Assembly: GCF_900108295.1 (NCBI RefSeq)
Contig: NZ_FNWK01000001.1
Coordinates: 1,860,001 to 1,924,000 of the forward strand
Direction of reading: 5' to 3'
Length of the DNA: 64,000 bases
Source of the DNA: Sphingopyxis sp. YR583
GTDB taxonomy: Bacteria; Pseudomonadota; Alphaproteobacteria; Sphingomonadales; Sphingomonadaceae
This document shows positions 1 to 64,000 of this stretch, in pieces. The notes beneath the pieces were generated by a model. The model made no database searches and was not told the DNA's origin. It saw only the letters and a program-made list of their open reading frames with translations. The position numbers were made by a program, and so were the translations under genes. Position 1 is the first letter of the stretch, and every line of letters begins with the position of its first letter.

Positions 1-569
1 ATCGGAATCACCTTCTCTTCGGCGCGGCGATAGAGCAGGCTGTATTGCGGCTGGCTCGACACGAATTTGACCGACGGCGGGGCGAGCGCGAGCGCCGCCG
101 CGATCTGGTCCGGTGACCATTCCGAAAAGCCGATCGCGCGCGCCTTGCCGCTGCGCACGACCTCGCTCAAGGCTTCCATCGTCTCTTCCAGCGGCGTTTC
201 GGGGTCGTAACGGTGGCATTGGTAGAGATCGACATAGTCGGTACGCAGGCGCGCGAGGCTCGCGTCGATCTGCTTCGCGACTTGGCTCCTCGACAGGCCG
301 CGGTCGCTCTCGGTCATCGGGAAGAAGAGCTTGGTCGCGAGGACATAGCTATCGCGCGGCCGGTCCTTCAGCACATCGCCCAGAAAAGACTCCGCCGCGC
401 CGCGACCGTAGATGTTCGCGGTGTCGATGAAATTGATCCCGACGTCGAACGCCGCATCGACGCACGCACGCCCTGCGCTGTCGTCGACCCCCGCGCCATA
501 GGTCAGCCAGCTGCCGAGGCAGATGGTGGAAACGTTGATGCCGCTGTCGCCAAGGTCACGATATTGCAT
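1..569 (-). CDS. aldo/keto reductase, 3' part cut by window edge
   Basis: NAD(P)H-dependent carbonyl reductase of the aldo/keto reductase fold. The N-terminal 189 or so residues are present and the frame runs off the left edge without a stop. Visible family features are the opening MQYRDLGDSGINVSTICLGS, the DTANIYGRGAAESFLG segment with the catalytic Asp and Tyr, a Lys in LATKLFFP and a His in YQCHRYD. ATG is at 567-569, 12 bases after the SDR stop, so it is the last visible gene of the minus-strand catabolic run. It belongs to the YajO/Tas-like group. The substrate is unknown. Confidence 0.9.
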   Translation of the reverse strand, partial: MQYRDLGDSGINVSTICLGSWLTYGAGVDDSAGRACVDAAFDVGINFIDTANIYGRGAAESFLGDVLKDRPRDSYVLATKLFFPMTESDRGLSRSQVAKQIDASLARLRTDYVDLYQCHRYDPETPLEETMEALSEVVRSGKARAIGFSEWSPDQIAAALALAPPSVKFVSSQPQYSLLYRRAEEKVIP

Positions 570-581
570 GGGCTTGCTCCG

Positions 582-1388
582 TCAGTGCGAGGTCTGGCCC
601 AGCAATTGACGCGTCACCGGGTGCGAGCTGGTGAGTCCGCCGTCGACCGCTATGGCCTGACCGTTGACATAGCTCGCCTGGTCGCTTGCAAGGAAGAGGG
701 CAACATTCGCCAGTTCCTCGGGCTGGGCGGCGCGGCGCAGCGGATTGAGCTGGCCGAGCTTGTGCGTGACCTCTTTCGCCTTGGCATAATCGAAGGTCGG
801 TTTGGTCATTCCCGTTTCGGTGAGGCCGGGGCACACCGCGTTGACGCGCACGCCGCTCGTCGACAGCTGTTGCGCCGCGACCTTGGCGAGGTTGATCACC
901 CCAGCCTTCGACGCCGAATAGGCGCCCGGGCCGGCGCCCGAATTCAAGCCGGCGACACTCGCGGTGAGCACGATCGCGCCGCCGCGACCCTGATCGACCA
1001 TCGCTTTGCCGGCATGTTTCACCATCAGCGCCGGGCCGATCAGATTGACGCGCAGCGTCTCGGCCCAGGCGGCCGGGTCGAAATCGAAGATGCCGCCCAT
1101 GTCGCCGATGATTCCGGCGTTGGCGAAGGCGACGTCGAGCGCGCCATAAGTGTCCTTTGCGGCCGCGACCAACGATATGACATCGGCTTCGACGCCCGCG
1201 TCGATTTCGAGCGCGACGGCGTCGCCCCCGGCATCCTTCACCAGCCTGGCGGTCTCGTGCACCGCCGCCGTCTTGTCGCCGATGACGAGCTTCGCGCCCT
1301 CGGCGGCAAAGCGCAGCGCGCTCGCGCGGCCGATGCCGCTGCCGGCGCCCGTGATAATCGCAACCTTGCCGTCCAATGCGCCCATCAT
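582..1388 (-). CDS. SDR family NAD(P)-dependent oxidoreductase
   Basis: Classical short-chain dehydrogenase of about 268 residues. It has the cofactor motif TGAGSGIG near the N-terminus, an NAG motif (FANAGIIG), the active-site YSASK and a C-terminal VDGG. The chosen start is one of two adjacent ATG codons (1386-1388 or 1383-1385) that overlap the stop of the upstream SDR. A more upstream in-frame ATG would add a basic, non-family extension inside the neighbour. It probably oxidises a hydroxyacyl or alcohol intermediate of the surrounding catabolic pathway. The substrate cannot be read from sequence. Confidence 0.92.
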   Translation of the reverse strand: MMGALDGKVAIITGAGSGIGRASALRFAAEGAKLVIGDKTAAVHETARLVKDAGGDAVALEIDAGVEADVISLVAAAKDTYGALDVAFANAGIIGDMGGIFDFDPAAWAETLRVNLIGPALMVKHAGKAMVDQGRGGAIVLTASVAGLNSGAGPGAYSASKAGVINLAKVAAQQLSTSGVRVNAVCPGLTETGMTKPTFDYAKAKEVTHKLGQLNPLRRAAQPEELANVALFLASDQASYVNGQAIAVDGGLTSSHPVTRQLLGQTSH

Positions 1389-2161
1389 GCGCCTCCCGAA
1401 ATCGTGGCTCCGCCATCGCACACGATGGTCTGGCCGGTGGTGAATGCCCCCGCCTTGCTGGCGAGAAAGACTGCGGCGCCCGCAATCTCGTGCGGCTCGC
1501 CGATACGCTTCAGCGTCGATGCCGCGGTCGATCGCCGCAGATTTTCTTCATTTTCCCACAGCGCGCGCGCCATGTCGGTGCGGATGAGGCCGGGCGCGAT
1601 GCAGTTGACGCGCACGCCGCGCGGGCCGAATTCGACCGAGAAATTGCGCGCGACCTGCATGTCGGCGGCTTTCGAAATCCCGTAAGCGCCGATGATCGGC
1701 GATCCCTTGAGCCCGCCGATCGAACTGATGATTATGATCGACCCTTCGCCGCGTTCGAGCATTTCGGGCGCGACCATCGCGATCAGCCAGTGGTTGGACA
1801 GGATATTATTGTCCATGATCTTGCGGAACTGATCGTCGCTGATCCCGAGGCCGGGGCCATAATAGGGGTTCGATGCGGCGTTGCAGACGAGCGTGGTGAT
1901 CTTGCCGAACGCGGCGCGCGTCTCGTCGACGAGGTTCTGAAGATCGTCCTTCGACGAGATGTTCGCCGCGACGGCGATCGCGGTGCCCTCACCGAAGCGC
2001 GCATTGATCTCGGCCGCGGTGGCTTCGCAGGCGTCCTGCTTGCGGCTCGAGATCACGACCTTCGCGCCCTGTTCGGCCATGGCTTCTGCCGTGGCCTTGC
2101 CGATGCCGCGCGACGATCCGGTGATCAGCGCGACCTGGCCCGCCATGTCGAACAGGCTCAC
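1385..2161 (-). CDS. SDR family oxidoreductase
   Basis: Short-chain dehydrogenase of 258 residues. It shows TGSSRGIG (cofactor binding), CNAAS, the YGISK active site and a CDGG end. The start is GTG at 2159-2161, forming a GTGA overlap with the stop of the kinase gene upstream, so the two are probably translationally coupled. It resembles 3-oxoacyl-ACP-reductase-like catabolic SDRs. It is part of the minus-strand run that also holds an acyl-CoA dehydrogenase and an alcohol dehydrogenase. Confidence 0.92.
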   Translation of the reverse strand: MSLFDMAGQVALITGSSRGIGKATAEAMAEQGAKVVISSRKQDACEATAAEINARFGEGTAIAVAANISSKDDLQNLVDETRAAFGKITTLVCNAASNPYYGPGLGISDDQFRKIMDNNILSNHWLIAMVAPEMLERGEGSIIIISSIGGLKGSPIIGAYGISKAADMQVARNFSVEFGPRGVRVNCIAPGLIRTDMARALWENEENLRRSTAASTLKRIGEPHEIAGAAVFLASKAGAFTTGQTIVCDGGATISGGA

Positions 2162-3231
2162 GCGCCCGCTTTCTTCGCGAAGTCCCAGGCCTTTTGCGCC
2201 AGCGGCAGGACACGTTCGGACATTTCCTTCGCATGGCTCGACGAGGCGGTGCCGTCGATGACGCGCTTCTTGATGCCCTGCATGATGCCCGCGAGGCGGA
2301 AGAAATTATAGGCGAAATACCAGTTCATGTCGGGCACGCCGTCGCGGCCGGTCGCCTGGCAATAACGTTCGACGACTTCGTCGAGCTCGGGAATGCCCAG
2401 CGCCTTGCGGTCGAGGTCCATGACCCCCGAACGGCCGCCATTCTCGGTCACCCACGCCATCGCCACATAAGTGAAATCGGCGAGCGGATCGCCGAGCGTC
2501 GACAGTTCCCAGTCGAGCACCGCGAGCACTTCGGGGCGGTCTTTCGCAAAGATCATATTGTCGATGCGATAATCGCCATGGACGACGCTGGTGCGCGTCT
2601 GTTCGGGCAAGGTCGCGGTCAGCCAGGTGATCAGCTGTTCCATCTCGTCCATCGTCTCGGTTTCCGAGAGGCGGTACTGCTTGGTCCAGCGATCGACCTG
2701 GCGGCCGAAATAATTGCCCGGCTTGCCGAAGTCCGACAGGCCGGCGGCGTCGATATCGACGCTGTGCAATGCGGCGAGCGTGTCGATCATCGCGTCATAG
2801 GTGGCGCGGCGGTTCTCGGGCGTCGATCCCGGCATCGATCCGTCCCAGATCGTCTGTCCATCGACCATGCCCATGACATAGAACCAGCTGCCGACGACGC
2901 TGTCGTCGGTGCAAAGCCCATATTGGCGCGCCACGGGGAAGCCGGTCTTGTGGAGGCCCGCCTGCACCTTATACTCGCGGTCGACCGCGTGCGCCGAGGG
3001 GAGCAACTGGCCGAACGGCTTGCGCCGCAGCACATAATTACCCGACGGTGCGCTGATCTTGTAGGTCGGGTTCGACTGGCCGCCGGCGAACTTGCCTTGC
3101 GTCAGCGGGCCCTTAAAGCCTTCGACATTGGCTTCCATCCATGCGGTGAGCTTCGCTTCGTCGAGCAGGTCGGCGCCCTCGGGCGCGACGGTGCCGCTGA
3201 ACAGCTTCTGCGCGTCCATTGCCGTCGTCAT
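2158..3231 (-). CDS. APH-family phosphotransferase, ACAD10/11 N-domain or LvaA type
   Basis: Kinase-like protein of about 357 residues. It has the protein-kinase-like N-lobe (GGQSNPTYKI, then YVLRRKP with the ATP Lys), the catalytic loop VVHGDYRIDNMIF and VLDWELSTLGDPLADF as the metal-binding Asp segment. This subfamily is the one fused to acyl-CoA dehydrogenase in ACAD10/ACAD11 and found as LvaA in levulinate catabolism, where it phosphorylates 4-hydroxyacyl-CoA. The start ATG (3229-3231) overlaps the ADH stop (ATGA). A second ATG lies four codons later. Because an ACAD10/11-like dehydrogenase is two genes upstream, I infer the 4-hydroxyacyl-CoA kinase role. Antibiotic resistance is unlikely. 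Confidence 0.88.
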   Translation of the reverse strand: MTTAMDAQKLFSGTVAPEGADLLDEAKLTAWMEANVEGFKGPLTQGKFAGGQSNPTYKISAPSGNYVLRRKPFGQLLPSAHAVDREYKVQAGLHKTGFPVARQYGLCTDDSVVGSWFYVMGMVDGQTIWDGSMPGSTPENRRATYDAMIDTLAALHSVDIDAAGLSDFGKPGNYFGRQVDRWTKQYRLSETETMDEMEQLITWLTATLPEQTRTSVVHGDYRIDNMIFAKDRPEVLAVLDWELSTLGDPLADFTYVAMAWVTENGGRSGVMDLDRKALGIPELDEVVERYCQATGRDGVPDMNWYFAYNFFRLAGIMQGIKKRVIDGTASSSHAKEMSERVLPLAQKAWDFAKKAGA

Positions 3232-4319
3232 TGGTCGAACACGATGACCGACCGTGCGGCATCGCCCTTTCGCATCTTGTCGAAACCTTCGTTGACCTTG
3301 GCGAGCGGGATCGTCTCGGCGACGATCGAGTCGAGGTCGAGCAGGCCGCGCAGGTAGAAGTCGACGAGGCGCGGGATGTCGACGGGGAAGCGGTTGCCGC
3401 CCATGATCGCGCCCTGCAATTTCTTGCCCGAAAGCAGATCCATCGCGGACAGGCCGACCTTTTCGGAGAGCGGCATCATGCCGAGGATCGTCGCGGTGCC
3501 GCCGCGGCGGAGCGAGGCGACCGCGAGGCTGGCCGATGCCGGGCGGCCGACGGCTTCGATTGCATGATCGACCCCGCCCTTCGTCAACTCGACGATCTGC
3601 TTCGCCGCATCGTCGGCCAGCGCGTCGACGACGTCGGTTGCGCCCAGCTTCTTCGCGAGTTCGCGCTTCTCGGGTACCGGGTCTGCGGCGATGATGCGCC
3701 CGGCGCCCGCGATCTTCGCCGCGTTGATCGTCGCGAGTCCGACGCCGCCGCAGCCGACCACCGCGACGGTCTCGCCCGGCGTCACCTTGCACGCGTTGAA
3801 GATCGTTCCCGCGCCGGTTGTCACGGCGCAGCCGATGACGGCGGCGCGGTCGAGCGGCATGTCAGGATCGATGCGCACGCAGGCATGTTCGTGGATCAGC
3901 ATCGTTTCGGAAAAGGCGCTGAGGTTCAGCATCTGGTTGACGATGCTGCCGTCGGGGCGCGTGATGCGCGGTGCCGATCCGGCGGCACGGCGGGTGTCGC
4001 CGCCCATGCACAGCGACATGCGGCCGCTGACACAGAATTCGCAGTGACCGCAGAAGGCGGAGAGGCAGGTGACGACCGCATCGCCGACTTTCACCGTGCG
4101 CACTTCGCTGCCGACCGCCTCGACGATGCCCGCGGCTTCATGGCCGGGAATCGCCGGCAGGGGATGCGGATAGGCGCCATCGATGAAATGCAGGTCCGAA
4201 TGGCAGAGCCCGCACGCGGCGGTGCGAATGCGCACCTCGTGCGGGCCGCAGTCGGCAACGACGACGTCTTCGATCGACAGCGGCTTGCCCGGCTCGATCA
4301 GAATCGCGGCTTTGGTCAC
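3228..4319 (-). CDS. zinc-dependent alcohol dehydrogenase (MDR superfamily)
   Basis: Medium-chain dehydrogenase of 363 residues. Catalytic zinc ligands are likely C39 (GLCHSD) and H60/E61 (PGHEAAG). The structural zinc cluster is C90, C93, C96 and C104. The Rossmann motif is VAVVGCGGVG. The full family length is present. It ends in an ATGA overlap with the kinase gene and starts 23 bases after the acyl-CoA dehydrogenase stop. It resembles the class III or NDMA-type branch of zinc ADHs that act on primary alcohols or hydroxyacyl compounds. The true substrate is unknown. Confidence 0.93.
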   Translation of the reverse strand: MTKAAILIEPGKPLSIEDVVVADCGPHEVRIRTAACGLCHSDLHFIDGAYPHPLPAIPGHEAAGIVEAVGSEVRTVKVGDAVVTCLSAFCGHCEFCVSGRMSLCMGGDTRRAAGSAPRITRPDGSIVNQMLNLSAFSETMLIHEHACVRIDPDMPLDRAAVIGCAVTTGAGTIFNACKVTPGETVAVVGCGGVGLATINAAKIAGAGRIIAADPVPEKRELAKKLGATDVVDALADDAAKQIVELTKGGVDHAIEAVGRPASASLAVASLRRGGTATILGMMPLSEKVGLSAMDLLSGKKLQGAIMGGNRFPVDIPRLVDFYLRGLLDLDSIVAETIPLAKVNEGFDKMRKGDAARSVIVFDQ

Positions 4320-4342
4320 AATTGCTCTCCGGTTTTCAGGTT

Positions 4343-5632
4343 TTAACGCGAAACGCCGATGTCGCCCGACGAAAAGCCGGGCTCGCTCGCTTCGCTATGC
4401 TTGGCGAATTCGATCCGCGCGATCGCACGCTCATGGACTTCGTCGGGACCGTCGGCGAGACGCAAGGTCCGTTGATGCGCATAAGCCTTGGCCAGGCCAT
4501 AATCCTCGGACACGCCGCCGCCGCCATGCGCCTGGATCGCATCGTCGATGATCTTCAGCGCCATGTTCGGCGCCTGCACCTTGATCATCGCGATCTCGGC
4601 TGCGGCGGTCTTGTTACCGACCTTGTCCATCATGTCTGCCGCCTTGAGGCAGAGCAGGCGCGTCATCTCGATATCGATGCGGGCGCGCGCCAGGCGATGT
4701 TCCCAGATGCTGTATTCGGCGACCTTCTTGCCGAAGGCGACGCGCGACTGAAGCCGTTTCGCCATCTTGGCGATCGCTTCTTCGGCGACGCCGATCGTGC
4801 GCATGCAGTGATGGATGCGGCCCGGGCCGAGGCGGCCCTGCGCGATCTCGAAGCCGCGGCCTTCGCCGAGCAGCATCGCTTCCTCGGCGTTGACGCGCAC
4901 GTCCTTCAGCTCGATTTCCATATGGCCGTGCGGCGCGTCGTCATAGCCGAAGACGGGCAGGTGGCGCAGGATGGTCACGCCGGGTGCGTCGAGCGGCATC
5001 AATACCATCGACTGCTGCGCGTGGCGCTTGGCGGCAAAGTCGGTCTTGCCCATCACGATCGCGATCTCGCAGCGCGGATCGCCCGCGCCCGACGACCACC
5101 ATTTGGTGCCGTTGATGACATAATCGTCGCCGTCGCGCTCGATGCGCGTTTCGATGTTCGTCGCGTCGGAAGACGCCACGCGCGGTTCGGTCATCAGGAA
5201 CGCCGAACGGATTTCGCCATTCATCAGGCGGCCGAGATATTTGTCCTTCTGCGCGCGGGTGCCGTAACGGTGAAACACCTCCATATTGCCGGTATCGGGC
5301 GCCGAGCAGTTGAACACCTCGCTGGCAAAGCCGACGCGGCCCATTTCCTCGGCGCACAGCGCATATTCGAGGTTGGTGAGGCCGGGGCCTTCGAATTCGA
5401 AACTATCTTCGACATGATGGTGCGCGGCCGACTTGGGCGGCATGAACAGGTTCCAGATGCCGGCCTCTTTCGCCTCGGCCTTCAGATCCTCGACGACCTG
5501 GATGACCTTCCAGCGATCGCCGGCCTTGTCCTGCTCGTTATAGGTCGGGACCGCGGGGCGAACCTTGCGCTCGATGAAATCGCGGACCCGGTCGCGCCAA
5601 TAGACCTGCCGGTCGGTGAGATCGAAGTCCAT
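4343..5632 (-). CDS. acyl-CoA dehydrogenase, ACAD10/ACAD11 (LvaC-like) type
   Basis: Flavoprotein dehydrogenase of 429 residues. Segments such as [46 protein letters not shown] and [18 protein letters not shown] match the dehydrogenase domain of ACAD10/ACAD11 as I remember it. In that branch the enzyme acts with an APH-type kinase to turn 4-hydroxyacyl-CoA into enoyl-CoA through a phosphorylated intermediate. The kinase gene lies two genes downstream (2158-3231). A 16-base inverted repeat, a likely operator, ends 32 bases... in fact it lies at 5649-5664, 17 bases upstream of the ATG. The family call is strong. The exact reaction is inferred. Confidence 0.93.
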
Positions 5633-5648
5633 CTGCGCTTCCTTTCCC

Positions 5649-5664
5649 TTTACGTTTACGTAAA
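5649..5664. promoter_or_regulatory. inverted repeat TTTACG-N4-CGTAAA, candidate operator
   Basis: TTTACGTTTACGTAAA has perfect 6-base arms around a 4-base spacer, 17 bases upstream of the acyl-CoA dehydrogenase start. The same architecture recurs at 8168-8183 before the second acyl-CoA dehydrogenase operon. It resembles, from memory, the symmetric sites of MerR-family LiuR-type regulators of fatty acid and branched-chain catabolism. No regulator gene is in the window. Confidence 0.55.
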
Positions 5665-5742
5665 CCCTTGGACCGATTCGTCGGCCTTGCCAAGTCCTGC
5701 GGGCCCAAAATTACATCATCCTGCCGATTGGCGACATGATCG

Positions 5743-7203
5743 TTACGGATGTGCCCCGCTGGCGTCAGGTTCGGCGCGCGCCGTGTCGTCTAGCAGCGCC
5801 AGCCGCGCTTCATGATCGGCGCGCGAGATCGGGAATCGGCGCATCACGATCAGGCCGATCGTCCCGATGATCGCGATCGCCAGCGCATAGCCCGAGGCGA
5901 GGCTGGTGAGCACCTCATCGCCGACCTCGCCGGGTTTCGCGGCGGCAGGAAAGGCCGCGAAGGACAATATCTGTCCGGCAAGGAAGATGCCGACGCCCGT
6001 CGCGCATTTCTGCATGAAGAAATAGCCGGCGAAGAACAGCCCTTCGGACCGGCGGCCGGTCTCGCCCTGCGATGCCTCGACGACGTCGGCCATCATCGAC
6101 GAGGAGAGGATCATCAGGATGATCGAGAAAGTGTTGCCGATGAAGACCATCGCAAAAAAGGCCGCGACGCTCGGCTTGCCCGGCAGGCCGGGGAAGACAT
6201 CCTGAATCCACATCAGATACATGCCACTGTTGACGAGCAACGCGATTGCACCGGCGAGGATCGCCCCGCCCTTCTTGCCGAGCTTCGCCGACAGCGGCGC
6301 GACGAGCAGGAAGGCGGCGATCATCGTCCCGAACAACAGGAAGACATAGAGGCTCATCTCCGCGCCGGTCAGCCGCCAGAAAAAGCCAAGCAAATAGTTG
6401 GTCATCGAGAAAGTGATGCCCTGGTTGATGAAGGCGAACAGCGCGGCAAAGGTCAGCCACAGGAAAGCGCGGTTCGACAGCGTGTCGCGCATGTCGCGCA
6501 GGACATGGCTGAGCTTTGCGGTCGCTTTGGGCTGGTCGAGGTTCGACACCGCGATCCGGCTGTGCTGCCCCGCCGCCGACAGCATCACCGCGCCCGCCAT
6601 CAACAGCGCGCCGGTCAGCGCATAGGGGAAATAACCCGCAGGATCGACGAGTCCGAGCGCGCCGTTGAAGAAGACCGCATAGGCGAGCCAGAGGATCAGC
6701 AACCCGCCGCCCCAGCCGAACAGATAGCGATAGCGCATCACGACGGTGCGCTCGTCATAGTCCGACGAAAGCTCCGGCACGATCGCGACCGACGGCACCT
6801 CGCACATCGACACCAGCGACCGGACGATGATCGCAAAGCCGATCAGCCAGGCGATCGTCATCGCGTCGCTCATCGCGGGTGGTGACCACAGCAGCATCCA
6901 CGCGATTGCGAGCGGGATCGGCGCGAAATAGAGCCACGGCAGACGCCGGCCCCAGCGGCTGCGTGTGCGGTCGGTGAGTTCGCCGATCACCGGATCGACG
7001 AAGGCATCGGCGATCAGTGCAACCATGATTGCAAGCCCGACGATCCCCGCGTCGAGCCCGATGACCTGATTGTAGAAGAGCAGCAGGAAGGTCGAAAAGC
7101 CGTTGTCCTTGACGCCATAGGCGATGCTGCCGAGGCCGTGGGTGACCTTCAGCCAGACGGGCAGGCGTTCGGCTTTGGGGGCCGCGACGCTTGCCGCGCT
7201 CAC
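5743..7203 (-). CDS. MFS transporter, GPH (glycoside-pentoside-hexuronide) type
   Basis: Integral membrane symporter of about 486 residues with roughly 12 hydrophobic segments. It belongs to the GPH or MelB-like group: LGSIAYGVKDNGFSTFLLLF at the start, VIGELTDRTRSRWGRR between TM2 and TM3, and a late MMADVVEASQGETGRRSEGL segment. I chose GTG at 7201-7203, which forms a GTGA overlap with the preceding SDR. The longer in-frame ATG would add about 25 non-family residues. It is probably the importer for the compound degraded by the surrounding genes. The substrate is not evident. Confidence 0.9.
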   Translation of the reverse strand: MSAASVAAPKAERLPVWLKVTHGLGSIAYGVKDNGFSTFLLLFYNQVIGLDAGIVGLAIMVALIADAFVDPVIGELTDRTRSRWGRRLPWLYFAPIPLAIAWMLLWSPPAMSDAMTIAWLIGFAIIVRSLVSMCEVPSVAIVPELSSDYDERTVVMRYRYLFGWGGGLLILWLAYAVFFNGALGLVDPAGYFPYALTGALLMAGAVMLSAAGQHSRIAVSNLDQPKATAKLSHVLRDMRDTLSNRAFLWLTFAALFAFINQGITFSMTNYLLGFFWRLTGAEMSLYVFLLFGTMIAAFLLVAPLSAKLGKKGGAILAGAIALLVNSGMYLMWIQDVFPGLPGKPSVAAFFAMVFIGNTFSIILMILSSSMMADVVEASQGETGRRSEGLFFAGYFFMQKCATGVGIFLAGQILSFAAFPAAAKPGEVGDEVLTSLASGYALAIAIIGTIGLIVMRRFPISRADHEARLALLDDTARAEPDASGAHP

Positions 7204-8057
7204 GCGGAAGCTCCGGCTTTCGCCGCTTCCTCCATCGCGAGCAGGGCGTCGAACATGCCCGGCGTTTCCTTGTCCCACGCATGCCGCTGGCCGATCGTCA
7301 GCCCGCCGTCGACGAGCAGGTGCGTACCCGTCATGAAGCTTGATTCCTCGCTGGCGAGGTAAGCGACCGCATTGGCGATATCTTCGGGCTGGCCGCCGCG
7401 TGCAACGGGCTGCGCCTGCGCGCTCATCTGCGCGATCACCTCATTCGCCTGCGTCTTGAATTCGCCGGGCACGTCGAGCGACGCGGTGAAGATGTTGGTG
7501 TTGATGAAGCCGGGGCAGATGGCGTTCACGCGGATGCCATATTGCGCGAGGTCGGTCGCCGCGACTTTCGAGAGGTGCAGCACGCCCGCCTTTGCAACGG
7601 CATAGGCGATCGGCGAATAGCCCGCGCCGAGTGCCGCGACGCTCGCCGTATTGACGATCGACGCGCCCTTGCGTCCCTTCATGTGCGGTGCGGCATAGCG
7701 GATTCCCATCGCGACCGATTTCAGCACCAGATCCATCGTCCGGTCCCAGCCTTCGGGGCTGATCTCGTCGATCGGTGCGCGGTCACCGCCCGCCGCTGCG
7801 TTGTTGAAGACGATGTCGATCCCGCCCGCCTTCGCTGCAGCGGCGTTCATCAGTGCCTCGATATCAGCGGGCTTGGTCACGTCGCAGCGGATGAAGTCGA
7901 TCTTGCCGTTCGACTGCTCGGCGAGCGCGCGTCCGCCCGCTTCGTCGATGTCGGCGGCGAAGACATGAGCGCCCTCGCTCGCCAGTTTCAAAACCGATGC
8001 TTTGCCGATGCCCGACGCTGCGCCGGTGACGACGGCTACCTTGCCTGCGAATCGCAT
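7200..8057 (-). CDS. SDR family oxidoreductase
   Basis: Short-chain dehydrogenase of 285 residues with TGAASGIG, FNNAAAGG, the active-site YAVAK and VDGG near the end. A C-terminal extension (WDKETPGMFDALLAMEEAAK) goes beyond the usual 250-residue core. It is the first gene of the minus-strand run and faces the acyl-CoA dehydrogenase pair across a 172-base divergent promoter region. It is translationally coupled to the MFS gene by a GTGA overlap. Confidence 0.92.
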   Translation of the reverse strand: MRFAGKVAVVTGAASGIGKASVLKLASEGAHVFAADIDEAGGRALAEQSNGKIDFIRCDVTKPADIEALMNAAAAKAGGIDIVFNNAAAGGDRAPIDEISPEGWDRTMDLVLKSVAMGIRYAAPHMKGRKGASIVNTASVAALGAGYSPIAYAVAKAGVLHLSKVAATDLAQYGIRVNAICPGFINTNIFTASLDVPGEFKTQANEVIAQMSAQAQPVARGGQPEDIANAVAYLASEESSFMTGTHLLVDGGLTIGQRHAWDKETPGMFDALLAMEEAAKAGASA

Positions 8058-8133
8058 GACCCATTCTCCCGTTTTCTTTTGCCACTTAGCTTAGGCGCCA
8101 AAGGTGACGCGTCAACGGCGGTCAAACCGACGC

Positions 8134-8183
8134 TACGGCGCCGTAACGGCAGGTCGGTCCAACCAAGTTGACGCTTGCGTAAA
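8134..8183. promoter_or_regulatory. divergent control region with two palindromes
   Basis: Between divergent start codons at 8057 and 8230 lie a perfect 12-base palindrome TACGGCGCCGTA (8134-8145) and the inverted repeat TTGACG-CTTG-CGTAAA (8168-8183). The latter has the same layout as the site at 5649-5664. A further 10-base palindrome TGACGCGTCA sits at 8105-8114. The sites are well placed to control both catabolic arms. The second ends 46 bases before the plus-strand start codon. Confidence 0.5.
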
Positions 8184-8229
8184 GCGGCGAAGCGGACGTA
8201 GATTTGGCTGCAGAAGAGGAGCCAAAAGG

Positions 8230-9411
8230 ATGAGCGAACAGGACGCTTTCCGCGCCGAGGTGCGGGAATGGCTGGAGGCCAACTGCCCCGCCGAAATGCG
8301 CGAACCGATCCGCGACGAGGATGACGTCTGCTGGGGCGGACGCAATTTCAAATTCAAGAATGACGCCCAGAAAGCGTGGCTCGATGCCTGCGTTTCCAAA
8401 GGCTATACCGTCCCCGACTGGCCGAAGCCCTATGGCGGTGCGGGTCTGACGGCCGAGCAGACCAAGATCCTGAAACAGGAAATGAAACGCATCAAGGCGC
8501 GTTCGCCGCTCGACAGCTTCGGCATCTGGATGCTTGGCCCCGCGCTGCTGCAATTCGGCACCGAGGAACAGAAGGTCCATTATCTGAACCCGATCGCGCG
8601 CGGCGAAATCCGCTGGTGCCAGGGCTATTCGGAACCCGGCTCGGGCAGCGACCTCGTCAGCTTGCAGACCTTCGGCGAGGACAAGGGCGATCATTGGGTC
8701 GTCAACGGGTCGAAGATCTGGACCAGCTATGCCGACAAGGCCGACTGGATCTTCTGCCTCGTCCGCACCGACAAGACGAACAAATATCAGGGCATCACCT
8801 TCATGCTCTTCGATATGGAGAGCAAGGGCGTCACCACCAAGCCGATCCTGCTGATCAGCGGCAACTCGCCCTTCTGCGAAACCTTCTTCGACGATGTCGA
8901 GGTGCCGAAGACGCAGTTCGTCGGCGAAATCAACCGCGGCTGGGACGTCGCCAAATATCTGCTCGGTCACGAACGCGAGATGATCTCGGGCGGCGGCGCC
9001 GGCGGCGACATGGTCAGCATCGGCGGCGCCTTTGCCAAGGCGTTCGGCAAGAATGCGGCGGGCGAGCTCGACGATCCGATCCTGCGCGCCGAAATGGCGG
9101 CGTTCGACGTCGATGTCTTCGCCTATCGCGCGATGGGCGAACGCTTCATGGATATGTGGAAGACCGGGCGGGCACACCCCGCTTCGTCGAACATGATGAA
9201 ATATGTCGGGACCGAGCTCAACAAGCGGCGTCACGAGCTGGTGATGTCGGGCGGCGGCAGCGAAGCGCTCGAATGGGATAGCGAAGAGACCAAGGGCGGT
9301 GCGCGCCCGCGCGCATGGCTGCGCACCAAGGCCAATTCGATCGAAGGCGGGACGAGCGAAGTCATGCTCAACGTCATCGCCAAGCGTATCCTCGACCTGC
9401 CCGGAGCCTGA
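8230..9411 (+). CDS. acyl-CoA dehydrogenase, catalytic-type subunit of a pair
   Basis: Acyl-CoA dehydrogenase of 393 residues. I placed the start at ATG 8230, preceded by GAGGAGCCAAAAGG. Family segments include YSEPGSGSDLVSLQT (flavin/substrate region), KIWTSYADKADWIF and the C-terminal SIEGGTSEVMLNVIAKRIL. E372 in that last motif sits where the catalytic base of many acyl-CoA dehydrogenases lies. The next gene, three bases away, encodes a shorter homologue without this Glu. The layout resembles the heteromeric FadE-type pairs known from steroid side-chain degradation. The acyl substrate is unknown. Confidence 0.92.
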   Translation: MSEQDAFRAEVREWLEANCPAEMREPIRDEDDVCWGGRNFKFKNDAQKAWLDACVSKGYTVPDWPKPYGGAGLTAEQTKILKQEMKRIKARSPLDSFGIWMLGPALLQFGTEEQKVHYLNPIARGEIRWCQGYSEPGSGSDLVSLQTFGEDKGDHWVVNGSKIWTSYADKADWIFCLVRTDKTNKYQGITFMLFDMESKGVTTKPILLISGNSPFCETFFDDVEVPKTQFVGEINRGWDVAKYLLGHEREMISGGGAGGDMVSIGGAFAKAFGKNAAGELDDPILRAEMAAFDVDVFAYRAMGERFMDMWKTGRAHPASSNMMKYVGTELNKRRHELVMSGGGSEALEWDSEETKGGARPRAWLRTKANSIEGGTSEVMLNVIAKRILDLPGA

Positions 9412-9414
9412 CCC

Positions 9415-10533
9415 ATGCCTTTGTATCACAATGACGACCAGGCGATGCTCAAGGACAGCGTCGCGCCCTTCGTGGCCGAACAGGCGCCGGTTTCGCACCT
9501 GCGCAAACTGCGCGACAGCGCCGACGCGACCGGATTTTCGCGCGATCTCTGGGCACAGTTCACCGAGATGGGCCTGCCCGGCATGCTCGTTCCCGAGGCG
9601 CATGGCGGGCTCGGCATGGGGCATATGGAAGCAGGTATCGTGCTCGAGGAAATCGGCCGCAACCTGACCCCGTCGCCGTTCCTCGCGACCAGCGTCGGCG
9701 CGGTCGCCGCGCTCGCGAAAGCGGGCGGCACGCAGGCGGGCCGCTGGCTCCCGGCGATTGCCAGCGGTGAAGCAATCATCGCACTCGCGATCGACGAGGG
9801 CGCCAAGCACCGTCCCGACCGCATCGCCACCACCGCGACGCGCGCCGGCAACGGCTTCCGCCTCGACGGCAAGAAGAGCTTCGTCCTCCACGGCCATGTC
9901 GCCGACATGAGCATCGTCGCGGCGAAGACCGACGGCGGTATCACTTTGTTCGCGGTGCCGAAGGATGCGAAGGGCGTCACCGCCGATCCGCGCCGCCTCG
10001 TCGACTCCAGCCTCGCGAGCCATGTCACGCTCGACGGCGTCGAGGTCGATGCCGACGCGGTGATCGGAGAGGTCGATGCGGGCGGCGAGATTCTCGACGC
10101 CTTGCTCGCCGCGACGCGCACCGGTGCCGCCGCCGAAATGGTCGGCGTCGGGCAGGGCGCGATGGATATGACCGTCACCTACCTCAAGGAACGCAAGCAG
10201 TTCGGCAAGCTGATCGGCGAGTTTCAGGGGCTGCAGCACCGCGCCGCGCATCTTTACGGCGAGATGGAAGTCGCGCGCGCGACGGTGATGAAGGCGCAGG
10301 AACTGCTCGATCAGGGCAGCGAGGGCGCGAAGCTGATGGTCTCGGTCGCGAAAGCGAAGGCCGGCCGCGCCGCCAACCTTGCCGTCCGCGAAGGCGTGCA
10401 GATGCACGGCGGCATCGGCATGACCGACGAATATGACATCGGCCTCTATATGAAACGCGACCGCGCGCTCGCCGAGTTCATGGGCGATGTGCATTATCAC
10501 ATCGACCAGGTCGCCCGCATGAACGGCTATTGA
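9415..10533 (+). CDS. acyl-CoA dehydrogenase, partner subunit lacking the EGT Glu
   Basis: Acyl-CoA dehydrogenase of 372 residues, starting three bases after the previous stop. The N-terminal (DDQAMLKDSVAPFVAE), middle and four-helix C-terminal (VREGVQMHGGIGMTDEYDIG) parts are typical. At the position of the usual YEGT motif the protein reads EFMGDVHYH, so the catalytic Glu seen in the first gene appears absent. This is common in the second subunit of alpha2beta2 heterotetrameric dehydrogenases. I infer that the two proteins form one enzyme. Confidence 0.92.
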   Translation: MPLYHNDDQAMLKDSVAPFVAEQAPVSHLRKLRDSADATGFSRDLWAQFTEMGLPGMLVPEAHGGLGMGHMEAGIVLEEIGRNLTPSPFLATSVGAVAALAKAGGTQAGRWLPAIASGEAIIALAIDEGAKHRPDRIATTATRAGNGFRLDGKKSFVLHGHVADMSIVAAKTDGGITLFAVPKDAKGVTADPRRLVDSSLASHVTLDGVEVDADAVIGEVDAGGEILDALLAATRTGAAAEMVGVGQGAMDMTVTYLKERKQFGKLIGEFQGLQHRAAHLYGEMEVARATVMKAQELLDQGSEGAKLMVSVAKAKAGRAANLAVREGVQMHGGIGMTDEYDIGLYMKRDRALAEFMGDVHYHIDQVARMNGY

Positions 10534-10549
10534 GCCGGGGAGAGAAACA

Positions 10550-11353
10550 ATGAATCTTCAAGACATGTTCGGCCTCGACGGCCGCATCGCGCTTGTCACC
10601 GGCGGCTCGCGCGGCATCGGCAAGATGATCGTCGAGGGCTATCTCGCGGCCGGCTGCGCGCGCGTCTATATCTCGGCACGCAAGACCGCGCAGATCGAGG
10701 AAGCCGTCGCCGATTTCGAAACGCGTTACCCCGGCAAGGTGATCGGGCTTCCCGTCGACCTCGCAACCGTCGAAGGTTGCCGCGCGCTTGCGAAGGAACT
10801 CGAAGCGCGAGAGGAACGCCTCGATATCCTAGTCAACAATGCCGGCGCCGCGTGGGGCGAACCGTTCGAGGGTTTCCCCGAGGCGGGCTGGGACAAGGTG
10901 ATGGACATCAACGTCAAATCACCCTTCTTCCTGACGCAGGCGCTCCACGGTCTGCTCAAGGCAGGCGGCAGCGCCGCGCGTCCGGCGAAGGTCATCAACA
11001 TCGGCTCGATCGACGGCCAGCGCCTCAATCCGTGGGAAACCTATAGCTATCACGCGTCGAAAGCGGCGATCCTCTACCTCACCAAGCGCCTCGCCGCGCG
11101 GCTCGTGACCGACAACATCATCGTCACCGCGATCGCTCCCGGCGCCTTCCAGTCGGATATGAACAAGGCCGCGCGCGACCATGGCGATGCGGTGGCGAAG
11201 AGCATCCCCGTGAAGCGCATTGGCGTGCCCGAAGATATGGCGGGCGCCGCGATCTTCCTCGCGTCGAAAGCGGGCGACTATGTCGTCGGCGACACGATCA
11301 CCGTCGATGGCGGGCTGGTCCACGGCGATCTCAGGACCAGCATCGACGCCTGA
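10550..11353 (+). CDS. SDR family oxidoreductase (RhlG/3-oxoacyl reductase-like)
   Basis: Short-chain dehydrogenase of 267 residues with TGGSRGIG, VNNAGAAWG, the YHASK active site and VDGG. The segment YLAAGCARVYISARK and the overall spacing resemble the RhlG-like group. It begins 16 bases after the acyl-CoA dehydrogenase pair behind a GGGGAGAG ribosome binding site, so it is the third gene of the plus-strand operon. It likely acts on a 3-hydroxyacyl or 3-oxoacyl intermediate. A palindromic repeat follows it. Confidence 0.92.
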   Translation: MNLQDMFGLDGRIALVTGGSRGIGKMIVEGYLAAGCARVYISARKTAQIEEAVADFETRYPGKVIGLPVDLATVEGCRALAKELEAREERLDILVNNAGAAWGEPFEGFPEAGWDKVMDINVKSPFFLTQALHGLLKAGGSAARPAKVINIGSIDGQRLNPWETYSYHASKAAILYLTKRLAARLVTDNIIVTAIAPGAFQSDMNKAARDHGDAVAKSIPVKRIGVPEDMAGAAIFLASKAGDYVVGDTITVDGGLVHGDLRTSIDA

Positions 11354-11359
11354 TCCATT

Positions 11360-11437
11360 CGTCATGCCGGGCTTGATCCGGCACCCGCCTTTCTTGCTTC
11401 AAGACAACGCAGGCCCCGGATCAAGTCGGGGGTGACG
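11360..11437. repeat. intergenic palindrome with 22-base arms (CGTCATGCCGG type)
   Basis: Arms at 11360-11381 and 11416-11437 are imperfect reverse complements, both carrying CTTGATCCGG or its complement and ending in CGTCA/TGACG. The element follows the SDR stop and could fold into a long hairpin. It looks like the dispersed repeat common between genes in sphingomonads and may act as terminator or RNA stabiliser. The smaller element at 33069-33103 shares its CGTCAT start. Confidence 0.7.
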
Positions 11438-11504
11438 GGGAAGGTGATTTGACTCCAGGCCAGCCAAGGTGTATTATTAATATAACTCACCAAGGAGATA
11501 TTCC

Positions 11505-12023
11505 ATGCGTCTCGCCTTCCTCATTCCCCCGATGATGCTCCTCGCCGCCTGCGGCTCGGAGGAGAAGACGTCTGCCGAGGGCACCCAGGTCTCGATCAAC
11601 GCCGGCGACGAGCATGGCGGGGTCCAGATCAAGACCGGCAAGGATGGCGGCAACATCAAGATCGGTGGCGGTGGAGCGGGTATCGACATCGACATCCCCG
11701 ATTTCGTCGACCTCGATATCGAGAGCGATTTCGATATCGACGGGGTAAAGCTCTACCCCGGCAGCAAGGTAACGAAGGTCGACGTCGACGCGAACGACAA
11801 AAATGGCGCCGATACGGCGACGGTCAAACTCGGCTTCATCTCGCCCGCCGCACCGAAGAAAGCGGCCGACTGGATGGCAGGCGAATTCGCCAAGAAGGGC
11901 GTCAAGGTCACGCGTATCGGCGATACGCTCGCGGGCAAGGACAAGGACGGCTCGGACTTCAAGATCAACTTCGGCCCCGACGGCGCGAATGCCAAGGGCG
12001 AGGTCGTGATTACGAAGAGCTGA
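11505..12023 (+). CDS. putative lipoprotein, acidic Gly/Asp-rich, unknown function
   Basis: Protein of 172 residues with a short lipoprotein signal (LLAACG, lipid on C16 or so). It is followed by a Gly/Asp-rich stretch with repeated GGVQIKTGKDGGNIKIGGGG and GIDIDIPDFVDLDIESDFDI. The C-terminal half (roughly residues 85-172) looks like a compact domain with SPAAPKKAADWMAGEFAKKG. I do not recognise a named family. An AAGGAGATATTCC ribosome binding site supports the ATG. It sits alone between two palindromic repeats. It is likely membrane- or periplasm-facing. Confidence 0.85.
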   Translation: MRLAFLIPPMMLLAACGSEEKTSAEGTQVSINAGDEHGGVQIKTGKDGGNIKIGGGGAGIDIDIPDFVDLDIESDFDIDGVKLYPGSKVTKVDVDANDKNGADTATVKLGFISPAAPKKAADWMAGEFAKKGVKVTRIGDTLAGKDKDGSDFKINFGPDGANAKGEVVITKS

Positions 12024-12030
12024 GTTCCTT

Positions 12031-12126
12031 CGTCATTGCGAGGAGCGTCGCGACGAAGCAATCTCCAGCTATCGATCTGGCATGAGGCCGGTCACTGGAG
12101 ATTGCTTCGCTTCGCTCGCAATGACG
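12031..12126. repeat. intergenic palindrome (CGTCATTGCGAG type)
   Basis: Arms at 12031-12068 and 12095-12126 are reverse complements with small differences: CGTCATTGCGAG at one end, CTCGCAATGACG at the other, with GAAGCAATCTCCAG/CTGGAGATTGCTTC inside. It lies between the convergent lipoprotein and ppc genes and could serve as a bidirectional terminator. Elements of this consensus are widespread in sphingomonad genomes, from general knowledge. Confidence 0.75.
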
Positions 12127-12134
12127 GAAGTCGC

Positions 12135-14813
<2,679 letters not shown>

Positions 14814-14877
14814 AAGCGCGCTTGCTGCACCTGCGAAGGTGCAGGGTCAAGCCGCGCATAGCTATGCTTCTATTAGA

Positions 14878-15300
14878 TCAGTGCGTCTTGACGAGGTTAA
14901 GCACGCCCAGATCAATCTCCGACGCGCCATCGAACGTAACAGAGTTGCGCGTGTCGGTGATGAACATCAGCTTGCCGTCGTCGCCGGTGATGCGCGCCGA
15001 CACGGCATAGCTGTGCTTCGGATCGATCTGGCTGCGGTCGAAACGGAGGAGGAAGGCGATCGGCACCTGCTGCCCGTCGGCGCCGAACGCCTGCCGCGCG
15101 ATATTGCGCGACGGCGCATCGGCGAGGCTGACGTCGTCGAGCTTCACCTCGATCTGCGCTCTCGGCGGCAGCGCGATGCGCTCGCGATAGGCGATCTTGC
15201 CCGACACCGTATATTGCTGGTTCGCGGCCTCGCCCGTCGCGGCGCAGGCGGACAGCGCAAGCGCGGAAAGGCCAAGGGCGAAAGCGGCGAAACGGCGCAT
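14878..15300 (-). CDS. YbaY-like lipoprotein
   Basis: Small protein of 140 residues. I placed the start at ATG 15298-15300 because it opens a lipoprotein signal (MRRFAAFALGLSALALSACA, Cys at about 19). The mature part reads VSGKIAYRERIALPPRAQIEVKLDDVS and IDPKHSYAVSARITGDDGKLMFITD, which matches the YbaY family of outer-membrane-associated lipoproteins (beta-sandwich). The exact role is unknown. It follows the HNH gene by 37 bases and ppc lies downstream. Confidence 0.85.
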   Translation of the reverse strand: MRRFAAFALGLSALALSACAATGEAANQQYTVSGKIAYRERIALPPRAQIEVKLDDVSLADAPSRNIARQAFGADGQQVPIAFLLRFDRSQIDPKHSYAVSARITGDDGKLMFITDTRNSVTFDGASEIDLGVLNLVKTH

Positions 15301-15337
15301 CGGTCTTCTCCTTCTGAACCCGGCGAGCCTGAACCGA

Positions 15338-15904
15338 TTATCCTTCGAGTTCAACATCCCAGTACAGCCAGTCGATCCAGCTCGTGTGGAGATAGTTCGG
15401 CGGGAACGCCCGGCCATTGTCCTGCAACTGCCAACTCGTCGGGCGCCAGGGTTGGCGATAGAGCGGCATATGCGCCTGTTGCGGCGTCCGGCCCCCCTTT
15501 TTCAGGTTGCACGGCGCGCAGGCGGTGGAGACATTCTCCCACGTCGTCCGCCCGCCGAGCCGGCGCGGCACGACATGATCGAAGGTCAGATCCTTGCCCG
15601 ACCCGCAATATTGGCACGCGAAGCGGTCGCGCAGGAACAGGTTGAAACGCGTGAAGGCGGGATGCTCCGACGGCTTCACATATTGGCGCAGCGCAATCAC
15701 GCTCGGGATCGGCATCGTCTTCGTCGGCGAGTGGATTTCGCGTTCGTAATTTTCGACGATGGTGACGCGGTCGAGGAACACCGCCTTGACCGCGGTCTGC
15801 CACGGCCACAGGCTCAGGGGATAATAGCTCAGCGGCGTATAATCTGCGTTGAGTACGAGCGCCGGACAGCTATCGGGATGCCGGGCAAGATCGGGATGGA
15901 ACAT
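15338..15904 (-). CDS. HNH endonuclease family protein
   Basis: Protein of about 188 residues with a C-terminal HNH/zinc domain: CQYCG, FDHVVPRRLGG, WENVSTACAPCNLKKG. The N-terminal half (CPALVLNADYTPLSYYPLSLWPW) is the typical extension of a widely conserved alphaproteobacterial HNH protein whose role is not known to me. I favour ATG 15902-15904 because homologues usually begin MxHPDL. A GTG at 15947-15949 would add 15 residues and cannot be excluded. It is not near restriction-modification genes. Confidence 0.88.
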   Translation of the reverse strand: MFHPDLARHPDSCPALVLNADYTPLSYYPLSLWPWQTAVKAVFLDRVTIVENYEREIHSPTKTMPIPSVIALRQYVKPSEHPAFTRFNLFLRDRFACQYCGSGKDLTFDHVVPRRLGGRTTWENVSTACAPCNLKKGGRTPQQAHMPLYRQPWRPTSWQLQDNGRAFPPNYLHTSWIDWLYWDVELEG

Positions 15905-16075
15905 GGCTAGGTAACGCTGCCCCCCTTGTTTCACGGGATGGCGCGCCACTGCCTCCCGCGCGTGACACTGTCATTACATGCCCTATCAGATTCTGACGTC
16001 AAGGGGGCTTCTGCCCGCAAGATATGGAATGATAGGCTTTGACTCGGCACAGCATATGGATTCATTGCCTCTCCC

Positions 16076-16927
16076 ATGTTGACGCGTTTCGCTCCCAGCC
16101 CGACCGGCGACCTTCACCTCGGTCACGCCTATAGCGCGGTCTTGGCGCATGATGCGGCGCGTTCGGCGGCAGGGCGCTTCCTGATCCGTATCGACGATAT
16201 CGACGGCAGCCGCTCGCGTGAGGAATATGTCGGCGCCTCGCTCGCCGATCTGGCGTGGCTCGGGATCGACTGGGATGGCGATCCGGTGCGGCAGTCGGCA
16301 CGGCTCGACCACTATGCCGCTGCGCTCGACACGCTCCGCGTGCGCGGTCTCGTCTATCCCTGCTTCTGCACCCGCGCCGATATCGCCGCCAGCATGTCGG
16401 CGCCGCATGGGCCGGCAGGCGCCGTTTACCCCGGCACCTGCCGCAATCTCCCGGAAACCGACCGCGAACGCCGCATCGCGACCGAACCGCATTGCTGGCG
16501 GCTCGACATGCCGCGTGCTGTTGCGGAGGCGGGCGCGCTTGCATGGGAAGAAGCGGGGAGGGGATTGCGCGTAGCCGATCCGCTTGCGCACGGCGATATC
16601 GTGCTCGCGCGCAAGGATGCCCCCGCCAGCTATCATCTCGCGAGCACGCTCGACGACGCCGCGATGGGGGTGACGCATATCATCCGCGGCGCCGACCTGA
16701 TCGCCTCGACCGATGTCCACCGCTTGCTCCAGGCGCTGCTCGCCCTGCCGACTCCACTCTATCGCCACCATGCGCTCGTCTGCGGCGCCGACGGAAAACG
16801 GCTGGCGAAACGCGACGCCGCAGCGTCGCTCGCCTCGCTGCGTTCGACCGGGATCGACGGGCGGGCGCTCGCCGCCGATCTGGCGGCGGGGCGGCTTCCC
16901 GCTGGCTATTCGCTGCAAAATCCCTAG
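16076..16927 (+). CDS. gluQRS: glutamyl-Q tRNA(Asp) synthetase
   Basis: Shortened glutamyl-tRNA synthetase paralogue of 283 residues that attaches glutamate to queuosine at the tRNA(Asp) wobble base. Catalytic-core signatures are RFAPSPTGDLHLGHAYS (HIGH motif), the zinc site CFC then YPGTC, the IIRGADL loop and KRLAKR in place of KMSKS. The anticodon-binding domain of real GluRS is missing, as expected. A queuosine-precursor transporter gene lies at 25730-26407, consistent with queuosine use by this organism. Confidence 0.96.
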   Translation: MLTRFAPSPTGDLHLGHAYSAVLAHDAARSAAGRFLIRIDDIDGSRSREEYVGASLADLAWLGIDWDGDPVRQSARLDHYAAALDTLRVRGLVYPCFCTRADIAASMSAPHGPAGAVYPGTCRNLPETDRERRIATEPHCWRLDMPRAVAEAGALAWEEAGRGLRVADPLAHGDIVLARKDAPASYHLASTLDDAAMGVTHIIRGADLIASTDVHRLLQALLALPTPLYRHHALVCGADGKRLAKRDAAASLASLRSTGIDGRALAADLAAGRLPAGYSLQNP

Positions 16928-16936
16928 AGTGGACGC

Positions 16937-17161
16937 ATGGAAATCCTGCTCATCCTTGGCGTCGTGATTGCCGCCGGCTTCGTCCTCTTCTCGCTCGCGC
17001 GCGGGCTCTTCTATTTCTCGCAAGGTCACCGCGCCCAGATGGACGGCACCGCGCACGAAAATCAGGTGATGCAGAACAAGATGATGATGTCGCGCGTGAA
17101 GTGGCAGGCGATCACCATCATCCTGCTCGTGCTGATCGGCCTCTTCGCCGCCGGGAAGTAA
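16937..17161 (+). CDS. HIG1-type two-helix membrane protein
   Basis: Protein of 74 residues with two transmembrane helices (about 3-24 and 52-71) joined by a short loop containing NKMMMSRVKWQA. This loop is the hallmark of the HIG1 domain (NKxMRxRVxxQ), known from respiratory supercomplex and cytochrome oxidase factors. It starts nine bases after gluQRS. It is probably in the inner membrane with a link to respiration, but no oxidase genes are nearby. The family call is from motif recognition only. Confidence 0.8.
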   Translation: MEILLILGVVIAAGFVLFSLARGLFYFSQGHRAQMDGTAHENQVMQNKMMMSRVKWQAITIILLVLIGLFAAGK

Positions 17162-17174
17162 TTCTGACGATGCG

Positions 17175-17251
17175 GCACCGGCCCGCTCCCCCACCCGGCC
17201 TCCCACAGGGTACACTGGTCGGGGAGGCCGGATGGGGGAGCGGGCCGGTGC
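17175..17251. repeat. 30-base-arm palindromic repeat, copy A
   Basis: Arms 17175-17204 and 17222-17251 match as reverse complements with a single mismatch around a 17-base loop. The arm runs from GCACCGGCCCGCTCCCCC to CCTCCC. It fills the gap between the HIG1 gene and the adenosyltransferase gene. A second copy with the same arm sequence sits at 54116-54193. Confidence 0.85.
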
Positions 17252-17266
17252 GGGAACCTGGATAAT

Positions 17267-17848
17267 ATGGTCAAGCTCAACAAGATCTACACCCGCACCG
17301 GCGACGACGGCACCACCGGGCTCGTCGACGGATCGCGCGTCGCCAAATCGGACGCGCTGATGGCGGCGATCGGCGACGTCGACGAAGCGAACAGCGCGAT
17401 CGGCCTTGCCGCCACGGTGCTTGACCCCGCGAGCGATGAGGCCGCGATGCTCGCGCGAATCCAGAACGAGATGTTCGACCTCGGCGCCGACCTTGCGACC
17501 CCGCCCGACATCCAGTTCGGCTTCGGTCCCCACGAAATGGCGCTACGCATCGTGCCGAGCCAGATCGCGCGGCTGGAGGATGAGATCGACGGCATGAACG
17601 ACGCGCTCGATGCGCTTCGCAGTTTCATCCTGCCCGGAGGTACCGAGGCGGCGGCGCGGCTCCATCTTGCTCGCGCCGTGACGCGGCGCGCCGAACGCGC
17701 GGCGGTCGCGGCCAGCGCGACGCGTGATCTCAACCCGATCGCGCTCAACTATCTCAACCGCCTGTCGGACCATCTCTTCGTTTTCACGCGGCATCTTAAC
17801 GCCGCGGCCGGTGGCGACATTTTGTGGAAACCCGGCGCGACGCGCTGA
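17267..17848 (+). CDS. cob(I)yrinic acid a,c-diamide adenosyltransferase, PduO type
   Basis: ATP:corrinoid adenosyltransferase of 193 residues that makes the Co-adenosyl bond of coenzyme B12. The PduO-type signature is KIYTRTGDDGTTGLVDGSRV at the N-terminus. Further segments are IGDVDEANSAIG, FILPGGTEAAARLHLARAVTRRAER and LNYLNRLSDHLFVFTRHLN. The length is normal. It lies just after palindromic repeat copy A. No other cobalamin genes are visible, so it may serve salvage of imported corrinoid. Confidence 0.95.
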   Translation: MVKLNKIYTRTGDDGTTGLVDGSRVAKSDALMAAIGDVDEANSAIGLAATVLDPASDEAAMLARIQNEMFDLGADLATPPDIQFGFGPHEMALRIVPSQIARLEDEIDGMNDALDALRSFILPGGTEAAARLHLARAVTRRAERAAVAASATRDLNPIALNYLNRLSDHLFVFTRHLNAAAGGDILWKPGATR

Positions 17849-18000
17849 CCCTGCATTTTCGCTAAGGGGAATGCCCGGGCCTCGCCATATGGGGTGCCTT
17901 ATACTTTGATGTTCCCTTAATGTTCTAGACTTTCCATCGCGGCGTAACCATAATCGGCCGACCAGCGAAACCGAATCGCATCTCGGGGGATTGTCTCACC

Positions 18001-19266
18001 ATGGCCAGCCGCACCGACGCCTCTACCCGCACCGATCCTGTGAACGAACTGGGCCGCCGTTTCGCCGCGACCCGGCGCCTGTCGCTCGATCTTGTCGCCA
18101 GGCTGTCCGACGCCGACGCGAGCGCACAGTCGATGCCCGACGCGTCGCCCGCCAAATGGCACCTTGCGCACACGACATGGTTTTTCGAAACTTTCATCCT
18201 GCGCGACCATGTTGCGAGCTACCGCCTCTTTGACGATCGCTATCCTTTCCTGTTCAACAGCTATTATGAGGCCGAGGGACCGCGCCACGCGCGTCCGCAG
18301 CGCGGCCTGCTGACGCGTCCGTCGCTCGACGAAATCTGCATCTGGCGCGCGCATGTCGACACCGCGGTGCAAAGCGCGCTGCCCGACCTCTCGCCCGCTG
18401 CACTGACGCTCGTCGAGCTCGGTATCCATCACGAACAACAACATCAGGAATTGCTGCTCACCGACCTCAAGCATCTTTTCGCGCAAAGCCCGCTGGGTCC
18501 CGCCGTGTGGGAAACGCCGATCGCGAGTGAAGTTACGCAGTTTTCTGCGATGAAATGGATCAAGGGTGCCAGCGGTGTGACCGCAGTCGGGCATGACGGC
18601 ACCGGCTTCGCCTTCGACTGCGAGGGGCCGCGCCACGATGTGCTGCTCGCCCCCCACGCGCTCGCCAGCCGCCCGGTGAGCAATGGCGAATGGCAGGAAT
18701 TCATCGCCGACGGCGGCTATCACACGCCCTCGCTCTGGCTCAGCGACGGCTGGGCGTGGGTGCAGGCCGAAAATATCGACGCGCCCGCTTATTGGGATGG
18801 CGACCGGCAGTTCACGCTTTCAGGCTGGCGCGAAATCGACCCCGCTGGGCCGGTGACGCATATCAGCTTCTTCGAGGCCGACGCCTTCGCCAGCTGGGCC
18901 GGCGCGCGCCTGCCGACCGAGTTCGAATGGGAGGCGGCCGCTGCGGCCTTCGGCCCCGACGGCGGGCAGCAACTCGATAAAGCGGGGCCCGTGCAGCCTG
19001 CTGCAGCGGATGATGACACCGACCTGCAACAGATGTTCGGCAGCGTGTGGGAATGGACCGGCAGCGCCTATCGCCCCTATCCCGGCTTTCGCGCCGCGCC
19101 CGGTGCGGTCGGCGAATATAATGGCAAGTTCATGAGCGGCCAGTTCGTGCTTCGCGGCGGCAGCTGCGCGACTCCGCGCGGCCATCTGCGCGCCTCGTAC
19201 CGCAATTTCTTCTACCCCCATCAGCGTTGGCAATTCACCGGCCTGCGCCTCGCAAAGGATCTTTGA
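18001..19266 (+). CDS. egtB: ergothioneine biosynthesis protein EgtB
   Basis: Iron-dependent sulfoxide synthase of 421 residues that joins hercynine to a thiol donor in ergothioneine synthesis. The N-terminal DinB-like domain carries candidate iron ligands H57 (KWHLAHTTWFFETF) and H144/H148 (IHHEQQHQE). The C-terminal formylglycine-generating-enzyme-like domain (about 190-421) ends with SVWEWTGSAY, FVLRGGSCATPRGHLRASYR and GLRLAKDL. The stop is two bases before egtD, so the two genes form one operon. No egtC or egtE is visible, which is usual outside actinobacteria. Confidence 0.96.
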   Translation: MASRTDASTRTDPVNELGRRFAATRRLSLDLVARLSDADASAQSMPDASPAKWHLAHTTWFFETFILRDHVASYRLFDDRYPFLFNSYYEAEGPRHARPQRGLLTRPSLDEICIWRAHVDTAVQSALPDLSPAALTLVELGIHHEQQHQELLLTDLKHLFAQSPLGPAVWETPIASEVTQFSAMKWIKGASGVTAVGHDGTGFAFDCEGPRHDVLLAPHALASRPVSNGEWQEFIADGGYHTPSLWLSDGWAWVQAENIDAPAYWDGDRQFTLSGWREIDPAGPVTHISFFEADAFASWAGARLPTEFEWEAAAAAFGPDGGQQLDKAGPVQPAAADDDTDLQQMFGSVWEWTGSAYRPYPGFRAAPGAVGEYNGKFMSGQFVLRGGSCATPRGHLRASYRNFFYPHQRWQFTGLRLAKDL

Positions 19267-19268
19267 CC

Positions 19269-20255
19269 ATGGGTGTCGTCCGCCAGCTTCGCCAGGTCGA
19301 CGCCGATGCGGCGGGCATCGATGTCGCCTTTCGCGCCGACGTTCACGCCGGCCTGTCGCAAAAGCAAAAGGCCGTACCGGCGCGCTGGTTCTACGATGCG
19401 GTCGGCTCGGCGCTGTTCGAGGATATCACGGCGCTGCCCGAATATTATCCGACGCGCAGCGAAACGGATCTTCTGACGCGTCACGCGGCGGGCATCGCGG
19501 CGGCGATCGGTCCCGGCCGCGCGGTGGTCGAACTCGGGTCGGGCAGCTCGACCAAGACCCCGTTGCTGCTCGACGCGATCGACCCCGCCGCCTATGTTCC
19601 GGTCGATATCTCGGGCGATTTCCTTCGCGACAGCGCCGAGGCGCTTGCGGTGCGTTTTCCCGGGCTCGCCATCTATCCGGTCGAGGCAGACTTCACCCAG
19701 CGCGTCGATTTGCCGCGTGAAATCTGCGCTCTCCCGAAACTCGGCTTCTTTCCGGGCTCGACGATCGGGAACATGGTCGCTCGCACCGCGATCGATCTGC
19801 TGCGCAACTGGCGGGCCGCGCTTGGCGACGGATCGCTGATGCTGATCGGGGTCGACCGGATCAAGGATATCGCGACCCTCGAACTCGCCTATGACGACCC
19901 GGCCGGGGTAACGGCGGCGTTCAACCTCAACCTGCTCGAACGGATCAACCGCGAACTTGGGGGCGATATCCCGGTCGACAATTTCACGCACCGTGCGGTC
20001 TGGGATGATGTCCATGCGCGGATCGAGATGCACCTTGTCGCCGCGTGCGATATCGACTTCACCATCGATGGCCGCACCTATCATATGGCGAAGGGTGAGA
20101 CGATCCACAGCGAGAACAGCCATAAATATGGCCCGCGCGACGCCAATCTGCTGCTTCGCGCAGGTGGGTGGACGCCGCTTGCGACGTGGGACGATGCCGA
20201 TCCCGCCTTTGCCCTGATCCTCGCTGAGGCGACGGAGTTCCGTTCGGCACCCTGA
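19269..20255 (+). CDS. egtD: L-histidine N(alpha)-methyltransferase EgtD
   Basis: SAM-dependent methyltransferase of 328 residues that trimethylates histidine to hercynine, the first step of ergothioneine synthesis. Family features are ARWFYDAVGSALFEDITALPEYYPTR, the SAM-binding VELGSGSSTKT and LGFFPGSTIGNM. I used ATG 19269, directly after the egtB stop. An upstream in-frame ATG at 19227 lies inside egtB. It works with EgtB next door and acts in the cytoplasm. Confidence 0.97.
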   Translation: MGVVRQLRQVDADAAGIDVAFRADVHAGLSQKQKAVPARWFYDAVGSALFEDITALPEYYPTRSETDLLTRHAAGIAAAIGPGRAVVELGSGSSTKTPLLLDAIDPAAYVPVDISGDFLRDSAEALAVRFPGLAIYPVEADFTQRVDLPREICALPKLGFFPGSTIGNMVARTAIDLLRNWRAALGDGSLMLIGVDRIKDIATLELAYDDPAGVTAAFNLNLLERINRELGGDIPVDNFTHRAVWDDVHARIEMHLVAACDIDFTIDGRTYHMAKGETIHSENSHKYGPRDANLLLRAGGWTPLATWDDADPAFALILAEATEFRSAP

Positions 20256-20324
20256 CGCGGCTCTTGACGCGCGGGACCGAGCCCGTAGGGGCACAGGCAC
20301 GGTTTTCAGCGAAAAGGGCAGTAT

Positions 20325-21191
20325 ATGATCGTCGGCGTTATCGGTGCGGGACAAATGGGTGCGGGCATTGCGCAGGTATCGGCGGGCGCCGGCCATGACG
20401 TTCTTCTCTCCGACATCGATCTCGCACGCGCCGAAGCGGGCAAGGCGGGGATCGCCAAGGCGCTCGGTCGGCTCGTCGCCAAGGAAAAGATGAGCCAGGA
20501 CGACGCCGACGCGCTGCTTGGCCGCATCACTCCTGTCGCCGACCATAGTGCTTTCGCGCCCGCCGATCTCGTCATCGAGGCGGCGACCGAGCGCGAGGAG
20601 ATCAAGCGCGCGATCTTTGCCAGCGTCGGCCAGCATCTCTCGGCGACTGCGATCCTCGCCTCGAACACCAGCTCGATCCCGATCACCCGGCTCGCGCAGG
20701 CGGCGCCCGATCCGGCGCGCTTCATCGGCGTCCATTTCTTCAACCCCGTTCCCGTCATGGGCCTGATCGAACTCATCCGCGGCCTTGCAACGAGCGACGA
20801 CACGCTCGGAACAGTCGAAGCCTTCGGCCGCGGGCTCGGCAAGGAAATCGTCCACGCCAACGACGCACCGGGCTTCATCGTCAACCGCGTATTGATGCCG
20901 ATGATCAACGAAGCGGTGTTCGCGCTTGGCGAAGGTGTCGCAACGATGCGGGACATCGACGCGGGTTGTCGCCTCGGGCTCAACCATCCGATGGGTCCGA
21001 TCACCCTCGCCGATTTCATCGGCCTCGATACCTGCCTCGAAATTATCCGCGTGCTCTACAGCGGCACAGGCGATCCCAAGTTTCGCCCCGCGCCGCTGCT
21101 CGTCCAATATGTCGACGCTGGCTGGGTCGGGAAAAAGGCCGGGCGCGGTTTTTATGACTGGACCGGGCCGGAGCCCGTTCCGACGCGCTGA
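20325..21191 (+). CDS. 3-hydroxybutyryl-CoA dehydrogenase
   Basis: NAD-dependent 3-hydroxyacyl-CoA dehydrogenase of 288 residues. The N-terminal Rossmann motif is GVIGAGQMGAGIAQ. The catalytic segment GVHFFNPVPVMGLIELIRG and the C-terminal domain (APGFIVNRVLMPMINEAVF, DFIGLDTCLEIIRVLY) are complete. It oxidises or forms 3-hydroxybutyryl-CoA in butyrate, polyhydroxybutyrate or fatty acid routes. The upstream gap of 69 bases has TTGACG and may hold its promoter. It is often called hbd or paaH, but the substrate range is unproven. Confidence 0.95.
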   Translation: MIVGVIGAGQMGAGIAQVSAGAGHDVLLSDIDLARAEAGKAGIAKALGRLVAKEKMSQDDADALLGRITPVADHSAFAPADLVIEAATEREEIKRAIFASVGQHLSATAILASNTSSIPITRLAQAAPDPARFIGVHFFNPVPVMGLIELIRGLATSDDTLGTVEAFGRGLGKEIVHANDAPGFIVNRVLMPMINEAVFALGEGVATMRDIDAGCRLGLNHPMGPITLADFIGLDTCLEIIRVLYSGTGDPKFRPAPLLVQYVDAGWVGKKAGRGFYDWTGPEPVPTR

Positions 21192-21507
21192 TAGCGTCAG
21201 GAAAATGAGCCGCCTCGCCATTTAGGGCTGGACGCGGGGTGCATTGCTGCACAGCATGCGGAAAAGGTCATGTGCCTTTCTCGGTGGGGGATGTCATGCG
21301 TTCGATTCTGGCGGCTGCCGCCGATGAAAGGCCGCTCCATATGTTTGGCGCCCATGCCGCTGCCGGCCTGCCGCGCGGCGAGTTCAAGCGCCGATTCGAC
21401 TCCTGCGCGATCGAAAGCGGTTATACGACAAGGGATTAGAGGGAGCCGACCGGGCTGTGGCGCGTTGGGTCTGTGTGCGATCCGCAAATAGCAACAGGGG
21501 ATAATCG
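21192..21507. other. 316-base gap without a convincing gene
   Basis: The stretch holds an imperfect inverted repeat GCATTGCTGCACAGCATGC (21241-21259), possibly an operator, and an open frame at 21297-21439 (47 codons, preceded by GGTGGGGG). I could not support that frame as a gene because it lacks a recognisable family. The last 60 bases probably contain the promoter and the AGGGG ribosome binding site of the secreted protein that follows. Confidence 0.4.
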
Positions 21508-21993
21508 ATGCGCAACTCTACACTGATCGGCCTCGTCGCCGCTGTCACCCTGATCCTGCCCGCGCAGGCCCAGCAGGGGGCGCCCGAAGAATCGACGATC
21601 AAGGACACCGCCAATACGGTCACCGAGCCCTTTGACGGCAAGGAGGTTCCGCCGAAGCTGTTGGCAATTCAGGGCGACCCCTATTCGCTGGCGGGGCTCG
21701 GCAAATGCGCCGCGATCATCAAGGAAGTGAATGAACTCAACGAAGTTCTCGGCGCCGACGTCAATGAACAGGTCGACAAGGACCGCGCCAAGAAGCGCGA
21801 GGAAACCGCCGGCCGCGTTGCCGGCACGGTCGCGGGCGGGATCATCCCGTTTCGCGGACTGATCGGCGAAGTTACCGGCGCCAACGCCGAACGGCGGCGC
21901 TACGCGCTGGCGGTCTATGCCGGGACGGTTCGCCGCGGATTCCTGAAGGGCGTCGGGCTCGAACGCGGCTGCAAGGCGCCGGCGCGGCCCTGA
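21508..21993 (+). CDS. secreted protein of unknown function
   Basis: Protein of 161 residues with a clear Sec signal (LIGLVAAVTLILPAQAQQ, cleavage near residue 21). The mature part has a single Cys pair (GKCAAI and ERGCKAP) and a central glycine-rich hydrophobic hairpin, ETAGRVAGTVAGGIIPFRGL, flanked by basic residues. This could insert in a membrane like glycine-zipper proteins. I do not recognise a characterised family. It is followed 28 bases later by the epoxide hydrolase gene. Confidence 0.85.
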   Translation: MRNSTLIGLVAAVTLILPAQAQQGAPEESTIKDTANTVTEPFDGKEVPPKLLAIQGDPYSLAGLGKCAAIIKEVNELNEVLGADVNEQVDKDRAKKREETAGRVAGTVAGGIIPFRGLIGEVTGANAERRRYALAVYAGTVRRGFLKGVGLERGCKAPARP

Positions 21994-22021
21994 AAATTAT
22001 CCGTTTGCGAGGGGCGAGCAG

Positions 22022-23164
22022 ATGAAGGTCGACAATATTCGCGATTTCACCGTCGATGTACCGCAAGCGGCGCTCGACGATCTGAAGGAGCGGCTGGCGC
22101 GCACGCGCTGGCCCGAAAAGGAAACGGTCGACGATTGGGATCAAGGCATCCCATTCGCCTATGCACGCGAACTCGCGGCCTATTGGCACGACGAATATGA
22201 CTGGCGCCGGGTCGAGGCGCGGCTGGGCGCGCTCCCGAATTATCTCGCGACGATCGACGGGCTCGACATTCATTTCCTGCATGTCCGGTCGGCCAATCCG
22301 GCGGCGCGGCCGTTAATTCTGACGCATGGCTGGCCGGGATCGGTGCTCGAATTCCTCGATGTGATCGAGCCGCTTGTCGCAGACTATCATCTCGTGATCC
22401 CGTCGCTTCCGGGTTACGGCTTTTCAGGCAAGCCCGCCGAGGCCAAATGGAGCGTCGAACATATTGGCGCGGCATGGGACGCGCTGATGCGGGCGCTCGG
22501 CTATGATCGCTATTTTGCGCAGGGTGGCGATTGGGGCAGCGCGGTGACCTGCGCGATCGGGATGAACCATGCCGATCATTGTGCCGGAATCCACGTCAAC
22601 ATGGTCGTCGGCGCCCCGCCGCCCGATCTGATGACCGACCTCACCGACAGCGAGAAACTCTATCTCGCGCGCTTCGGCTGGTATCAGTCCAAGGACAATG
22701 GCTATTCGTCCCAGCAGGCGACGCGGCCGCAGACGATCGGCTATGCGCTCACCGATTCGCCTGCCGGACAGATGGCCTGGATCGTCGAGAAATTTCACGG
22801 CTGGACCGATTGCGGTCATCAGCCGGGCGGGCAATCGATCGGCGGCCACCCCGAAAATGCGCTGTCGCGCGATGCGATGCTCGACACCGTCAGCCTCTAT
22901 TGGCTGACGGCGAGTGCGGCCTCTTCGGCGCGGCTCTATTGGCACAGTTTCCGCAATTTCGCCGCCGGAGAAATCGCGGTGCCGACGGGGTGCAGCCTGT
23001 TCCCGAACGAAATCATGCGCCTGTCGCGTCGCTGGGCCGAGTGGCGCTACACCAATATCGTCTATTGGAACGAACCCGATCGCGGTGGTCATTTCGCCGC
23101 GTGGGAACAGCCCGAACTGTTCGCCGGCGAAGTCCGCGCGGCGCTGGCGCAAATGACATTATAG
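22022..23164 (+). CDS. epoxide hydrolase (EHN-domain alpha/beta hydrolase)
   Basis: Protein of 380 residues. The N-terminal EHN domain reads FTVDVPQAALDDLKERLARTRWP. The alpha/beta hydrolase core shows the oxyanion segment LTHGWPGSVLEF, the nucleophile Asp in AQGGDWGSAVT and a C-terminal GGHFAAWEQPE with the catalytic His. It has the full length of microsomal-type bacterial epoxide hydrolases. It has no signal peptide, so it is cytoplasmic. It likely opens epoxides to diols. The natural substrate is unknown. Confidence 0.94.
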   Translation: MKVDNIRDFTVDVPQAALDDLKERLARTRWPEKETVDDWDQGIPFAYARELAAYWHDEYDWRRVEARLGALPNYLATIDGLDIHFLHVRSANPAARPLILTHGWPGSVLEFLDVIEPLVADYHLVIPSLPGYGFSGKPAEAKWSVEHIGAAWDALMRALGYDRYFAQGGDWGSAVTCAIGMNHADHCAGIHVNMVVGAPPPDLMTDLTDSEKLYLARFGWYQSKDNGYSSQQATRPQTIGYALTDSPAGQMAWIVEKFHGWTDCGHQPGGQSIGGHPENALSRDAMLDTVSLYWLTASAASSARLYWHSFRNFAAGEIAVPTGCSLFPNEIMRLSRRWAEWRYTNIVYWNEPDRGGHFAAWEQPELFAGEVRAALAQMTL

Positions 23165-23167
23165 CAA

Positions 23168-23192
23168 GGGCCGCCGATCGCGCCGGCGGCCC
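23168..23192. terminator. hairpin between convergent genes
   Basis: Perfect 9-base arms GGGCCGCCG (23168-23176) and CGGCGGCCC (23184-23192) around a 7-base loop, placed between the epoxide hydrolase stop and the stop of the facing MliC-like gene. There is no clear T-run. Confidence 0.6.
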
Positions 23193-23198
23193 GCCGGG

Positions 23199-23516
23199 TC
23201 ACAACGGCGTATAAACGACGCGGCAGCTTTCGGGTGCTGTACGCAGCGCGGTATTCCAGGTCACATCATTGCCATTGCGTTGCAGCCGTGCGCCGCTCTT
23301 GTTCTCGTAAATCTGGCCGCGATTGGCCGGGGTCGATTTGAGTACCATCGTGCGCCGGCCGTTGACGCGCACAATTGCACCATCGCCGACATAATCGACC
23401 TTCAGCTTCGTACCGCCACTGCAGTCATAGCTTGTCCCCGTGTTGCGCGGGACCGACGAACAGGCCGCGAGGGAAAGGATCGCGGCGCCCGCCGCGACAA
23501 GAATCGTCGTTTTCAT
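23199..23516 (-). CDS. MliC-like lipoprotein (C-type lysozyme inhibitor fold)
   Basis: Protein of 105 residues with a lipoprotein signal (ILSLAACS, Cys near 19). The mature part YDCSGGTKLKVDYVGDGAIVRVNGRRTM, followed by LKSTPANRGQIYENKSGARL, resembles the MliC domain: a Cys near the start, beta strands, then a Cys near the end. Such proteins protect the wall against host lysozyme. I started at ATG 23514-23516 because the longer frame would add a non-secreted extension. Only the fold is inferred. Confidence 0.78.
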   Translation of the reverse strand: MKTTILVAAGAAILSLAACSSVPRNTGTSYDCSGGTKLKVDYVGDGAIVRVNGRRTMVLKSTPANRGQIYENKSGARLQRNGNDVTWNTALRTAPESCRVVYTPL

Positions 23517-23529
23517 ATTCCGTCTCCCC

Positions 23530-24150
23530 TCAATAGCCCGAACGGACGCACAGCACGTCGGCGAGGTAGATGCGCCCGCTGATCGTTTCCATATGCTCGC
23601 GTGCCGACCCATTCCAGCCGATCGAGCGGCACCAGCTGTCGGCGGTCTGCGCCGCGCAATTGGCGGTCGCCGAGCCGCGGGCGCAGGCGAGCACGCGATA
23701 ATTGCGCTCCGATGGCTGGGTATGGAATTCGGCAAAATTGCCGCGTGCGACCTGATCGTTGGCGGGTGGATTCGGGTTCCAGCCGCCACCCCCACCGACC
23801 GGGCGGATGGACTGGATGGTCAACCCGCGAAGGACATTGTTGAGCATCGGCGTGTCGCGATCGACCGTGCGGCAATTGCCGCGATAGCGCGTCTTTTCGC
23901 AAAGTTCCCAGCGGCCATTGGGCACGCGGATCGAATTGACCGGCCAGGCGAGGCCGAGGTTCGGCTTTTCCTCGCCGATGAAGACTGCTGGGCCGCGATA
24001 GCCGGCGTCGCGATAGATGGTCGCCTCGGGCGGGCGTTCGGGCCGGTAGCGCTCGGTTTCGACGGTCTGCGCGTATGAAGTGGCGAGGAAACCCGCCCCT
24101 ATCGATGCCGCAGCCGCGGCAAGAATCGACAAACGATAAGCGGTTTTCAT
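23530..24150 (-). CDS. secreted beta/gamma-crystallin-like protein
   Basis: Protein of 206 residues with a Sec signal (LSILAAAAASIGAGFLATSY, cleavage after YAQ). Residues about 40-115 read as a beta/gamma-crystallin Greek-key pair: IYRDAGYRGPAVFIGEEKPN, WELCEKTRYRGNCRTVDRD and LRGLTIQSIRPV. The C-terminal part has four Cys residues and no family I know. ATG at 24148-24150 follows GGGAGGCTGTG. The gene lies 13 bases upstream of the MliC-like gene, so both secreted proteins are probably co-expressed, perhaps for envelope protection. Confidence 0.82.
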   Translation of the reverse strand: MKTAYRLSILAAAAASIGAGFLATSYAQTVETERYRPERPPEATIYRDAGYRGPAVFIGEEKPNLGLAWPVNSIRVPNGRWELCEKTRYRGNCRTVDRDTPMLNNVLRGLTIQSIRPVGGGGGWNPNPPANDQVARGNFAEFHTQPSERNYRVLACARGSATANCAAQTADSWCRSIGWNGSAREHMETISGRIYLADVLCVRSGY

Positions 24151-24262
24151 CACAGCCTCCCATTTTGCGAACGCGACCCGGGATTCGTTATATTCCTAAG
24201 TTTACGTCATTCGCGGACGGCTTGCAAATTCTCCCATATTCAGCGCGATGCGTCGCTTGGCA

Positions 24263-25603
24263 TCACGGCGCTTGTTCGGGCGCCGGGGCCGGCGCCGGAC
24301 TGGCCTGAGAAGATGTTGTCGGCGCCGCGGCCGGTTCGGATACCGGCGCGGCGAGCGGCGGGGCGATGCCGAGCATCAGCCCAGCGAGCGCCGCCGACAT
24401 CAGGTTCGACAGGCTACCCGCGAGCAGAGCCTTCAGCCCGAGCTTCGCGATCATCGGACGCTGGTTCGGCGCCAGCCCGCCGGTCACCGCCATCTGGATC
24501 GCGATCGAGCTGAAATTGGCGAAACCGCAGAGCGCAAAGGTCGCGATCGCGACCGCCGCCATCGACATGTCGCCTTGCGCGCGGCCAAGGTCGATGAAGG
24601 CGACGAATTCGTTGAGCACCACCTTGCTGCCGAAAAGCCCGCCGACGGTTGCGCTTTCTTCCCACGGCACGCCCATCAGCCACATCACCGGGCGGAAGAT
24701 CGTGCCGATGATCGCCTGGAAAGACAGGCCGTCAACGCCGAACCAGCCGCCGATGCCGGCCAAGATGCCGTTGGCAAGCGCGACGAGCGCGACGAAGGCC
24801 ATCACCGTCGCACCGACCGCGACCGCGAGCTTGACGCCGGTCTGCGCACCCTGCGCTGCCGCCATGATGATGTTCGCGGGCTTTTCCTCGTCATGGCTCG
24901 CCTCGGGCATGACGACCGGCTCGATACCGATATCCTTCGGATCGTCGGGCATCATGATCTTGGCCATCAGGATGCCGCCCGGCGCCGACATGAAGCTGGC
25001 GGCGAGCAGATAGGGAAGGAGGTGCGGGCCGATCATTCCGGCATAGGCGCCGAGGATCGTTCCCGCGACACCCGCCATCCCGACCGTCATTACCGTAAAC
25101 AACTGCGGCGGGGTCAGGCCCGCGAGGTAGGGGCGGATGACGAGCGGCGATTCGGACTGGCCGACGAAGATATTCGCCGCCGCGCCGAGGCTTTCGACCT
25201 TGGTGATCCCCGTAACCTTCTGGATCGCGCCGCCGACCCATTTGATGATCAGCTGCATGATGCCAAGATAATAGAGCACGGAAATAAGCGAGGCGAAGAA
25301 GATGATGACGGGCAGCGCGCCGATCGCGAACACCGCCTTGCCATAGGGTGCCTGCGTCAACACCTCGCCGAACAGGAACTTCGTCCCCTCGTCGGCATAG
25401 CTCAAAAGGTTCGACACGCCGTTCGACATCGCCTGGATCACCGCGCGGCCCCATGGCGTCCCGATGACGAGCACGGCGAAACCGGCCTGGAGCAGGAAGG
25501 CGGGGATCACGATACGCGGGCGAATCCAGCGACGGTTCGACGAAAAAAGCACGGCAATCGCAAGCAATGCGACGATGCCGACCAAACCGATAAGGCGTTC
25601 CAT
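24263..25603 (-). CDS. concentrative nucleoside transporter, NupC/CNT family
   Basis: Integral membrane protein of 446 residues with about nine to ten hydrophobic segments. CNT signatures include FLFGEVLT, LPVIIFFASLISVLYYLGIM, GQSESPLVIRPYL, PHLLPYLLAASFMSAPGGIL and ALCGFANFSSIAIQMAVTGG. It imports nucleosides with H+ or Na+ across the inner membrane. The last 35 or so residues form an unusual Pro/Ala-rich tail (EPAAAPTTSSQASPAPAPAP), which most NupC proteins lack. It is transcribed alone. Confidence 0.95.
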   Translation of the reverse strand: MERLIGLVGIVALLAIAVLFSSNRRWIRPRIVIPAFLLQAGFAVLVIGTPWGRAVIQAMSNGVSNLLSYADEGTKFLFGEVLTQAPYGKAVFAIGALPVIIFFASLISVLYYLGIMQLIIKWVGGAIQKVTGITKVESLGAAANIFVGQSESPLVIRPYLAGLTPPQLFTVMTVGMAGVAGTILGAYAGMIGPHLLPYLLAASFMSAPGGILMAKIMMPDDPKDIGIEPVVMPEASHDEEKPANIIMAAAQGAQTGVKLAVAVGATVMAFVALVALANGILAGIGGWFGVDGLSFQAIIGTIFRPVMWLMGVPWEESATVGGLFGSKVVLNEFVAFIDLGRAQGDMSMAAVAIATFALCGFANFSSIAIQMAVTGGLAPNQRPMIAKLGLKALLAGSLSNLMSAALAGLMLGIAPPLAAPVSEPAAAPTTSSQASPAPAPAPEQAP

Positions 25604-25729
25604 AATTTCTGTGCGTCCCCCGCAAGTCCAATAGGCCTGTCTAGCGGGCTTTGGCGGCGGGGCAAGGCCCGCGCGGCCAGCCGTGTTTCCCGGTCTTTCC
25701 AGTCCGCGTAAAACCGACTATCGGGCGGC

Positions 25730-26407
25730 ATGACCGAACCGACCTCGGCGGCGTTGCCGCGCACCCTATCGCCCTCGCTCTTCCTTTTCTCCATCGTCTA
25801 TGGCGGCATGGTCGTGCTTGCCGGCGTGCTGGGCAACAAGCAGGTCGCTTTGGGGAGCTGGTTGGCGGTCGAGGCAGGCATCTTCGCCTTTCTGATCCTC
25901 GTCGCGCTGTCGAGCGCGGTGTCGGAACTGCATGGGCAGTCGGTCGCGAACCGCCTCGTGCTCTGGGGTTTCGTTCCGCTGGTTCTCTCGATCATGCTGA
26001 CGGCACTGGTGCTTGCGCTTCCGGCATCCCCCGAAATGCAGCCCGAGCGGCTCGCGGCGTTCGACATGATCCTGGGGCAAAGCCCGCGGCTGATGGCGGC
26101 GGGTATCGTTGCTTATGGCACGTCGCAATTCCTGAATGTCACGATCTTTTCAAAGCTTCGCGGACGCGAAGGGGCGGGCACGGGCGCGACGTGGATCGCG
26201 ATACGCGGCGCGATCGCCAGCGCATTGAGCCAGATCGTCGACACGTTGCTGTTCGTCACGATCGCCTTTTACGGCGTGTTCCCGATCGCCAACCTGATGG
26301 GCGGGCAGATGCTCGCCAAGGTGGCGCTGTCGGTGCTCGTCATTCCTTTCGTCATCACCGGCATGGTCGCGCTCGGCCGCAGCCTCGATGCGAAGAACGC
26401 CGGATGA
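25730..26407 (+). CDS. queuosine precursor transporter, YhhQ/VUT family
   Basis: Membrane protein of 225 residues with about six hydrophobic segments. The VUT (COG1738) pattern is seen in [17 protein letters not shown] and [25 protein letters not shown]. Characterised members import queuine or preQ1. It opens a run of six closely spaced genes and its stop overlaps the argB start (ATGA). The distant gluQRS gene fits a queuosine-using cell. Confidence 0.88.
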
Positions 26408-27312
26408 TGTCGATGACCGATCCTTCGAAAATGCCCGACCTGCTCGCCAAGGCCGAAACGCTCGTCGAAGCGCTGCCCTATCTGCAGCGCTATGCCGGCG
26501 AGACCTTCGTGATCAAATATGGCGGCCATGCCATGGGCGATCCCGAGGCGCAGCGCGACTTCGCCGAGGATGTCGTCCTGCTGAAGGCGGTCGGCATCAA
26601 CCCCGTCGTCGTGCACGGCGGCGGGCCGCAGATCGGCGCGATGCTGAAACAGCTCGGGATTGAATCGACCTTCGTCGGGGGCCTCCGCGTCACCGACGCT
26701 GCAACCGCCGAGGTTGCCGAAATGGTGCTGGCGGGCAAGATTAACAAGGAAATCGTGAGCTGGATCGCGGCGCTCGGCGGCCGGGCGGTCGGCATTTCGG
26801 GCAAGGATGCCAATCTCGTGCTCGCCGAAAAGGTCAGCCGCACCGAGCCCGACCCCAATTCGGGGATCGAGCGGCATGTCGACCTTGGCTTTGTCGGAGA
26901 GCCGGTTGCGGTCGATCCGACGATCCTCGTCAACCTCACCAACGACAATTTCATCCCGATCGTCGCTCCGGTGGCCTTGGGCGCTGACGGCGCGACCTAT
27001 AATATCAACGCCGACACGATGGCGGGCGCGATCGCCGGTGCATTGGGTGCCAAACGCTTCTTCCTGCTGACCGATGTTGCTGGGGTGCTCGACAAGTCGG
27101 GCGCACTGCTTACCGATCTCGACCGTCCGGCGATCGACACGCTGAAAGCCGACGGGACGATCACCGGCGGGATGATCCCGAAGGTCGAGACGTGCGTCGC
27201 CGCGGTCGATGCGGGGGTCGAGGCGGCGGTCATCCTCGACGGGCGCATTCCGCACGCGATGCTGCTGGAAATTTTCACCGCAAGGGGTGCGGGGACACTC
27301 ATTCACCGCTAA
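26404..27312 (+). CDS. argB: acetylglutamate kinase
   Basis: Amino acid kinase of about 302 residues that phosphorylates N-acetylglutamate in arginine synthesis. Motifs are [11 protein letters not shown] (phosphate binding), [13 protein letters not shown] and [16 protein letters not shown], with [14 protein letters not shown] near the end. The start ATG at 26404 overlaps the transporter stop. ATG codons at 26407 and 26413 are alternatives. No other arg genes are in the window, so arginine genes are dispersed here. Confidence 0.97.
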
Positions 27313-27347
27313 GAGACGCGGCAAGACCCTTTTTTGGAGAAAACGCC

Positions 27348-27656
27348 TTGCTTCTCATGCTCCTCCAGATCGTCCACATCATCCTGACGGTCCTGTGGTG
27401 GTTCATCATCGCGCAGGCGGTGATGTCGTGGCTGATCGCGTTCAACGTCATCAATACGCACAATCAGTTCGTAGGCCAGCTGTGGATGGTGCTCGATCGG
27501 ATTACCGAGCCGCTTTACCGTCCGTTCCGCCGCATCATGCCCGATTTTGGTGGGCTCGACCTGACGCCGATGCTGGTGCTGATCCTGATCATCATCATTG
27601 ACGGGCCGGTGCTGAGCTATCTCGCGCGGCTCGCCTATGCGAACGGGATGGCGTGA
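27348..27656 (+). CDS. YggT family membrane protein, probable TTG start
   Basis: Protein of 102 residues with two transmembrane helices (about 3-27 and 74-97). The typical middle part is [42 protein letters not shown] chose TTG at 27348 because GGAGA at 27335-27339 is eight bases away. The first ATG at 27357 would be 17 bases from it. YggT proteins are linked to osmotic stress and to membrane protein or division functions, not well defined. It overlaps folD by one base. Confidence 0.92.
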
Positions 27657-28552
27657 TGACCGCCGCGCAGGTGATCGACGGCAAGGCTTTCGCCGCCGGC
27701 CTGCGGGCGCGGATTGCCGATGCCGTTCCGGCGTTCGAGGCGGCAACCGGACGTGCGCCGGGTTTGGCGGTCGTGCTTGTCGGCGACGATCCGGCGAGCG
27801 CGGTCTATGTCGGGTCGAAGGGCAAGGCGACCGTCGCCGCCGGCATGGAAAGCTTCGAGCATCGCCTGCCCGCGACCGCGACGCAGGCCGAGGTCGAGGC
27901 GTTGCTGCGTCAACTCAATGAAGACGACGCGGTCGACGGCATCCTCCTGCAATTGCCGCTGCCCGGCCATCTCGATGAGCAGGCGGCGGTCGCGACGATC
28001 AATCCCGACAAGGATGTCGACGGGCTGACCCCGGTCAGCGCAGGTCGCCTCGCGCTCGGTATCCCCGGGATGGTGCCCTGCACCCCCTATGGTTGTTTGC
28101 TGCTGCTGCAGGACCGGCTGGGAGATTTGTCGGGCAAGGACGCGATCGTCGTTGGGCGTTCGATTCTTGTCGGCAAACCCATGGGCCAGTTGCTGCTCGG
28201 CGCGAACGCCACCGTCACCATGGCGCACAGCCGGACGAGGGATTTGCCCGATTTGGTGCGCCGCGCCGATATCGTCGTTGCCGCGGTCGGCCGCGCCGAA
28301 ATGGTAAAGGGCGACTGGATCAAACCCGGCGCGATCGTGATCGACGTCGGTATCAACCGCCTGCCGCCCGCCGACGGCGCCGCGAAAGGCCGGCTTGTCG
28401 GCGATGTCGATTATGACAGCGCCGCTGCGGTTGCCGATGCGATCACCCCGGTTCCCGGCGGCGTCGGCCCGATGACCATCGCCTGCCTGCTCCGCAACAC
28501 GCTCGTCGCCGCGCACCGCCGCGCCGGGCTCGCCGATCCGGAGGGATTTTGA
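27656..28552 (+). CDS. folD: bifunctional methylenetetrahydrofolate dehydrogenase/cyclohydrolase
   Basis: FolD of 298 residues interconverts methylene- and formyl-tetrahydrofolate in one-carbon metabolism. It has YVGSKGKA with the catalytic Tyr/Lys, [45 protein letters not shown] (NADP site) and [18 protein letters not shown] started at ATG 27656, which overlaps the yggT stop by one base (TGATG). A GTG three bases earlier is possible. It overlaps the next gene in the same way. Confidence 0.97.
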
Positions 28553-29223
28553 TGCGTCGTTTGACGGTCGCGGCCATTGTCCTTTCGGTGATCGCGGGTG
28601 GTGCCGTGACGGCTCGCGAGCGCGACCGGCCGCTCGCGGCGAACCCCAGCGCGTTCATTGCCGCCGAAATCGGCTTTGCGCGGCTCGCGCAGGAAAAGGG
28701 CCAGTGGACGGCCTTTCGCGAAACGGCGGCGCCCGAAGCGGTGATGTTCGTGCCGCAACGCGTGATTGCGCGCGATTGGCTCAAGTCGCAAAAAGACCCT
28801 GCCGAGGCGGTGAAGTGGCAGCCGCATGCGGTCTATACCAGCTGTGACGGCAATGTCGGCGTTACGACCGGTGCCTGGCAGAAGGGGCCGGCGAACGGTT
28901 ATTTCACGACAGTCTGGCTGCGCGATCCCAAAAAAGGGAAGCTCGCCTGGACGCTCGATCATGGCGATACGCTGGCGACGCCGCGCGAGGCGCCCGAGTT
29001 TATCGCAGCGAAGCAGGCGGTCTGCGGCTCGCGCCCCGCGGTGCCGATCGAAGCGGGCGGCGAGGGTGACGATATGGCGGTTGGCCTGTCGCCCGACCAG
29101 ACGCTGAGCTGGACGTCGACCGTCCGCGCCGACAAGTCGCGCCGCCTTACGATCCGCTTGTGGGACGGCAAGGCGATGGCGACTGTCATCGACGACCAGG
29201 TCGCGGCGCCGAAGCAGCCATGA
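28552..29223 (+). CDS. secreted protein, NTF2/SnoaL-like fold suspected
   Basis: Protein of 223 residues with an N-terminal Sec signal (VAAIVLSVIAGGAVTARE). The mature part has the pattern of an NTF2-like DUF4440 domain: FIAAEIGFARLAQEKGQWTAFRETAAPEAVMF, then AVYTSCDGNVGVTTGAWQKG and YFTTVWLRDPKKGKLAWTLDHG. Its stop overlaps the marC start (ATGA) and its start overlaps folD. The function is unknown. It probably acts in the periplasm. Confidence 0.85.
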   Translation: MRRLTVAAIVLSVIAGGAVTARERDRPLAANPSAFIAAEIGFARLAQEKGQWTAFRETAAPEAVMFVPQRVIARDWLKSQKDPAEAVKWQPHAVYTSCDGNVGVTTGAWQKGPANGYFTTVWLRDPKKGKLAWTLDHGDTLATPREAPEFIAAKQAVCGSRPAVPIEAGGEGDDMAVGLSPDQTLSWTSTVRADKSRRLTIRLWDGKAMATVIDDQVAAPKQP

Positions 29224-29849
29224 TCGACCTTTTCATCTCGGCCTTTGTCACTTTGTTCGTGGTCATCGACCCGCCCGGTTGTGCGCCGATCTATGCCAGC
29301 CTGACGACGGGGGCGAGCGCCGCGCAGCGCCGGTCGATGGCGATCCGGGCGACGGTGATCGCCGGGCTGATTCTCGTTTTCTTCGCGATGTTCGGCGAAG
29401 CGCTGCTGAGCTTTCTTCACATCGACCTCGACAGTTTCCGCATTGCCGGCGGGATCATGCTGTTCATCATCGCGATCGACATGGTGTTCGAAAAGCGCAC
29501 CGAACGGCGCGAACAGCGCGCCGAAAAAGTGATGGCGACCCCCGAGATCGAGGATGTTTCGGTGTTTCCGATGGCGATGCCGATGCTCGCCGGGCCGGGG
29601 TCGATCGCGTCGGTGATGCTGCTCGTGTCGCAGAATAACGGGCTCGACCGCGCTTTCGTCATCTTTGGCGCATTGCTGCTCGTGCTGCTGCTGACGCTCG
29701 CCGCCTTGCTGTCGGCGGGGCCGCTGATGCGGCTGATCGGCAACAAGGGCGAGGCGGTGATTACCCGCCTGCTCGGCGTGCTGCTTGCGGCGCTGGCGGC
29801 GCAGTTCGTGATCGACGGGCTGAAGGCGAGCTTCCCGAGCCTCGCTTAA
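29220..29849 (+). CDS. MarC family inner-membrane protein
   Basis: Membrane protein of 209 residues with six hydrophobic segments. It begins FVTLFVVIDPPGCAPIYASLT and contains FRIAGGIMLFIIAIDMVF and FPMAMPMLAGPGSIASVMLL, the two signature repeats of MarC (UPF0056). Despite the name the family has no proven antibiotic role. ATG at 29220 overlaps the upstream stop. It is the last gene of the run, and a terminator hairpin follows. Confidence 0.93.
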   Translation: MIDLFISAFVTLFVVIDPPGCAPIYASLTTGASAAQRRSMAIRATVIAGLILVFFAMFGEALLSFLHIDLDSFRIAGGIMLFIIAIDMVFEKRTERREQRAEKVMATPEIEDVSVFPMAMPMLAGPGSIASVMLLVSQNNGLDRAFVIFGALLLVLLLTLAALLSAGPLMRLIGNKGEAVITRLLGVLLAALAAQFVIDGLKASFPSLA

Positions 29850-29853
29850 AAAA

Positions 29854-29880
29854 GGGCGCCGCCCGCAGGCGACGCCTCCT
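29854..29880. terminator. rho-independent terminator, convergent genes
   Basis: GGCGCCGCC (29855-29863) and GGCGACGCC (29868-29876) form a hairpin with one mismatch. An A-run at 29848-29853 becomes a T-run on the minus strand, so it best serves the OmpA lipoprotein gene and may also stop marC transcripts. Confidence 0.75.
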
Positions 29881-29902
29881 TATTCCATGGGAATGGAACC
29901 TC

Positions 29903-30592
29903 TTAACGCGCCGCGTTGACGTCGGCCTGCGTGACCGGCGCGATGCGGATTTCGACGCGGCGATTGCACTGATAATCGGCCTCGCTGCGTTCGGGCGAGC
30001 ATTTCAGTTGCGATTCGCCGTAACCGAGCGTCGCCATGCGCGCGCGCTGAATGCCGCGGCCCGCCAGATAGTCGGCGACCGACGACGCGCGGCGTTCGGA
30101 CAGGCCCTGATTATAGCTGTCGCTGCCGGTCGAATCGGTGTGCCCGTAAACGTCGATATAGGTGCTCGGATATTCGGCGAGCGTCGATGCGACATTGTCG
30201 AGCGCGCTGCGGAACTGTGATTTCACCATCGCGCTGTTAAGGTCGAAGGTTACGTCGCCGGGCATGTTGAGCACGAGCTGGTCGCCCTGACGCTCGACGT
30301 CGATCCCCGTGCCCGCCGTGCGTTCGCGCAGCTTCTTTTCCTGCTGGTCCATATAATAGCCGACACCCGCGCCGGCGACCGCGCCGATGCCCGCGCCGAC
30401 GATTTCCTCGGTACGGCTGTTGCGGCCGCCGATCAGGTCGCCGAGCAGATAGCCGCCCAGCGCGCCGCCGACGCCGCCGATCGCGGCTTTCGAGATGCGC
30501 CGTTCACCGGTCTCCGGGTCGGTGACGCAGCCGGTCAGCGCGATCGCGCCGATGCTGGTCAAAATGGTGAGCTTGATCGTCTTGCTGTTCAT
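29903..30592 (-). CDS. OmpA family lipoprotein (YiaD-like)
   Basis: Protein of 229 residues with a lipoprotein signal ending LTGC (Cys 22). Next comes a glycine-zipper region (AAIGGVGGALGGYLLGDLIGG, then IVGAGIGAVAGAGVGYYMDQ, about 37-80). The C-terminal OmpA peptidoglycan-binding domain (about 115-229) has YGHTDSTGSDSYNQGLSERR and CNRRVEIRI. The protein anchors the outer membrane to peptidoglycan. The start ATG 30590-30592 was chosen for the signal peptide. Confidence 0.93.
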   Translation of the reverse strand: MNSKTIKLTILTSIGAIALTGCVTDPETGERRISKAAIGGVGGALGGYLLGDLIGGRNSRTEEIVGAGIGAVAGAGVGYYMDQQEKKLRERTAGTGIDVERQGDQLVLNMPGDVTFDLNSAMVKSQFRSALDNVASTLAEYPSTYIDVYGHTDSTGSDSYNQGLSERRASSVADYLAGRGIQRARMATLGYGESQLKCSPERSEADYQCNRRVEIRIAPVTQADVNAAR

Positions 30593-30688
30593 TATTTCGC
30601 TCCCTTGTCCGGCGGATGCGTCTGGTCCGTCCGCACGCCGCCCTTCCTTGCCGATAACATATGGCCGGCAATCTGGTTCCAAAAATCG

Positions 30689-30718
30689 CCTGAATACTTA
30701 CTGAGCGGGACATTCAGG
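30689..30718. promoter_or_regulatory. inverted repeat in divergent promoter region
   Basis: CCTGAAT (30689-30695) and ATTCAGG (30712-30718) form perfect 7-base arms separated by 16 bases, between the OmpA lipoprotein and the HlyC/CorC-type gene, which are divergent. It could bind a dimeric regulator. The 221-base gap has no gene. Confidence 0.35.
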
Positions 30719-30813
30719 TGAGTGCCATTGTGCAATGCGCCGCCTTTCGCTTATAGGGTGGGCATGACCGAAGCTGACAGGGGCCGGGCGCCGACGCGCC
30801 GTCCAATCGCCCA

Positions 30814-32136
30814 ATGACCCCTTTTCCCTGGTCGGATGTTGTAATCATCCTGATTCTCATCCTGCTCAACGGCGTTTTCGCCATGTCCGAACTCGCCCTT
30901 GTTTCGTCGCGCGACCCGCGGCTGCAGGCGGCCGAGAAACGCGGGAGCCGCGGCGCCAAGATCGCGCGCCAGCTCGCCTCCGACCCCGGACGCTTTCTGT
31001 CGACGGTGCAGGTCGGCATCACGCTGATCGGCGTGCTGACCGGCGCCTATTCGGGCGCGAGCCTGGGCCAGCCCGTGGCCGAGCGCCTGCAGGCCCTGCT
31101 CGGTCTGGACGCGGAGACCGCCCTGTCGGTGGCCTTTGCCGTGGTTATCGCGCTCACCACCTATGCCTCGCTGATCGCCGGCGAGCTGGTGCCGAAACAA
31201 TTTGCGCTGCGCGCGCCCGAGCGGATCGCGATCATTGTCGCGCCGATGATGTACTGGCTGTCGCGCATCGCCGCGCCGCTGGTCTGGTTGCTCGACAATA
31301 GTTCGGCGCTCGTCTTTCGCCTGCTTGGACTCAACCGCGAATCGGAAGACCGGGTGACGGCCGAGGAACTCCATCTGATCGTCGCGGAGGCGTCGAAGTC
31401 GGGGGTGATCGAGGAAAGCGAACGCGCGATCATCTCGGGCGTCGTCCGCCTTGCCGACCGGCCGGTGCGCGAGGTGATGACGCCGCGCAAGGATGTCGAC
31501 TGGGTCGATATCTCGCTCGACGCCCGCGAAGTGCGCGACAAATTGCTCGAAACCCCGCACAGCCGCCTGCCGGTCGCGCGGGGATCGGTGGACGACATCG
31601 TCGGCGTCGTGCAGGCGCGCGACATCGCGGCGGCGCTGTTCCAGGGCGAAGTGCTCGACCTTGAACAGTTGATGCGGCCGGCCAAGGTCATCCACGACCA
31701 GATCGACGCGATGGACGCGCTCGAGGCGCTGCGCGTGGCCGAGGTGCCGATGCTGCTCGTCCACGACGAATATGGTCATTTCGACGGGCTGGTGACACCC
31801 GCCGACCTGCTTTCGGCGATCGCGGGCGAATTCGCGTCGGACCAGGATATCGGGAGCGAGCCGTTCGTGGTCGAGCGCGAGGACGGCAGCTTGCTGATCG
31901 CGGGTTCGATGCCGGCCGACCAGATGGCCGAACGGCTGGGGATCGAACTCTACGACGACCGCGATTATGCGACCGCCGCAGGCCATGTGCTCGCGATCCT
32001 GAAGCATCTGCCGACCGAAGGCGAAAAATTCACCGACCGGGGCTGGCGCTTCGAGATCGTCGACATGGACGGGCGCAAGATCGACAAGCTGCTCGTCACC
32101 GAATTGTCGAAGCCGAAGGATGACGAGGACGCGTGA
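30814..32136 (+). CDS. HlyC/CorC-type membrane protein (CNNM + CBS pair)
   Basis: Protein of 440 residues. The DUF21/CNNM membrane domain (about 1-190) has ILLNGVFAMSELALVSSRDPR. The CBS pair (about 205-330) has VMTPRKDVDWVDI and MLLVHDEYGHFDGLVTPADLL. The C-terminal CorC_HlyC domain (about 345-430) is the FAD-like fold. Family members are Mg2+ or Co2+ transport related, and the hemolysin label is historical. It faces the HTH gene and ends 20 bases before an inverted repeat. Confidence 0.94.
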   Translation: MTPFPWSDVVIILILILLNGVFAMSELALVSSRDPRLQAAEKRGSRGAKIARQLASDPGRFLSTVQVGITLIGVLTGAYSGASLGQPVAERLQALLGLDAETALSVAFAVVIALTTYASLIAGELVPKQFALRAPERIAIIVAPMMYWLSRIAAPLVWLLDNSSALVFRLLGLNRESEDRVTAEELHLIVAEASKSGVIEESERAIISGVVRLADRPVREVMTPRKDVDWVDISLDAREVRDKLLETPHSRLPVARGSVDDIVGVVQARDIAAALFQGEVLDLEQLMRPAKVIHDQIDAMDALEALRVAEVPMLLVHDEYGHFDGLVTPADLLSAIAGEFASDQDIGSEPFVVEREDGSLLIAGSMPADQMAERLGIELYDDRDYATAAGHVLAILKHLPTEGEKFTDRGWRFEIVDMDGRKIDKLLVTELSKPKDDEDA

Positions 32137-32155
32137 CGCGGGCCCAATTGCGGTC

Positions 32156-32212
32156 TTAAAGCGACAAAAGATACGGACGTGCGCCGTCATTCTGTCTCCT
32201 TTGTCGCTTTAA
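32156..32212. repeat. 13-base perfect inverted repeat at convergent gene ends
   Basis: TTAAAGCGACAAA (32156-32168) and TTTGTCGCTTTAA (32200-32212) are exact reverse complements separated by 31 bases. The right arm overlaps the last codons of the minus-strand HTH gene (KATKETE). It may form a bidirectional terminator-like hairpin, although it is not GC-rich. Confidence 0.6.
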
Positions 32213-32624
32213 GGAGATGCGGGGGCACGGCTTCGTCGCGCAGCGCGGCGTGGACGACCGCCATGTCGGGACCGCCACTGACGTCGATGGCGCCGCCCTT
32301 CAGTACGCGGACGATGGTGACCCCATTGAGCGCCCGGTCCATCGCAATGCTATATTGATGGGTTCGCCCCATCGAAATCGCGCAATCCCACGCGGCGGCA
32401 AAGCTTGCCGCACCGGGGCGTTCGCGGAGGCGATAGGCGGATGCGCGGCCTATGCCGACAGCGCGCGCCGCCTTGCCGACCGAGCCCATTGCGGCGAGTG
32501 CGCGGATGAAATTGGCCTGCGCGTCGGGCGTCCAGCCATCGGCGCGCTGACGCTGTTGTTCGACGGGTGTGAAGGCGAAGCAGGTGTCGGCGAGGAGCCG
32601 GGTCGGGGCGGCGTTTTGTTCCAT
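32187..32624 (-). CDS. helix-turn-helix protein, sphingomonad type
   Basis: Protein of 145 residues with a short HTH: GWTPDAQANFIRALAAMGSV, then GKAARAVGIGRASAYRLRERPGAASF. I remember similar proteins as frequent uncharacterised genes in sphingomonads. The C-terminal half (SIAMDRALNGVTIVRVLKGG) is family-specific. It may be a transcription factor with unknown targets. Upstream of its start lie about 75 bases with no gene. Confidence 0.82.
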   Translation of the reverse strand: MEQNAAPTRLLADTCFAFTPVEQQRQRADGWTPDAQANFIRALAAMGSVGKAARAVGIGRASAYRLRERPGAASFAAAWDCAISMGRTHQYSIAMDRALNGVTIVRVLKGGAIDVSGGPDMAVVHAALRDEAVPPHLLKATKETE

Positions 32625-32699
32625 CCGTCAGTATGGAGCATGACCCGATAATGTAGGAAAGAGCTATTCGGACGTCGGCTTTGGGGTGGGAAGCAGACG

Positions 32700-33026
32700 T
32701 TAGCCTAGTGACGACTTTTCCTGCCACCCTCCATTCGGCAGGCGCACCCACGCCGTATTTTGTCCCTCAAGGGACATCACCGTTCCTGGTGCATGATCAA
32801 TTTGTTCAACAAGGTGGTCCGCAAACCAGAATCCCTCAGCCAATTCTTTGAAGTGAACGTTGACGGCATAGTCATCCGCTAAAATGCCCACCACTGCCAC
32901 GTCAGTGACGGATGGCGTGGTATACCCAAATACTTGGCCTTCACGTCCAGCCAAGCCAAGCCGTTCGGTTTCTTCGGTGCGTTTGATGCGCACGCGGTCT
33001 GCAAAGCCCATCATGCGCTCAAACAT
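32700..33026 (-). CDS. hypothetical protein, lower-GC gene
   Basis: Protein of 108 residues with no signal peptide. The pattern DRVRIKRTEETERLGLAGREGQVFGYTTPS, followed by DDYAVNVHFKE and FWFADHLVEQIDH, looks like a small beta-barrel (SH3/KOW-like) protein that I have seen only as uncharacterised. Its base composition is clearly lower in GC than its neighbours and its codon use differs, so recent transfer is possible. ATG 33024-33026 is used. An internal ATG five codons on (MGFADRV) is an alternative. Confidence 0.75.
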   Translation of the reverse strand: MFERMMGFADRVRIKRTEETERLGLAGREGQVFGYTTPSVTDVAVVGILADDYAVNVHFKELAEGFWFADHLVEQIDHAPGTVMSLEGQNTAWVRLPNGGWQEKSSLG

Positions 33027-33068
33027 AACGCTATCGTCGATGTCTGCAATCGGTCGCTAACTGTCATT

Positions 33069-33103
33069 CGTCATCCCGGACCGAGCCCGGGACGATGATG
33101 ACG
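33069..33103. repeat. small intergenic palindrome (CGTCATCCCGG type)
   Basis: CGTCATCCCGG at 33069-33079 pairs imperfectly with CCGGGACGATGATGACG ending at 33103. It lies between the lower-GC gene and the helix-hairpin-helix gene, both on the minus strand, and may terminate the latter. It is related in sequence to the element at 11360. Confidence 0.55.
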
Positions 33104-33129
33104 GGTAGGAAAGCGATTGCTGGTTGCCG

Positions 33130-33960
33130 TTAGAGCTCGCCGCCGAGCGCGCCATATTTCGCTTCGAACCCGGCCTTGTCGCCGCGTGCGAGATAGCCAG
33201 CTTGGTCGACAATATTGTCGCGCGCGATGCGGCCCTGGAAGGTGCCGAGTTCGGGGTCGATCCGTGCGATGTCGGCGTCGGTCCAATCGGCGATCTGCTG
33301 GAAGCTGGTGACACCGAGACCGCCCAAAAGCACGGCGAGCTTGGGGCCGACGCCCTTCAGCAGTTGCAGATTGTCCGCGCCGGTTTTTGCGGGGGCCGGG
33401 GCGGGCTTCGCAGCGGGCGGCGGTGGAACGGTCGGCTCTTCGGGGATGGCTGCGGCGGCTTTGGCGGGCGCAGGTTTCGCAGCCTTTTTGGCCGCGGGCT
33501 TGGCGGTCGCCTTTGCCGCGGGCTTCGCTGCGGGTTTCGCTGCCGGTTCCTTGGCCGTCGTTTTCTTCGCGGCGGGCTTTGCGGCGGCTTTCGGCTTCGC
33601 GGCGGGCTTGGGCGCTGGCGACGCCGCCTCGACAGCCGGTTTGGCGGCGGGGGCGGGCTTTGGAGCGGGGACCGGCTCGGGCGGCGGCGGAGCGGCCTTG
33701 GCGACCGGTTCGGGGGCGGGTGGCGGCGCGGCGGGCGCGACGGGCGGCGCTTTGGGCTCGATCGGCTTGAAGCGCGCGGGCTCGGCGGCGATGATTTCGG
33801 GCTTTACCGGTTCGAGCGGTTTCGCGGGCTTCGCCGGTTCGACCACGGTCGGCGGCGCAATCTCTTCGGGTTTCGAACGACCGAACAGCCACCAGAGCAG
33901 CACGACGGCCACGACGAGTCCGACAACCGCGATAATCCAGTTTTCCTGAAGCCAGGTCAT
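33130..33960 (-). CDS. membrane-anchored helix-hairpin-helix protein with Ala/Pro/Lys linker
   Basis: Protein of 276 residues in three parts. An N-terminal transmembrane helix (WIIAVVGLVVAVVLLWWLFG, residues 8-27) is followed by a long low-complexity linker rich in Ala, Pro and Lys (about 30-195). The C-terminal helix-hairpin-helix domain reads LQLLKGVGPKLAVLLGGLG, then VTSFQQIADWTDADIARI. The HhH part matches the type found fused to NuoE and in DUF4332 proteins. It may bind nucleic acid at the membrane. The function is unknown. Confidence 0.85.
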   Translation of the reverse strand: MTWLQENWIIAVVGLVVAVVLLWWLFGRSKPEEIAPPTVVEPAKPAKPLEPVKPEIIAAEPARFKPIEPKAPPVAPAAPPPAPEPVAKAAPPPPEPVPAPKPAPAAKPAVEAASPAPKPAAKPKAAAKPAAKKTTAKEPAAKPAAKPAAKATAKPAAKKAAKPAPAKAAAAIPEEPTVPPPPAAKPAPAPAKTGADNLQLLKGVGPKLAVLLGGLGVTSFQQIADWTDADIARIDPELGTFQGRIARDNIVDQAGYLARGDKAGFEAKYGALGGEL

Positions 33961-34058
33961 GATCTTCTCCGCTTGAGATTTTCGGCTAGCCTATGCGGGC
34001 TTGGGTGCCGGGTCTACCTTAACGAACGGGCCACCATGAATTTCCTCGTCAGGAAATG

Positions 34059-35336
34059 TCATTCGGTTTCGCGCGCGACCTCCCGCCAACCGATATCGCG
34101 GCGGCAGAAGCCGCTCGGGAAATCGAGCCTGTCGACCGCGGTATAGGCGCGTGCCTGCGCTTCGGTGACGCTTTTGCCCGTCGCGGTGACGTTGAGCACG
34201 CGGCCACCGGCGGCGACGATCACCCGATCCTCGCGAGCGGTGCCGGCGTGAAAGACGCGCACGCCGCCCGCTTCGGCATCGGCGATGCGGTGGATCGCGC
34301 CGCCCTTTTCGGGGGTACCCGGATAGCCCTTTGCCGCCATCACGACAGTCAGCGCATAGTCGTGCGAGAAAGCGGGCGCGTCGGCGGTGGCGACCGTTCC
34401 ACTCGCGGCGGCGTGGAGCAGCGCGGCGAAATCGCCCTTGAAGCGCATCATCAGCACCTGGCATTCGGGATCGCCGAAGCGGCAATTATATTCGATCAGC
34501 TTCGGCCCTTCGTCGGTGAGCATCAGCCCCGCAAACAGCACGCCGACATAGGGCGTACCCTCTGCGGCGAGCGTCGCCACCGTCGGGCGGATGATGCGGT
34601 CCATGACTGCCGCTTCGAGTTCGGGCGTGAGGACGGGAGCAGGGCTGTACGCCCCCATGCCGCCGGTGTTCGGTCCGACATCGCCGTCGCCGACGCGCTT
34701 ATGATCCTGCGCGCTGCCGAAGGCGATGACGTCCTTGCCGTCCGACAGCGCGAAGAAGCTTGCCTCCTCGCCGGTCATAAATTCCTCGATCACCACTTCG
34801 GCGCCCGCGCTGCCGAAGGCGCCATCGAACATGTCGTCGATCGCGGCCTCGGCCTCCTCGCGCGTTTCGGCGATGATCACGCCCTTGCCCGCGGCGAGGC
34901 CGTCGGCCTTGATCACGACGGGGATCGAAAAGCCCTCGAGCACCGCGAGCGCTTCTTCGGCGCTGGTGCAGCGGACATAGGCGGCGGTCGGGATCGACGC
35001 GCGCGCGCAGAGATCCTTGGTAAAGCCTTTCGAGCCTTCGAGCCGCGCGGCCGCGGCCGACGGGCCGAACGCCGGTATGCCGATCTCTGCAAGGCGGTCG
35101 GCGAGGCCGGCGACGAGGGGGGCTTCGGGGCCGACGACGACGAAGTCGATCGCATGAGCCTTTACGAAGGCGATCAGGCCGTCGATGTCGTCGACCGAAA
35201 TCGGCACGCATTCGGCGTAGAGTTCGATCCCCGGGTTGCCCGGTGCGGCATAGAGCTTGGCGCAGCTTGGCGATTGTGCCAACTGCCAGCTGAGCGCATG
35301 TTCGCGGCCCCCCGAGCCCACCAGCAGGATATTCAT
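34059..35336 (-). CDS. purD: phosphoribosylamine-glycine ligase
   Basis: ATP-grasp enzyme of 425 residues that ligates glycine to phosphoribosylamine in purine synthesis. Motifs are [72 protein letters not shown] and [14 protein letters not shown]. The start ATG is 35334-35336. It overlaps the divergent xseA start codon (35335-35337) by two bases, so each ribosome binding site lies in the other gene. AAGGGA precedes this start at good spacing. Confidence 0.97.
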
Positions 35337-36759
35337 GTCAGTCCCTTTTCCCGATACGGCGTCCGACGATGGCACCGAAGCGCGGCTGTTAGCCGAGGCA
35401 GCGCCGGGGGACAATGCGCCTGCCTTGTCGGTCAGCCAATTATCCGCGGCGATCAAGCGGACGGTCGAGGACGGCTTTGCGCGGGTCCGGGTAAGGGGCG
35501 AATTGTCGGGAACGAAACGGGCGGCGTCGGGGCATTTCTATGCCGCGTTGAAAGACGACAATGCGCTGATCGATATGGTGATGTGGAAGGGGCAGGCAGG
35601 GCGGCTGGCGTTCCGGCCCGAGGACGGGATCGAGGTGATCGCGACCGGCAAGCTCACCACTTATCCGGGGCGCTCCAAATATCAGCTCGTCGTCGATACG
35701 CTCGAGGTCGCGGGCGAGGGCGCGTTAATGCTCTTGTTCGAAAAGCTGAAGGCGCGGCTGGGCGCCGAGGGTCTGTTCGACCGCGAGCGCAAATATGACC
35801 GCCTGCCCTATCTGCCGCGCACGATCGGGGTCGTGACCTCGCCCACCGGGGCGGTGATCCGCGATATTCTCCACCGGCTCGCCGATCGCTGTCCGACGCA
35901 TGTCATCGTCTGGCCGGTGCTGGTGCAGGGCGACGGTGCGGCGGCGCAGGTCGCGGGTGCCGTCCGCGGTTTCGACGCGATCGCGCCGGGTGGACCGGTG
36001 CCGCGGCCCGACCTCGTCATCGTTGCGCGCGGCGGCGGGTCGATCGAGGATCTGTGGGCGTTCAACGAAGAGGTGGTCGTGCGCGCGATCGCCGACTGCC
36101 GCATCCCGACGATCAGCGCGGTCGGGCACGAGACCGACGTGACGCTCGCCGATTATGCCGCCGACGTCCGCGCGCCGACCCCGACCGCGGCCGCCGAAAT
36201 GGCGGTGCCGGTGCGCGCCGAGCTGATGTCGCAGCTCGCGACATGGAACGGGCGGATTATCGGCGCGGCGAACCGGCATCAGGCGCTGGCGGGCGAGCGG
36301 CTGACCGCGCTGGCGCGGCATTTGCCGAAGCGCGATGCGCTCTATGCGCCGCAGCGGCAGCGGCTCGACGATGCGGGCGACCGGCTCGACCGCAGCCAGC
36401 GGCATCGGCTGACGGTGATTTCGGAGCGGCTCGCGACGCGCGGCGCGGCGCTACGGCCCAGCCTGCTTGCGCGGCGTTGGGACCGCGACCGCGCGCTGCT
36501 CGAAGGGCTGGGGCGGTTGCTGACGTCGCTCGACCCGCGCGCCTTGCTGTCGCGCGGCTATGCGATGGTGCGCGACAAGGAGGGGACGATCGTCACGACC
36601 GCGGCGAAGGCACGCGCTGCCGGCCATCTGCAGCTGCAGTTCGCCGAGGGCGAAGTGCCGGTCGTTGTCGATGGCGGCGATGATGCTCCGCCCGCGCCCC
36701 GACCCGCGCGCAAAGCGCCGCCCGCGGAGCCTAGACGGGGGCAGGGCGAGCTTTTCTGA
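35335..36759 (+). CDS. xseA: exodeoxyribonuclease VII large subunit
   Basis: XseA of 474 residues. The N-terminal OB fold reads [28 protein letters not shown], then GHFYAALKD. The catalytic region has [37 protein letters not shown] and [17 protein letters not shown]. With XseB it degrades single-stranded DNA ends. I used ATG 35335 with AGGA five bases upstream. The longer in-frame start at 35257 lies deep inside purD. The overlap with the purD start codon is unusual. Confidence 0.95.
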
Positions 36760-36835
36760 GCCTGGCGGGGGTGGCCGCGCGGCGCGATGCTGTTATAGTC
36801 GGGGCAATTATGGACCGCCGAATGGATAGAGAATC

Positions 36836-37048
36836 ATGTTGATCGCCAGCCGCAACCGCCTCGCCCGCCTGCAATATGGACCGAACGGCTTTCGCGTCCT
36901 CGCGCCCGGCGATCATGTGCTGTGCGCGGTGAGCGGCGCGCCGATCGGGCTCGACGAGCTGCGTTACTGGTCGGTCGCGCGGCAGGAGCCCTACGCCACC
37001 GCCGAGATATCGGTGCAGGCCGAACTGGACGCCGCGCGCAAGGCATGA
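36836..37048 (+). CDS. DUF2093 domain protein
   Basis: Protein of 70 residues of a small alphaproteobacterial family (DUF2093): ARLQYGPNGFRVLAPGDHVLCAVSGAPIGLDELRYWSV, then RQEPYATAEIS. The function is unknown, and the size and motif fit the family. The upstream TTATAGT near 36792 may be its -10 element. The stop overlaps the M23 peptidase start (ATGA), so they are co-transcribed. Confidence 0.9.
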   Translation: MLIASRNRLARLQYGPNGFRVLAPGDHVLCAVSGAPIGLDELRYWSVARQEPYATAEISVQAELDAARKA

Positions 37049-37977
37049 GGGTCGCGAAGGATTGGCGGCGGCATGGGGCGACGCTGGCGCTGCTGATCGT
37101 CGCCGCAGGCTGCGTTCCGCCCGCCGAGACCGAGGCGCGGCTCGCGCCGCGCGCCGAAGCTCCGCCCGTCACCGCGCCATCTGTGACTCCCGCTCCGCCG
37201 CGCGACCCCATTCGCGCAGACTTTACGTTGACCGGCCTCGCCGAACAGGGGGCGGTGATGGTCGGGCAGGTACCCAGCGATACCAGCGCGCTTACGCTCG
37301 ATGGCAAGGCGATCCCTTTTGCCGCCGACGGGCGCTTCCTGATCGCGTTCGACCGCGATGCCGGGCCGGGCGCGCGGCTGGTCGCGACGTTGGCCGACGG
37401 GCGGTCGGTCGAGCGCGCGATCGCGGTCGCTCCGGGAAGCTGGCGGCTCGAACATATCAACGCGCCATGGCGCGGCAGCGCGTCGAGCGACGCCGATTTC
37501 GAGCGCCGCCGTCCCGCCGAACTCGCTGAGATCGCGGCAGCGCGCAACATGGAGGTCGCCTCCGACGGCTGGCGGCAGAAATTTCGCTGGCCGGTCACGG
37601 GGCGCTTGTCGGGCTTCTTCGGATCGCAGCGCGTCTATCAGGGCAAGCCCGGCACCTATCACAGCGGCACCGATGTCGCTGTGCCAGCCGGAACGCCGTT
37701 CGTGGCGCCGGCCGACGGGGTCGTCGTGCTGGCGGCGGCCGCGCCCTTTACCCTCGAAGGCAATCTGTTGATTGTCGACCATGGCATGGGGCTGTCGAGT
37801 GCCTTTCTCCATTGCCAGCGGCTCGACGTAAAGGTCGGCGACCGCGTCGTGCAGGGGCAGAAACTCGGGACGGTCGGGCGGACGGGACGCGCCACGGGGC
37901 CGCATATGCACTGGGGACTGAAGTGGCGCGATGCGCGGCTTGATCCGGGGAAACTCGCGGGGCCGAACGGCGGCTAG
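37045..37977 (+). CDS. M23 family metallopeptidase, lipoprotein
   Basis: Peptidoglycan endopeptidase-like protein of 310 residues. ATG 37045 opens a lipoprotein-type signal (LLIVAAGCVPP, Cys near 21). The C-terminal M23 domain (about 190-305) has SGFFGSQRVYQGKPGTYHSGTDVAVPAGTPF, with the zinc ligands HxxxD, and GPHMHWGLKWRDARLDP with the HxH motif. It probably acts in the periplasm on peptide cross-bridges or as a regulator of amidases. It is coupled to the DUF2093 gene. Confidence 0.93.
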   Translation: MRVAKDWRRHGATLALLIVAAGCVPPAETEARLAPRAEAPPVTAPSVTPAPPRDPIRADFTLTGLAEQGAVMVGQVPSDTSALTLDGKAIPFAADGRFLIAFDRDAGPGARLVATLADGRSVERAIAVAPGSWRLEHINAPWRGSASSDADFERRRPAELAEIAAARNMEVASDGWRQKFRWPVTGRLSGFFGSQRVYQGKPGTYHSGTDVAVPAGTPFVAPADGVVVLAAAAPFTLEGNLLIVDHGMGLSSAFLHCQRLDVKVGDRVVQGQKLGTVGRTGRATGPHMHWGLKWRDARLDPGKLAGPNGG

Positions 37978-38244
37978 GCGTGTAACTTCGGTGGGCTGGC
38001 TTCGCTAGCTAAGTAATAAAATGTCTCGAATCCGGCGATGCCGCACATAGTGTTTCGCCGATTTCCCGATTTGTTGCAAATTCGTCACAATCGGTTTTGA
38101 AACGGCGGATTCCGCCGGTGAAACCCCTTTACTCGCCACAGACGACCCGCCATCCCCGGCGTATCGGGGTGGATTATGGGGGCGGTTCTTCGCTTGCATG
38201 ATGGCGCCCGGGTATCCTGGGAACAGCAGTAAGGGGACTGCATT
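37978..38244 (+). promoter_or_regulatory. leader of TonB receptor 1, shares elements with the leader of receptor 2
   Basis: 267 bases with no gene. It contains TTGTTGCAAATTCGTCACAA (38071-38090), then a perfect odd palindrome CGGCGGATTCCGCCG (38103-38117), TTTACTCG at 38128 and AGGGGACTGCATTGTG just before and including the GTG start. The same blocks in the same order, about equal distances from the start, occur upstream of the second receptor at 42923-43098. Confidence 0.6.
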
Positions 38245-41200
38245 GTGAAGAAGATCATAGATTCGAAATTGAGACTGGGCGCGGCACCGCTGGTGCTGGG
38301 GCTCGCCCTCGTCTCGACGCCTGCCTTTGCGCAGGACGCCGCCGAAGAGGGCGCGTCGAGCCAACCTGAAATCGTCGTTACCGGCACGCTCATCCGCCGT
38401 CCCGACCTCACGATTTCGAGCCCGGTTACCGTCGTCGGAACCGAAGAAATCCAGTATAAGCAGCCGAACACGGCGGAAGATCTGCTCCGCGACCTGCCTT
38501 CGGTTCGCCCGGCGCTTGGCCCGGCAGTGAACAACGGCGGTGACGGCAGCTCGCAGGTCGACCTTCGCGGCCTGAACCAGGCCGGCTCCAACTCGTCGCA
38601 GCGCACGCTGGTGCTGCTCGACGGCCGCCGCATCGTGCCGTTCGGCCTCGACGGTTTCACCGACCTCAACAACATCCCGATCGCACTCGTCGAACGCGTC
38701 GACGTGCTGACCGGCGGTGCGTCGACCGTTTATGGTGCGGACGCCGTCGCCGGCGCGGTGAACTTCGTCACCAAGCGCAATTTCACGGGTCTCGACGCGT
38801 CGGCATCCTATCGTATCACCGAACGCGGCGACGGCCAGCAGTTCCGCGCCGACGTGGTGATGGGCGCCAGCTTCGACGATGATCGCGGTAACGTCGTCCT
38901 CGCGCTCGGCTACACCGACCGCAAGCCGGTCTTTTCGGTGGACCGCGAAGTCGGCCGTTTCCCGCGTTCGATCGCGAACGGCAATTTCCAGGGCGCTACG
39001 GCTGCGGTCCCGACGATCATTCAGGGTTCGCCGTCGAACGCCGCGCTGGGCCTTGCGGCCAGCGATTTCGGCGCTGCCTTCGATCCCGTGCTCGGCGTGT
39101 TCCGCCCGGCACTGCAGTCGGACACCTATAACACCAACGAATTCCAGTATGTTCAGGCACCGCTGGAACGCTTCAACGTTTACGCTCAGGCTCGCTATGA
39201 AATCAGCGACAATGTCGAAGCCTATGCCAGCGGCATGTTCACGCGCAACTCGGCGCGTATTCAGCTCGCCTCCACCGGCACGTTCAGCAATCCGTTCGTG
39301 ATCCCGATCAGCAACGCCTATCTGCCGGTTGCCGCTCGCAATCAGCTTTGCGGCGCGATTGGCCTGACGGCGGCACAATGTACCGCTGCTGCGACGGCCA
39401 CGTCGCGTACAGACCCCAACTATCGTGAAGTTGCGGCTTCGCCGGGTCGCCGTATCGTCGAATTCGGCGCACGCGGTAACCAGGTCGATTCGAACCAGTT
39501 CCAGATCCAGGGCGGTTTGCGCGGCAACATCACCGAGACGCTGCGGTACGACGTGTTCGGCCAATATGGTGAAACGACGCAGAATCAGACCCGCGAAAAC
39601 TGGGGTTCCTATTCGCGTCTGCAGCAGGCCCTGTTGTCGCGTCGTGACGCGAACAACAATCCGGTCTGCTACGACACGAGCAACGGCTGCGTTCCGATCA
39701 ACCTCTTCGGCCCGCTGGGTTCGATCAATTCGGACATGTTGAACTTCATCGACCTCGACGCGCAGATCCGTCGCGTGACGAAGCTGAGCGTCGTTGGCGC
39801 CAACATCTCGGGCGATTTGTTCGGGATTTCGAGCCCGTTCTCGGACAAGGCTGTCGCCTTCTCGCTGGGTGTCGAGCACCGCAACCTCTCGTCGCGCAGC
39901 AACCCGGACGCGCCGTCGCGGATCCAGAGCGAAGTTCTGGGTACGGGCGCACGCACGCCGGCGGACTTCGGCCGCATCACGGTGAAGGAAATCTTCGGCG
40001 AACTGATCGTTCCGATCGTCGAGGACAAGCCCTTCTTCTATGATCTGTCGCTCGAAGCTGGCCTTCGTTATTCGGATTACAACACCACCGGCACGTCGAC
40101 GACGTGGAAGGCCGGCGGTAGCTGGGAACCGGTACGGGGCTACAAGATCCGCGGCATGTACCAGGTCGCGGCGCGTTCGCCCAACATCCAGGAACTGTTC
40201 CAGTCGCCGGTTACGGGGCTGAACAACCTGGGTACCGATCCGTGTCAGGCAAGCCAGCTTGGCGTGCCCGGGTCGCCGACGGCGAACCCGCAGCTTGCAG
40301 CACTCTGCCAGTACACCGGTGCGCCGGCTGCTTCGATCGGCAACATCTCGTCGCCGACCTCGGGTCAGATCAACGCGACGACTTCGGGCAATCCCAACCT
40401 CGATGTCGAACGGGCCAAGACCTGGACGCTGGGCGTGGTGCTCCAGCCGTCCTTCGTGCCGAGCCTCGCCCTCACCGTCGATTATTTCAACATCAAGGTG
40501 AAGGATGCGATCAGCAACCCGGCTGCCGGCGATATTCTGAACGGTTGCTATTCGACCGCGCTGAATCCGAGCCAGACGCCGAATGCGTTCTGCGATCTGA
40601 TCAAGCGTAGCCCGAACAACGGGTCGCTCAACGGCGCTGGCGAAACCCCGGGGGTTATCCTGGCGGGTTCGAACCTCGGCCAGATCGAAACGGCAGGTAT
40701 CGACCTTGGTCTGACCTATCGTCTTGACCTCGGTGAAGACAGCGGTCTGCGGTTCAGCTTCAACGGCACGTGGCTCGACTATTACCACTTCCAGGCAACG
40801 CCGAACGCGATCAATCGCGACTGCACGGGCTACTACAGCACCAACTGCACCAACCCGCGCGCCGAATGGAAATGGAACAGCCGCCTGACCTACTCGAACG
40901 GACCGTTCGATATCTCGCTGATGTGGAATCACATCTCGAGCGTGCGTCTGGAACCCGCTGCCCTGCCGGCAGGCCAGCGTCCGGCGTTGGATGTCCCGCA
41001 GACCGCGGGTCCGAATCCGGCGAATATCTTTGACGCCTACGAACGCATCAAGGCCTATGATTATTTCGATCTGACGGTCGCGGCGGAAGTGAACGAGAAT
41101 TTCACGTTCACCTTTGGCGTCGAAAACCTGTTCGACAAGAAGCCGCCGGTGGTGGGCGCGACGATCGGTGGTACGGCATTCAACAATGCCAACACCTTCC

Positions 41201-41259
41201 CGTCGCTCTATGACACGATCGGACGGAGCTATTCGGTCACGACGCGTCTCAAGTTCTGA
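38245..41259 (+). CDS. TonB-dependent receptor 1
   Basis: Outer-membrane receptor of 1004 residues with a GTG start 38245 preceded by AAGGGG. A signal peptide (PLVLGLALVSTPAFAQ, cleavage near 30) is followed by the plug domain (IVVTGTLIRRPDLTISSPVT, LDGRRIVPFG, DVLTGGASTVYGADAVAGAV) and a long barrel ending in YSVTTRLKF with the C-terminal Phe. Short Cys pairs occur at 369/379, 475/482, 667/688, 768/783 and 860/868, probably loop disulfides. It is paralogous to the receptor at 43098. The substrate is unknown. A strong terminator follows. Confidence 0.95.
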   Translation: MKKIIDSKLRLGAAPLVLGLALVSTPAFAQDAAEEGASSQPEIVVTGTLIRRPDLTISSPVTVVGTEEIQYKQPNTAEDLLRDLPSVRPALGPAVNNGGDGSSQVDLRGLNQAGSNSSQRTLVLLDGRRIVPFGLDGFTDLNNIPIALVERVDVLTGGASTVYGADAVAGAVNFVTKRNFTGLDASASYRITERGDGQQFRADVVMGASFDDDRGNVVLALGYTDRKPVFSVDREVGRFPRSIANGNFQGATAAVPTIIQGSPSNAALGLAASDFGAAFDPVLGVFRPALQSDTYNTNEFQYVQAPLERFNVYAQARYEISDNVEAYASGMFTRNSARIQLASTGTFSNPFVIPISNAYLPVAARNQLCGAIGLTAAQCTAAATATSRTDPNYREVAASPGRRIVEFGARGNQVDSNQFQIQGGLRGNITETLRYDVFGQYGETTQNQTRENWGSYSRLQQALLSRRDANNNPVCYDTSNGCVPINLFGPLGSINSDMLNFIDLDAQIRRVTKLSVVGANISGDLFGISSPFSDKAVAFSLGVEHRNLSSRSNPDAPSRIQSEVLGTGARTPADFGRITVKEIFGELIVPIVEDKPFFYDLSLEAGLRYSDYNTTGTSTTWKAGGSWEPVRGYKIRGMYQVAARSPNIQELFQSPVTGLNNLGTDPCQASQLGVPGSPTANPQLAALCQYTGAPAASIGNISSPTSGQINATTSGNPNLDVERAKTWTLGVVLQPSFVPSLALTVDYFNIKVKDAISNPAAGDILNGCYSTALNPSQTPNAFCDLIKRSPNNGSLNGAGETPGVILAGSNLGQIETAGIDLGLTYRLDLGEDSGLRFSFNGTWLDYYHFQATPNAINRDCTGYYSTNCTNPRAEWKWNSRLTYSNGPFDISLMWNHISSVRLEPAALPAGQRPALDVPQTAGPNPANIFDAYERIKAYDYFDLTVAAEVNENFTFTFGVENLFDKKPPVVGATIGGTAFNNANTFPSLYDTIGRSYSVTTRLKF

Positions 41260-41281
41260 GGCACTCGAACTGAAAAAAATC

Positions 41282-41314
41282 GGGGGGCGGGCCTTGGGTC
41301 CGCCCCCTTTTTTT
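41282..41314 (+). terminator. rho-independent terminator after receptor 1
   Basis: GGGGGCGGGCC (41283-41293 region) and GGTCCGCCCCC form a GC hairpin immediately followed by seven T at 41308-41314. It separates the receptor from the TPR oxygenase gene that starts at 41352. Confidence 0.85.
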
Positions 41315-41351
41315 ATCGAGCATCGGCTGAGATGATTATAGGCTGTCCGCC

Positions 41352-42833
41352 ATGTCTTTCCCGGTTCAATCCCCTGAACAAGCCATCGATCTGGCGCTCG
41401 ACGCGCGCGACGCCGGACGCGGCGAAGACGCGTTGCCGCTGTTAAAAGCGGTGATCGCCGAGCATCCGCGCAATCCACGCCTGTGGCAGACCCTGGGTGT
41501 GCTCCATCGCGCGCTCAATGACAGTGCGGCCGCCGTCAAGGCTTTCACCGAAGCGGCGCGGCTGACACCTGCCGATCTGAAACCCGTCTATGGCGTCGCG
41601 CAGGCTAGCCTCGAGGCCGGCCGGCCGGCAACGGCGCTGTTCGAGCGCGCCCGCGCACTGGCGCCCGGCGACGGTTCGCTACTGCTCGGCCGCGCGGCGG
41701 CGCAAATTGCCGAGGGGCATGCCGACGAAGCCATAAACGGGCTCGCCGACATCGTCCGGAACAATCCTTTGTGGTTCGACGGTCAGGCGACGCTGGCGCG
41801 GCTGCGGTGGCTGGCGGGGGATCTGGACGGGTTCGCCGACGGCTATCGGCAAGCGCTGACCGGGATGCCGCAATCGGCGGCGCTCTGGAGCGAGCTTGTC
41901 AATCTGCTGATACATGTCGAGCGTTACGCCGACGCCGCGGCGGCGATCGGACAAGCGCAAGCGGCAATCGATACGCCGGACGCACTGATGCCGCTCGAGG
42001 CGGCCTGTGCGGCGGAACTCGGCGAGACGGACCGGGCCGACCGATTATTCGCGGCGCTTGCCGGCCGAGCCGACATCGGCATCGTCGAACGCCACCTTCG
42101 TCACTTGCTGCGTACCCGGCGCGCCGATGCGGCGGCGGCGCTCGCCGAACGCTGGCGCGATCATGCCGAGGCGAACCGTATCTGGCCCTATGTCTCGCTG
42201 GCGTGGCGCCTGACGGGTGACGATCGGATCGACTGGCTGGAGGGCGACCCGGCGTTGATCGGCGTCGTCGACCTTGATGTTGCCGATCTTCTCGTCCCGC
42301 TCGCCGAGCGTCTCCGTGCGTTGCACCGTGCCAAGGCGGCGCCGCTCGGCCAGTCGGTGCGCGGCGGCACCCAGACCGACGGGCCGCTTTTTGCGCGCGA
42401 GGAGCCCGAAATCCGCAAGCTGCGCGCCGCCATCGTCGATGCGGTGCGGGGCCATGTCGGCGGCATCGGACCGCGCGATGCCGCGCACCCGACGCGGCGG
42501 CACGTCGGTCGCAGCTTCGGCTTTTCGGGGTCCTGGTCGGTGCGACTGACCGGCGCCGGCCATCACAGCAACCATATCCATCCGCAAGGCTGGATCAGTT
42601 CCGCCTTCTATGTCGCGCTACCGCCGCCGGCGGACATGGGGCCCGAGCCGGCAGGCTGGCTGCAACTGGGGGCACCGCCGCACGAGCTCGGACTCGATCT
42701 GCCTGCGTATCGCACGATCGAGCCGGTGGCGGGACGGTTGATATTATTCCCCTCGACGATGTGGCACGGCACCTTGCCCTTCGCTGCGGGTGAGCGGTTG
42801 ACCGTCGCCTTCGACGTCGCGGCGGCCGGATAG
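41352..42833 (+). CDS. TPR protein with 2OG-Fe(II) oxygenase-type C-terminal domain, paralogue 1
   Basis: Protein of 493 residues without a signal peptide. The N-terminal two thirds are TPR-like helical repeats (LPLLKAVIAEHPRNPRLWQT, AVKAFTEAARLTPADLKPVY, AINGLADIVRNNPLWFDGQA). The C-terminal domain (about 335-493) has SVRGGTQTDGPLF, HHSNHIHPQGWISSAFYV (H404-H410) and LILFPSTMWHGTLPF (H472), as in putative 2OG-Fe(II) oxygenases (PF13759 type). The gene at 49477 is a paralogue. It may hydroxylate a protein or peptide recruited by the TPRs. That is inference. Confidence 0.87.
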   Translation: MSFPVQSPEQAIDLALDARDAGRGEDALPLLKAVIAEHPRNPRLWQTLGVLHRALNDSAAAVKAFTEAARLTPADLKPVYGVAQASLEAGRPATALFERARALAPGDGSLLLGRAAAQIAEGHADEAINGLADIVRNNPLWFDGQATLARLRWLAGDLDGFADGYRQALTGMPQSAALWSELVNLLIHVERYADAAAAIGQAQAAIDTPDALMPLEAACAAELGETDRADRLFAALAGRADIGIVERHLRHLLRTRRADAAAALAERWRDHAEANRIWPYVSLAWRLTGDDRIDWLEGDPALIGVVDLDVADLLVPLAERLRALHRAKAAPLGQSVRGGTQTDGPLFAREEPEIRKLRAAIVDAVRGHVGGIGPRDAAHPTRRHVGRSFGFSGSWSVRLTGAGHHSNHIHPQGWISSAFYVALPPPADMGPEPAGWLQLGAPPHELGLDLPAYRTIEPVAGRLILFPSTMWHGTLPFAAGERLTVAFDVAAAG

Positions 42834-43097
42834 CGCCCAGATCGCCCACCCGACCCCTAAAGATCGAGCCGTTTTCGCGGCCTGATGGCGCCGATAACTC
42901 CGTTTCGGTTGCTCTTTGCCATCTGTTGCAATTCAGACACAATCGCTGCGCAAACGACACAAATGACAGGAAATTGCTTTACTCGGCCAGTATCGGGGAT
43001 CATTCCGCAAGCATCCGGGGCGTTTAGTGTGACGATATTTGCCGTCGGAACACGCGCGCCCTTGGTAACGGAACCATCAGTAGCAAGGGACTGCACT
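42834..43097 (+). promoter_or_regulatory. leader of TonB receptor 2
   Basis: 264 bases with no supported gene. CTGTTGCAATTCAGACACAA (42923-42942), TTTACTCG (42978-42985), GTATCGGGG (42989-42997) and AAGGGACTGCACTGTG next to the start correspond to blocks in the leader of receptor 1, in the same order. The distance from TTTACTCG to the start codon is 120 bases here and 117 there. The two receptors are probably under common control. Confidence 0.6.
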
Positions 43098-46000
43098 GTG
43101 AAAACCACCAACATCACGAAATTGAAGATCGGCGTTGCGCCGTTCGTTCTCGGTATCGGCCTTCTCGCAAGTGCCGCGCCAGCCATGGCGCAGGACACGA
43201 CTGCGGAAGACAATGCCGGCGCCGAAGAGACGATCGTCGTCACCGGTTCGCGTATCCCGCAGGCCAATCTTGAATCGGCCGCCCCCGTCACCGTTGTCAC
43301 CAGCGAAGACATCAAGCTGCAGGGCACGACCCGCGTCGAAGACATGCTGAATTCGCTGCCTTCGGTGTTCGCCAGCCAGTCGTCGACCGCCGCAAACGGC
43401 GCTGACGGCACGGCAACGGTCGACCTTCGCGGCCTCGGCACCACGCGTACCCTCGCGCTGGTCAACGGCCGCCGCCTGCTGCCGGGCGACCCCAGCCCCG
43501 GAAGCGGTTCGGCCGCCGACATCAACATGATCCCGGCCTCGCTGCTGAAGAATGTTCAGGTTCTGACCGGCGGCGCTTCGGCGACCTATGGTGCGGACGC
43601 GGTCGCGGGCGTCGTTAACTTCGTGATGGATACCGATTTCACCGGTTTCCGCCTCGACGGCCAGTATAGCGTCTTCCAGCACACCAATCGCAACAAGCTG
43701 ACCCCGCCGATCCTCGATGCGCGCGGCTTCGGCTATCCGACCTCGAGCGTCGTCGATGGCGGCACGGTCGACCTGACCGCGACCTTCGGCGCCGCCTTCG
43801 ACGACGGCCGCGGCCACATCGTCGCCTATGCCGGCTACCGCAAGGCGAAGGCCGTGCTTCAGTCGAACCGCGACTATAGCGCCTGTACGATCCAGAACAC
43901 GGGTGGCGGTGTTCCGAACTGCGGCGGCTCGCTGACCAACGCCACGGGCACGGCGATCCTGTTCGACCCGACGCTCAACACGGCGTCGTCGACGGTCTAC
44001 AGCTTCCTGCCGGGCGGCGGCTTCGAAAACACCACCTCGCGGTACAATTTCGCGCCGACGAACCACTTCCAGCGTCCCGACGAACGCTACACGGCCGGCC
44101 TGTTCGCGAATTATGAGATCAACGAGTCGATCAAGCCGTACATGGAGTTCATGTTCATGGACGACCGCACGGTCGCCCAGATCGCTCCGTCGGGCAACTT
44201 CGGCAACACGCTGACGATCAACTGCGACAACGCGCTGATGTCGGCCGCCCAGCGCGCCGTCATTTGCGCCAATCCGAACCTGATCAACGGCTATATCGGC
44301 AATTTCCCGACCGCCATCGCGGCGCCGTACAACACGATCGCCAACGGAGCGCCCGGACCGGGCGCGCCGGCGCTGGTGTTCACCGACTCGCTCGGCAACA
44401 CCTATAATCAGGGCTTCCTCCAGGTTCTGCGCCGCAACGTCGAAGGCGGTCCGCGTCAGAGCGATCTGCAGCACACCAACTTCCGCGGCGTGATCGGTGC
44501 GAAGGGCGACCTCGGCAAGGCCTGGTCGTATGACGCCTATTATCAATATGGCCGTTCGAACTACACCCAGGTCTATTCGAACGAATTCTCGGTCGCCCGC
44601 CTCGGCCGCGCGCTGAACGTCATCGACGATCCGCGCACCGCTGCGTTCGATCCGGTTTGCCGTTCGGTCATCGACGGCAGCGATCCGACCTGCGTTCCTT
44701 ATAACATCTTCAACGGAGCCGGCGGCGCAAGCCCCGAATCGATCGCCTATCTGTCGGCGACCGGTTTCCAGAAGGGGTATACGTCGGAACAGGTCGCCAA
44801 CGTGTCGTTCACCGGCCTGCTCGGCGAATATGGCATGACCTTGCCGTGGGCGCAGGATGGCATCAGCGCGAACATCGGTTTCGAATGGCGCAAGGAATCG
44901 CTCGACCTCAAGACCGACAATGCGTTCAGCACGGGCGATCTGACCGGTCAGGGCGGTGCGACGCTGCCGCTGTCGGGCAGCTTCCGCGTCTATGAATTCT
45001 TCGCCGAAACGCAGGTTCCGTTGGTGCAGGAAAGCTTCATCTACGACCTGACCTTCAGCGGTGGCTATCGCAAGTCGTGGTACGAGACGAGCGCCGACCG
45101 GAAATATGACACCGACACCTACAAGCTGCAGCTTGAACTGGCGCCGGTTCGCGATATCCGGTTCCGCGGCCAGTATAACCGTGCGGTCCGCGCCCCGAAC
45201 ATTCAGGAACTGTTCTCGACGCCGACCGTCGGCCTGAACGGTGCGAGCGATCCGTGCGCAGGCCGCACGATCACCGCGACCGATTATGGCTGTATCGCGC
45301 AGGGCCTTGCCGTCGGGCAGGGCACGACCGCGAACCCGGCTGGTCAGTATAACGGTCTTCTGGGCGGCAACCCCGACCTGAAGCCCGAAACGGCGACGAC
45401 CAAGACGCTGGGCGTCATCCTGCAGCCCGGCTTCCTGCCGCGCTTCTCGCTGACGGTCGACTGGTTCGACATCAAGCTCAAGAATGCGATCCAGCCGCCG
45501 GCGCAGGATGCGATCCTCAAGGATTGTACCCTCAACGCCACGGCGACCTCGACGCCCTTCTCGTGCAGCCTCATCTTCCGCGACCCTGCCGGGTCGCTGT
45601 GGCTGACCCCGGGCGGCTATGTCGACAATATCCCGTCGAACCTTGGCCGCGTCCACACGAGCGGTGTCGAAATCAACAGCGCGTACAGCCAGGAAATTGG
45701 CGACCTCGGCACGCTGTCGTTCAACTTCGTCGGCACCTATCTCGACAAGTATAAGGTCGATAACGGCATCACCGCGCCTTACGACTGCGCCGGACTTTAT
45801 GGCCCGGTCTGCAGCTCGGGCGGCACGACCGCCGGTGGTTCGATGCTGCCGAAATGGCGCCACAAGCTGCGCTCGACCTTCCAGTTCGCGGACGGTGTCG
45901 GCGTTTCGTTCCAGTGGCGCTTCATCGGCAAGGTCAAGGCCGAGACCACCAGCGCCAGCCAGTCGCTGAACGCTGATCCGGACTCGATCTTCGATCCGGG

Positions 46001-46244
46001 CGCGCGCATCAAGTCGTACAGCTTCTTCGACCTGACGACGACGTTCAACGTCTCGGACAATTACACCTTCCGTCTGGGCGTCAACAATCTGTTCGACAAG
46101 CAGCCGCCGCTGGTGACGTCGGGCAATGCGGGCGTCGATGGTTCGAACCTGTGTCCGACGGGTCCGTGCAACGGCAACACCTATCCGGCGACCTATGACG
46201 CGCTGGGCCGTTACTTGTTCGCAGGCTTCACGCTGGACTTTTAA
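43098..46244 (+). CDS. TonB-dependent receptor 2
   Basis: Outer-membrane receptor of 1048 residues. I used GTG 43098 because it opens a signal peptide (PFVLGIGLLASAAPAMAQ) nearly parallel to receptor 1. The longer in-frame ATG at 42885 would add 71 residues without family features. Plug motifs are IVVTGSRIPQANLESAAPVT, VNGRRLLPG and VLTGGASATYGADAVAGVV. The barrel ends in LFAGFTLDF. It has about seven Cys pairs in short spacing (NCDNALM..VIC, DPCAG..YGC, LCPTGPC). The substrate is unknown. Confidence 0.95.
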   Translation: MKTTNITKLKIGVAPFVLGIGLLASAAPAMAQDTTAEDNAGAEETIVVTGSRIPQANLESAAPVTVVTSEDIKLQGTTRVEDMLNSLPSVFASQSSTAANGADGTATVDLRGLGTTRTLALVNGRRLLPGDPSPGSGSAADINMIPASLLKNVQVLTGGASATYGADAVAGVVNFVMDTDFTGFRLDGQYSVFQHTNRNKLTPPILDARGFGYPTSSVVDGGTVDLTATFGAAFDDGRGHIVAYAGYRKAKAVLQSNRDYSACTIQNTGGGVPNCGGSLTNATGTAILFDPTLNTASSTVYSFLPGGGFENTTSRYNFAPTNHFQRPDERYTAGLFANYEINESIKPYMEFMFMDDRTVAQIAPSGNFGNTLTINCDNALMSAAQRAVICANPNLINGYIGNFPTAIAAPYNTIANGAPGPGAPALVFTDSLGNTYNQGFLQVLRRNVEGGPRQSDLQHTNFRGVIGAKGDLGKAWSYDAYYQYGRSNYTQVYSNEFSVARLGRALNVIDDPRTAAFDPVCRSVIDGSDPTCVPYNIFNGAGGASPESIAYLSATGFQKGYTSEQVANVSFTGLLGEYGMTLPWAQDGISANIGFEWRKESLDLKTDNAFSTGDLTGQGGATLPLSGSFRVYEFFAETQVPLVQESFIYDLTFSGGYRKSWYETSADRKYDTDTYKLQLELAPVRDIRFRGQYNRAVRAPNIQELFSTPTVGLNGASDPCAGRTITATDYGCIAQGLAVGQGTTANPAGQYNGLLGGNPDLKPETATTKTLGVILQPGFLPRFSLTVDWFDIKLKNAIQPPAQDAILKDCTLNATATSTPFSCSLIFRDPAGSLWLTPGGYVDNIPSNLGRVHTSGVEINSAYSQEIGDLGTLSFNFVGTYLDKYKVDNGITAPYDCAGLYGPVCSSGGTTAGGSMLPKWRHKLRSTFQFADGVGVSFQWRFIGKVKAETTSASQSLNADPDSIFDPGARIKSYSFFDLTTTFNVSDNYTFRLGVNNLFDKQPPLVTSGNAGVDGSNLCPTGPCNGNTYPATYDALGRYLFAGFTLDF

Positions 46245-46266
46245 GGTCGGCATTTAACCCTAAGAT

Positions 46267-46303
46267 GGGGCGGCTGGTCATGCGACCCGCCGCCCCTTTT
46301 TTT
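46267..46303 (+). terminator. rho-independent terminator after receptor 2
   Basis: GGGGCGG (46267-46273) and CCGCCCC (46290-46296), with more pairing inside, form a hairpin followed by seven T (46297-46303). It ends only ten bases before the next gene start, so partial read-through into the sulfotransferase operon is likely. Confidence 0.85.
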
Positions 46304-46313
46304 GATTCGACGG

Positions 46314-48326
46314 ATGATGAAGATGCTCGATCCCAAGACCGCCGATGTGCTGCGCCAGGCGGTCGGGGCCGCGCAATCGGGCGATGCGGCGCGCGCGCGC
46401 CAGCTTGCGGAAGGCGCGCTGGAGGCGGGCGGGGACCGGACAGCGCTCAACGCGTTTCTCGGCATGTTGCTTGCCCGGTCGAACGATCTTGCGGGCGCCG
46501 TCCGGCACTTGCAGGCGGCACACGCCGAGCGGCCGGCCGATACGACGATCGCGTGCAACCTGATCGCAGTGTTGATCGACAAGGGTGACCTCGGCGATGC
46601 GCTGGTGATCGCCACCGTCGATCTGGCGCGCAGCGATCCGACGCTGCGGATCGCGCGGTATCGCGGCTTTGTGGCGCAGTCGCTCGAACGCTTCGACGAA
46701 GCCGTCGAGGCTTATGAGCAGGTCGTCGCGCGCGAACCCGATGATTTCGAAAGCTGGAACAATCTGGGCAACGCCCGGTCGGCGACGGGCGATTTGGACG
46801 GCAGCGTCGCGGCGCTTGAAAAGGCGATGGCGCTGAACCCGCTGGCGCCGCCGACGCGCCTCAACCTCGCGGTGGCGCTGCGATCGGTGGGCCGCGCCGA
46901 AGAGGCAGAAACCCTGCTGCGCAAGACGGCCGAAGAATTTCCGAATGACGCGCGCGCGCTCCACGAACTTTATGTGCAGTACAAGAAGGAAGGCCGCCAG
47001 GATGAGGCGATGGCAGCGCTGGAAGGCGCACTCGCACGCGATCCGGTCAACGCCAACCTCCAGCTGAAATTCGGCGTCGAATGCGGGCTGGTGAACCGGA
47101 TCGAAGAGGCCGAACAGGCCTTTCGCAAGGTGTTGGAAATCGACCCGGCGGTTGTCGACGCCTATCTTGGCCTGACCGTCCAGTACGAGCATAGCAACCG
47201 TGAGGACGAATTTGCGCCGCTCATCGCATTGGCGGAAGCCAATGGTATCGATGATGGCGCGCTCGCCTTCATGCGCGCTTTCGAATATCGCCGCGCCAAG
47301 CGGTTCGAGGACGCGCTCGAAAGCCTCGCGCTCGTACCATCGGGGGTCGAACTCGAACGGACGACGCATCTGCGCGGGCAGATTCTCGACCGGCTCGGCC
47401 GTATCGACGAGGCTTTCGCAGCCTTCAGCGAAACCAATCGCCTGCATCAGCAATCGGCAACCGACCCGCTGCAACGCTCGGCCGAACTGCGCGCGCAGGT
47501 GCGCGGCGACCTAGAACTGATGACTCCCGCGTGGGCGGCGAGTTGGCCCGCGATCGAGACCGTGCGCGACCATCCCGATCCGGTATTCCTGCTCGGTTTT
47601 CCGCGATCGGGAACCACCTTGCTCGATACGATCCTGATGGGGCATCCCGATACGGCCGTGCTCGAAGAGCAGCCGCCGCTGAACCTGACCGACAAGCGGA
47701 TTGGTGGAACTTCGGCGATCCCGGGGCTCGACGCCGCGGCAGTCGCCGATGCGCGCCGTTTCTATTTCGAGGAAATTGCGAAGGTCGCGCCCACCCCGCT
47801 GGCGCCCGGGCGCATGCTCGTCGACAAGTCGCCGCTGTTCCTGACGAAGGCGGTGCTGATCCAGCGGTTGTTTCCGAACGCACGCTTCATCCTTGCGCTC
47901 CGCCATCCGTGCGACGTGCTGCTGAGCTGTTTCATGAGCAATTTCCGGCTCAACAATGCGATGTCGAACTTCCTGCGGCTCGAAGACGCCGCGGACTTCT
48001 ATGACCTTGCCTTTTCACACTGGGAGCGCGCGCGCGAATTGTTCGGATTGAATGTCCACACGATCGTGTACGAGCGGTTGATCGAGGATGTCGGGGCCGA
48101 AGTGCGGCCGCTGTTCGATTTTCTCGGGCTCGAATGGCGCGACGAAGTGCTCGACCATCAGGCGACCGCGAAGAAGCGCGGGCTGATCACCACCGCGAGC
48201 TATGCGCAGGTCGTCGAGCCGATCTACAAGCGCGCCGCCGGGCGGTGGGAAGGCTATCGCGCGCATCTCGAGCCGATCCTGCCGGTCCTGCGTCCGTGGG
48301 TCGAGAAATTCGGATACAGCCTGTGA
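46314..48326 (+). CDS. TPR-fused sulfotransferase
   Basis: Protein of about 670 residues without a signal peptide. Residues about 10-390 are TPR repeats (AVEAYEQVVAREPDDFESWN, AVAALEKAMALNPLAPPTRL, AEQAFRKVLEIDPAVVDAYL). The C-terminal domain is a PAPS-dependent sulfotransferase: FLLGFPRSGTTLLD (F425 on) is the 5'-phosphosulfate loop and RFILALRHPCDVLLSCFM (R524 on) the 3'-phosphate loop. ATG 46314 is used; 46317 and 46323 are alternatives. Its stop overlaps the next start (GTGA). The TPR part suggests a protein or peptide acceptor. The acceptor is not known. Confidence 0.9.
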   Translation: MMKMLDPKTADVLRQAVGAAQSGDAARARQLAEGALEAGGDRTALNAFLGMLLARSNDLAGAVRHLQAAHAERPADTTIACNLIAVLIDKGDLGDALVIATVDLARSDPTLRIARYRGFVAQSLERFDEAVEAYEQVVAREPDDFESWNNLGNARSATGDLDGSVAALEKAMALNPLAPPTRLNLAVALRSVGRAEEAETLLRKTAEEFPNDARALHELYVQYKKEGRQDEAMAALEGALARDPVNANLQLKFGVECGLVNRIEEAEQAFRKVLEIDPAVVDAYLGLTVQYEHSNREDEFAPLIALAEANGIDDGALAFMRAFEYRRAKRFEDALESLALVPSGVELERTTHLRGQILDRLGRIDEAFAAFSETNRLHQQSATDPLQRSAELRAQVRGDLELMTPAWAASWPAIETVRDHPDPVFLLGFPRSGTTLLDTILMGHPDTAVLEEQPPLNLTDKRIGGTSAIPGLDAAAVADARRFYFEEIAKVAPTPLAPGRMLVDKSPLFLTKAVLIQRLFPNARFILALRHPCDVLLSCFMSNFRLNNAMSNFLRLEDAADFYDLAFSHWERARELFGLNVHTIVYERLIEDVGAEVRPLFDFLGLEWRDEVLDHQATAKKRGLITTASYAQVVEPIYKRAAGRWEGYRAHLEPILPVLRPWVEKFGYSL

Positions 48327-49480
48327 GCGACGAACGCGCCGCGCTGATCGCCGCGGCCGACCGCGCGCTGGCGGCGCAGGATCTGGCGCGTGCGGCGGCG
48401 TTGCTCGAGGAGGCGCTGTCCTCGGGCGAGGATTTTTCGGTGTTGCTGCGGCTCGCAGGTGTCCAGCGCGCAGCCGGCCGTCCACGCTTCGCGCTCGCCG
48501 CGGTTCACCGCGCGCTCGCGCTCGCGCCGCTCGACTTTACCGCTCTGATGATGCGCGCCAGTCTGCTCGACCGGATCGGCGATCCGGGCGCCGGCGAGGC
48601 ATGGGGGCATGCGATCGCACAGCGGCCGGACGAGGCGCTGCCGCCGCAACTGGCCCAGGTTCTTGCTGAAGGCGAACGAAAATATGCGGCCTGGCTCGAC
48701 GCGAAGGATGCGCGCTGGAGCGAGCTGACGGGCGATGCCGAGGCGCGCGCCGATGCCGGCGAGCGCGACCGTATCGCGCGCTTCCGCAGCAACGCCCTGC
48801 GCCGCACGCGGCCCTATCATAGCGAACCGACCCATTTTCATTTTCCGGGTCTGCGCGAGCGCGAATTCCACCCACGCAGCCTGTTCCCATGGCTGGCGGA
48901 CATCGAGGCGGCGACCGATACGATCGCGGACGAACTCGACGCGGTGATGAATGCCGAGCGCGCCGAGCTTGTGCCCTATGTGCAATATGCGGCGCACCAG
49001 CCGCTCGACCAATGGCGCACGCTCAATCACAATCCCGACTGGACCGCGATCCACCTGATGCGTGGCGGCCGGCGAATCGAGGCCAATGCGCGCCATTGCC
49101 CGGCGACGCTCGCGCTGATCGAGGGGGTCGCGCAGCCGGTGATCGCCGGCGCATCGCCCAATGTCATGTTTTCGCTGCTCGCGCCGGGCACCGCGATTCC
49201 GCCGCATGTCGGTTATAATAATGCGCGGCTTGTCTGCCATCTGCCGCTGGTCGTGCCCGCGGGATGCTGGTTCCGCGTCGGCGCCGAAACCCGCGAATGG
49301 CGGCGCGGCGCGGCGTTCGTGTTCGACGATACGATCGAGCATGAAGCGATGAACCCGAGCGACCGGTTGCGCGTCGTCCTGATCTTCGACCTGTGGCATC
49401 CCGACCTGACCCCGGTCGAACGCGAAGCGGTCGCGGCGCTGATCGGCAGCGATGCGAACCAGCTTCCGGAGAATGCGTGA
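48323..49480 (+). CDS. TPR-fused aspartyl/asparaginyl beta-hydroxylase
   Basis: Protein of 385 residues starting at GTG 48323, overlapping the sulfotransferase stop. N-terminal TPR-like helices (about 1-115) precede an Asp/Asn beta-hydroxylase domain (PF05118, about 170-365). Its motifs include HFHFPGLREREFH, FSLLAPGTAIPPHVGYNNAR (H295), LPLVVPAGCWFRVG, FDDTIEHEAMN (H340) and DRLRVVLIFD (R350 as likely 2OG ligand). The spacing H..H..R matches the family. It uses Fe(II) and 2-oxoglutarate. The protein substrate is unknown. It overlaps the next gene. Confidence 0.9.
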   Translation: MSDERAALIAAADRALAAQDLARAAALLEEALSSGEDFSVLLRLAGVQRAAGRPRFALAAVHRALALAPLDFTALMMRASLLDRIGDPGAGEAWGHAIAQRPDEALPPQLAQVLAEGERKYAAWLDAKDARWSELTGDAEARADAGERDRIARFRSNALRRTRPYHSEPTHFHFPGLREREFHPRSLFPWLADIEAATDTIADELDAVMNAERAELVPYVQYAAHQPLDQWRTLNHNPDWTAIHLMRGGRRIEANARHCPATLALIEGVAQPVIAGASPNVMFSLLAPGTAIPPHVGYNNARLVCHLPLVVPAGCWFRVGAETREWRRGAAFVFDDTIEHEAMNPSDRLRVVLIFDLWHPDLTPVEREAVAALIGSDANQLPENA

Positions 49481-50997
49481 ATTTTGCGGCGCGGCTTGCC
49501 GCCGTCCGTGCCGGGCAGGCCGATGGCGACAGCCTGGGCCAGCTTGCCAGCCTTGCGCTCGACGAGGGCGAAGAGGCGGCGGCGCTGCCCATGCTTATTG
49601 CAGCCGCCAAGGCGAGCGGTGGCGCGCGCTTCTGGCAATGGACGGGCTTGCTGCACCGCGGGCTCGACGAGCATGAGGCGGCGCTTGCGGCTTTCGACGA
49701 GGCGGCGCAGCGCGCGCCGGAAGACGCGGGCATTGCGCACGGCCGCGCCCGCGTCGCTTTCGAGGCCGGGCTTGACGCGGTTTCGCTTTTCGAGGCGGCC
49801 GAGCGGCTGGGGCCGCCGAATGGCGATGTGCTGATCGGTCTGGCGGCGGCGCGCTGGGCGGCGGGGCAGGGCGATGCGGCCGAAGCCGCGCTCGACGCGA
49901 TTGTCGCACAGGTGCCGCTGTGGATGCAGGGACATGCGCAGCTCGCGCAATTGCGCGCGCTGATGGGGCGGCGCAACGGGGCGACCGCGTCGTTCGAGCG
50001 TGCGCTTGCGCAGGAGCCGGCGTCGGTCGCGCTCTGGCGCGGATTGCTCGATCTGCACCTGCGCAACGAGGACCATGCCGCGCAGGCGGCTGTCGCCGAG
50101 CGCGCCGAGGCGGCCGGGGTGCCCGCTGCCGAGCTGGCCGATCATGCGGCGATCGCTGCCGCCGAACTGGGGCAGGCCGATCGCGCGGACCGTTTGTTCG
50201 AAACACTGCCGGACGCCGCGATGCGTCTCGCGGTGCGGATATGGCGCGTGCGGCACCTTCTTCGCACCGGCCGATTTGCGCAGGCGTGGCCGCTGATCGA
50301 TGCCGAAATCGAAGCGGGCGGCGCGCGGCGCGCGGCGATCTGGCCCTATGCGTTGCTGCTGTGGCGCGATCGGGGCGATCCGCGATATGACTGGCTGGTC
50401 GGTAACCCGGACCTTGTGCGCGAATTCGACCTGCGCGACCGCCTGCCGCCACTTGGCGAGCTGGCGGCGCATCTCCGCTCGCTCCATGTTGCGCGCAGCG
50501 AATATCTCGACCAGTCGGTGCGGGGGGGGACGCAGACCGACGGCCCGCTGTTCAGCCGTGTCGATCCGCTGATCCGGACGCTGCGCACGGCGGTCGTCGA
50601 GGCGGTCGACGCCTATGTCGCGGCACTGCCGGCGCCCGATGCCGCGCATCCGTTGCTGGGGCCGCCACGCGACCGCCGCCGCCGCTTTGCCGGTAGCTGG
50701 TCGGTCCGACTGCGCGGCTCCGGCTATCACGCCAATCACGTTCATCCGCAAGGCTGGGTGAGTTCGGCGCTTTATGTGGCCTTGCCCGAAAGGCGCCCCG
50801 CCGATGCGCCCGATGCGGGCTGGCTGACATTGGGCGAACCGCAGGATACGCTCGGGCTCGATCTGGCGCCGATCAGGCGCGTCGAACCCAAGCCGGGGCG
50901 GCTGGTGTTGTTTCCATCGTGGCTATGGCACGGAACCCGGCCGTTTGCCGAAGGCGAACGGCTCACGGTCGCCTTCGACGTGGCGGTGCCGCGTTGA
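49477..50997 (+). CDS. TPR protein with 2OG-Fe(II) oxygenase-type domain, paralogue 2
   Basis: Protein of 506 residues starting at GTG 49477, overlapping the upstream stop (GTGA). TPR-like repeats (HEAALAAFDEAAQRAPEDAG, AEAALDAIVAQVPLWMQGHA) fill the first 330 residues. The C-terminal domain shares with the gene at 41352 the segments LDQSVRGGTQTDGPLF, GSWSVRLRGSGYHANHVHPQ (H418, H421, H423), LVLFPSWLWHGTRPF (H485) and ERLTVAFDVA. The two are clear paralogues. It is the last gene of the three-gene modifying-enzyme operon. Confidence 0.88.
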   Translation: MNFAARLAAVRAGQADGDSLGQLASLALDEGEEAAALPMLIAAAKASGGARFWQWTGLLHRGLDEHEAALAAFDEAAQRAPEDAGIAHGRARVAFEAGLDAVSLFEAAERLGPPNGDVLIGLAAARWAAGQGDAAEAALDAIVAQVPLWMQGHAQLAQLRALMGRRNGATASFERALAQEPASVALWRGLLDLHLRNEDHAAQAAVAERAEAAGVPAAELADHAAIAAAELGQADRADRLFETLPDAAMRLAVRIWRVRHLLRTGRFAQAWPLIDAEIEAGGARRAAIWPYALLLWRDRGDPRYDWLVGNPDLVREFDLRDRLPPLGELAAHLRSLHVARSEYLDQSVRGGTQTDGPLFSRVDPLIRTLRTAVVEAVDAYVAALPAPDAAHPLLGPPRDRRRRFAGSWSVRLRGSGYHANHVHPQGWVSSALYVALPERRPADAPDAGWLTLGEPQDTLGLDLAPIRRVEPKPGRLVLFPSWLWHGTRPFAEGERLTVAFDVAVPR

Positions 50998-51056
50998 ACA
51001 GCGCGAATCCGCCGTTCATCGAAAAGGCTTGGCCGCCCGGAGAGGAGGGCATAAAC

Positions 51057-51407
51057 ATGGATTATCAGATGATATTGAGGGCGTTTGCCATGCTTTCTGT
51101 TCGTTCCCTGTCGCTAGCCGCATTGCTCGGCTGTTCGATGATGATGTCGGTCGCAAGCCAAGCGGCCGATCCCGATACCGCTTCCTCGACCCCCGCCACC
51201 GCTGCGGCGCCCGCCGCGACCGCGTCGGGCAAAGGCAAAAAGAAAGCCGATCCGAACGAGGTTGTTTGCCGGAAAGAGGACGTGCTGGGCAGCCGCCTCC
51301 GGTCGCAACGCATCTGCATGACGCGGAGCGAATGGGCCGAAGCGAACCGCCAGCAGCGCAGCGAGGTCGAACGCCGGCAGGTTCAGCGCGGTTCGGTGAC
51401 GCGATAG
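51057..51407 (+). CDS. small secreted protein with a conserved two-Cys motif
   Basis: Protein of 116 residues. ATG 51057 follows GGAGAGGAGGG. Another start at 51090 (MLSVRSLSLAALLGC) would give a more standard signal peptide. An Ala/Thr/Lys-rich linker (about 45-70) leads to a C-terminal domain with VVCRKEDVLGSRLRSQRICM, then TRSEWAEANRQQ, a motif I recall in many short alphaproteobacterial secreted proteins of unknown role. It follows the TPR oxygenase gene by 59 bases and could belong to that system or be independent. Confidence 0.82.
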   Translation: MDYQMILRAFAMLSVRSLSLAALLGCSMMMSVASQAADPDTASSTPATAAAPAATASGKGKKKADPNEVVCRKEDVLGSRLRSQRICMTRSEWAEANRQQRSEVERRQVQRGSVTR

Positions 51408-51432
51408 CGCCCCGACCCGCTGGCCGGCGCGA

Positions 51433-54012
<2,580 letters not shown>

Positions 54013-54043
54013 TCAGAAAGCCCCTTTCTCGCCGAGCAAGATA

Positions 54044-54063
54044 GTGTTGCCTTTGTGCAACAC
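54044..54063 (-). promoter_or_regulatory. inverted repeat in the clpB promoter region
   Basis: GTGTTGC (54044-54050) and GCAACAC (54057-54063) are perfect arms around CTTTGT, starting 32 bases upstream of the clpB ATG. Read on the minus strand, CCCCTTGTGTTGC then ACACTATCTTG could be a weak sigma-32-like pair (CTTG, then CTATCT) with the repeat between the two boxes. Operator or hairpin function is inferred. Confidence 0.45.
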
Positions 54064-54085
54064 AAGGGGAGTCTCGAAGGTTCCT

Positions 54086-54193
54086 CTCTGTTTCAGCGGA
54101 GCTGAAACAGAGGCGGCACCGGCCCGCTCCCCCACCCGACCTCCCAACAGCGTATCCTGAAATGGGAGGCCGGGTGGGGGAGCGGGCTGGTGC
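54086..54193. repeat. palindromic repeat copy B plus adjacent 11-base hairpin
   Basis: Arms 54116-54145 and 54164-54193 are reverse complements with two mismatches and share their sequence (GCACCGGCCCGCTCCCCC and onwards) with copy A at 17175-17251. Next to it CTCTGTTTCAG (54086-54096) and CTGAAACAGAG (54102-54112) form a perfect separate hairpin. The composite sits between pepA and clpB and may terminate pepA transcripts. Confidence 0.85.
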
Positions 54194-54217
54194 CGCTTCG
54201 ATGTTCGTCGAAAAACT

Positions 54218-55789
54218 CTATTCGCTCCGTGCGAACTGGTCGAGCAGGCGCACGCCGAAGCCCGTCATGCCCTTGGGAGCGAGCGCGCCCGCCTTCTCCG
54301 AACGGTTGACCCCGGCGATGTCGAGATGCGCCCACGGGGTCGCCTCGTCGACGAAGAAGCCGATGAAATGGGCGCCGAGGCTCGCGCCGGGGCCCTGTCC
54401 GGTCGCCGAGTTGCGGATATCGGCGATATCCGATTTCATCCGCTCGGCATAATCCTTGTGGAGCGGCAGGCGCCAGACTTCCTCGCCGCTTGTGGTGCCA
54501 GCGGCGGTCAGGCGCGCCGCAAGCGCCTCGTCGCGCGCGAAGAGACCCGCATAGCTGTTGTCGAGCGCACCGACGACCGCGCCGGTCAGCGTCGCGATGT
54601 TGACGATCGCCTTGGGCTTGTAAGCCTTGGCGACATATTCATTCGCATCGGCGAGGACGAGGCGCCCCTCGGCGTCGGCGTTGACCATCTCGATCGTCTT
54701 GCCCGACATGGTCCGCGTGACGTCGCCCGGACGCTGCGCATTGCCGTCGGGCATATTCTCGGCCAGCGCCGCGACGCCGACAACATGCACCGGCGCGCGC
54801 GATTTGGCGAGCGACACGACCGCGCCGATTGCCGAGGCGGCGCCCGACATATCGCCCTTCATATTGCCCATGCCTGCGCCGGGTTTCAGCGACAGGCCGC
54901 CCGAATCGAAGGTGATGCCCTTGCCGACAAAGGCGGTCGGTGCGTCGGGCGCGTTCGCGCCGCGATAGCGCACCAGCAGCAGGCGCGATCCGCGCGGGCT
55001 GCCCTGGCCGACGCCGACGAGCGTCCCCATGCCGAGCTTGCGCATCGCCGCTTCGTCGAGCACTTCGATGCTGACGCCCGCAACGCCGGCGAAAGCCTTG
55101 CGCGCCTCGGCAACGAAGGTCTCGGGATAGATGACGTTTGCGGGTTCGTTCGCGAGGTCGCGCGACAGGCGCACGCCATCGGCAAGCGGCTTCCAGCGAT
55201 TGGCGAAGACGGCCTCGGCGGCCGACGCATTCGCCCCGACGACCGTCACCGCGCCGGTCGGCGGCGCCTTTTTGCCAACGGTCTGATAGCGGTCGAATCG
55301 ATATTGGCCGAGCGCGACGCCATAAGCGACGTCGGCGGCCGAGACATCGCCGAACGCGCCTGCGATCGCCACCGGCTGCGCTTCGCTCTTGAGTTCCTGC
55401 ACCGCCTTGCCGCCGGCCTCGGCAAGCGCGAGCGACGAAGGTGCCGCGCCCGCACCGACAAGCAGGATGCGCGGATGCGCACCGATGCCCCGCAACGACA
55501 ATGTCGACCCGGCCTTGCCGTCGAACGCGGCGGATGCCACCGCGGCGGAGATCGCCTGACGCTCGGCCGTGCTTAGCGCCACGCCGTCGAGCGGCGGCAG
55601 CGTGGCGTCGGTCATCACGATAACGAGGGCTGCGCCTGCGGGAGCGTTTGCGGCAAAACCGATTGTGCGCTCGGCGCTGTTGCCGGCAGTCGCCGGAACG
55701 ACGCCCGATCCGGCGATGTCCTGTGCCATCGCGGCGGGCGCGAGCGTGAGCGACAGGCAGGCGGACAGGAGCAGGCTTTTCATGCGCAT
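54218..55789 (-). CDS. leucyl aminopeptidase, M17 family, secreted
   Basis: Zinc aminopeptidase of 523 residues with a Sec signal (LLLSACLSLTLAPAAMAQ, cleavage near 23), which cytoplasmic PepA proteins lack. The N-terminal macro-like domain is followed by the catalytic domain with VGKGITFDSGG (K290, D295), KGDMSGAAS (D313) and VNADAEGRLVLADA (D372, E374, R376). It releases N-terminal amino acids, probably in the periplasm. ATG 55787-55789 was chosen for the signal. It faces the acylase gene across a 149-base divergent region. Confidence 0.93.
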   Translation of the reverse strand: MRMKSLLLSACLSLTLAPAAMAQDIAGSGVVPATAGNSAERTIGFAANAPAGAALVIVMTDATLPPLDGVALSTAERQAISAAVASAAFDGKAGSTLSLRGIGAHPRILLVGAGAAPSSLALAEAGGKAVQELKSEAQPVAIAGAFGDVSAADVAYGVALGQYRFDRYQTVGKKAPPTGAVTVVGANASAAEAVFANRWKPLADGVRLSRDLANEPANVIYPETFVAEARKAFAGVAGVSIEVLDEAAMRKLGMGTLVGVGQGSPRGSRLLLVRYRGANAPDAPTAFVGKGITFDSGGLSLKPGAGMGNMKGDMSGAASAIGAVVSLAKSRAPVHVVGVAALAENMPDGNAQRPGDVTRTMSGKTIEMVNADAEGRLVLADANEYVAKAYKPKAIVNIATLTGAVVGALDNSYAGLFARDEALAARLTAAGTTSGEEVWRLPLHKDYAERMKSDIADIRNSATGQGPGASLGAHFIGFFVDEATPWAHLDIAGVNRSEKAGALAPKGMTGFGVRLLDQFARSE

Positions 55790-55938
55790 GGTTCGATATT
55801 CCCCGTTGTTCAATGACCTGACCCTGCATAGCCGGACGCGGCGCGTCCGCAAATCCGGCTCGACGAACGACAGTCGCTTGCCATCGGACGACATGGCGGT
55901 CACATAGCCCTGCGAGGCAAACCGTAAGAGGACCAACG

Positions 55939-58095
55939 ATGCTGCGACGGATTTTCCTGGGTCTCCTGTTGCTGCTGGCGCTGACGGCTGCCTCGCTCGC
56001 TTTCTGGGAACCGCTGACCGCCGAGGCGCCCGCTGCGCCCGCGTTCAAGCCCACCGACGTCCGGATCGCGCGCGACAAGTTCGGCGTGCCGCATATCTTC
56101 GGCAAGACCGACGCCGACGTAGCCTATGGCGTCGCCTATGCCCATGCCGAGGATGATTTTTCGACCCTGCAGGAAGTGCTCGCGATGACGCGCGGCCGCG
56201 CGGGCGCGATGCTCGGCGAGGACGGCGCGAAGATCGATTATGCCGAGGCGCTGCTGGGTGTTCGCGCAACGACCGCGCGCGACTGGCCGCGCTTGCCCGC
56301 CGATGTGAAGGCGCTCTTCACGGCCTATGCCGCGGGACTCAACCATTATGCCGACAAGCATCCCGATGAGGTGCGACTGTCGGGGCTGTTCCCGGTGACC
56401 GGCGAGGATGTCGTCGCGGGCTTCGTGCTGCGCTCGCCCTTTTTCTTCGGGCTCGATTCGGTGCTGGGGTCGCTCGTCGAGGACAAGGCGCTGGCGCGCG
56501 AGGGCGGCCCGGCGCTCGATGCGACCGGCAAGCTCGTCCCGCGCGAACTCACCCCGGTCGGCCGTGACCCGGCCGATAATGGATCGAACGGCATGGCGGT
56601 CGCGCCCGCGCGCTCGACCGACGGCGCGACGCGGCTCGTCTCCAACTCGCACCAGCCGTGGACGGGCGGTGTCGCCTGGTACGAGCTGGTCGTTCATAGC
56701 CAGGAGGGATGGGATTTCGCGGGCGCGAACTTCCCCGGCTCGCCTTACCCCTTCCTCGGCCACAACAAATATCTCGGCTGGACGAACACGGTGAACCGGC
56801 CCGATCTGATCGATGTTTACAAGCTGACCTTTGATGAGAGCGGCAAGAAATATCGCTTCGACGGGGCATGGCGGCCGCTCGAGGAAAAGCGCATCTGGCT
56901 GAAGGTCAAGGTCGGGCCGTTTGTGCTGCCGGTGCCGCGCACCATTTATCGCTCGGTCCATGGGCCGGTGGTGAAGAATGAGAAGGGTGCCTTCGCGATC
57001 CGTTATGCGGGGATCGATCAGGCGAATATGGTCACCCAATATTACCGGCTGAACAAAGCGAAGAGTTTTGCCGAGTGGCGCGCGGCGATGGCGGGACAGG
57101 GCGTGCCCGCGACCAATTTCATTTACGCCGATGCCAAGGGCAATATCGGGCTCTTCTATAATGCGATGTTCCCCGACCGGCCGGCCGGGTTCAACTGGCG
57201 CGGCGTGCTGCCCGGCGATACATCGGCGGACCTGTGGACGAAGACTTTGCCCTTCGACCGGGTGCCGGCGCTGGTCAATCCGCGCTCGGGCTATGTGATG
57301 AATGCGAACAACACGCCGTGGGTCGCGGCGGGTCCGGGCGACGAACTCGATGCTGCGGCTTTCTCGCCGCTGCTCGGGATCGAGGACGATATGACCAACC
57401 GCGCGACGCGGCTGATCGAACTGTTCGAGGCGTCGGGGCAGATCGACGAAGCGCGGCTGAAGACGATCAAATATGACACCGCCTATGCCAAAACGGGTTA
57501 TGCCAAGGCGTGGATTGACCGGTTGCTCGCGCTCGACACGAAGGGCGATCCCGCACTGGCCGAAGCGCAGAAGTTGCTGCGCGAATGGGACTGGAATCTC
57601 GATGGCCGGGGCAAGGGCGATGCGCTGGCGCTGATGGTGCTGCGCCCTGCCAACGGCAGCCACTACCAGCGCCGCGCGGCACCCGATCCGCGGACCGTGC
57701 TGAAAGAGACCGTCGCGCATCTGCAGGAGCATTTTAACGGGCTCGATCCCAAGCTCGGGACGGTCTTGCGGTTGCGGCACGGCGAGGGGGCGTCGCGCGT
57801 CGACCTGCCGCTCGACGGCGGTAACGATACGGTGCGCGCCTCGACATTGTGGGATGCCGAACCCGACGGACGGCTGAAGGTGCGCCATGGCGACAGCTTC
57901 ATCATGTTCGTGACCTGGGACAAGGATGGCCGCGTCCGGTCGGAATCGATCCAGCCGTTCGGGTCGGCGACAACGCGCCCCGAAAGCCCGCATTATAATG
58001 ATCAGGCGCCGCTGTTCGTCGCGCACAAGCTGAAGCCCGTGCTGTTCGACCCGGCGGCCTTGAAGGCGAGCGGCGTGCGATTCTATCGGCCTTGA
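55939..58095 (+). CDS. penicillin acylase family protein (Ntn hydrolase)
   Basis: Protein of 718 residues. The N-terminal hydrophobic helix (IFLGLLLLLALTAASLAF) directs export. The alpha-chain part (DVRIARDKFGVPHIFGKTDAD, VAYAHAEDDF) leads to the processing site at DNGSNGMAV, where S216 is the likely nucleophile released by self-cleavage. The beta-chain shows SNSHQPWTGG, FLGHNKYLGWTNTVNRPD and RSGYVMNANNTPW. Such enzymes split amide bonds, including N-acyl homoserine lactones or other acylated amines. Which substrate applies cannot be said. Confidence 0.93.
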   Translation: MLRRIFLGLLLLLALTAASLAFWEPLTAEAPAAPAFKPTDVRIARDKFGVPHIFGKTDADVAYGVAYAHAEDDFSTLQEVLAMTRGRAGAMLGEDGAKIDYAEALLGVRATTARDWPRLPADVKALFTAYAAGLNHYADKHPDEVRLSGLFPVTGEDVVAGFVLRSPFFFGLDSVLGSLVEDKALAREGGPALDATGKLVPRELTPVGRDPADNGSNGMAVAPARSTDGATRLVSNSHQPWTGGVAWYELVVHSQEGWDFAGANFPGSPYPFLGHNKYLGWTNTVNRPDLIDVYKLTFDESGKKYRFDGAWRPLEEKRIWLKVKVGPFVLPVPRTIYRSVHGPVVKNEKGAFAIRYAGIDQANMVTQYYRLNKAKSFAEWRAAMAGQGVPATNFIYADAKGNIGLFYNAMFPDRPAGFNWRGVLPGDTSADLWTKTLPFDRVPALVNPRSGYVMNANNTPWVAAGPGDELDAAAFSPLLGIEDDMTNRATRLIELFEASGQIDEARLKTIKYDTAYAKTGYAKAWIDRLLALDTKGDPALAEAQKLLREWDWNLDGRGKGDALALMVLRPANGSHYQRRAAPDPRTVLKETVAHLQEHFNGLDPKLGTVLRLRHGEGASRVDLPLDGGNDTVRASTLWDAEPDGRLKVRHGDSFIMFVTWDKDGRVRSESIQPFGSATTRPESPHYNDQAPLFVAHKLKPVLFDPAALKASGVRFYRP

Positions 58096-58188
58096 AAGGC
58101 CGAAGGCGCTGTCCTAAACCATTGATACAGTGCCGCCCGGCACCCGGTTGAAAACAGGCCCGGCCTGTGCCCCGTAAAAAGGATTTCC

Positions 58189-61068
58189 ATGCCCCGTTTC
58201 CATCGTTTCGCCCTTGCCCTCGCGGTCACTAGTTCGCTCGTTGCGGCGGCACCGGCGTTCGCCAAGGCGAAGGCCGCCAGCCCCGCACCGATCGCCGACC
58301 TCGTGAAGGCGGTCGATATTCCGTACCAGAGCTTTACGCTCGACAATGGTCTGCGCGTGATCGTGCACGAGGATCGTAAGGCGCCCGTGGTCGCGGTGTC
58401 GGTATGGTATCGCGTCGGGTCGAAGCATGAGCCCAAGGGCAAGACGGGCTTTGCGCATCTGTTCGAACATCTGATGTTCAACGGATCGGAAAATGCGCCG
58501 GGCGATTTCTTCGAACCGCTGCAACAGGTCGGCGCGACCGACGAGAACGGGACGACCAACGTCGATCGCACCAATTATTTCGAGACCGTGCCGACTGGCG
58601 CGCTCGACATGGCGCTGTTTCTCGAAAGCGATCGCATGGGGCATTTGCTGGGCGCGGTGACGCAGGAGAAGCTCGATAACCAGCGCGGCGTCGTCCAGAA
58701 CGAAAAGCGTCAGGGCGACAACAACCCCTATGGATTGTTGCGGTACGAGATTTTCGAGAATCTCTTTCCGACCGGCCACCCCTATCACCACAGCACGATC
58801 GGTTCGATGGGCGACCTGAATTCGGCCAGCCTCGCCGATGTGAAGAAGTGGTTCACCGACAATTACGGTCCGAACAATGCGGTGCTGGTGCTTGCGGGCG
58901 ATGTCGACGTCGCCACTGCAAAGGCCAAGGTGCAGCAATGGTTCGGCGACATCCCCCGCGGGCCCGAAATTATGGCGCCCAAGACGTCGGTTCCGACGCT
59001 TCCCGCGCCGCTGGCTAAAGAGGTCAAGGATCTCGTCCCGACGACACGCCTCTATCGCATGTGGGCCATCCCTGGCCTCAACGATCCCGAAGCGGTGCCG
59101 CTGCAGATGGCGGCGACGGTGCTGGGCGGGCTGTCCTCGTCGCGCCTCGACAACGCCATGGTACGCAAGGATCCGATCGCGGTGAGCGTGTCGGCGGGCG
59201 CGCAGCCGTTCGAGGATGCAGGCTTCCTGATCGTTCAGGCCGATGTGAAGCCCGGTGTCGATCCAGCCGTGGTTGGCAAGCGGTTGGATGAGGAAATCGC
59301 GAGCTTCATCGCGTCCGGCCCCACTGCCGACGAGTTGCAGCGTACCGCCGCAAGCTATCTCGCGGGGACGATCTCGGGGCTGGAGTCGGTCGGCGGGTTC
59401 GGCGGCAAGGCGGTGACGCTGGCCGAGGGGGCGCTCTATTCGAACAATCCCGCCTATTACAAGATCGAGCTCGACCGGATGGCAAAGGCCACGCCCGAAC
59501 AGGTCAAGGCGGTGGCGCAGAAATGGATGTCGCGCCCTGCCTTCTCGCTGACCTACACCCCCGGCGAGCGTACCGAGGGCGGCGAAAACCGCGGCGGCGC
59601 GGTGACTGAGGGCAAGGTGGTCGCGCCGATCCAGCCCGACCGTTATTGGAACGAAGCGCTTGGCGATGTCGGGCCCGGCGCAGGCGGAACATCCTCATTC
59701 GCCGACCGTTCGCAGCTGCCCGCGGTCGCCGACCTCAAGGCGCTCGAATTTCCGGCGATCGAACGCACCAGGCTCAAAAATGGTGTCGAGGTCGTTTTCG
59801 CGCGGCGCACGACGGTGCCGACGGTCAATGTCGCGGTGAGCTTCGACGCAGGCTATGCCGCCGACCCGCACAGCGCATTGGGCACGCAGTCGCTGATGCT
59901 CAGCCTGATGGACGAAGGCACGCAAAATCTCGATTCAATCGCCTTTGCCGAGGCGAAGGAGCGTCTGGGCGCGCAGATCGACGCGACCGCCAATGCCGAC
60001 GAAACGGTGTTCAGCCTGTTCGCGCTGAAGCCCAATCTTGGTGCCTCTTTGAGCCTGCTTGCCGACTATATCCGCAATCCGGCATTCGACGGCAAGGAAC
60101 TGGAGCGCGTTCGCGCGCAGCAACTGAACCGGCTCAAGGCCGAGCTCAACAACCCGAGTGCCATCGCGTCGCGCATATTGACGCCGGTGCTCTATGGCGC
60201 CGATCACCCCTATGGCATTCCGCCCTCGGGTCTGGGCAACGCAGCCTCGGTGCAGGCGGCGACGCGCGACCAGCTCGCGGCCTTCCACGCCGCGTGGATC
60301 CGTCCCGACAATGCGCAGATCTTTGTCGTCGGCGACACCACGCTGGCCGAGGTGAAGAAGCAGCTCGATGCGACGCTGGGCCAGTGGCGGGCGCCCGCCA
60401 CGGCCAAACCGGTCAAGCATTTCGAGGTTGCGATTCCGGCGCCGAAGCCGCGTATCCTGTTGTTCGACCGCCCCAAGTCGCCGCAGTCGGTGATCCTCGC
60501 GGGCAAGGTGCTCGACGCCAAGGGTGGCGACGCGCTCGAAGTGCTGCGGTCGGCGAACGATATTTTCGGTGGCAATTTCCTGTCGCGGTTCAACACGAAC
60601 CTGCGCGAGACGAAGGGCTGGTCCTATGGCGTGCGCAGCCGCATTTCGGGCGATCAGGACCGGCTGACCTGGGTCGCCGTGGCGCCGGTGCAGGCCGACC
60701 GTACCGGCGATTCGATCAAGGAGTTCCAGAGCGACCTCAAAAGCTTCCTTGGCGACAAGGGCGTGACGAAGGAAGAGCTGGAGCGCACGATCAACGGCAG
60801 TGTCCGCGAACTGCCCGGCAGCTTCGAAACCTCGGGCGATGTGCTCGGCGGGCTGCGCCAGATCGCGAAGTTCGGTCGCCCCGACAATTATTACGAAAAG
60901 CTGCCCGCCACCTATGAGGCAATGACCACGGCCGAGATCGATGCTGCGGCGCGCAAGGCGCTGAGCATCGCCGACCTCGTCTATGTCGTCGTCGGCGATG
61001 CCGCGGTTGTAAAACCGCAGCTTGACGGATTGGGTTTGCCGGTGGAAACGGTGTCCCTCGATAACTAA
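58189..61068 (+). CDS. M16 family metallopeptidase, two-domain, secreted
   Basis: Protein of 959 residues with a Sec signal (FALALAVTSSLVAAAPAFAK). The inverted zinc motif is HLFEH (H90, E93, H94) in GFAHLFEHLMFNGSENAP, followed by the distal Glu region RGVVQNEKRQGDNNPYG. The second half (from about 520) is a non-catalytic M16 repeat with GAQIDATANADETVFSLFAL and TNLRETKGWSYGVRS. It degrades peptides in the periplasm. A pqqL/ptrA-like role is possible. It lies after the acylase gene. Confidence 0.95.
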   Translation: MPRFHRFALALAVTSSLVAAAPAFAKAKAASPAPIADLVKAVDIPYQSFTLDNGLRVIVHEDRKAPVVAVSVWYRVGSKHEPKGKTGFAHLFEHLMFNGSENAPGDFFEPLQQVGATDENGTTNVDRTNYFETVPTGALDMALFLESDRMGHLLGAVTQEKLDNQRGVVQNEKRQGDNNPYGLLRYEIFENLFPTGHPYHHSTIGSMGDLNSASLADVKKWFTDNYGPNNAVLVLAGDVDVATAKAKVQQWFGDIPRGPEIMAPKTSVPTLPAPLAKEVKDLVPTTRLYRMWAIPGLNDPEAVPLQMAATVLGGLSSSRLDNAMVRKDPIAVSVSAGAQPFEDAGFLIVQADVKPGVDPAVVGKRLDEEIASFIASGPTADELQRTAASYLAGTISGLESVGGFGGKAVTLAEGALYSNNPAYYKIELDRMAKATPEQVKAVAQKWMSRPAFSLTYTPGERTEGGENRGGAVTEGKVVAPIQPDRYWNEALGDVGPGAGGTSSFADRSQLPAVADLKALEFPAIERTRLKNGVEVVFARRTTVPTVNVAVSFDAGYAADPHSALGTQSLMLSLMDEGTQNLDSIAFAEAKERLGAQIDATANADETVFSLFALKPNLGASLSLLADYIRNPAFDGKELERVRAQQLNRLKAELNNPSAIASRILTPVLYGADHPYGIPPSGLGNAASVQAATRDQLAAFHAAWIRPDNAQIFVVGDTTLAEVKKQLDATLGQWRAPATAKPVKHFEVAIPAPKPRILLFDRPKSPQSVILAGKVLDAKGGDALEVLRSANDIFGGNFLSRFNTNLRETKGWSYGVRSRISGDQDRLTWVAVAPVQADRTGDSIKEFQSDLKSFLGDKGVTKEELERTINGSVRELPGSFETSGDVLGGLRQIAKFGRPDNYYEKLPATYEAMTTAEIDAAARKALSIADLVYVVVGDAAVVKPQLDGLGLPVETVSLDN

Positions 61069-61094
61069 CATCAGTTTCAGTAAGGAGAGCCCCT

Positions 61095-61397
61095 ATGTCT
61101 CAAGTCGATGGCAGCTATGATTGCGTCACCAAGTCGCCCATGGGCGATCAGAAGTCGGTTTTCACCGTCAACAGCAGCGGCGACGGCTTCACCGGCCAGA
61201 ACGCCGGCGCAATGGGTTCGCTCGACGTCGAAAATGGCAAGGTCGACGGCAACAAGCTGACCTGGACCATGAACATGAAGGTGCCGATGCCGATGACGCT
61301 CGAATGCGAAGCGACGATCGACGGCGACGCGCTGACCGGTACGATCAAGGCCGGTGCGTTCGGTTCGATGGCGATGACCGGCACGCGCCAGGGCTGA
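61095..61397 (+). CDS. small conserved protein of unknown function
   Basis: Protein of 100 residues without signal peptide or Cys pair: VDGSYDCVTKSPMGDQKSVF, then GDGFTGQNAGAMGSLDVENG and KVDGNKLTWTMNMKVPMPMT. The Gly- and Thr-rich beta pattern with a Met-rich strand suggests a beta barrel similar to small lipocalin-like domains. I recall this type in sphingomonads without a known role. It starts 27 bases after the M16 gene behind AAGGAGAG and is followed by a terminator. Confidence 0.87.
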   Translation: MSQVDGSYDCVTKSPMGDQKSVFTVNSSGDGFTGQNAGAMGSLDVENGKVDGNKLTWTMNMKVPMPMTLECEATIDGDALTGTIKAGAFGSMAMTGTRQG

Positions 61398-61419
61398 ATC
61401 ACGAGCCACCTAATGCGAA

Positions 61420-61446
61420 GGGCCGTCCGTATCGGGCGGCCCTTTT
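61420..61446 (+). terminator. rho-independent terminator
   Basis: GGGCCGTCC (61420-61428) and GGGCGGCCC (61434-61442) form a hairpin with one G-U pair, followed by TTTT. It ends the M16 and small-protein transcription unit. Confidence 0.8.
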
Positions 61447-61527
61447 GCGTTGCATAGCAATGCCCTTTGGCTTTGCGGGCATTCGGGGGCTATCCAAAGC
61501 GGCGACGCGGGCGCATAGGCTGCTCCC

Positions 61528-62772
61528 ATGCACAAGCCGGCCCAATCCCCCCAACGGAGCCTGCCGGGCGACCGTGAGATGGTGGTCATGATGGCGATGG
61601 TCATGGCGCTGAATGCGCTCGCCATCGATTCGATGCTGCCCGCGCTTCCGGCGATCGGCGAGGCGCTGGGCGTTACCGTCGCGAACGACCGCCAGCATGT
61701 TATCTCCATCTATCTGCTCGGCATCGGTTTCGGTTCGCTGCTTTACGGGCCGCTGTCGGACCGTTTCGGGCGCAAGGGCGTGCTCGTCCCCGCGCTGTTC
61801 GCTTATCTGGCGCTGTCGATCGGGTGCGGGCTGGCGACGAGCTTTGCGATGCTGCTCGTGCTGCGTTTCGTTCACGGATTGATCAGCGCGGCGCTCGGCG
61901 TCATCGTCGTCGCGGTGATCCGCGACCTGTTCGCGGGCGATGCGATGGCGAAAAGGCTGTCGCTGATCTTCCTTGTCTTCATGATCGTCCCGATCATCGC
62001 GCCGACGATCGGGGCGGGGATCGCCGCGGTTGCGGGCTGGCGGGCGATCTTCATCGTGCTGGCGGTGATGTCGATCGTGATGCTGCTGTGGCTCCGCCGC
62101 CTGCCCGAAACGCTTGCTCCGGCCGACGTGCGTCCGCTCGACCTCAAGACGATGATCGCGGGCTGGGCGACGGTGACGCGGCACCGCCGCGCCGCCGGTT
62201 ATATGATCGCGTCGGGGATGATGCAGGGCGCGCTCTATGGCTATCTCAACAGCAGCGAACAGATCATCTCCGAGGTGTTCGGGGCGCAGGCGATGTTCCC
62301 GTTGATCTTTGCCTGTGTCGCGGTGGGCATCGCGATTGCGAATTTCTCGAACGCCGCGATCGTCGAGCGGTTCGGCGCGCGCCGTGTGTCGCAGTCGGCG
62401 GTCTTCGCCTTCATGGCGACCTCGATCCTGCAGATTATCGCAGCGCTGAGCGGCGCGGAAACGCTGTGGATGTTCACCGCGCTGATGATGGTCAATGTCG
62501 GCCTCGTCGGCTTCATCGGCAGCAATTTCGGGTCGATCGCGATGGAAGATTTTGGCCATATGGCCGGGGTCGCGTCGTCTTATCAGAGCTTTGCCAAGAC
62601 TTTGCTCGCCGCGACCGTCGGCGCGACGATCGGGCAGCAATATGACGGCACGACGCTGCCGCTGGCCTATGCCTTCCTGATCAGCGCGGTGGTTGGCCTC
62701 GCGCTCGTCTTCTGGGCCGAACGCGGCAAGCTGTTCACCCGGCCGGGAACGGCGCCAAAGAGCCCTTACTGA
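61528..62772 (+). CDS. multidrug efflux MFS transporter, Bcr/CflA type
   Basis: Membrane protein of 414 residues with about 12 hydrophobic segments. The Bcr/CflA features are MALNALAIDSMLPALPAIGE at TM1, LYGPLSDRFGRKGVLVPALF between TM2 and TM3, and the charged-to-proline segment FLVFMIVPIIAPTIGAGIAA in TM5. It exports drugs or metabolites in exchange for protons. No neighbouring regulator is visible. The gene lies alone between two terminators. Confidence 0.93.
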   Translation: MHKPAQSPQRSLPGDREMVVMMAMVMALNALAIDSMLPALPAIGEALGVTVANDRQHVISIYLLGIGFGSLLYGPLSDRFGRKGVLVPALFAYLALSIGCGLATSFAMLLVLRFVHGLISAALGVIVVAVIRDLFAGDAMAKRLSLIFLVFMIVPIIAPTIGAGIAAVAGWRAIFIVLAVMSIVMLLWLRRLPETLAPADVRPLDLKTMIAGWATVTRHRRAAGYMIASGMMQGALYGYLNSSEQIISEVFGAQAMFPLIFACVAVGIAIANFSNAAIVERFGARRVSQSAVFAFMATSILQIIAALSGAETLWMFTALMMVNVGLVGFIGSNFGSIAMEDFGHMAGVASSYQSFAKTLLAATVGATIGQQYDGTTLPLAYAFLISAVVGLALVFWAERGKLFTRPGTAPKSPY

Positions 62773-62782
62773 CAAGAAAAAA

Positions 62783-62817
62783 GGGCCGCCCCGGCGCATT
62801 TGCCCGGGCGACCCCCC
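62783..62817. terminator. terminator hairpin between convergent genes
   Basis: GGGCCGCCCCGGC (62783-62795) and GCCCGGGCG (62802-62810, then ACCCC) can pair into a GC-rich hairpin. An A-run at 62777-62782 gives a T-run on the minus strand, so it serves the permease gene and may also stop the MFS gene. Confidence 0.7.
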
Positions 62818-62840
62818 ATTCCCTTTTCGACTGAGCTTCC

Positions 62841-64000
62841 TCAGTTGATCGGAGTGTGCGGTTCCAGATCGTCCTCATGAACCTCGACGATACCGCGGCC
62901 AAGGTGGCTGCGGTTGCGGCTGTAGAGATAATAGATCAGCAAGCCGAGCGCGCCCCAGATCGGGAGCACCAGCATCGCATCCAGCGGCAGGTTGAGGAAC
63001 AGGAAGATGGTACCGGCGATCGTGAGCGGGCCGACCAGCCACAATGCAGGCGTCCTGAAAGCGCGCGGCTGGTTGGGGGCGGTCCGGCGCAGGATCATCA
63101 CCGCGATGGCGACCATCATGAACGCATAGAGCGTGCCCGCATTGGCGATGTCGGCAAGCTTGCCGACAGGCAGGAATGCGGCAGCAAAGGCCACCGCCAC
63201 GCCGGTGATCGCAGTGATCACGTGCGGCGTCTTCCACTTCGGATGCACCTTGCTCCACGATTCAGGCAGCAACCCGTCGCGGCTCATCACGAAGGCGACG
63301 CGAGTCTGGCCGAACAGCAGGATCAGGATAACCGAAGGCAAAGCGACAAAAGCTGCAATTCCGAGCATGTTGCCGACACCTGACCAGCCGATCTGGCGAA
63401 GGACGTGCGCAAGAGCTTCGTTCGAGCAGACGAGGGGCAACTCGTTCGCGGCATAGGTCGCGCACTGGCGCGCCAGCTCTTCCGAACCGGCGGGGAAGGG
63501 AACGCCGTTCGGCCCCATGATCGGCTGGCCGCCTACGGTGCCGATCGCGCCCGCCGCCACGAGAATGTAGAAGACGGTGCAGAACAGGAGCGAGCCGATC
63601 AGGCCGATCGGCACGTTGCGCTGCGGATTTTTTGTTTCCTCGGCAGCGGTCGAAACCGCGTCGAAACCGACATAGGCGAAAAAGATCGTCGCTGCGGCAC
63701 CGACGGCGCCGACGCCCGAGCCAAAGCCGCCGAAGACCCCGGCGGGCAGGAAGGGGTTGAACTTGTCTGTCGTGAAATAGTCGCTGGGCAGCGTCAGGAT
63801 GATGAAGGCGGTGAGTGCAGTGACTTTGATCGCGACGAGGATCGCGTTGACGCGCGCGCTTTCGGTGGTGCCGATCATCAGCAGCCAGGTAATGAGCAGC
63901 GCGATAACCACGGCGGGAAGATTGATGAAGCCGCCCTCGACGCCGCCGAGCGCGAGCGGAGCGCCGGCAAGGAAGGAAGGAAGCTGTATCCCAAGGAATT
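62841..64000 (-). CDS. amino acid permease (APC family), 5' part cut by window edge
   Basis: Cationic-amino-acid-type APC transporter. The frame continues to the right edge with no start inside the family region, so about 386 residues (C-terminal part) are visible. Motifs are VGFDAVSTAAEETKNPQRNVP, ALPSVILILLFGQTRVAFVM and SRDGLLPESWSKVHPKWKTP. The loop with CATYAANELPLVCSNE has two Cys that could form a disulfide. It ends in YSRNRSHLGRGIVEVHEDD. It likely imports amino acids. An internal ATG at 63909 is not the real start. Confidence 0.93.
   Translation of the reverse strand, partial: FLGIQLPSFLAGAPLALGGVEGGFINLPAVVIALLITWLLMIGTTESARVNAILVAIKVTALTAFIILTLPSDYFTTDKFNPFLPAGVFGGFGSGVGAVGAAATIFFAYVGFDAVSTAAEETKNPQRNVPIGLIGSLLFCTVFYILVAAGAIGTVGGQPIMGPNGVPFPAGSEELARQCATYAANELPLVCSNEALAHVLRQIGWSGVGNMLGIAAFVALPSVILILLFGQTRVAFVMSRDGLLPESWSKVHPKWKTPHVITAITGVAVAFAAAFLPVGKLADIANAGTLYAFMMVAIAVMILRRTAPNQPRAFRTPALWLVGPLTIAGTIFLFLNLPLDAMLVLPIWGALGLLIYYLYSRNRSHLGRGIVEVHEDDLEPHTPIN

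Follow-up and report, generated by a model that had tools for sequence, protein, structure and literature searches.

What would a bacterium gain from keeping genes for TonB-dependent receptors (TBDTs) directly among genes for protein-type modifying enzymes? The locus at positions 38245-51407 of the window, i.e., the whole stretch of 64,000 nucleotides that was analyzed, raises this question. Its order is TBDT, TPR-PF13759 oxygenase, TBDT, TPR-sulfotransferase, PF05118 oxygenase, TPR-PF13759 oxygenase, and a small secreted protein (SSP; Table 1). We give roughly even odds (about 0.5) to the reading that it comprises two receptor-plus-enzyme units of a recurring Sphingomonadales system, in which cytoplasmic TPR enzymes would modify the receptor before export and a hairpin would limit the amount of the enzymes.

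Table 1. Features of the receptor-enzyme locus, with positions in the window.
Feature	Coordinates	Strand	Remarks
TonB-dependent receptor 1 (P0001)	38245..41259	+	GTG start; PF07715, PF00593; hydrophobic N-terminus, signal peptide
G+C-rich hairpin, 12 pairs, then T run; putative terminator or attenuator	41282..41308	+	Between receptor 1 and its enzyme
P0002, TPR + 2OG-Fe(II) oxygenase (PF13759)	41352..42833	+	Pfam; no signal peptide seen
TonB-dependent receptor 2 (P0003)	43098..46244	+	Corrected start GTG 43098; Pfam barrel + plug
P0004, TPR-sulfotransferase, ~667 aa	46323..48326	+	TPR superhelix + PF13469; nearest solved catalytic relatives TPST2/TPST1
P0005, PF05118 oxygenase, weak N-terminal TPR	48323..49480	+	GTGA overlap with sulfotransferase gene
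P0006/P0011, TPR + 2OG-Fe(II) oxygenase (PF13759), 506 aa	49477..50997	+	GTGA overlap with PF05118 gene
P0007 (SSP), small secreted two-Cys protein	51057..51407	+	ATG 51057; hydrophobic N-terminus

The seven open reading frames and their order agree with the preliminary description of this DNA (ORF check, Pfam), and Pfam assigns a TonB barrel and plug to P0001 and P0003 alike. The frame of receptor 2 opens at 42885; GTG 43098 is its most likely start, because the signal peptide begins there. With this start the gap after P0002 is 264 bases, and the locus therefore reads as two units: a receptor with a 2OG oxygenase, and a receptor with the sulfotransferase, the PF05118 oxygenase, a 2OG oxygenase, and the small protein. 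Both GTGA overlaps proposed to couple the last three enzymes were found, at 48323 and 49477, and the small protein starts ~60 bases past the end of the last enzyme gene. P0002 and P0006 are 49% identical, and P0007 matches no Pfam family at E ≤ 0.01. The description of four TPR-fused enzymes stands clearly for P0002, P0004, and P0006 and weakly for P0005, which has no Pfam TPR match at E ≤ 0.01 and an N-terminus that weakly matches one NCBIfam TPR profile (E 0.0024). As had been claimed, none of the four has a strongly hydrophobic N-terminus: judged by hydropathy count alone, without a dedicated signal-peptide program, the best 13-residue mean is 0.25-1.42 for the enzymes, 2.34 and 2.35 for the receptors, and 1.95 for the small protein. 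Predicted soluble modifiers with no visible signal peptide are encoded here beside an exported surface protein, in a putative operon. Rfam returned nothing above the gathering score in 34000-55000, and a sigma-70 promoter scan gave 2 matches where 2.0 were expected.

The arrangement is not particular to the window. In the Sphingomonas group of bacteria, a receptor gene is often followed by genes for predicted intracellular TPR modifying enzymes. In 62 of 75 loci, selected by receptor similarity alone, one of the three kinds of enzyme is encoded by the next recognized gene on the receptor's strand, no more than 500 bp away; the other 13 receptors have none of them in that position, and for three of the 13 the right flank is short. 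These receptors are the best 80 of 559 confirmed, less five dropped for a short right flank; they come from related species and are hence not independent, and each locus is represented by its plus-strand receptor with the highest score. Of the enzyme genes close to a receptor, 127 share its strand and 7 do not. Small home-made profiles served to identify the gene families; distant receptors may escape them, and unrecognized genes may intervene between their matches. Gene starts were set at the first possible codon, so the gaps are lower bounds.

The same association appears when the search begins from the enzymes. A TBDT lies within 5 kb of 56 of 80 long-frame PF13759 genes, compared with 1/20 short-frame PF13759 controls (the top rows of the same match list) and 2/20 midpoints of "random" stretches, taken at the same position, 700001, of 20 large contigs. 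The 80 are the top listed matches with open frames of ~430 aa or more and are thus selected by frame length; several genomes contribute more than one, the window's own two PF13759 genes are excluded, and outside the set lie at least G062, G126, G134, G025, G044 (C1:1423624), G066, and G115, and also G040:C9. Some of the 24 long-frame genes with no TBDT within 5 kb are on short contigs, and among seven loci with a P0004-like sulfotransferase (L133-L139) a TBDT is missing from four, of which two lie on contigs just 4-6 kb long. Adjacency counts for P0003-like receptors are lower bounds, with 122 receptor places listed and a maximum of five scored candidates from each genome; the matches used leave aside 18 of 108-148 bits, those below 46 bits, and G001:C93:20076-20714 (65.8 bits, query residues 15-226, ~1.6 kb from a listed receptor), with which the short group becomes 1/16 instead of 0/15. 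Collectively, these counts support a recurring neighborhood with operon-like spacing: the set co-occurs above chance relative to the controls, and the enzymes are not found mostly apart from receptors, the outcome that the preliminary description had named as speaking against it.

Could the clustering simply reflect the chance inheritance of a single chromosomal site beside clpB, occupied by functionally unrelated genes? The window and several relatives do have the cluster between purD/xseA/M23-peptidase genes and clpB, and clpB is present in 31 of 57 long loci. However, neither clpB nor the M23 gene is present in 16 of the 57, and enzymes still adjoin the receptor in 11 of these 16. Moreover, long-frame PF13759 genes sampled across the order adjoin TBDTs as well, and a shared function is favored by the tight spacing, the strand bias, the varying gene order, and the recurrent turnover of content. 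This explanation is largely refuted and, in our view, very improbable.

The receptor-enzyme junction has a feature of its own. A terminator-like hairpin 3′ of the receptor gene is present at 45 of 62 such junctions of relatives, where 0.2 are expected from mononucleotide shuffles (20 per junction); it is absent after the window's own receptor 2. If the receptor is strongly transcribed, the hairpin would let little of this transcription pass, or would set the receptor apart from weakly expressed enzyme genes.

What the enzymes act on is suggested by their relatives. The solved catalytic domains nearest to P0004 are TPST1 and TPST2, and the PAPS-binding motifs are kept. The position of TPST Glu99, which we take to be the base, is Glu in 114 of 115 sulfotransferases, and that of Lys158, presumably catalytic, is Lys in 111; in the 3′-motif Arg is found in 114 and Ser in 110, and in the 5′-motif Ser in 98 and the first Thr in 83 (Ser in 31). 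In contrast, the position of Arg101, which we assume to meet the substrate in TPST, is Pro in 85/115 and Arg in 2/115. Unlike TPST, the P0004 type has a long N-terminal TPR superhelix and no visible signal sequence. The 115 sequences, and 48 of PF05118, are those above the score limit in the fetched loci, not all of which adjoin receptors.

P0005 (PF05118, E 6.4e-44) shares with AspH an architecture of TPR plus oxygenase, the TPR being weak in P0005. Equivalents of AspH His679 and His725 (two-His metal site) and of Arg735 and Ser668 (2OG site) are present in 48/48 sequences. AspH Lys666 and Arg688 bind the substrate carboxylate (PMC6817910); the corresponding positions are M/L/F/V and V/I/L/T in all 48 bacterial sequences (Met and Val in the window). 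The label "Asp/Asn hydroxylase" given to P0005 is therefore borne out for the catalytic residues and doubtful for the target residue, which is probably not Asp in the manner of AspH. The bacterial enzymes also differ from human AspH in having no visible signal peptide.

For PF13759, five residues (His418, His421, His423, His485, and Arg495) are invariant across 55 sequences and are candidate metal- and 2OG-type residues. The model shares the double-stranded beta-helix oxygenase fold with P. putida P4H, PHD2, OGFOD1, and P3H1, a likeness by fold, with 17-19% identity in the hydroxylase rows cited. We know of no substrate for this family, and proline-type hydroxylation is the leading guess from the models. 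An N-terminal TPR is common to the PF13759 enzymes here and P3H1-type enzymes (leprecans; PMC6817910).

Because the nearest solved relatives of known activity (AspH, protein-tyrosine sulfotransferase, and prolyl hydroxylases) modify proteins, a polypeptide is the best reading of the substrate, and the earlier suggestion to this effect remains plausible. Alternatively, the enzymes might build or modify a small ligand, such as a sulfated or hydroxylated peptide, lipid, or siderophore-like compound, which would be secreted and re-imported by the adjacent receptor. Ligand import is the role of TonB receptors, PF05118 includes lipid hydroxylases, and P0005 matches the OlsC profile (E 3.5e-25), with 88.7 bits relative to a cut-off of 450. 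Methanobactin clusters, some of which include a sulfotransferase, combine a ribosomal peptide with a TonB receptor. The term "sulfotransferase" occurs six times in a methanobactin mining paper (PMC3621798). However, Pfam recognizes no peptide synthetase or exporter among the seven window genes, 13 of 66 loci have the sulfotransferase but neither type of oxygenase within 6 kb of the receptor, and the solved relatives argue for protein substrates. We consider a small ligand unlikely.

If the substrate is a polypeptide, the small secreted protein is one candidate. The enzymes might modify it, or another small secreted protein beside receptors (cluster c3), which would then act at or through the receptor. 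Bufferins are a precedent for small exported proteins that are modified before Sec export. SSP often closes the run; it occurs in 21 of 66 runs, 10 of which are exactly SULF-ASPH-OG5-SSP, and at least 21 of the 46 listed SSP genes have a P0003-like receptor no more than 5 kb away. Yet 45 of 66 loci lack SSP on the receptor strand (37 of 58 when a recognized downstream gene is required); ten of these SSP-less runs hold the sulfotransferase only, and some loci carry SSP on the other strand. It is also found without these enzymes: of the 12 SSP-selected loci that yielded it (L140-L152; none in L149), 10 have no other of the five searched families. This share is biased upwards, since the loci were chosen from SSP genes lying outside those sampled before. 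Moreover, Tyr is absent from the last 75 residues of 30 of the 39 copies, and the window copy carries no Tyr beyond residue 30, which would make the small protein a poor substrate for tyrosine sulfation. The earlier proposal of a short secreted peptide as the shared substrate is not supported by these strand and Tyr counts, and a role of this kind for SSP or its like seems improbable to us.

The recurrent adjacency suggests instead that the co-encoded receptor is what the enzymes modify, in the cytoplasm before export. No receptor residue, however, tracks any enzyme after correction for kinship: in independent-pair tests on the tree, covering the top 60 of 69 PF13759 columns and all 23 PF05118 and 55 sulfotransferase columns from Fisher tests, the best result was 4 pairs to 0. 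The many Fisher-test columns were ruled out as enzyme evidence by these tests; the best, Asp at L193 position 291 with PF13759 (36/39 vs 6/27), is part of a short turn where substitutions are frequent. Among the Tyr columns, none distinguishes the receptors that have enzymes, a comparison of low power with only 7 of 66 receptors lacking all enzymes. Cys-bounded loops were rejected as AspH-like targets, as the twelve nearly invariant Cys are equally frequent in enzyme-less receptors. The signal-peptide motif AP-L-x-L-G (40/132 receptors with an enzyme within 3 kb vs 4/33 others) was dropped as an enzyme tag and kept as a lead, because the group of 33 includes loci truncated at contig ends and the distribution of the motif seems to reflect receptor kinship. 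Separately, an extra Cys pair near the receptor C-terminus is present in 52/59 receptors with enzymes and 2/7 without, figures uncorrected for kinship.

In the proposed mechanism of receptor modification, the downstream genes would yield soluble cytoplasmic enzymes with a TPR superhelix ahead of the catalytic domain. The TPR domain would catch the unfolded receptor precursor ahead of Sec export, although TPR domains also serve self-association. The sulfotransferase would transfer sulfate from PAPS to the receptor, most simply onto Tyr, and the two oxygenase types would hydroxylate receptor side chains. The modified receptor would then be exported and inserted, and its altered surface loops could change ligand, stability, or phage and toxin recognition. 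On the other side, the term "hydroxyl" does not occur in the text of a top-down analysis of periplasmic proteins from Novosphingobium aromaticivorans (PMC3608174), although the 55 proteins identified there were of the periplasmic fraction.

More tentatively, and with somewhat more doubt than belief, we suggest that a whole class of Sphingomonadales TonB receptors is sulfated and hydroxylated before export by mix-and-match TPR enzymes, the often-changing set acting as a variable chemical code. Such a code on an outer-membrane receptor would represent a new type of system for post-translational modification; no description of one was found in the open-licence papers searched. In these bacteria, TonB-dependent receptors are a major entry path for nutrients in short supply, and phages and bacteriocins often target them. 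Should dedicated gene partners sulfate and hydroxylate these receptors, predicting ligands from receptor sequence alone would be incomplete. Bacterial protein sulfation, for which RaxST is the known example, would be more widespread, and AspH-like enzymes would gain a tractable bacterial model.

Two known types of system offer a comparison. Methanobactin-type clusters resemble the window locus in placing a TonB receptor beside modifying enzymes. They appear to differ in that Pfam recognizes no methanobactin core maturation enzyme among the seven window genes; the enzymes here are TPR-fused. With the HMW1C and TibC/AAH glycosyltransferases, the locus has in common a soluble enzyme encoded beside a surface protein that is modified before export, as we predict here. 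Those enzymes place sugars on adhesins, whereas the predicted modifications here are sulfate and hydroxyl groups on TonB receptors.

The seven open reading frames of the preliminary description, and their order, are all present as stated, as judged by ORF coordinates and Pfam matches (see the table). The claimed GTGA couplings can be read as TGA/GTG overlaps at 48323 and 49477. The N-termini of the four enzymes (P0002, P0004, P0005, and P0006) are not strongly hydrophobic (Kyte-Doolittle mean of the best 13-residue stretch, 0.25–1.42), consistent with the proposed lack of signal peptides, and the same measure gives strongly hydrophobic N-termini in the receptors (2.34 and 2.35) and the small protein (1.95). 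Moreover, P0003 is preceded by a 264-base gap, and P0001 is followed by a strong hairpin and T run at 41282–41308; together these suggest that the locus comprises two units. The host genome is 4.31 Mb, and the nearest named receptor loci, among the best 80 of 559 confirmed, are from Sphingopyxis (81–82% in the best segment).

Features of the receptor–enzyme locus (positions in the window)
Feature	Gene	Position
Receptor	P0001	38245-41259
TPR + PF13759 oxygenase	P0002	41352-42833
Receptor	P0003	43098 (corrected start)-46244
TPR-sulfotransferase	P0004	46323-48326
PF05118 oxygenase	P0005	48323-49480
TPR + PF13759 oxygenase	P0006	49477-50997
Small secreted protein	P0007	51057-51407

PF13759 is present in 104/147 Sphingomonadales genomes, and co-occurrence with TonB-dependent receptors (TBDTs) across this order is above chance. 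Of the PF13759 genes whose open frame is long, and which are presumed to be TPR-fused, 56/80 have a TBDT no more than 5 kb away, vs 1/20 short-frame PF13759 genes and 2/20 midpoints of control stretches taken at one fixed coordinate (Fisher p = 9e-8 and 1e-6, respectively). The more distant TPR-sulfotransferases have a TBDT within 5 kb in 9/20 loci (p = 0.03 vs control midpoints). Among PF05118 genes, 31/71 of those strongly similar to P0005 and 0/15 short, weakly similar ones have a P0003-like receptor from the listed set no more than 5 kb away; both counts are lower bounds, and one short entry, with which the latter would be 1/16, was left out. The association is not absolute: among seven further P0004-like sulfotransferase loci, a TBDT is found in L133, L138, and L139, and none was shown in L134–L137, two of which are on 4–6 kb contigs.

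Receptor-selected loci agree with this result. GTDB representative genomes were scanned with a 12-receptor alignment of the P0003 clade, blind to the enzymes, and the best 80 of 559 confirmed loci form the set discussed here; a receptor in each is by construction. Of these best 80, 75 have at least 700 bp on the right; in 62 of the 75, one of the three enzymes is the first recognised gene to follow on the receptor's strand within 500 bp (sulfotransferase 40, PF13759 15, and PF05118 7), and the other 13 have none or another there. In the 66 with at least 4.5 kb on the right, at least one enzyme occurs within 6 kb in 59 and the sulfotransferase in 57. Here, all three are present in 21, PF13759 and sulfotransferase in 17, PF05118 and sulfotransferase in 6, and PF05118 and PF13759 in 1; the sulfotransferase is the receptor's sole partner among the three in 13 and PF05118 in 1, and 7 have none. 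In the best 80, enzyme genes no more than 6 kb from the receptor share its strand in 127 cases and lie opposite in 7, and adjacent enzymes, measured with first possible starts, overlap or nearly touch (sulfotransferase–PF05118 19/20, PF05118–PF13759 16/16, and PF13759–sulfotransferase 16/17). Enzyme-bearing hosts in this set include Sphingopyxis, Sphingomonas, Novosphingobium, Sphingobium, Qipengyuania, Erythrobacter, Tsuneonella, and Stakelama; the two Caulobacter receptors and the single Niveispirillum one lack any such enzyme in the stretches examined.

Distant TPR-sulfotransferases in L153, L154, L156, L160, L161, and L170 directly adjoin, on the same strand, a different, shorter TBDT class recognised by a weak profile score. 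Hence, the pairing extends beyond the receptor clade considered here. One genome carries four tandem TPR-sulfotransferase-like genes on one strand (L135:5455-13049), with no receptor recognised in the surrounding 19 kb.

The cluster sits between purD/xseA/M23-peptidase genes and clpB in the window, as it does in several relatives. Among the best-80 loci of at least 18 kb, clpB is found in 31/57, and 16/57 lack both clpB and the M23 gene. One frozen chromosomal site is largely refuted, since 11 of these 16 keep the enzymes. The fewest changes on the receptor tree of the best 80 are 5 for the sulfotransferase vs 15 for PF05118 and 12 for PF13759. On this basis, the stable core is the receptor–sulfotransferase pair, with the oxygenases changing more often around it.

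A stem of at least 7 pairs with a T-rich tail no more than 150 bp past the receptor stop is present at 45 of the 62 receptor–enzyme junctions in the best 80, vs 0.2 expected from mononucleotide shuffles of the same stretches; in the window, it follows receptor 1 and is absent after receptor 2. The simplest reading is that the receptor would be abundant and the enzyme present in catalytic amounts. Low enzyme level might result from read-through of a leaky terminator or from a separate promoter behind the hairpin, and the data fit both.

Protein-modifying solved relatives, the TPRs, the missing signal peptides, and the exported-protein neighbours suggest that the substrate is a cytoplasmic precursor polypeptide. 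The shared polypeptide substrate proposed earlier therefore keeps its polypeptide part, supported by the relatives and TPRs, while its small secreted peptide option fares less well. That the enzymes act on the small secreted protein (SSP) would fit worse than the receptor, because SSP is absent from the receptor strand in 45/66 runs (best 80 of 559), occurs in enzyme-free loci (alone of the searched families in 10/12, a biased pick), and lacks Tyr over its final 75 residues in 30/39 copies. For the receptor, no residue tracking the enzymes survives kinship correction; this test is weak, since just seven receptors carry none of the enzymes, and leaves the receptor as substrate neither supported nor excluded. 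Six Cys pairs, 8–14 residues apart and (nearly) invariant in the clade with or without enzymes, suggest six small disulfide loops (319/331, 439/453, 588/599, 787/799, 877/890, and 964/972 in the L193 receptor).

The SSP family, matched in 32/147 genomes, has two Cys, GSR and EW motifs, and no Pfam family; by eye, its signal peptide carries a lipobox-like LLGC, and its genes sometimes stand two or three in tandem. Other families recur near the receptors. One of ~340 aa [L065:6062-7060 (-), L109:7573-8622 (-), L138:8610-9632 (-), L212, L240, and L267; no Pfam match at E ≤ 0.001 for the L065 member] shows by eye a sulfotransferase-like P-loop in its N-terminal part (HVGSTL/YCCSTL) and may be a second, TPR-free sulfotransferase. 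Genes of cluster c3, a probably secreted family of ~200 aa [L065:14959-15609 (+), L077:92-745 (-), and others; no Pfam match at E ≤ 0.001 for the L065 member], lie upstream or downstream of many of these receptors. A methyltransferase family [L070:11229-12071 (-), with PF08241, L075, L084, and L086] and further 2OG oxygenases [L077:5729-6457 (-) and L065:5394-6053 (-); PF13661 and PF13640 in members tested] also recur.

Searches of a library of open-licence papers gave no description of such a system, in keeping with the initial impression that no named system has this composition. A top-down study of a Novosphingobium periplasm (PMC3608174) reports modifications of other kinds, with 0 occurrences of "hydroxyl". 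To the bolder reading, in which this is a modification system of a new kind, we assign a probability of about 0.4. We know of no counterpart to the chemistry, the receptor class, or the mix-and-match enzyme set. HMW1C and TibC are cytosolic glycosyltransferases encoded together with the adhesins they modify, and the logic shared with them would be a modifier gene placed beside the gene for the surface protein that is modified.
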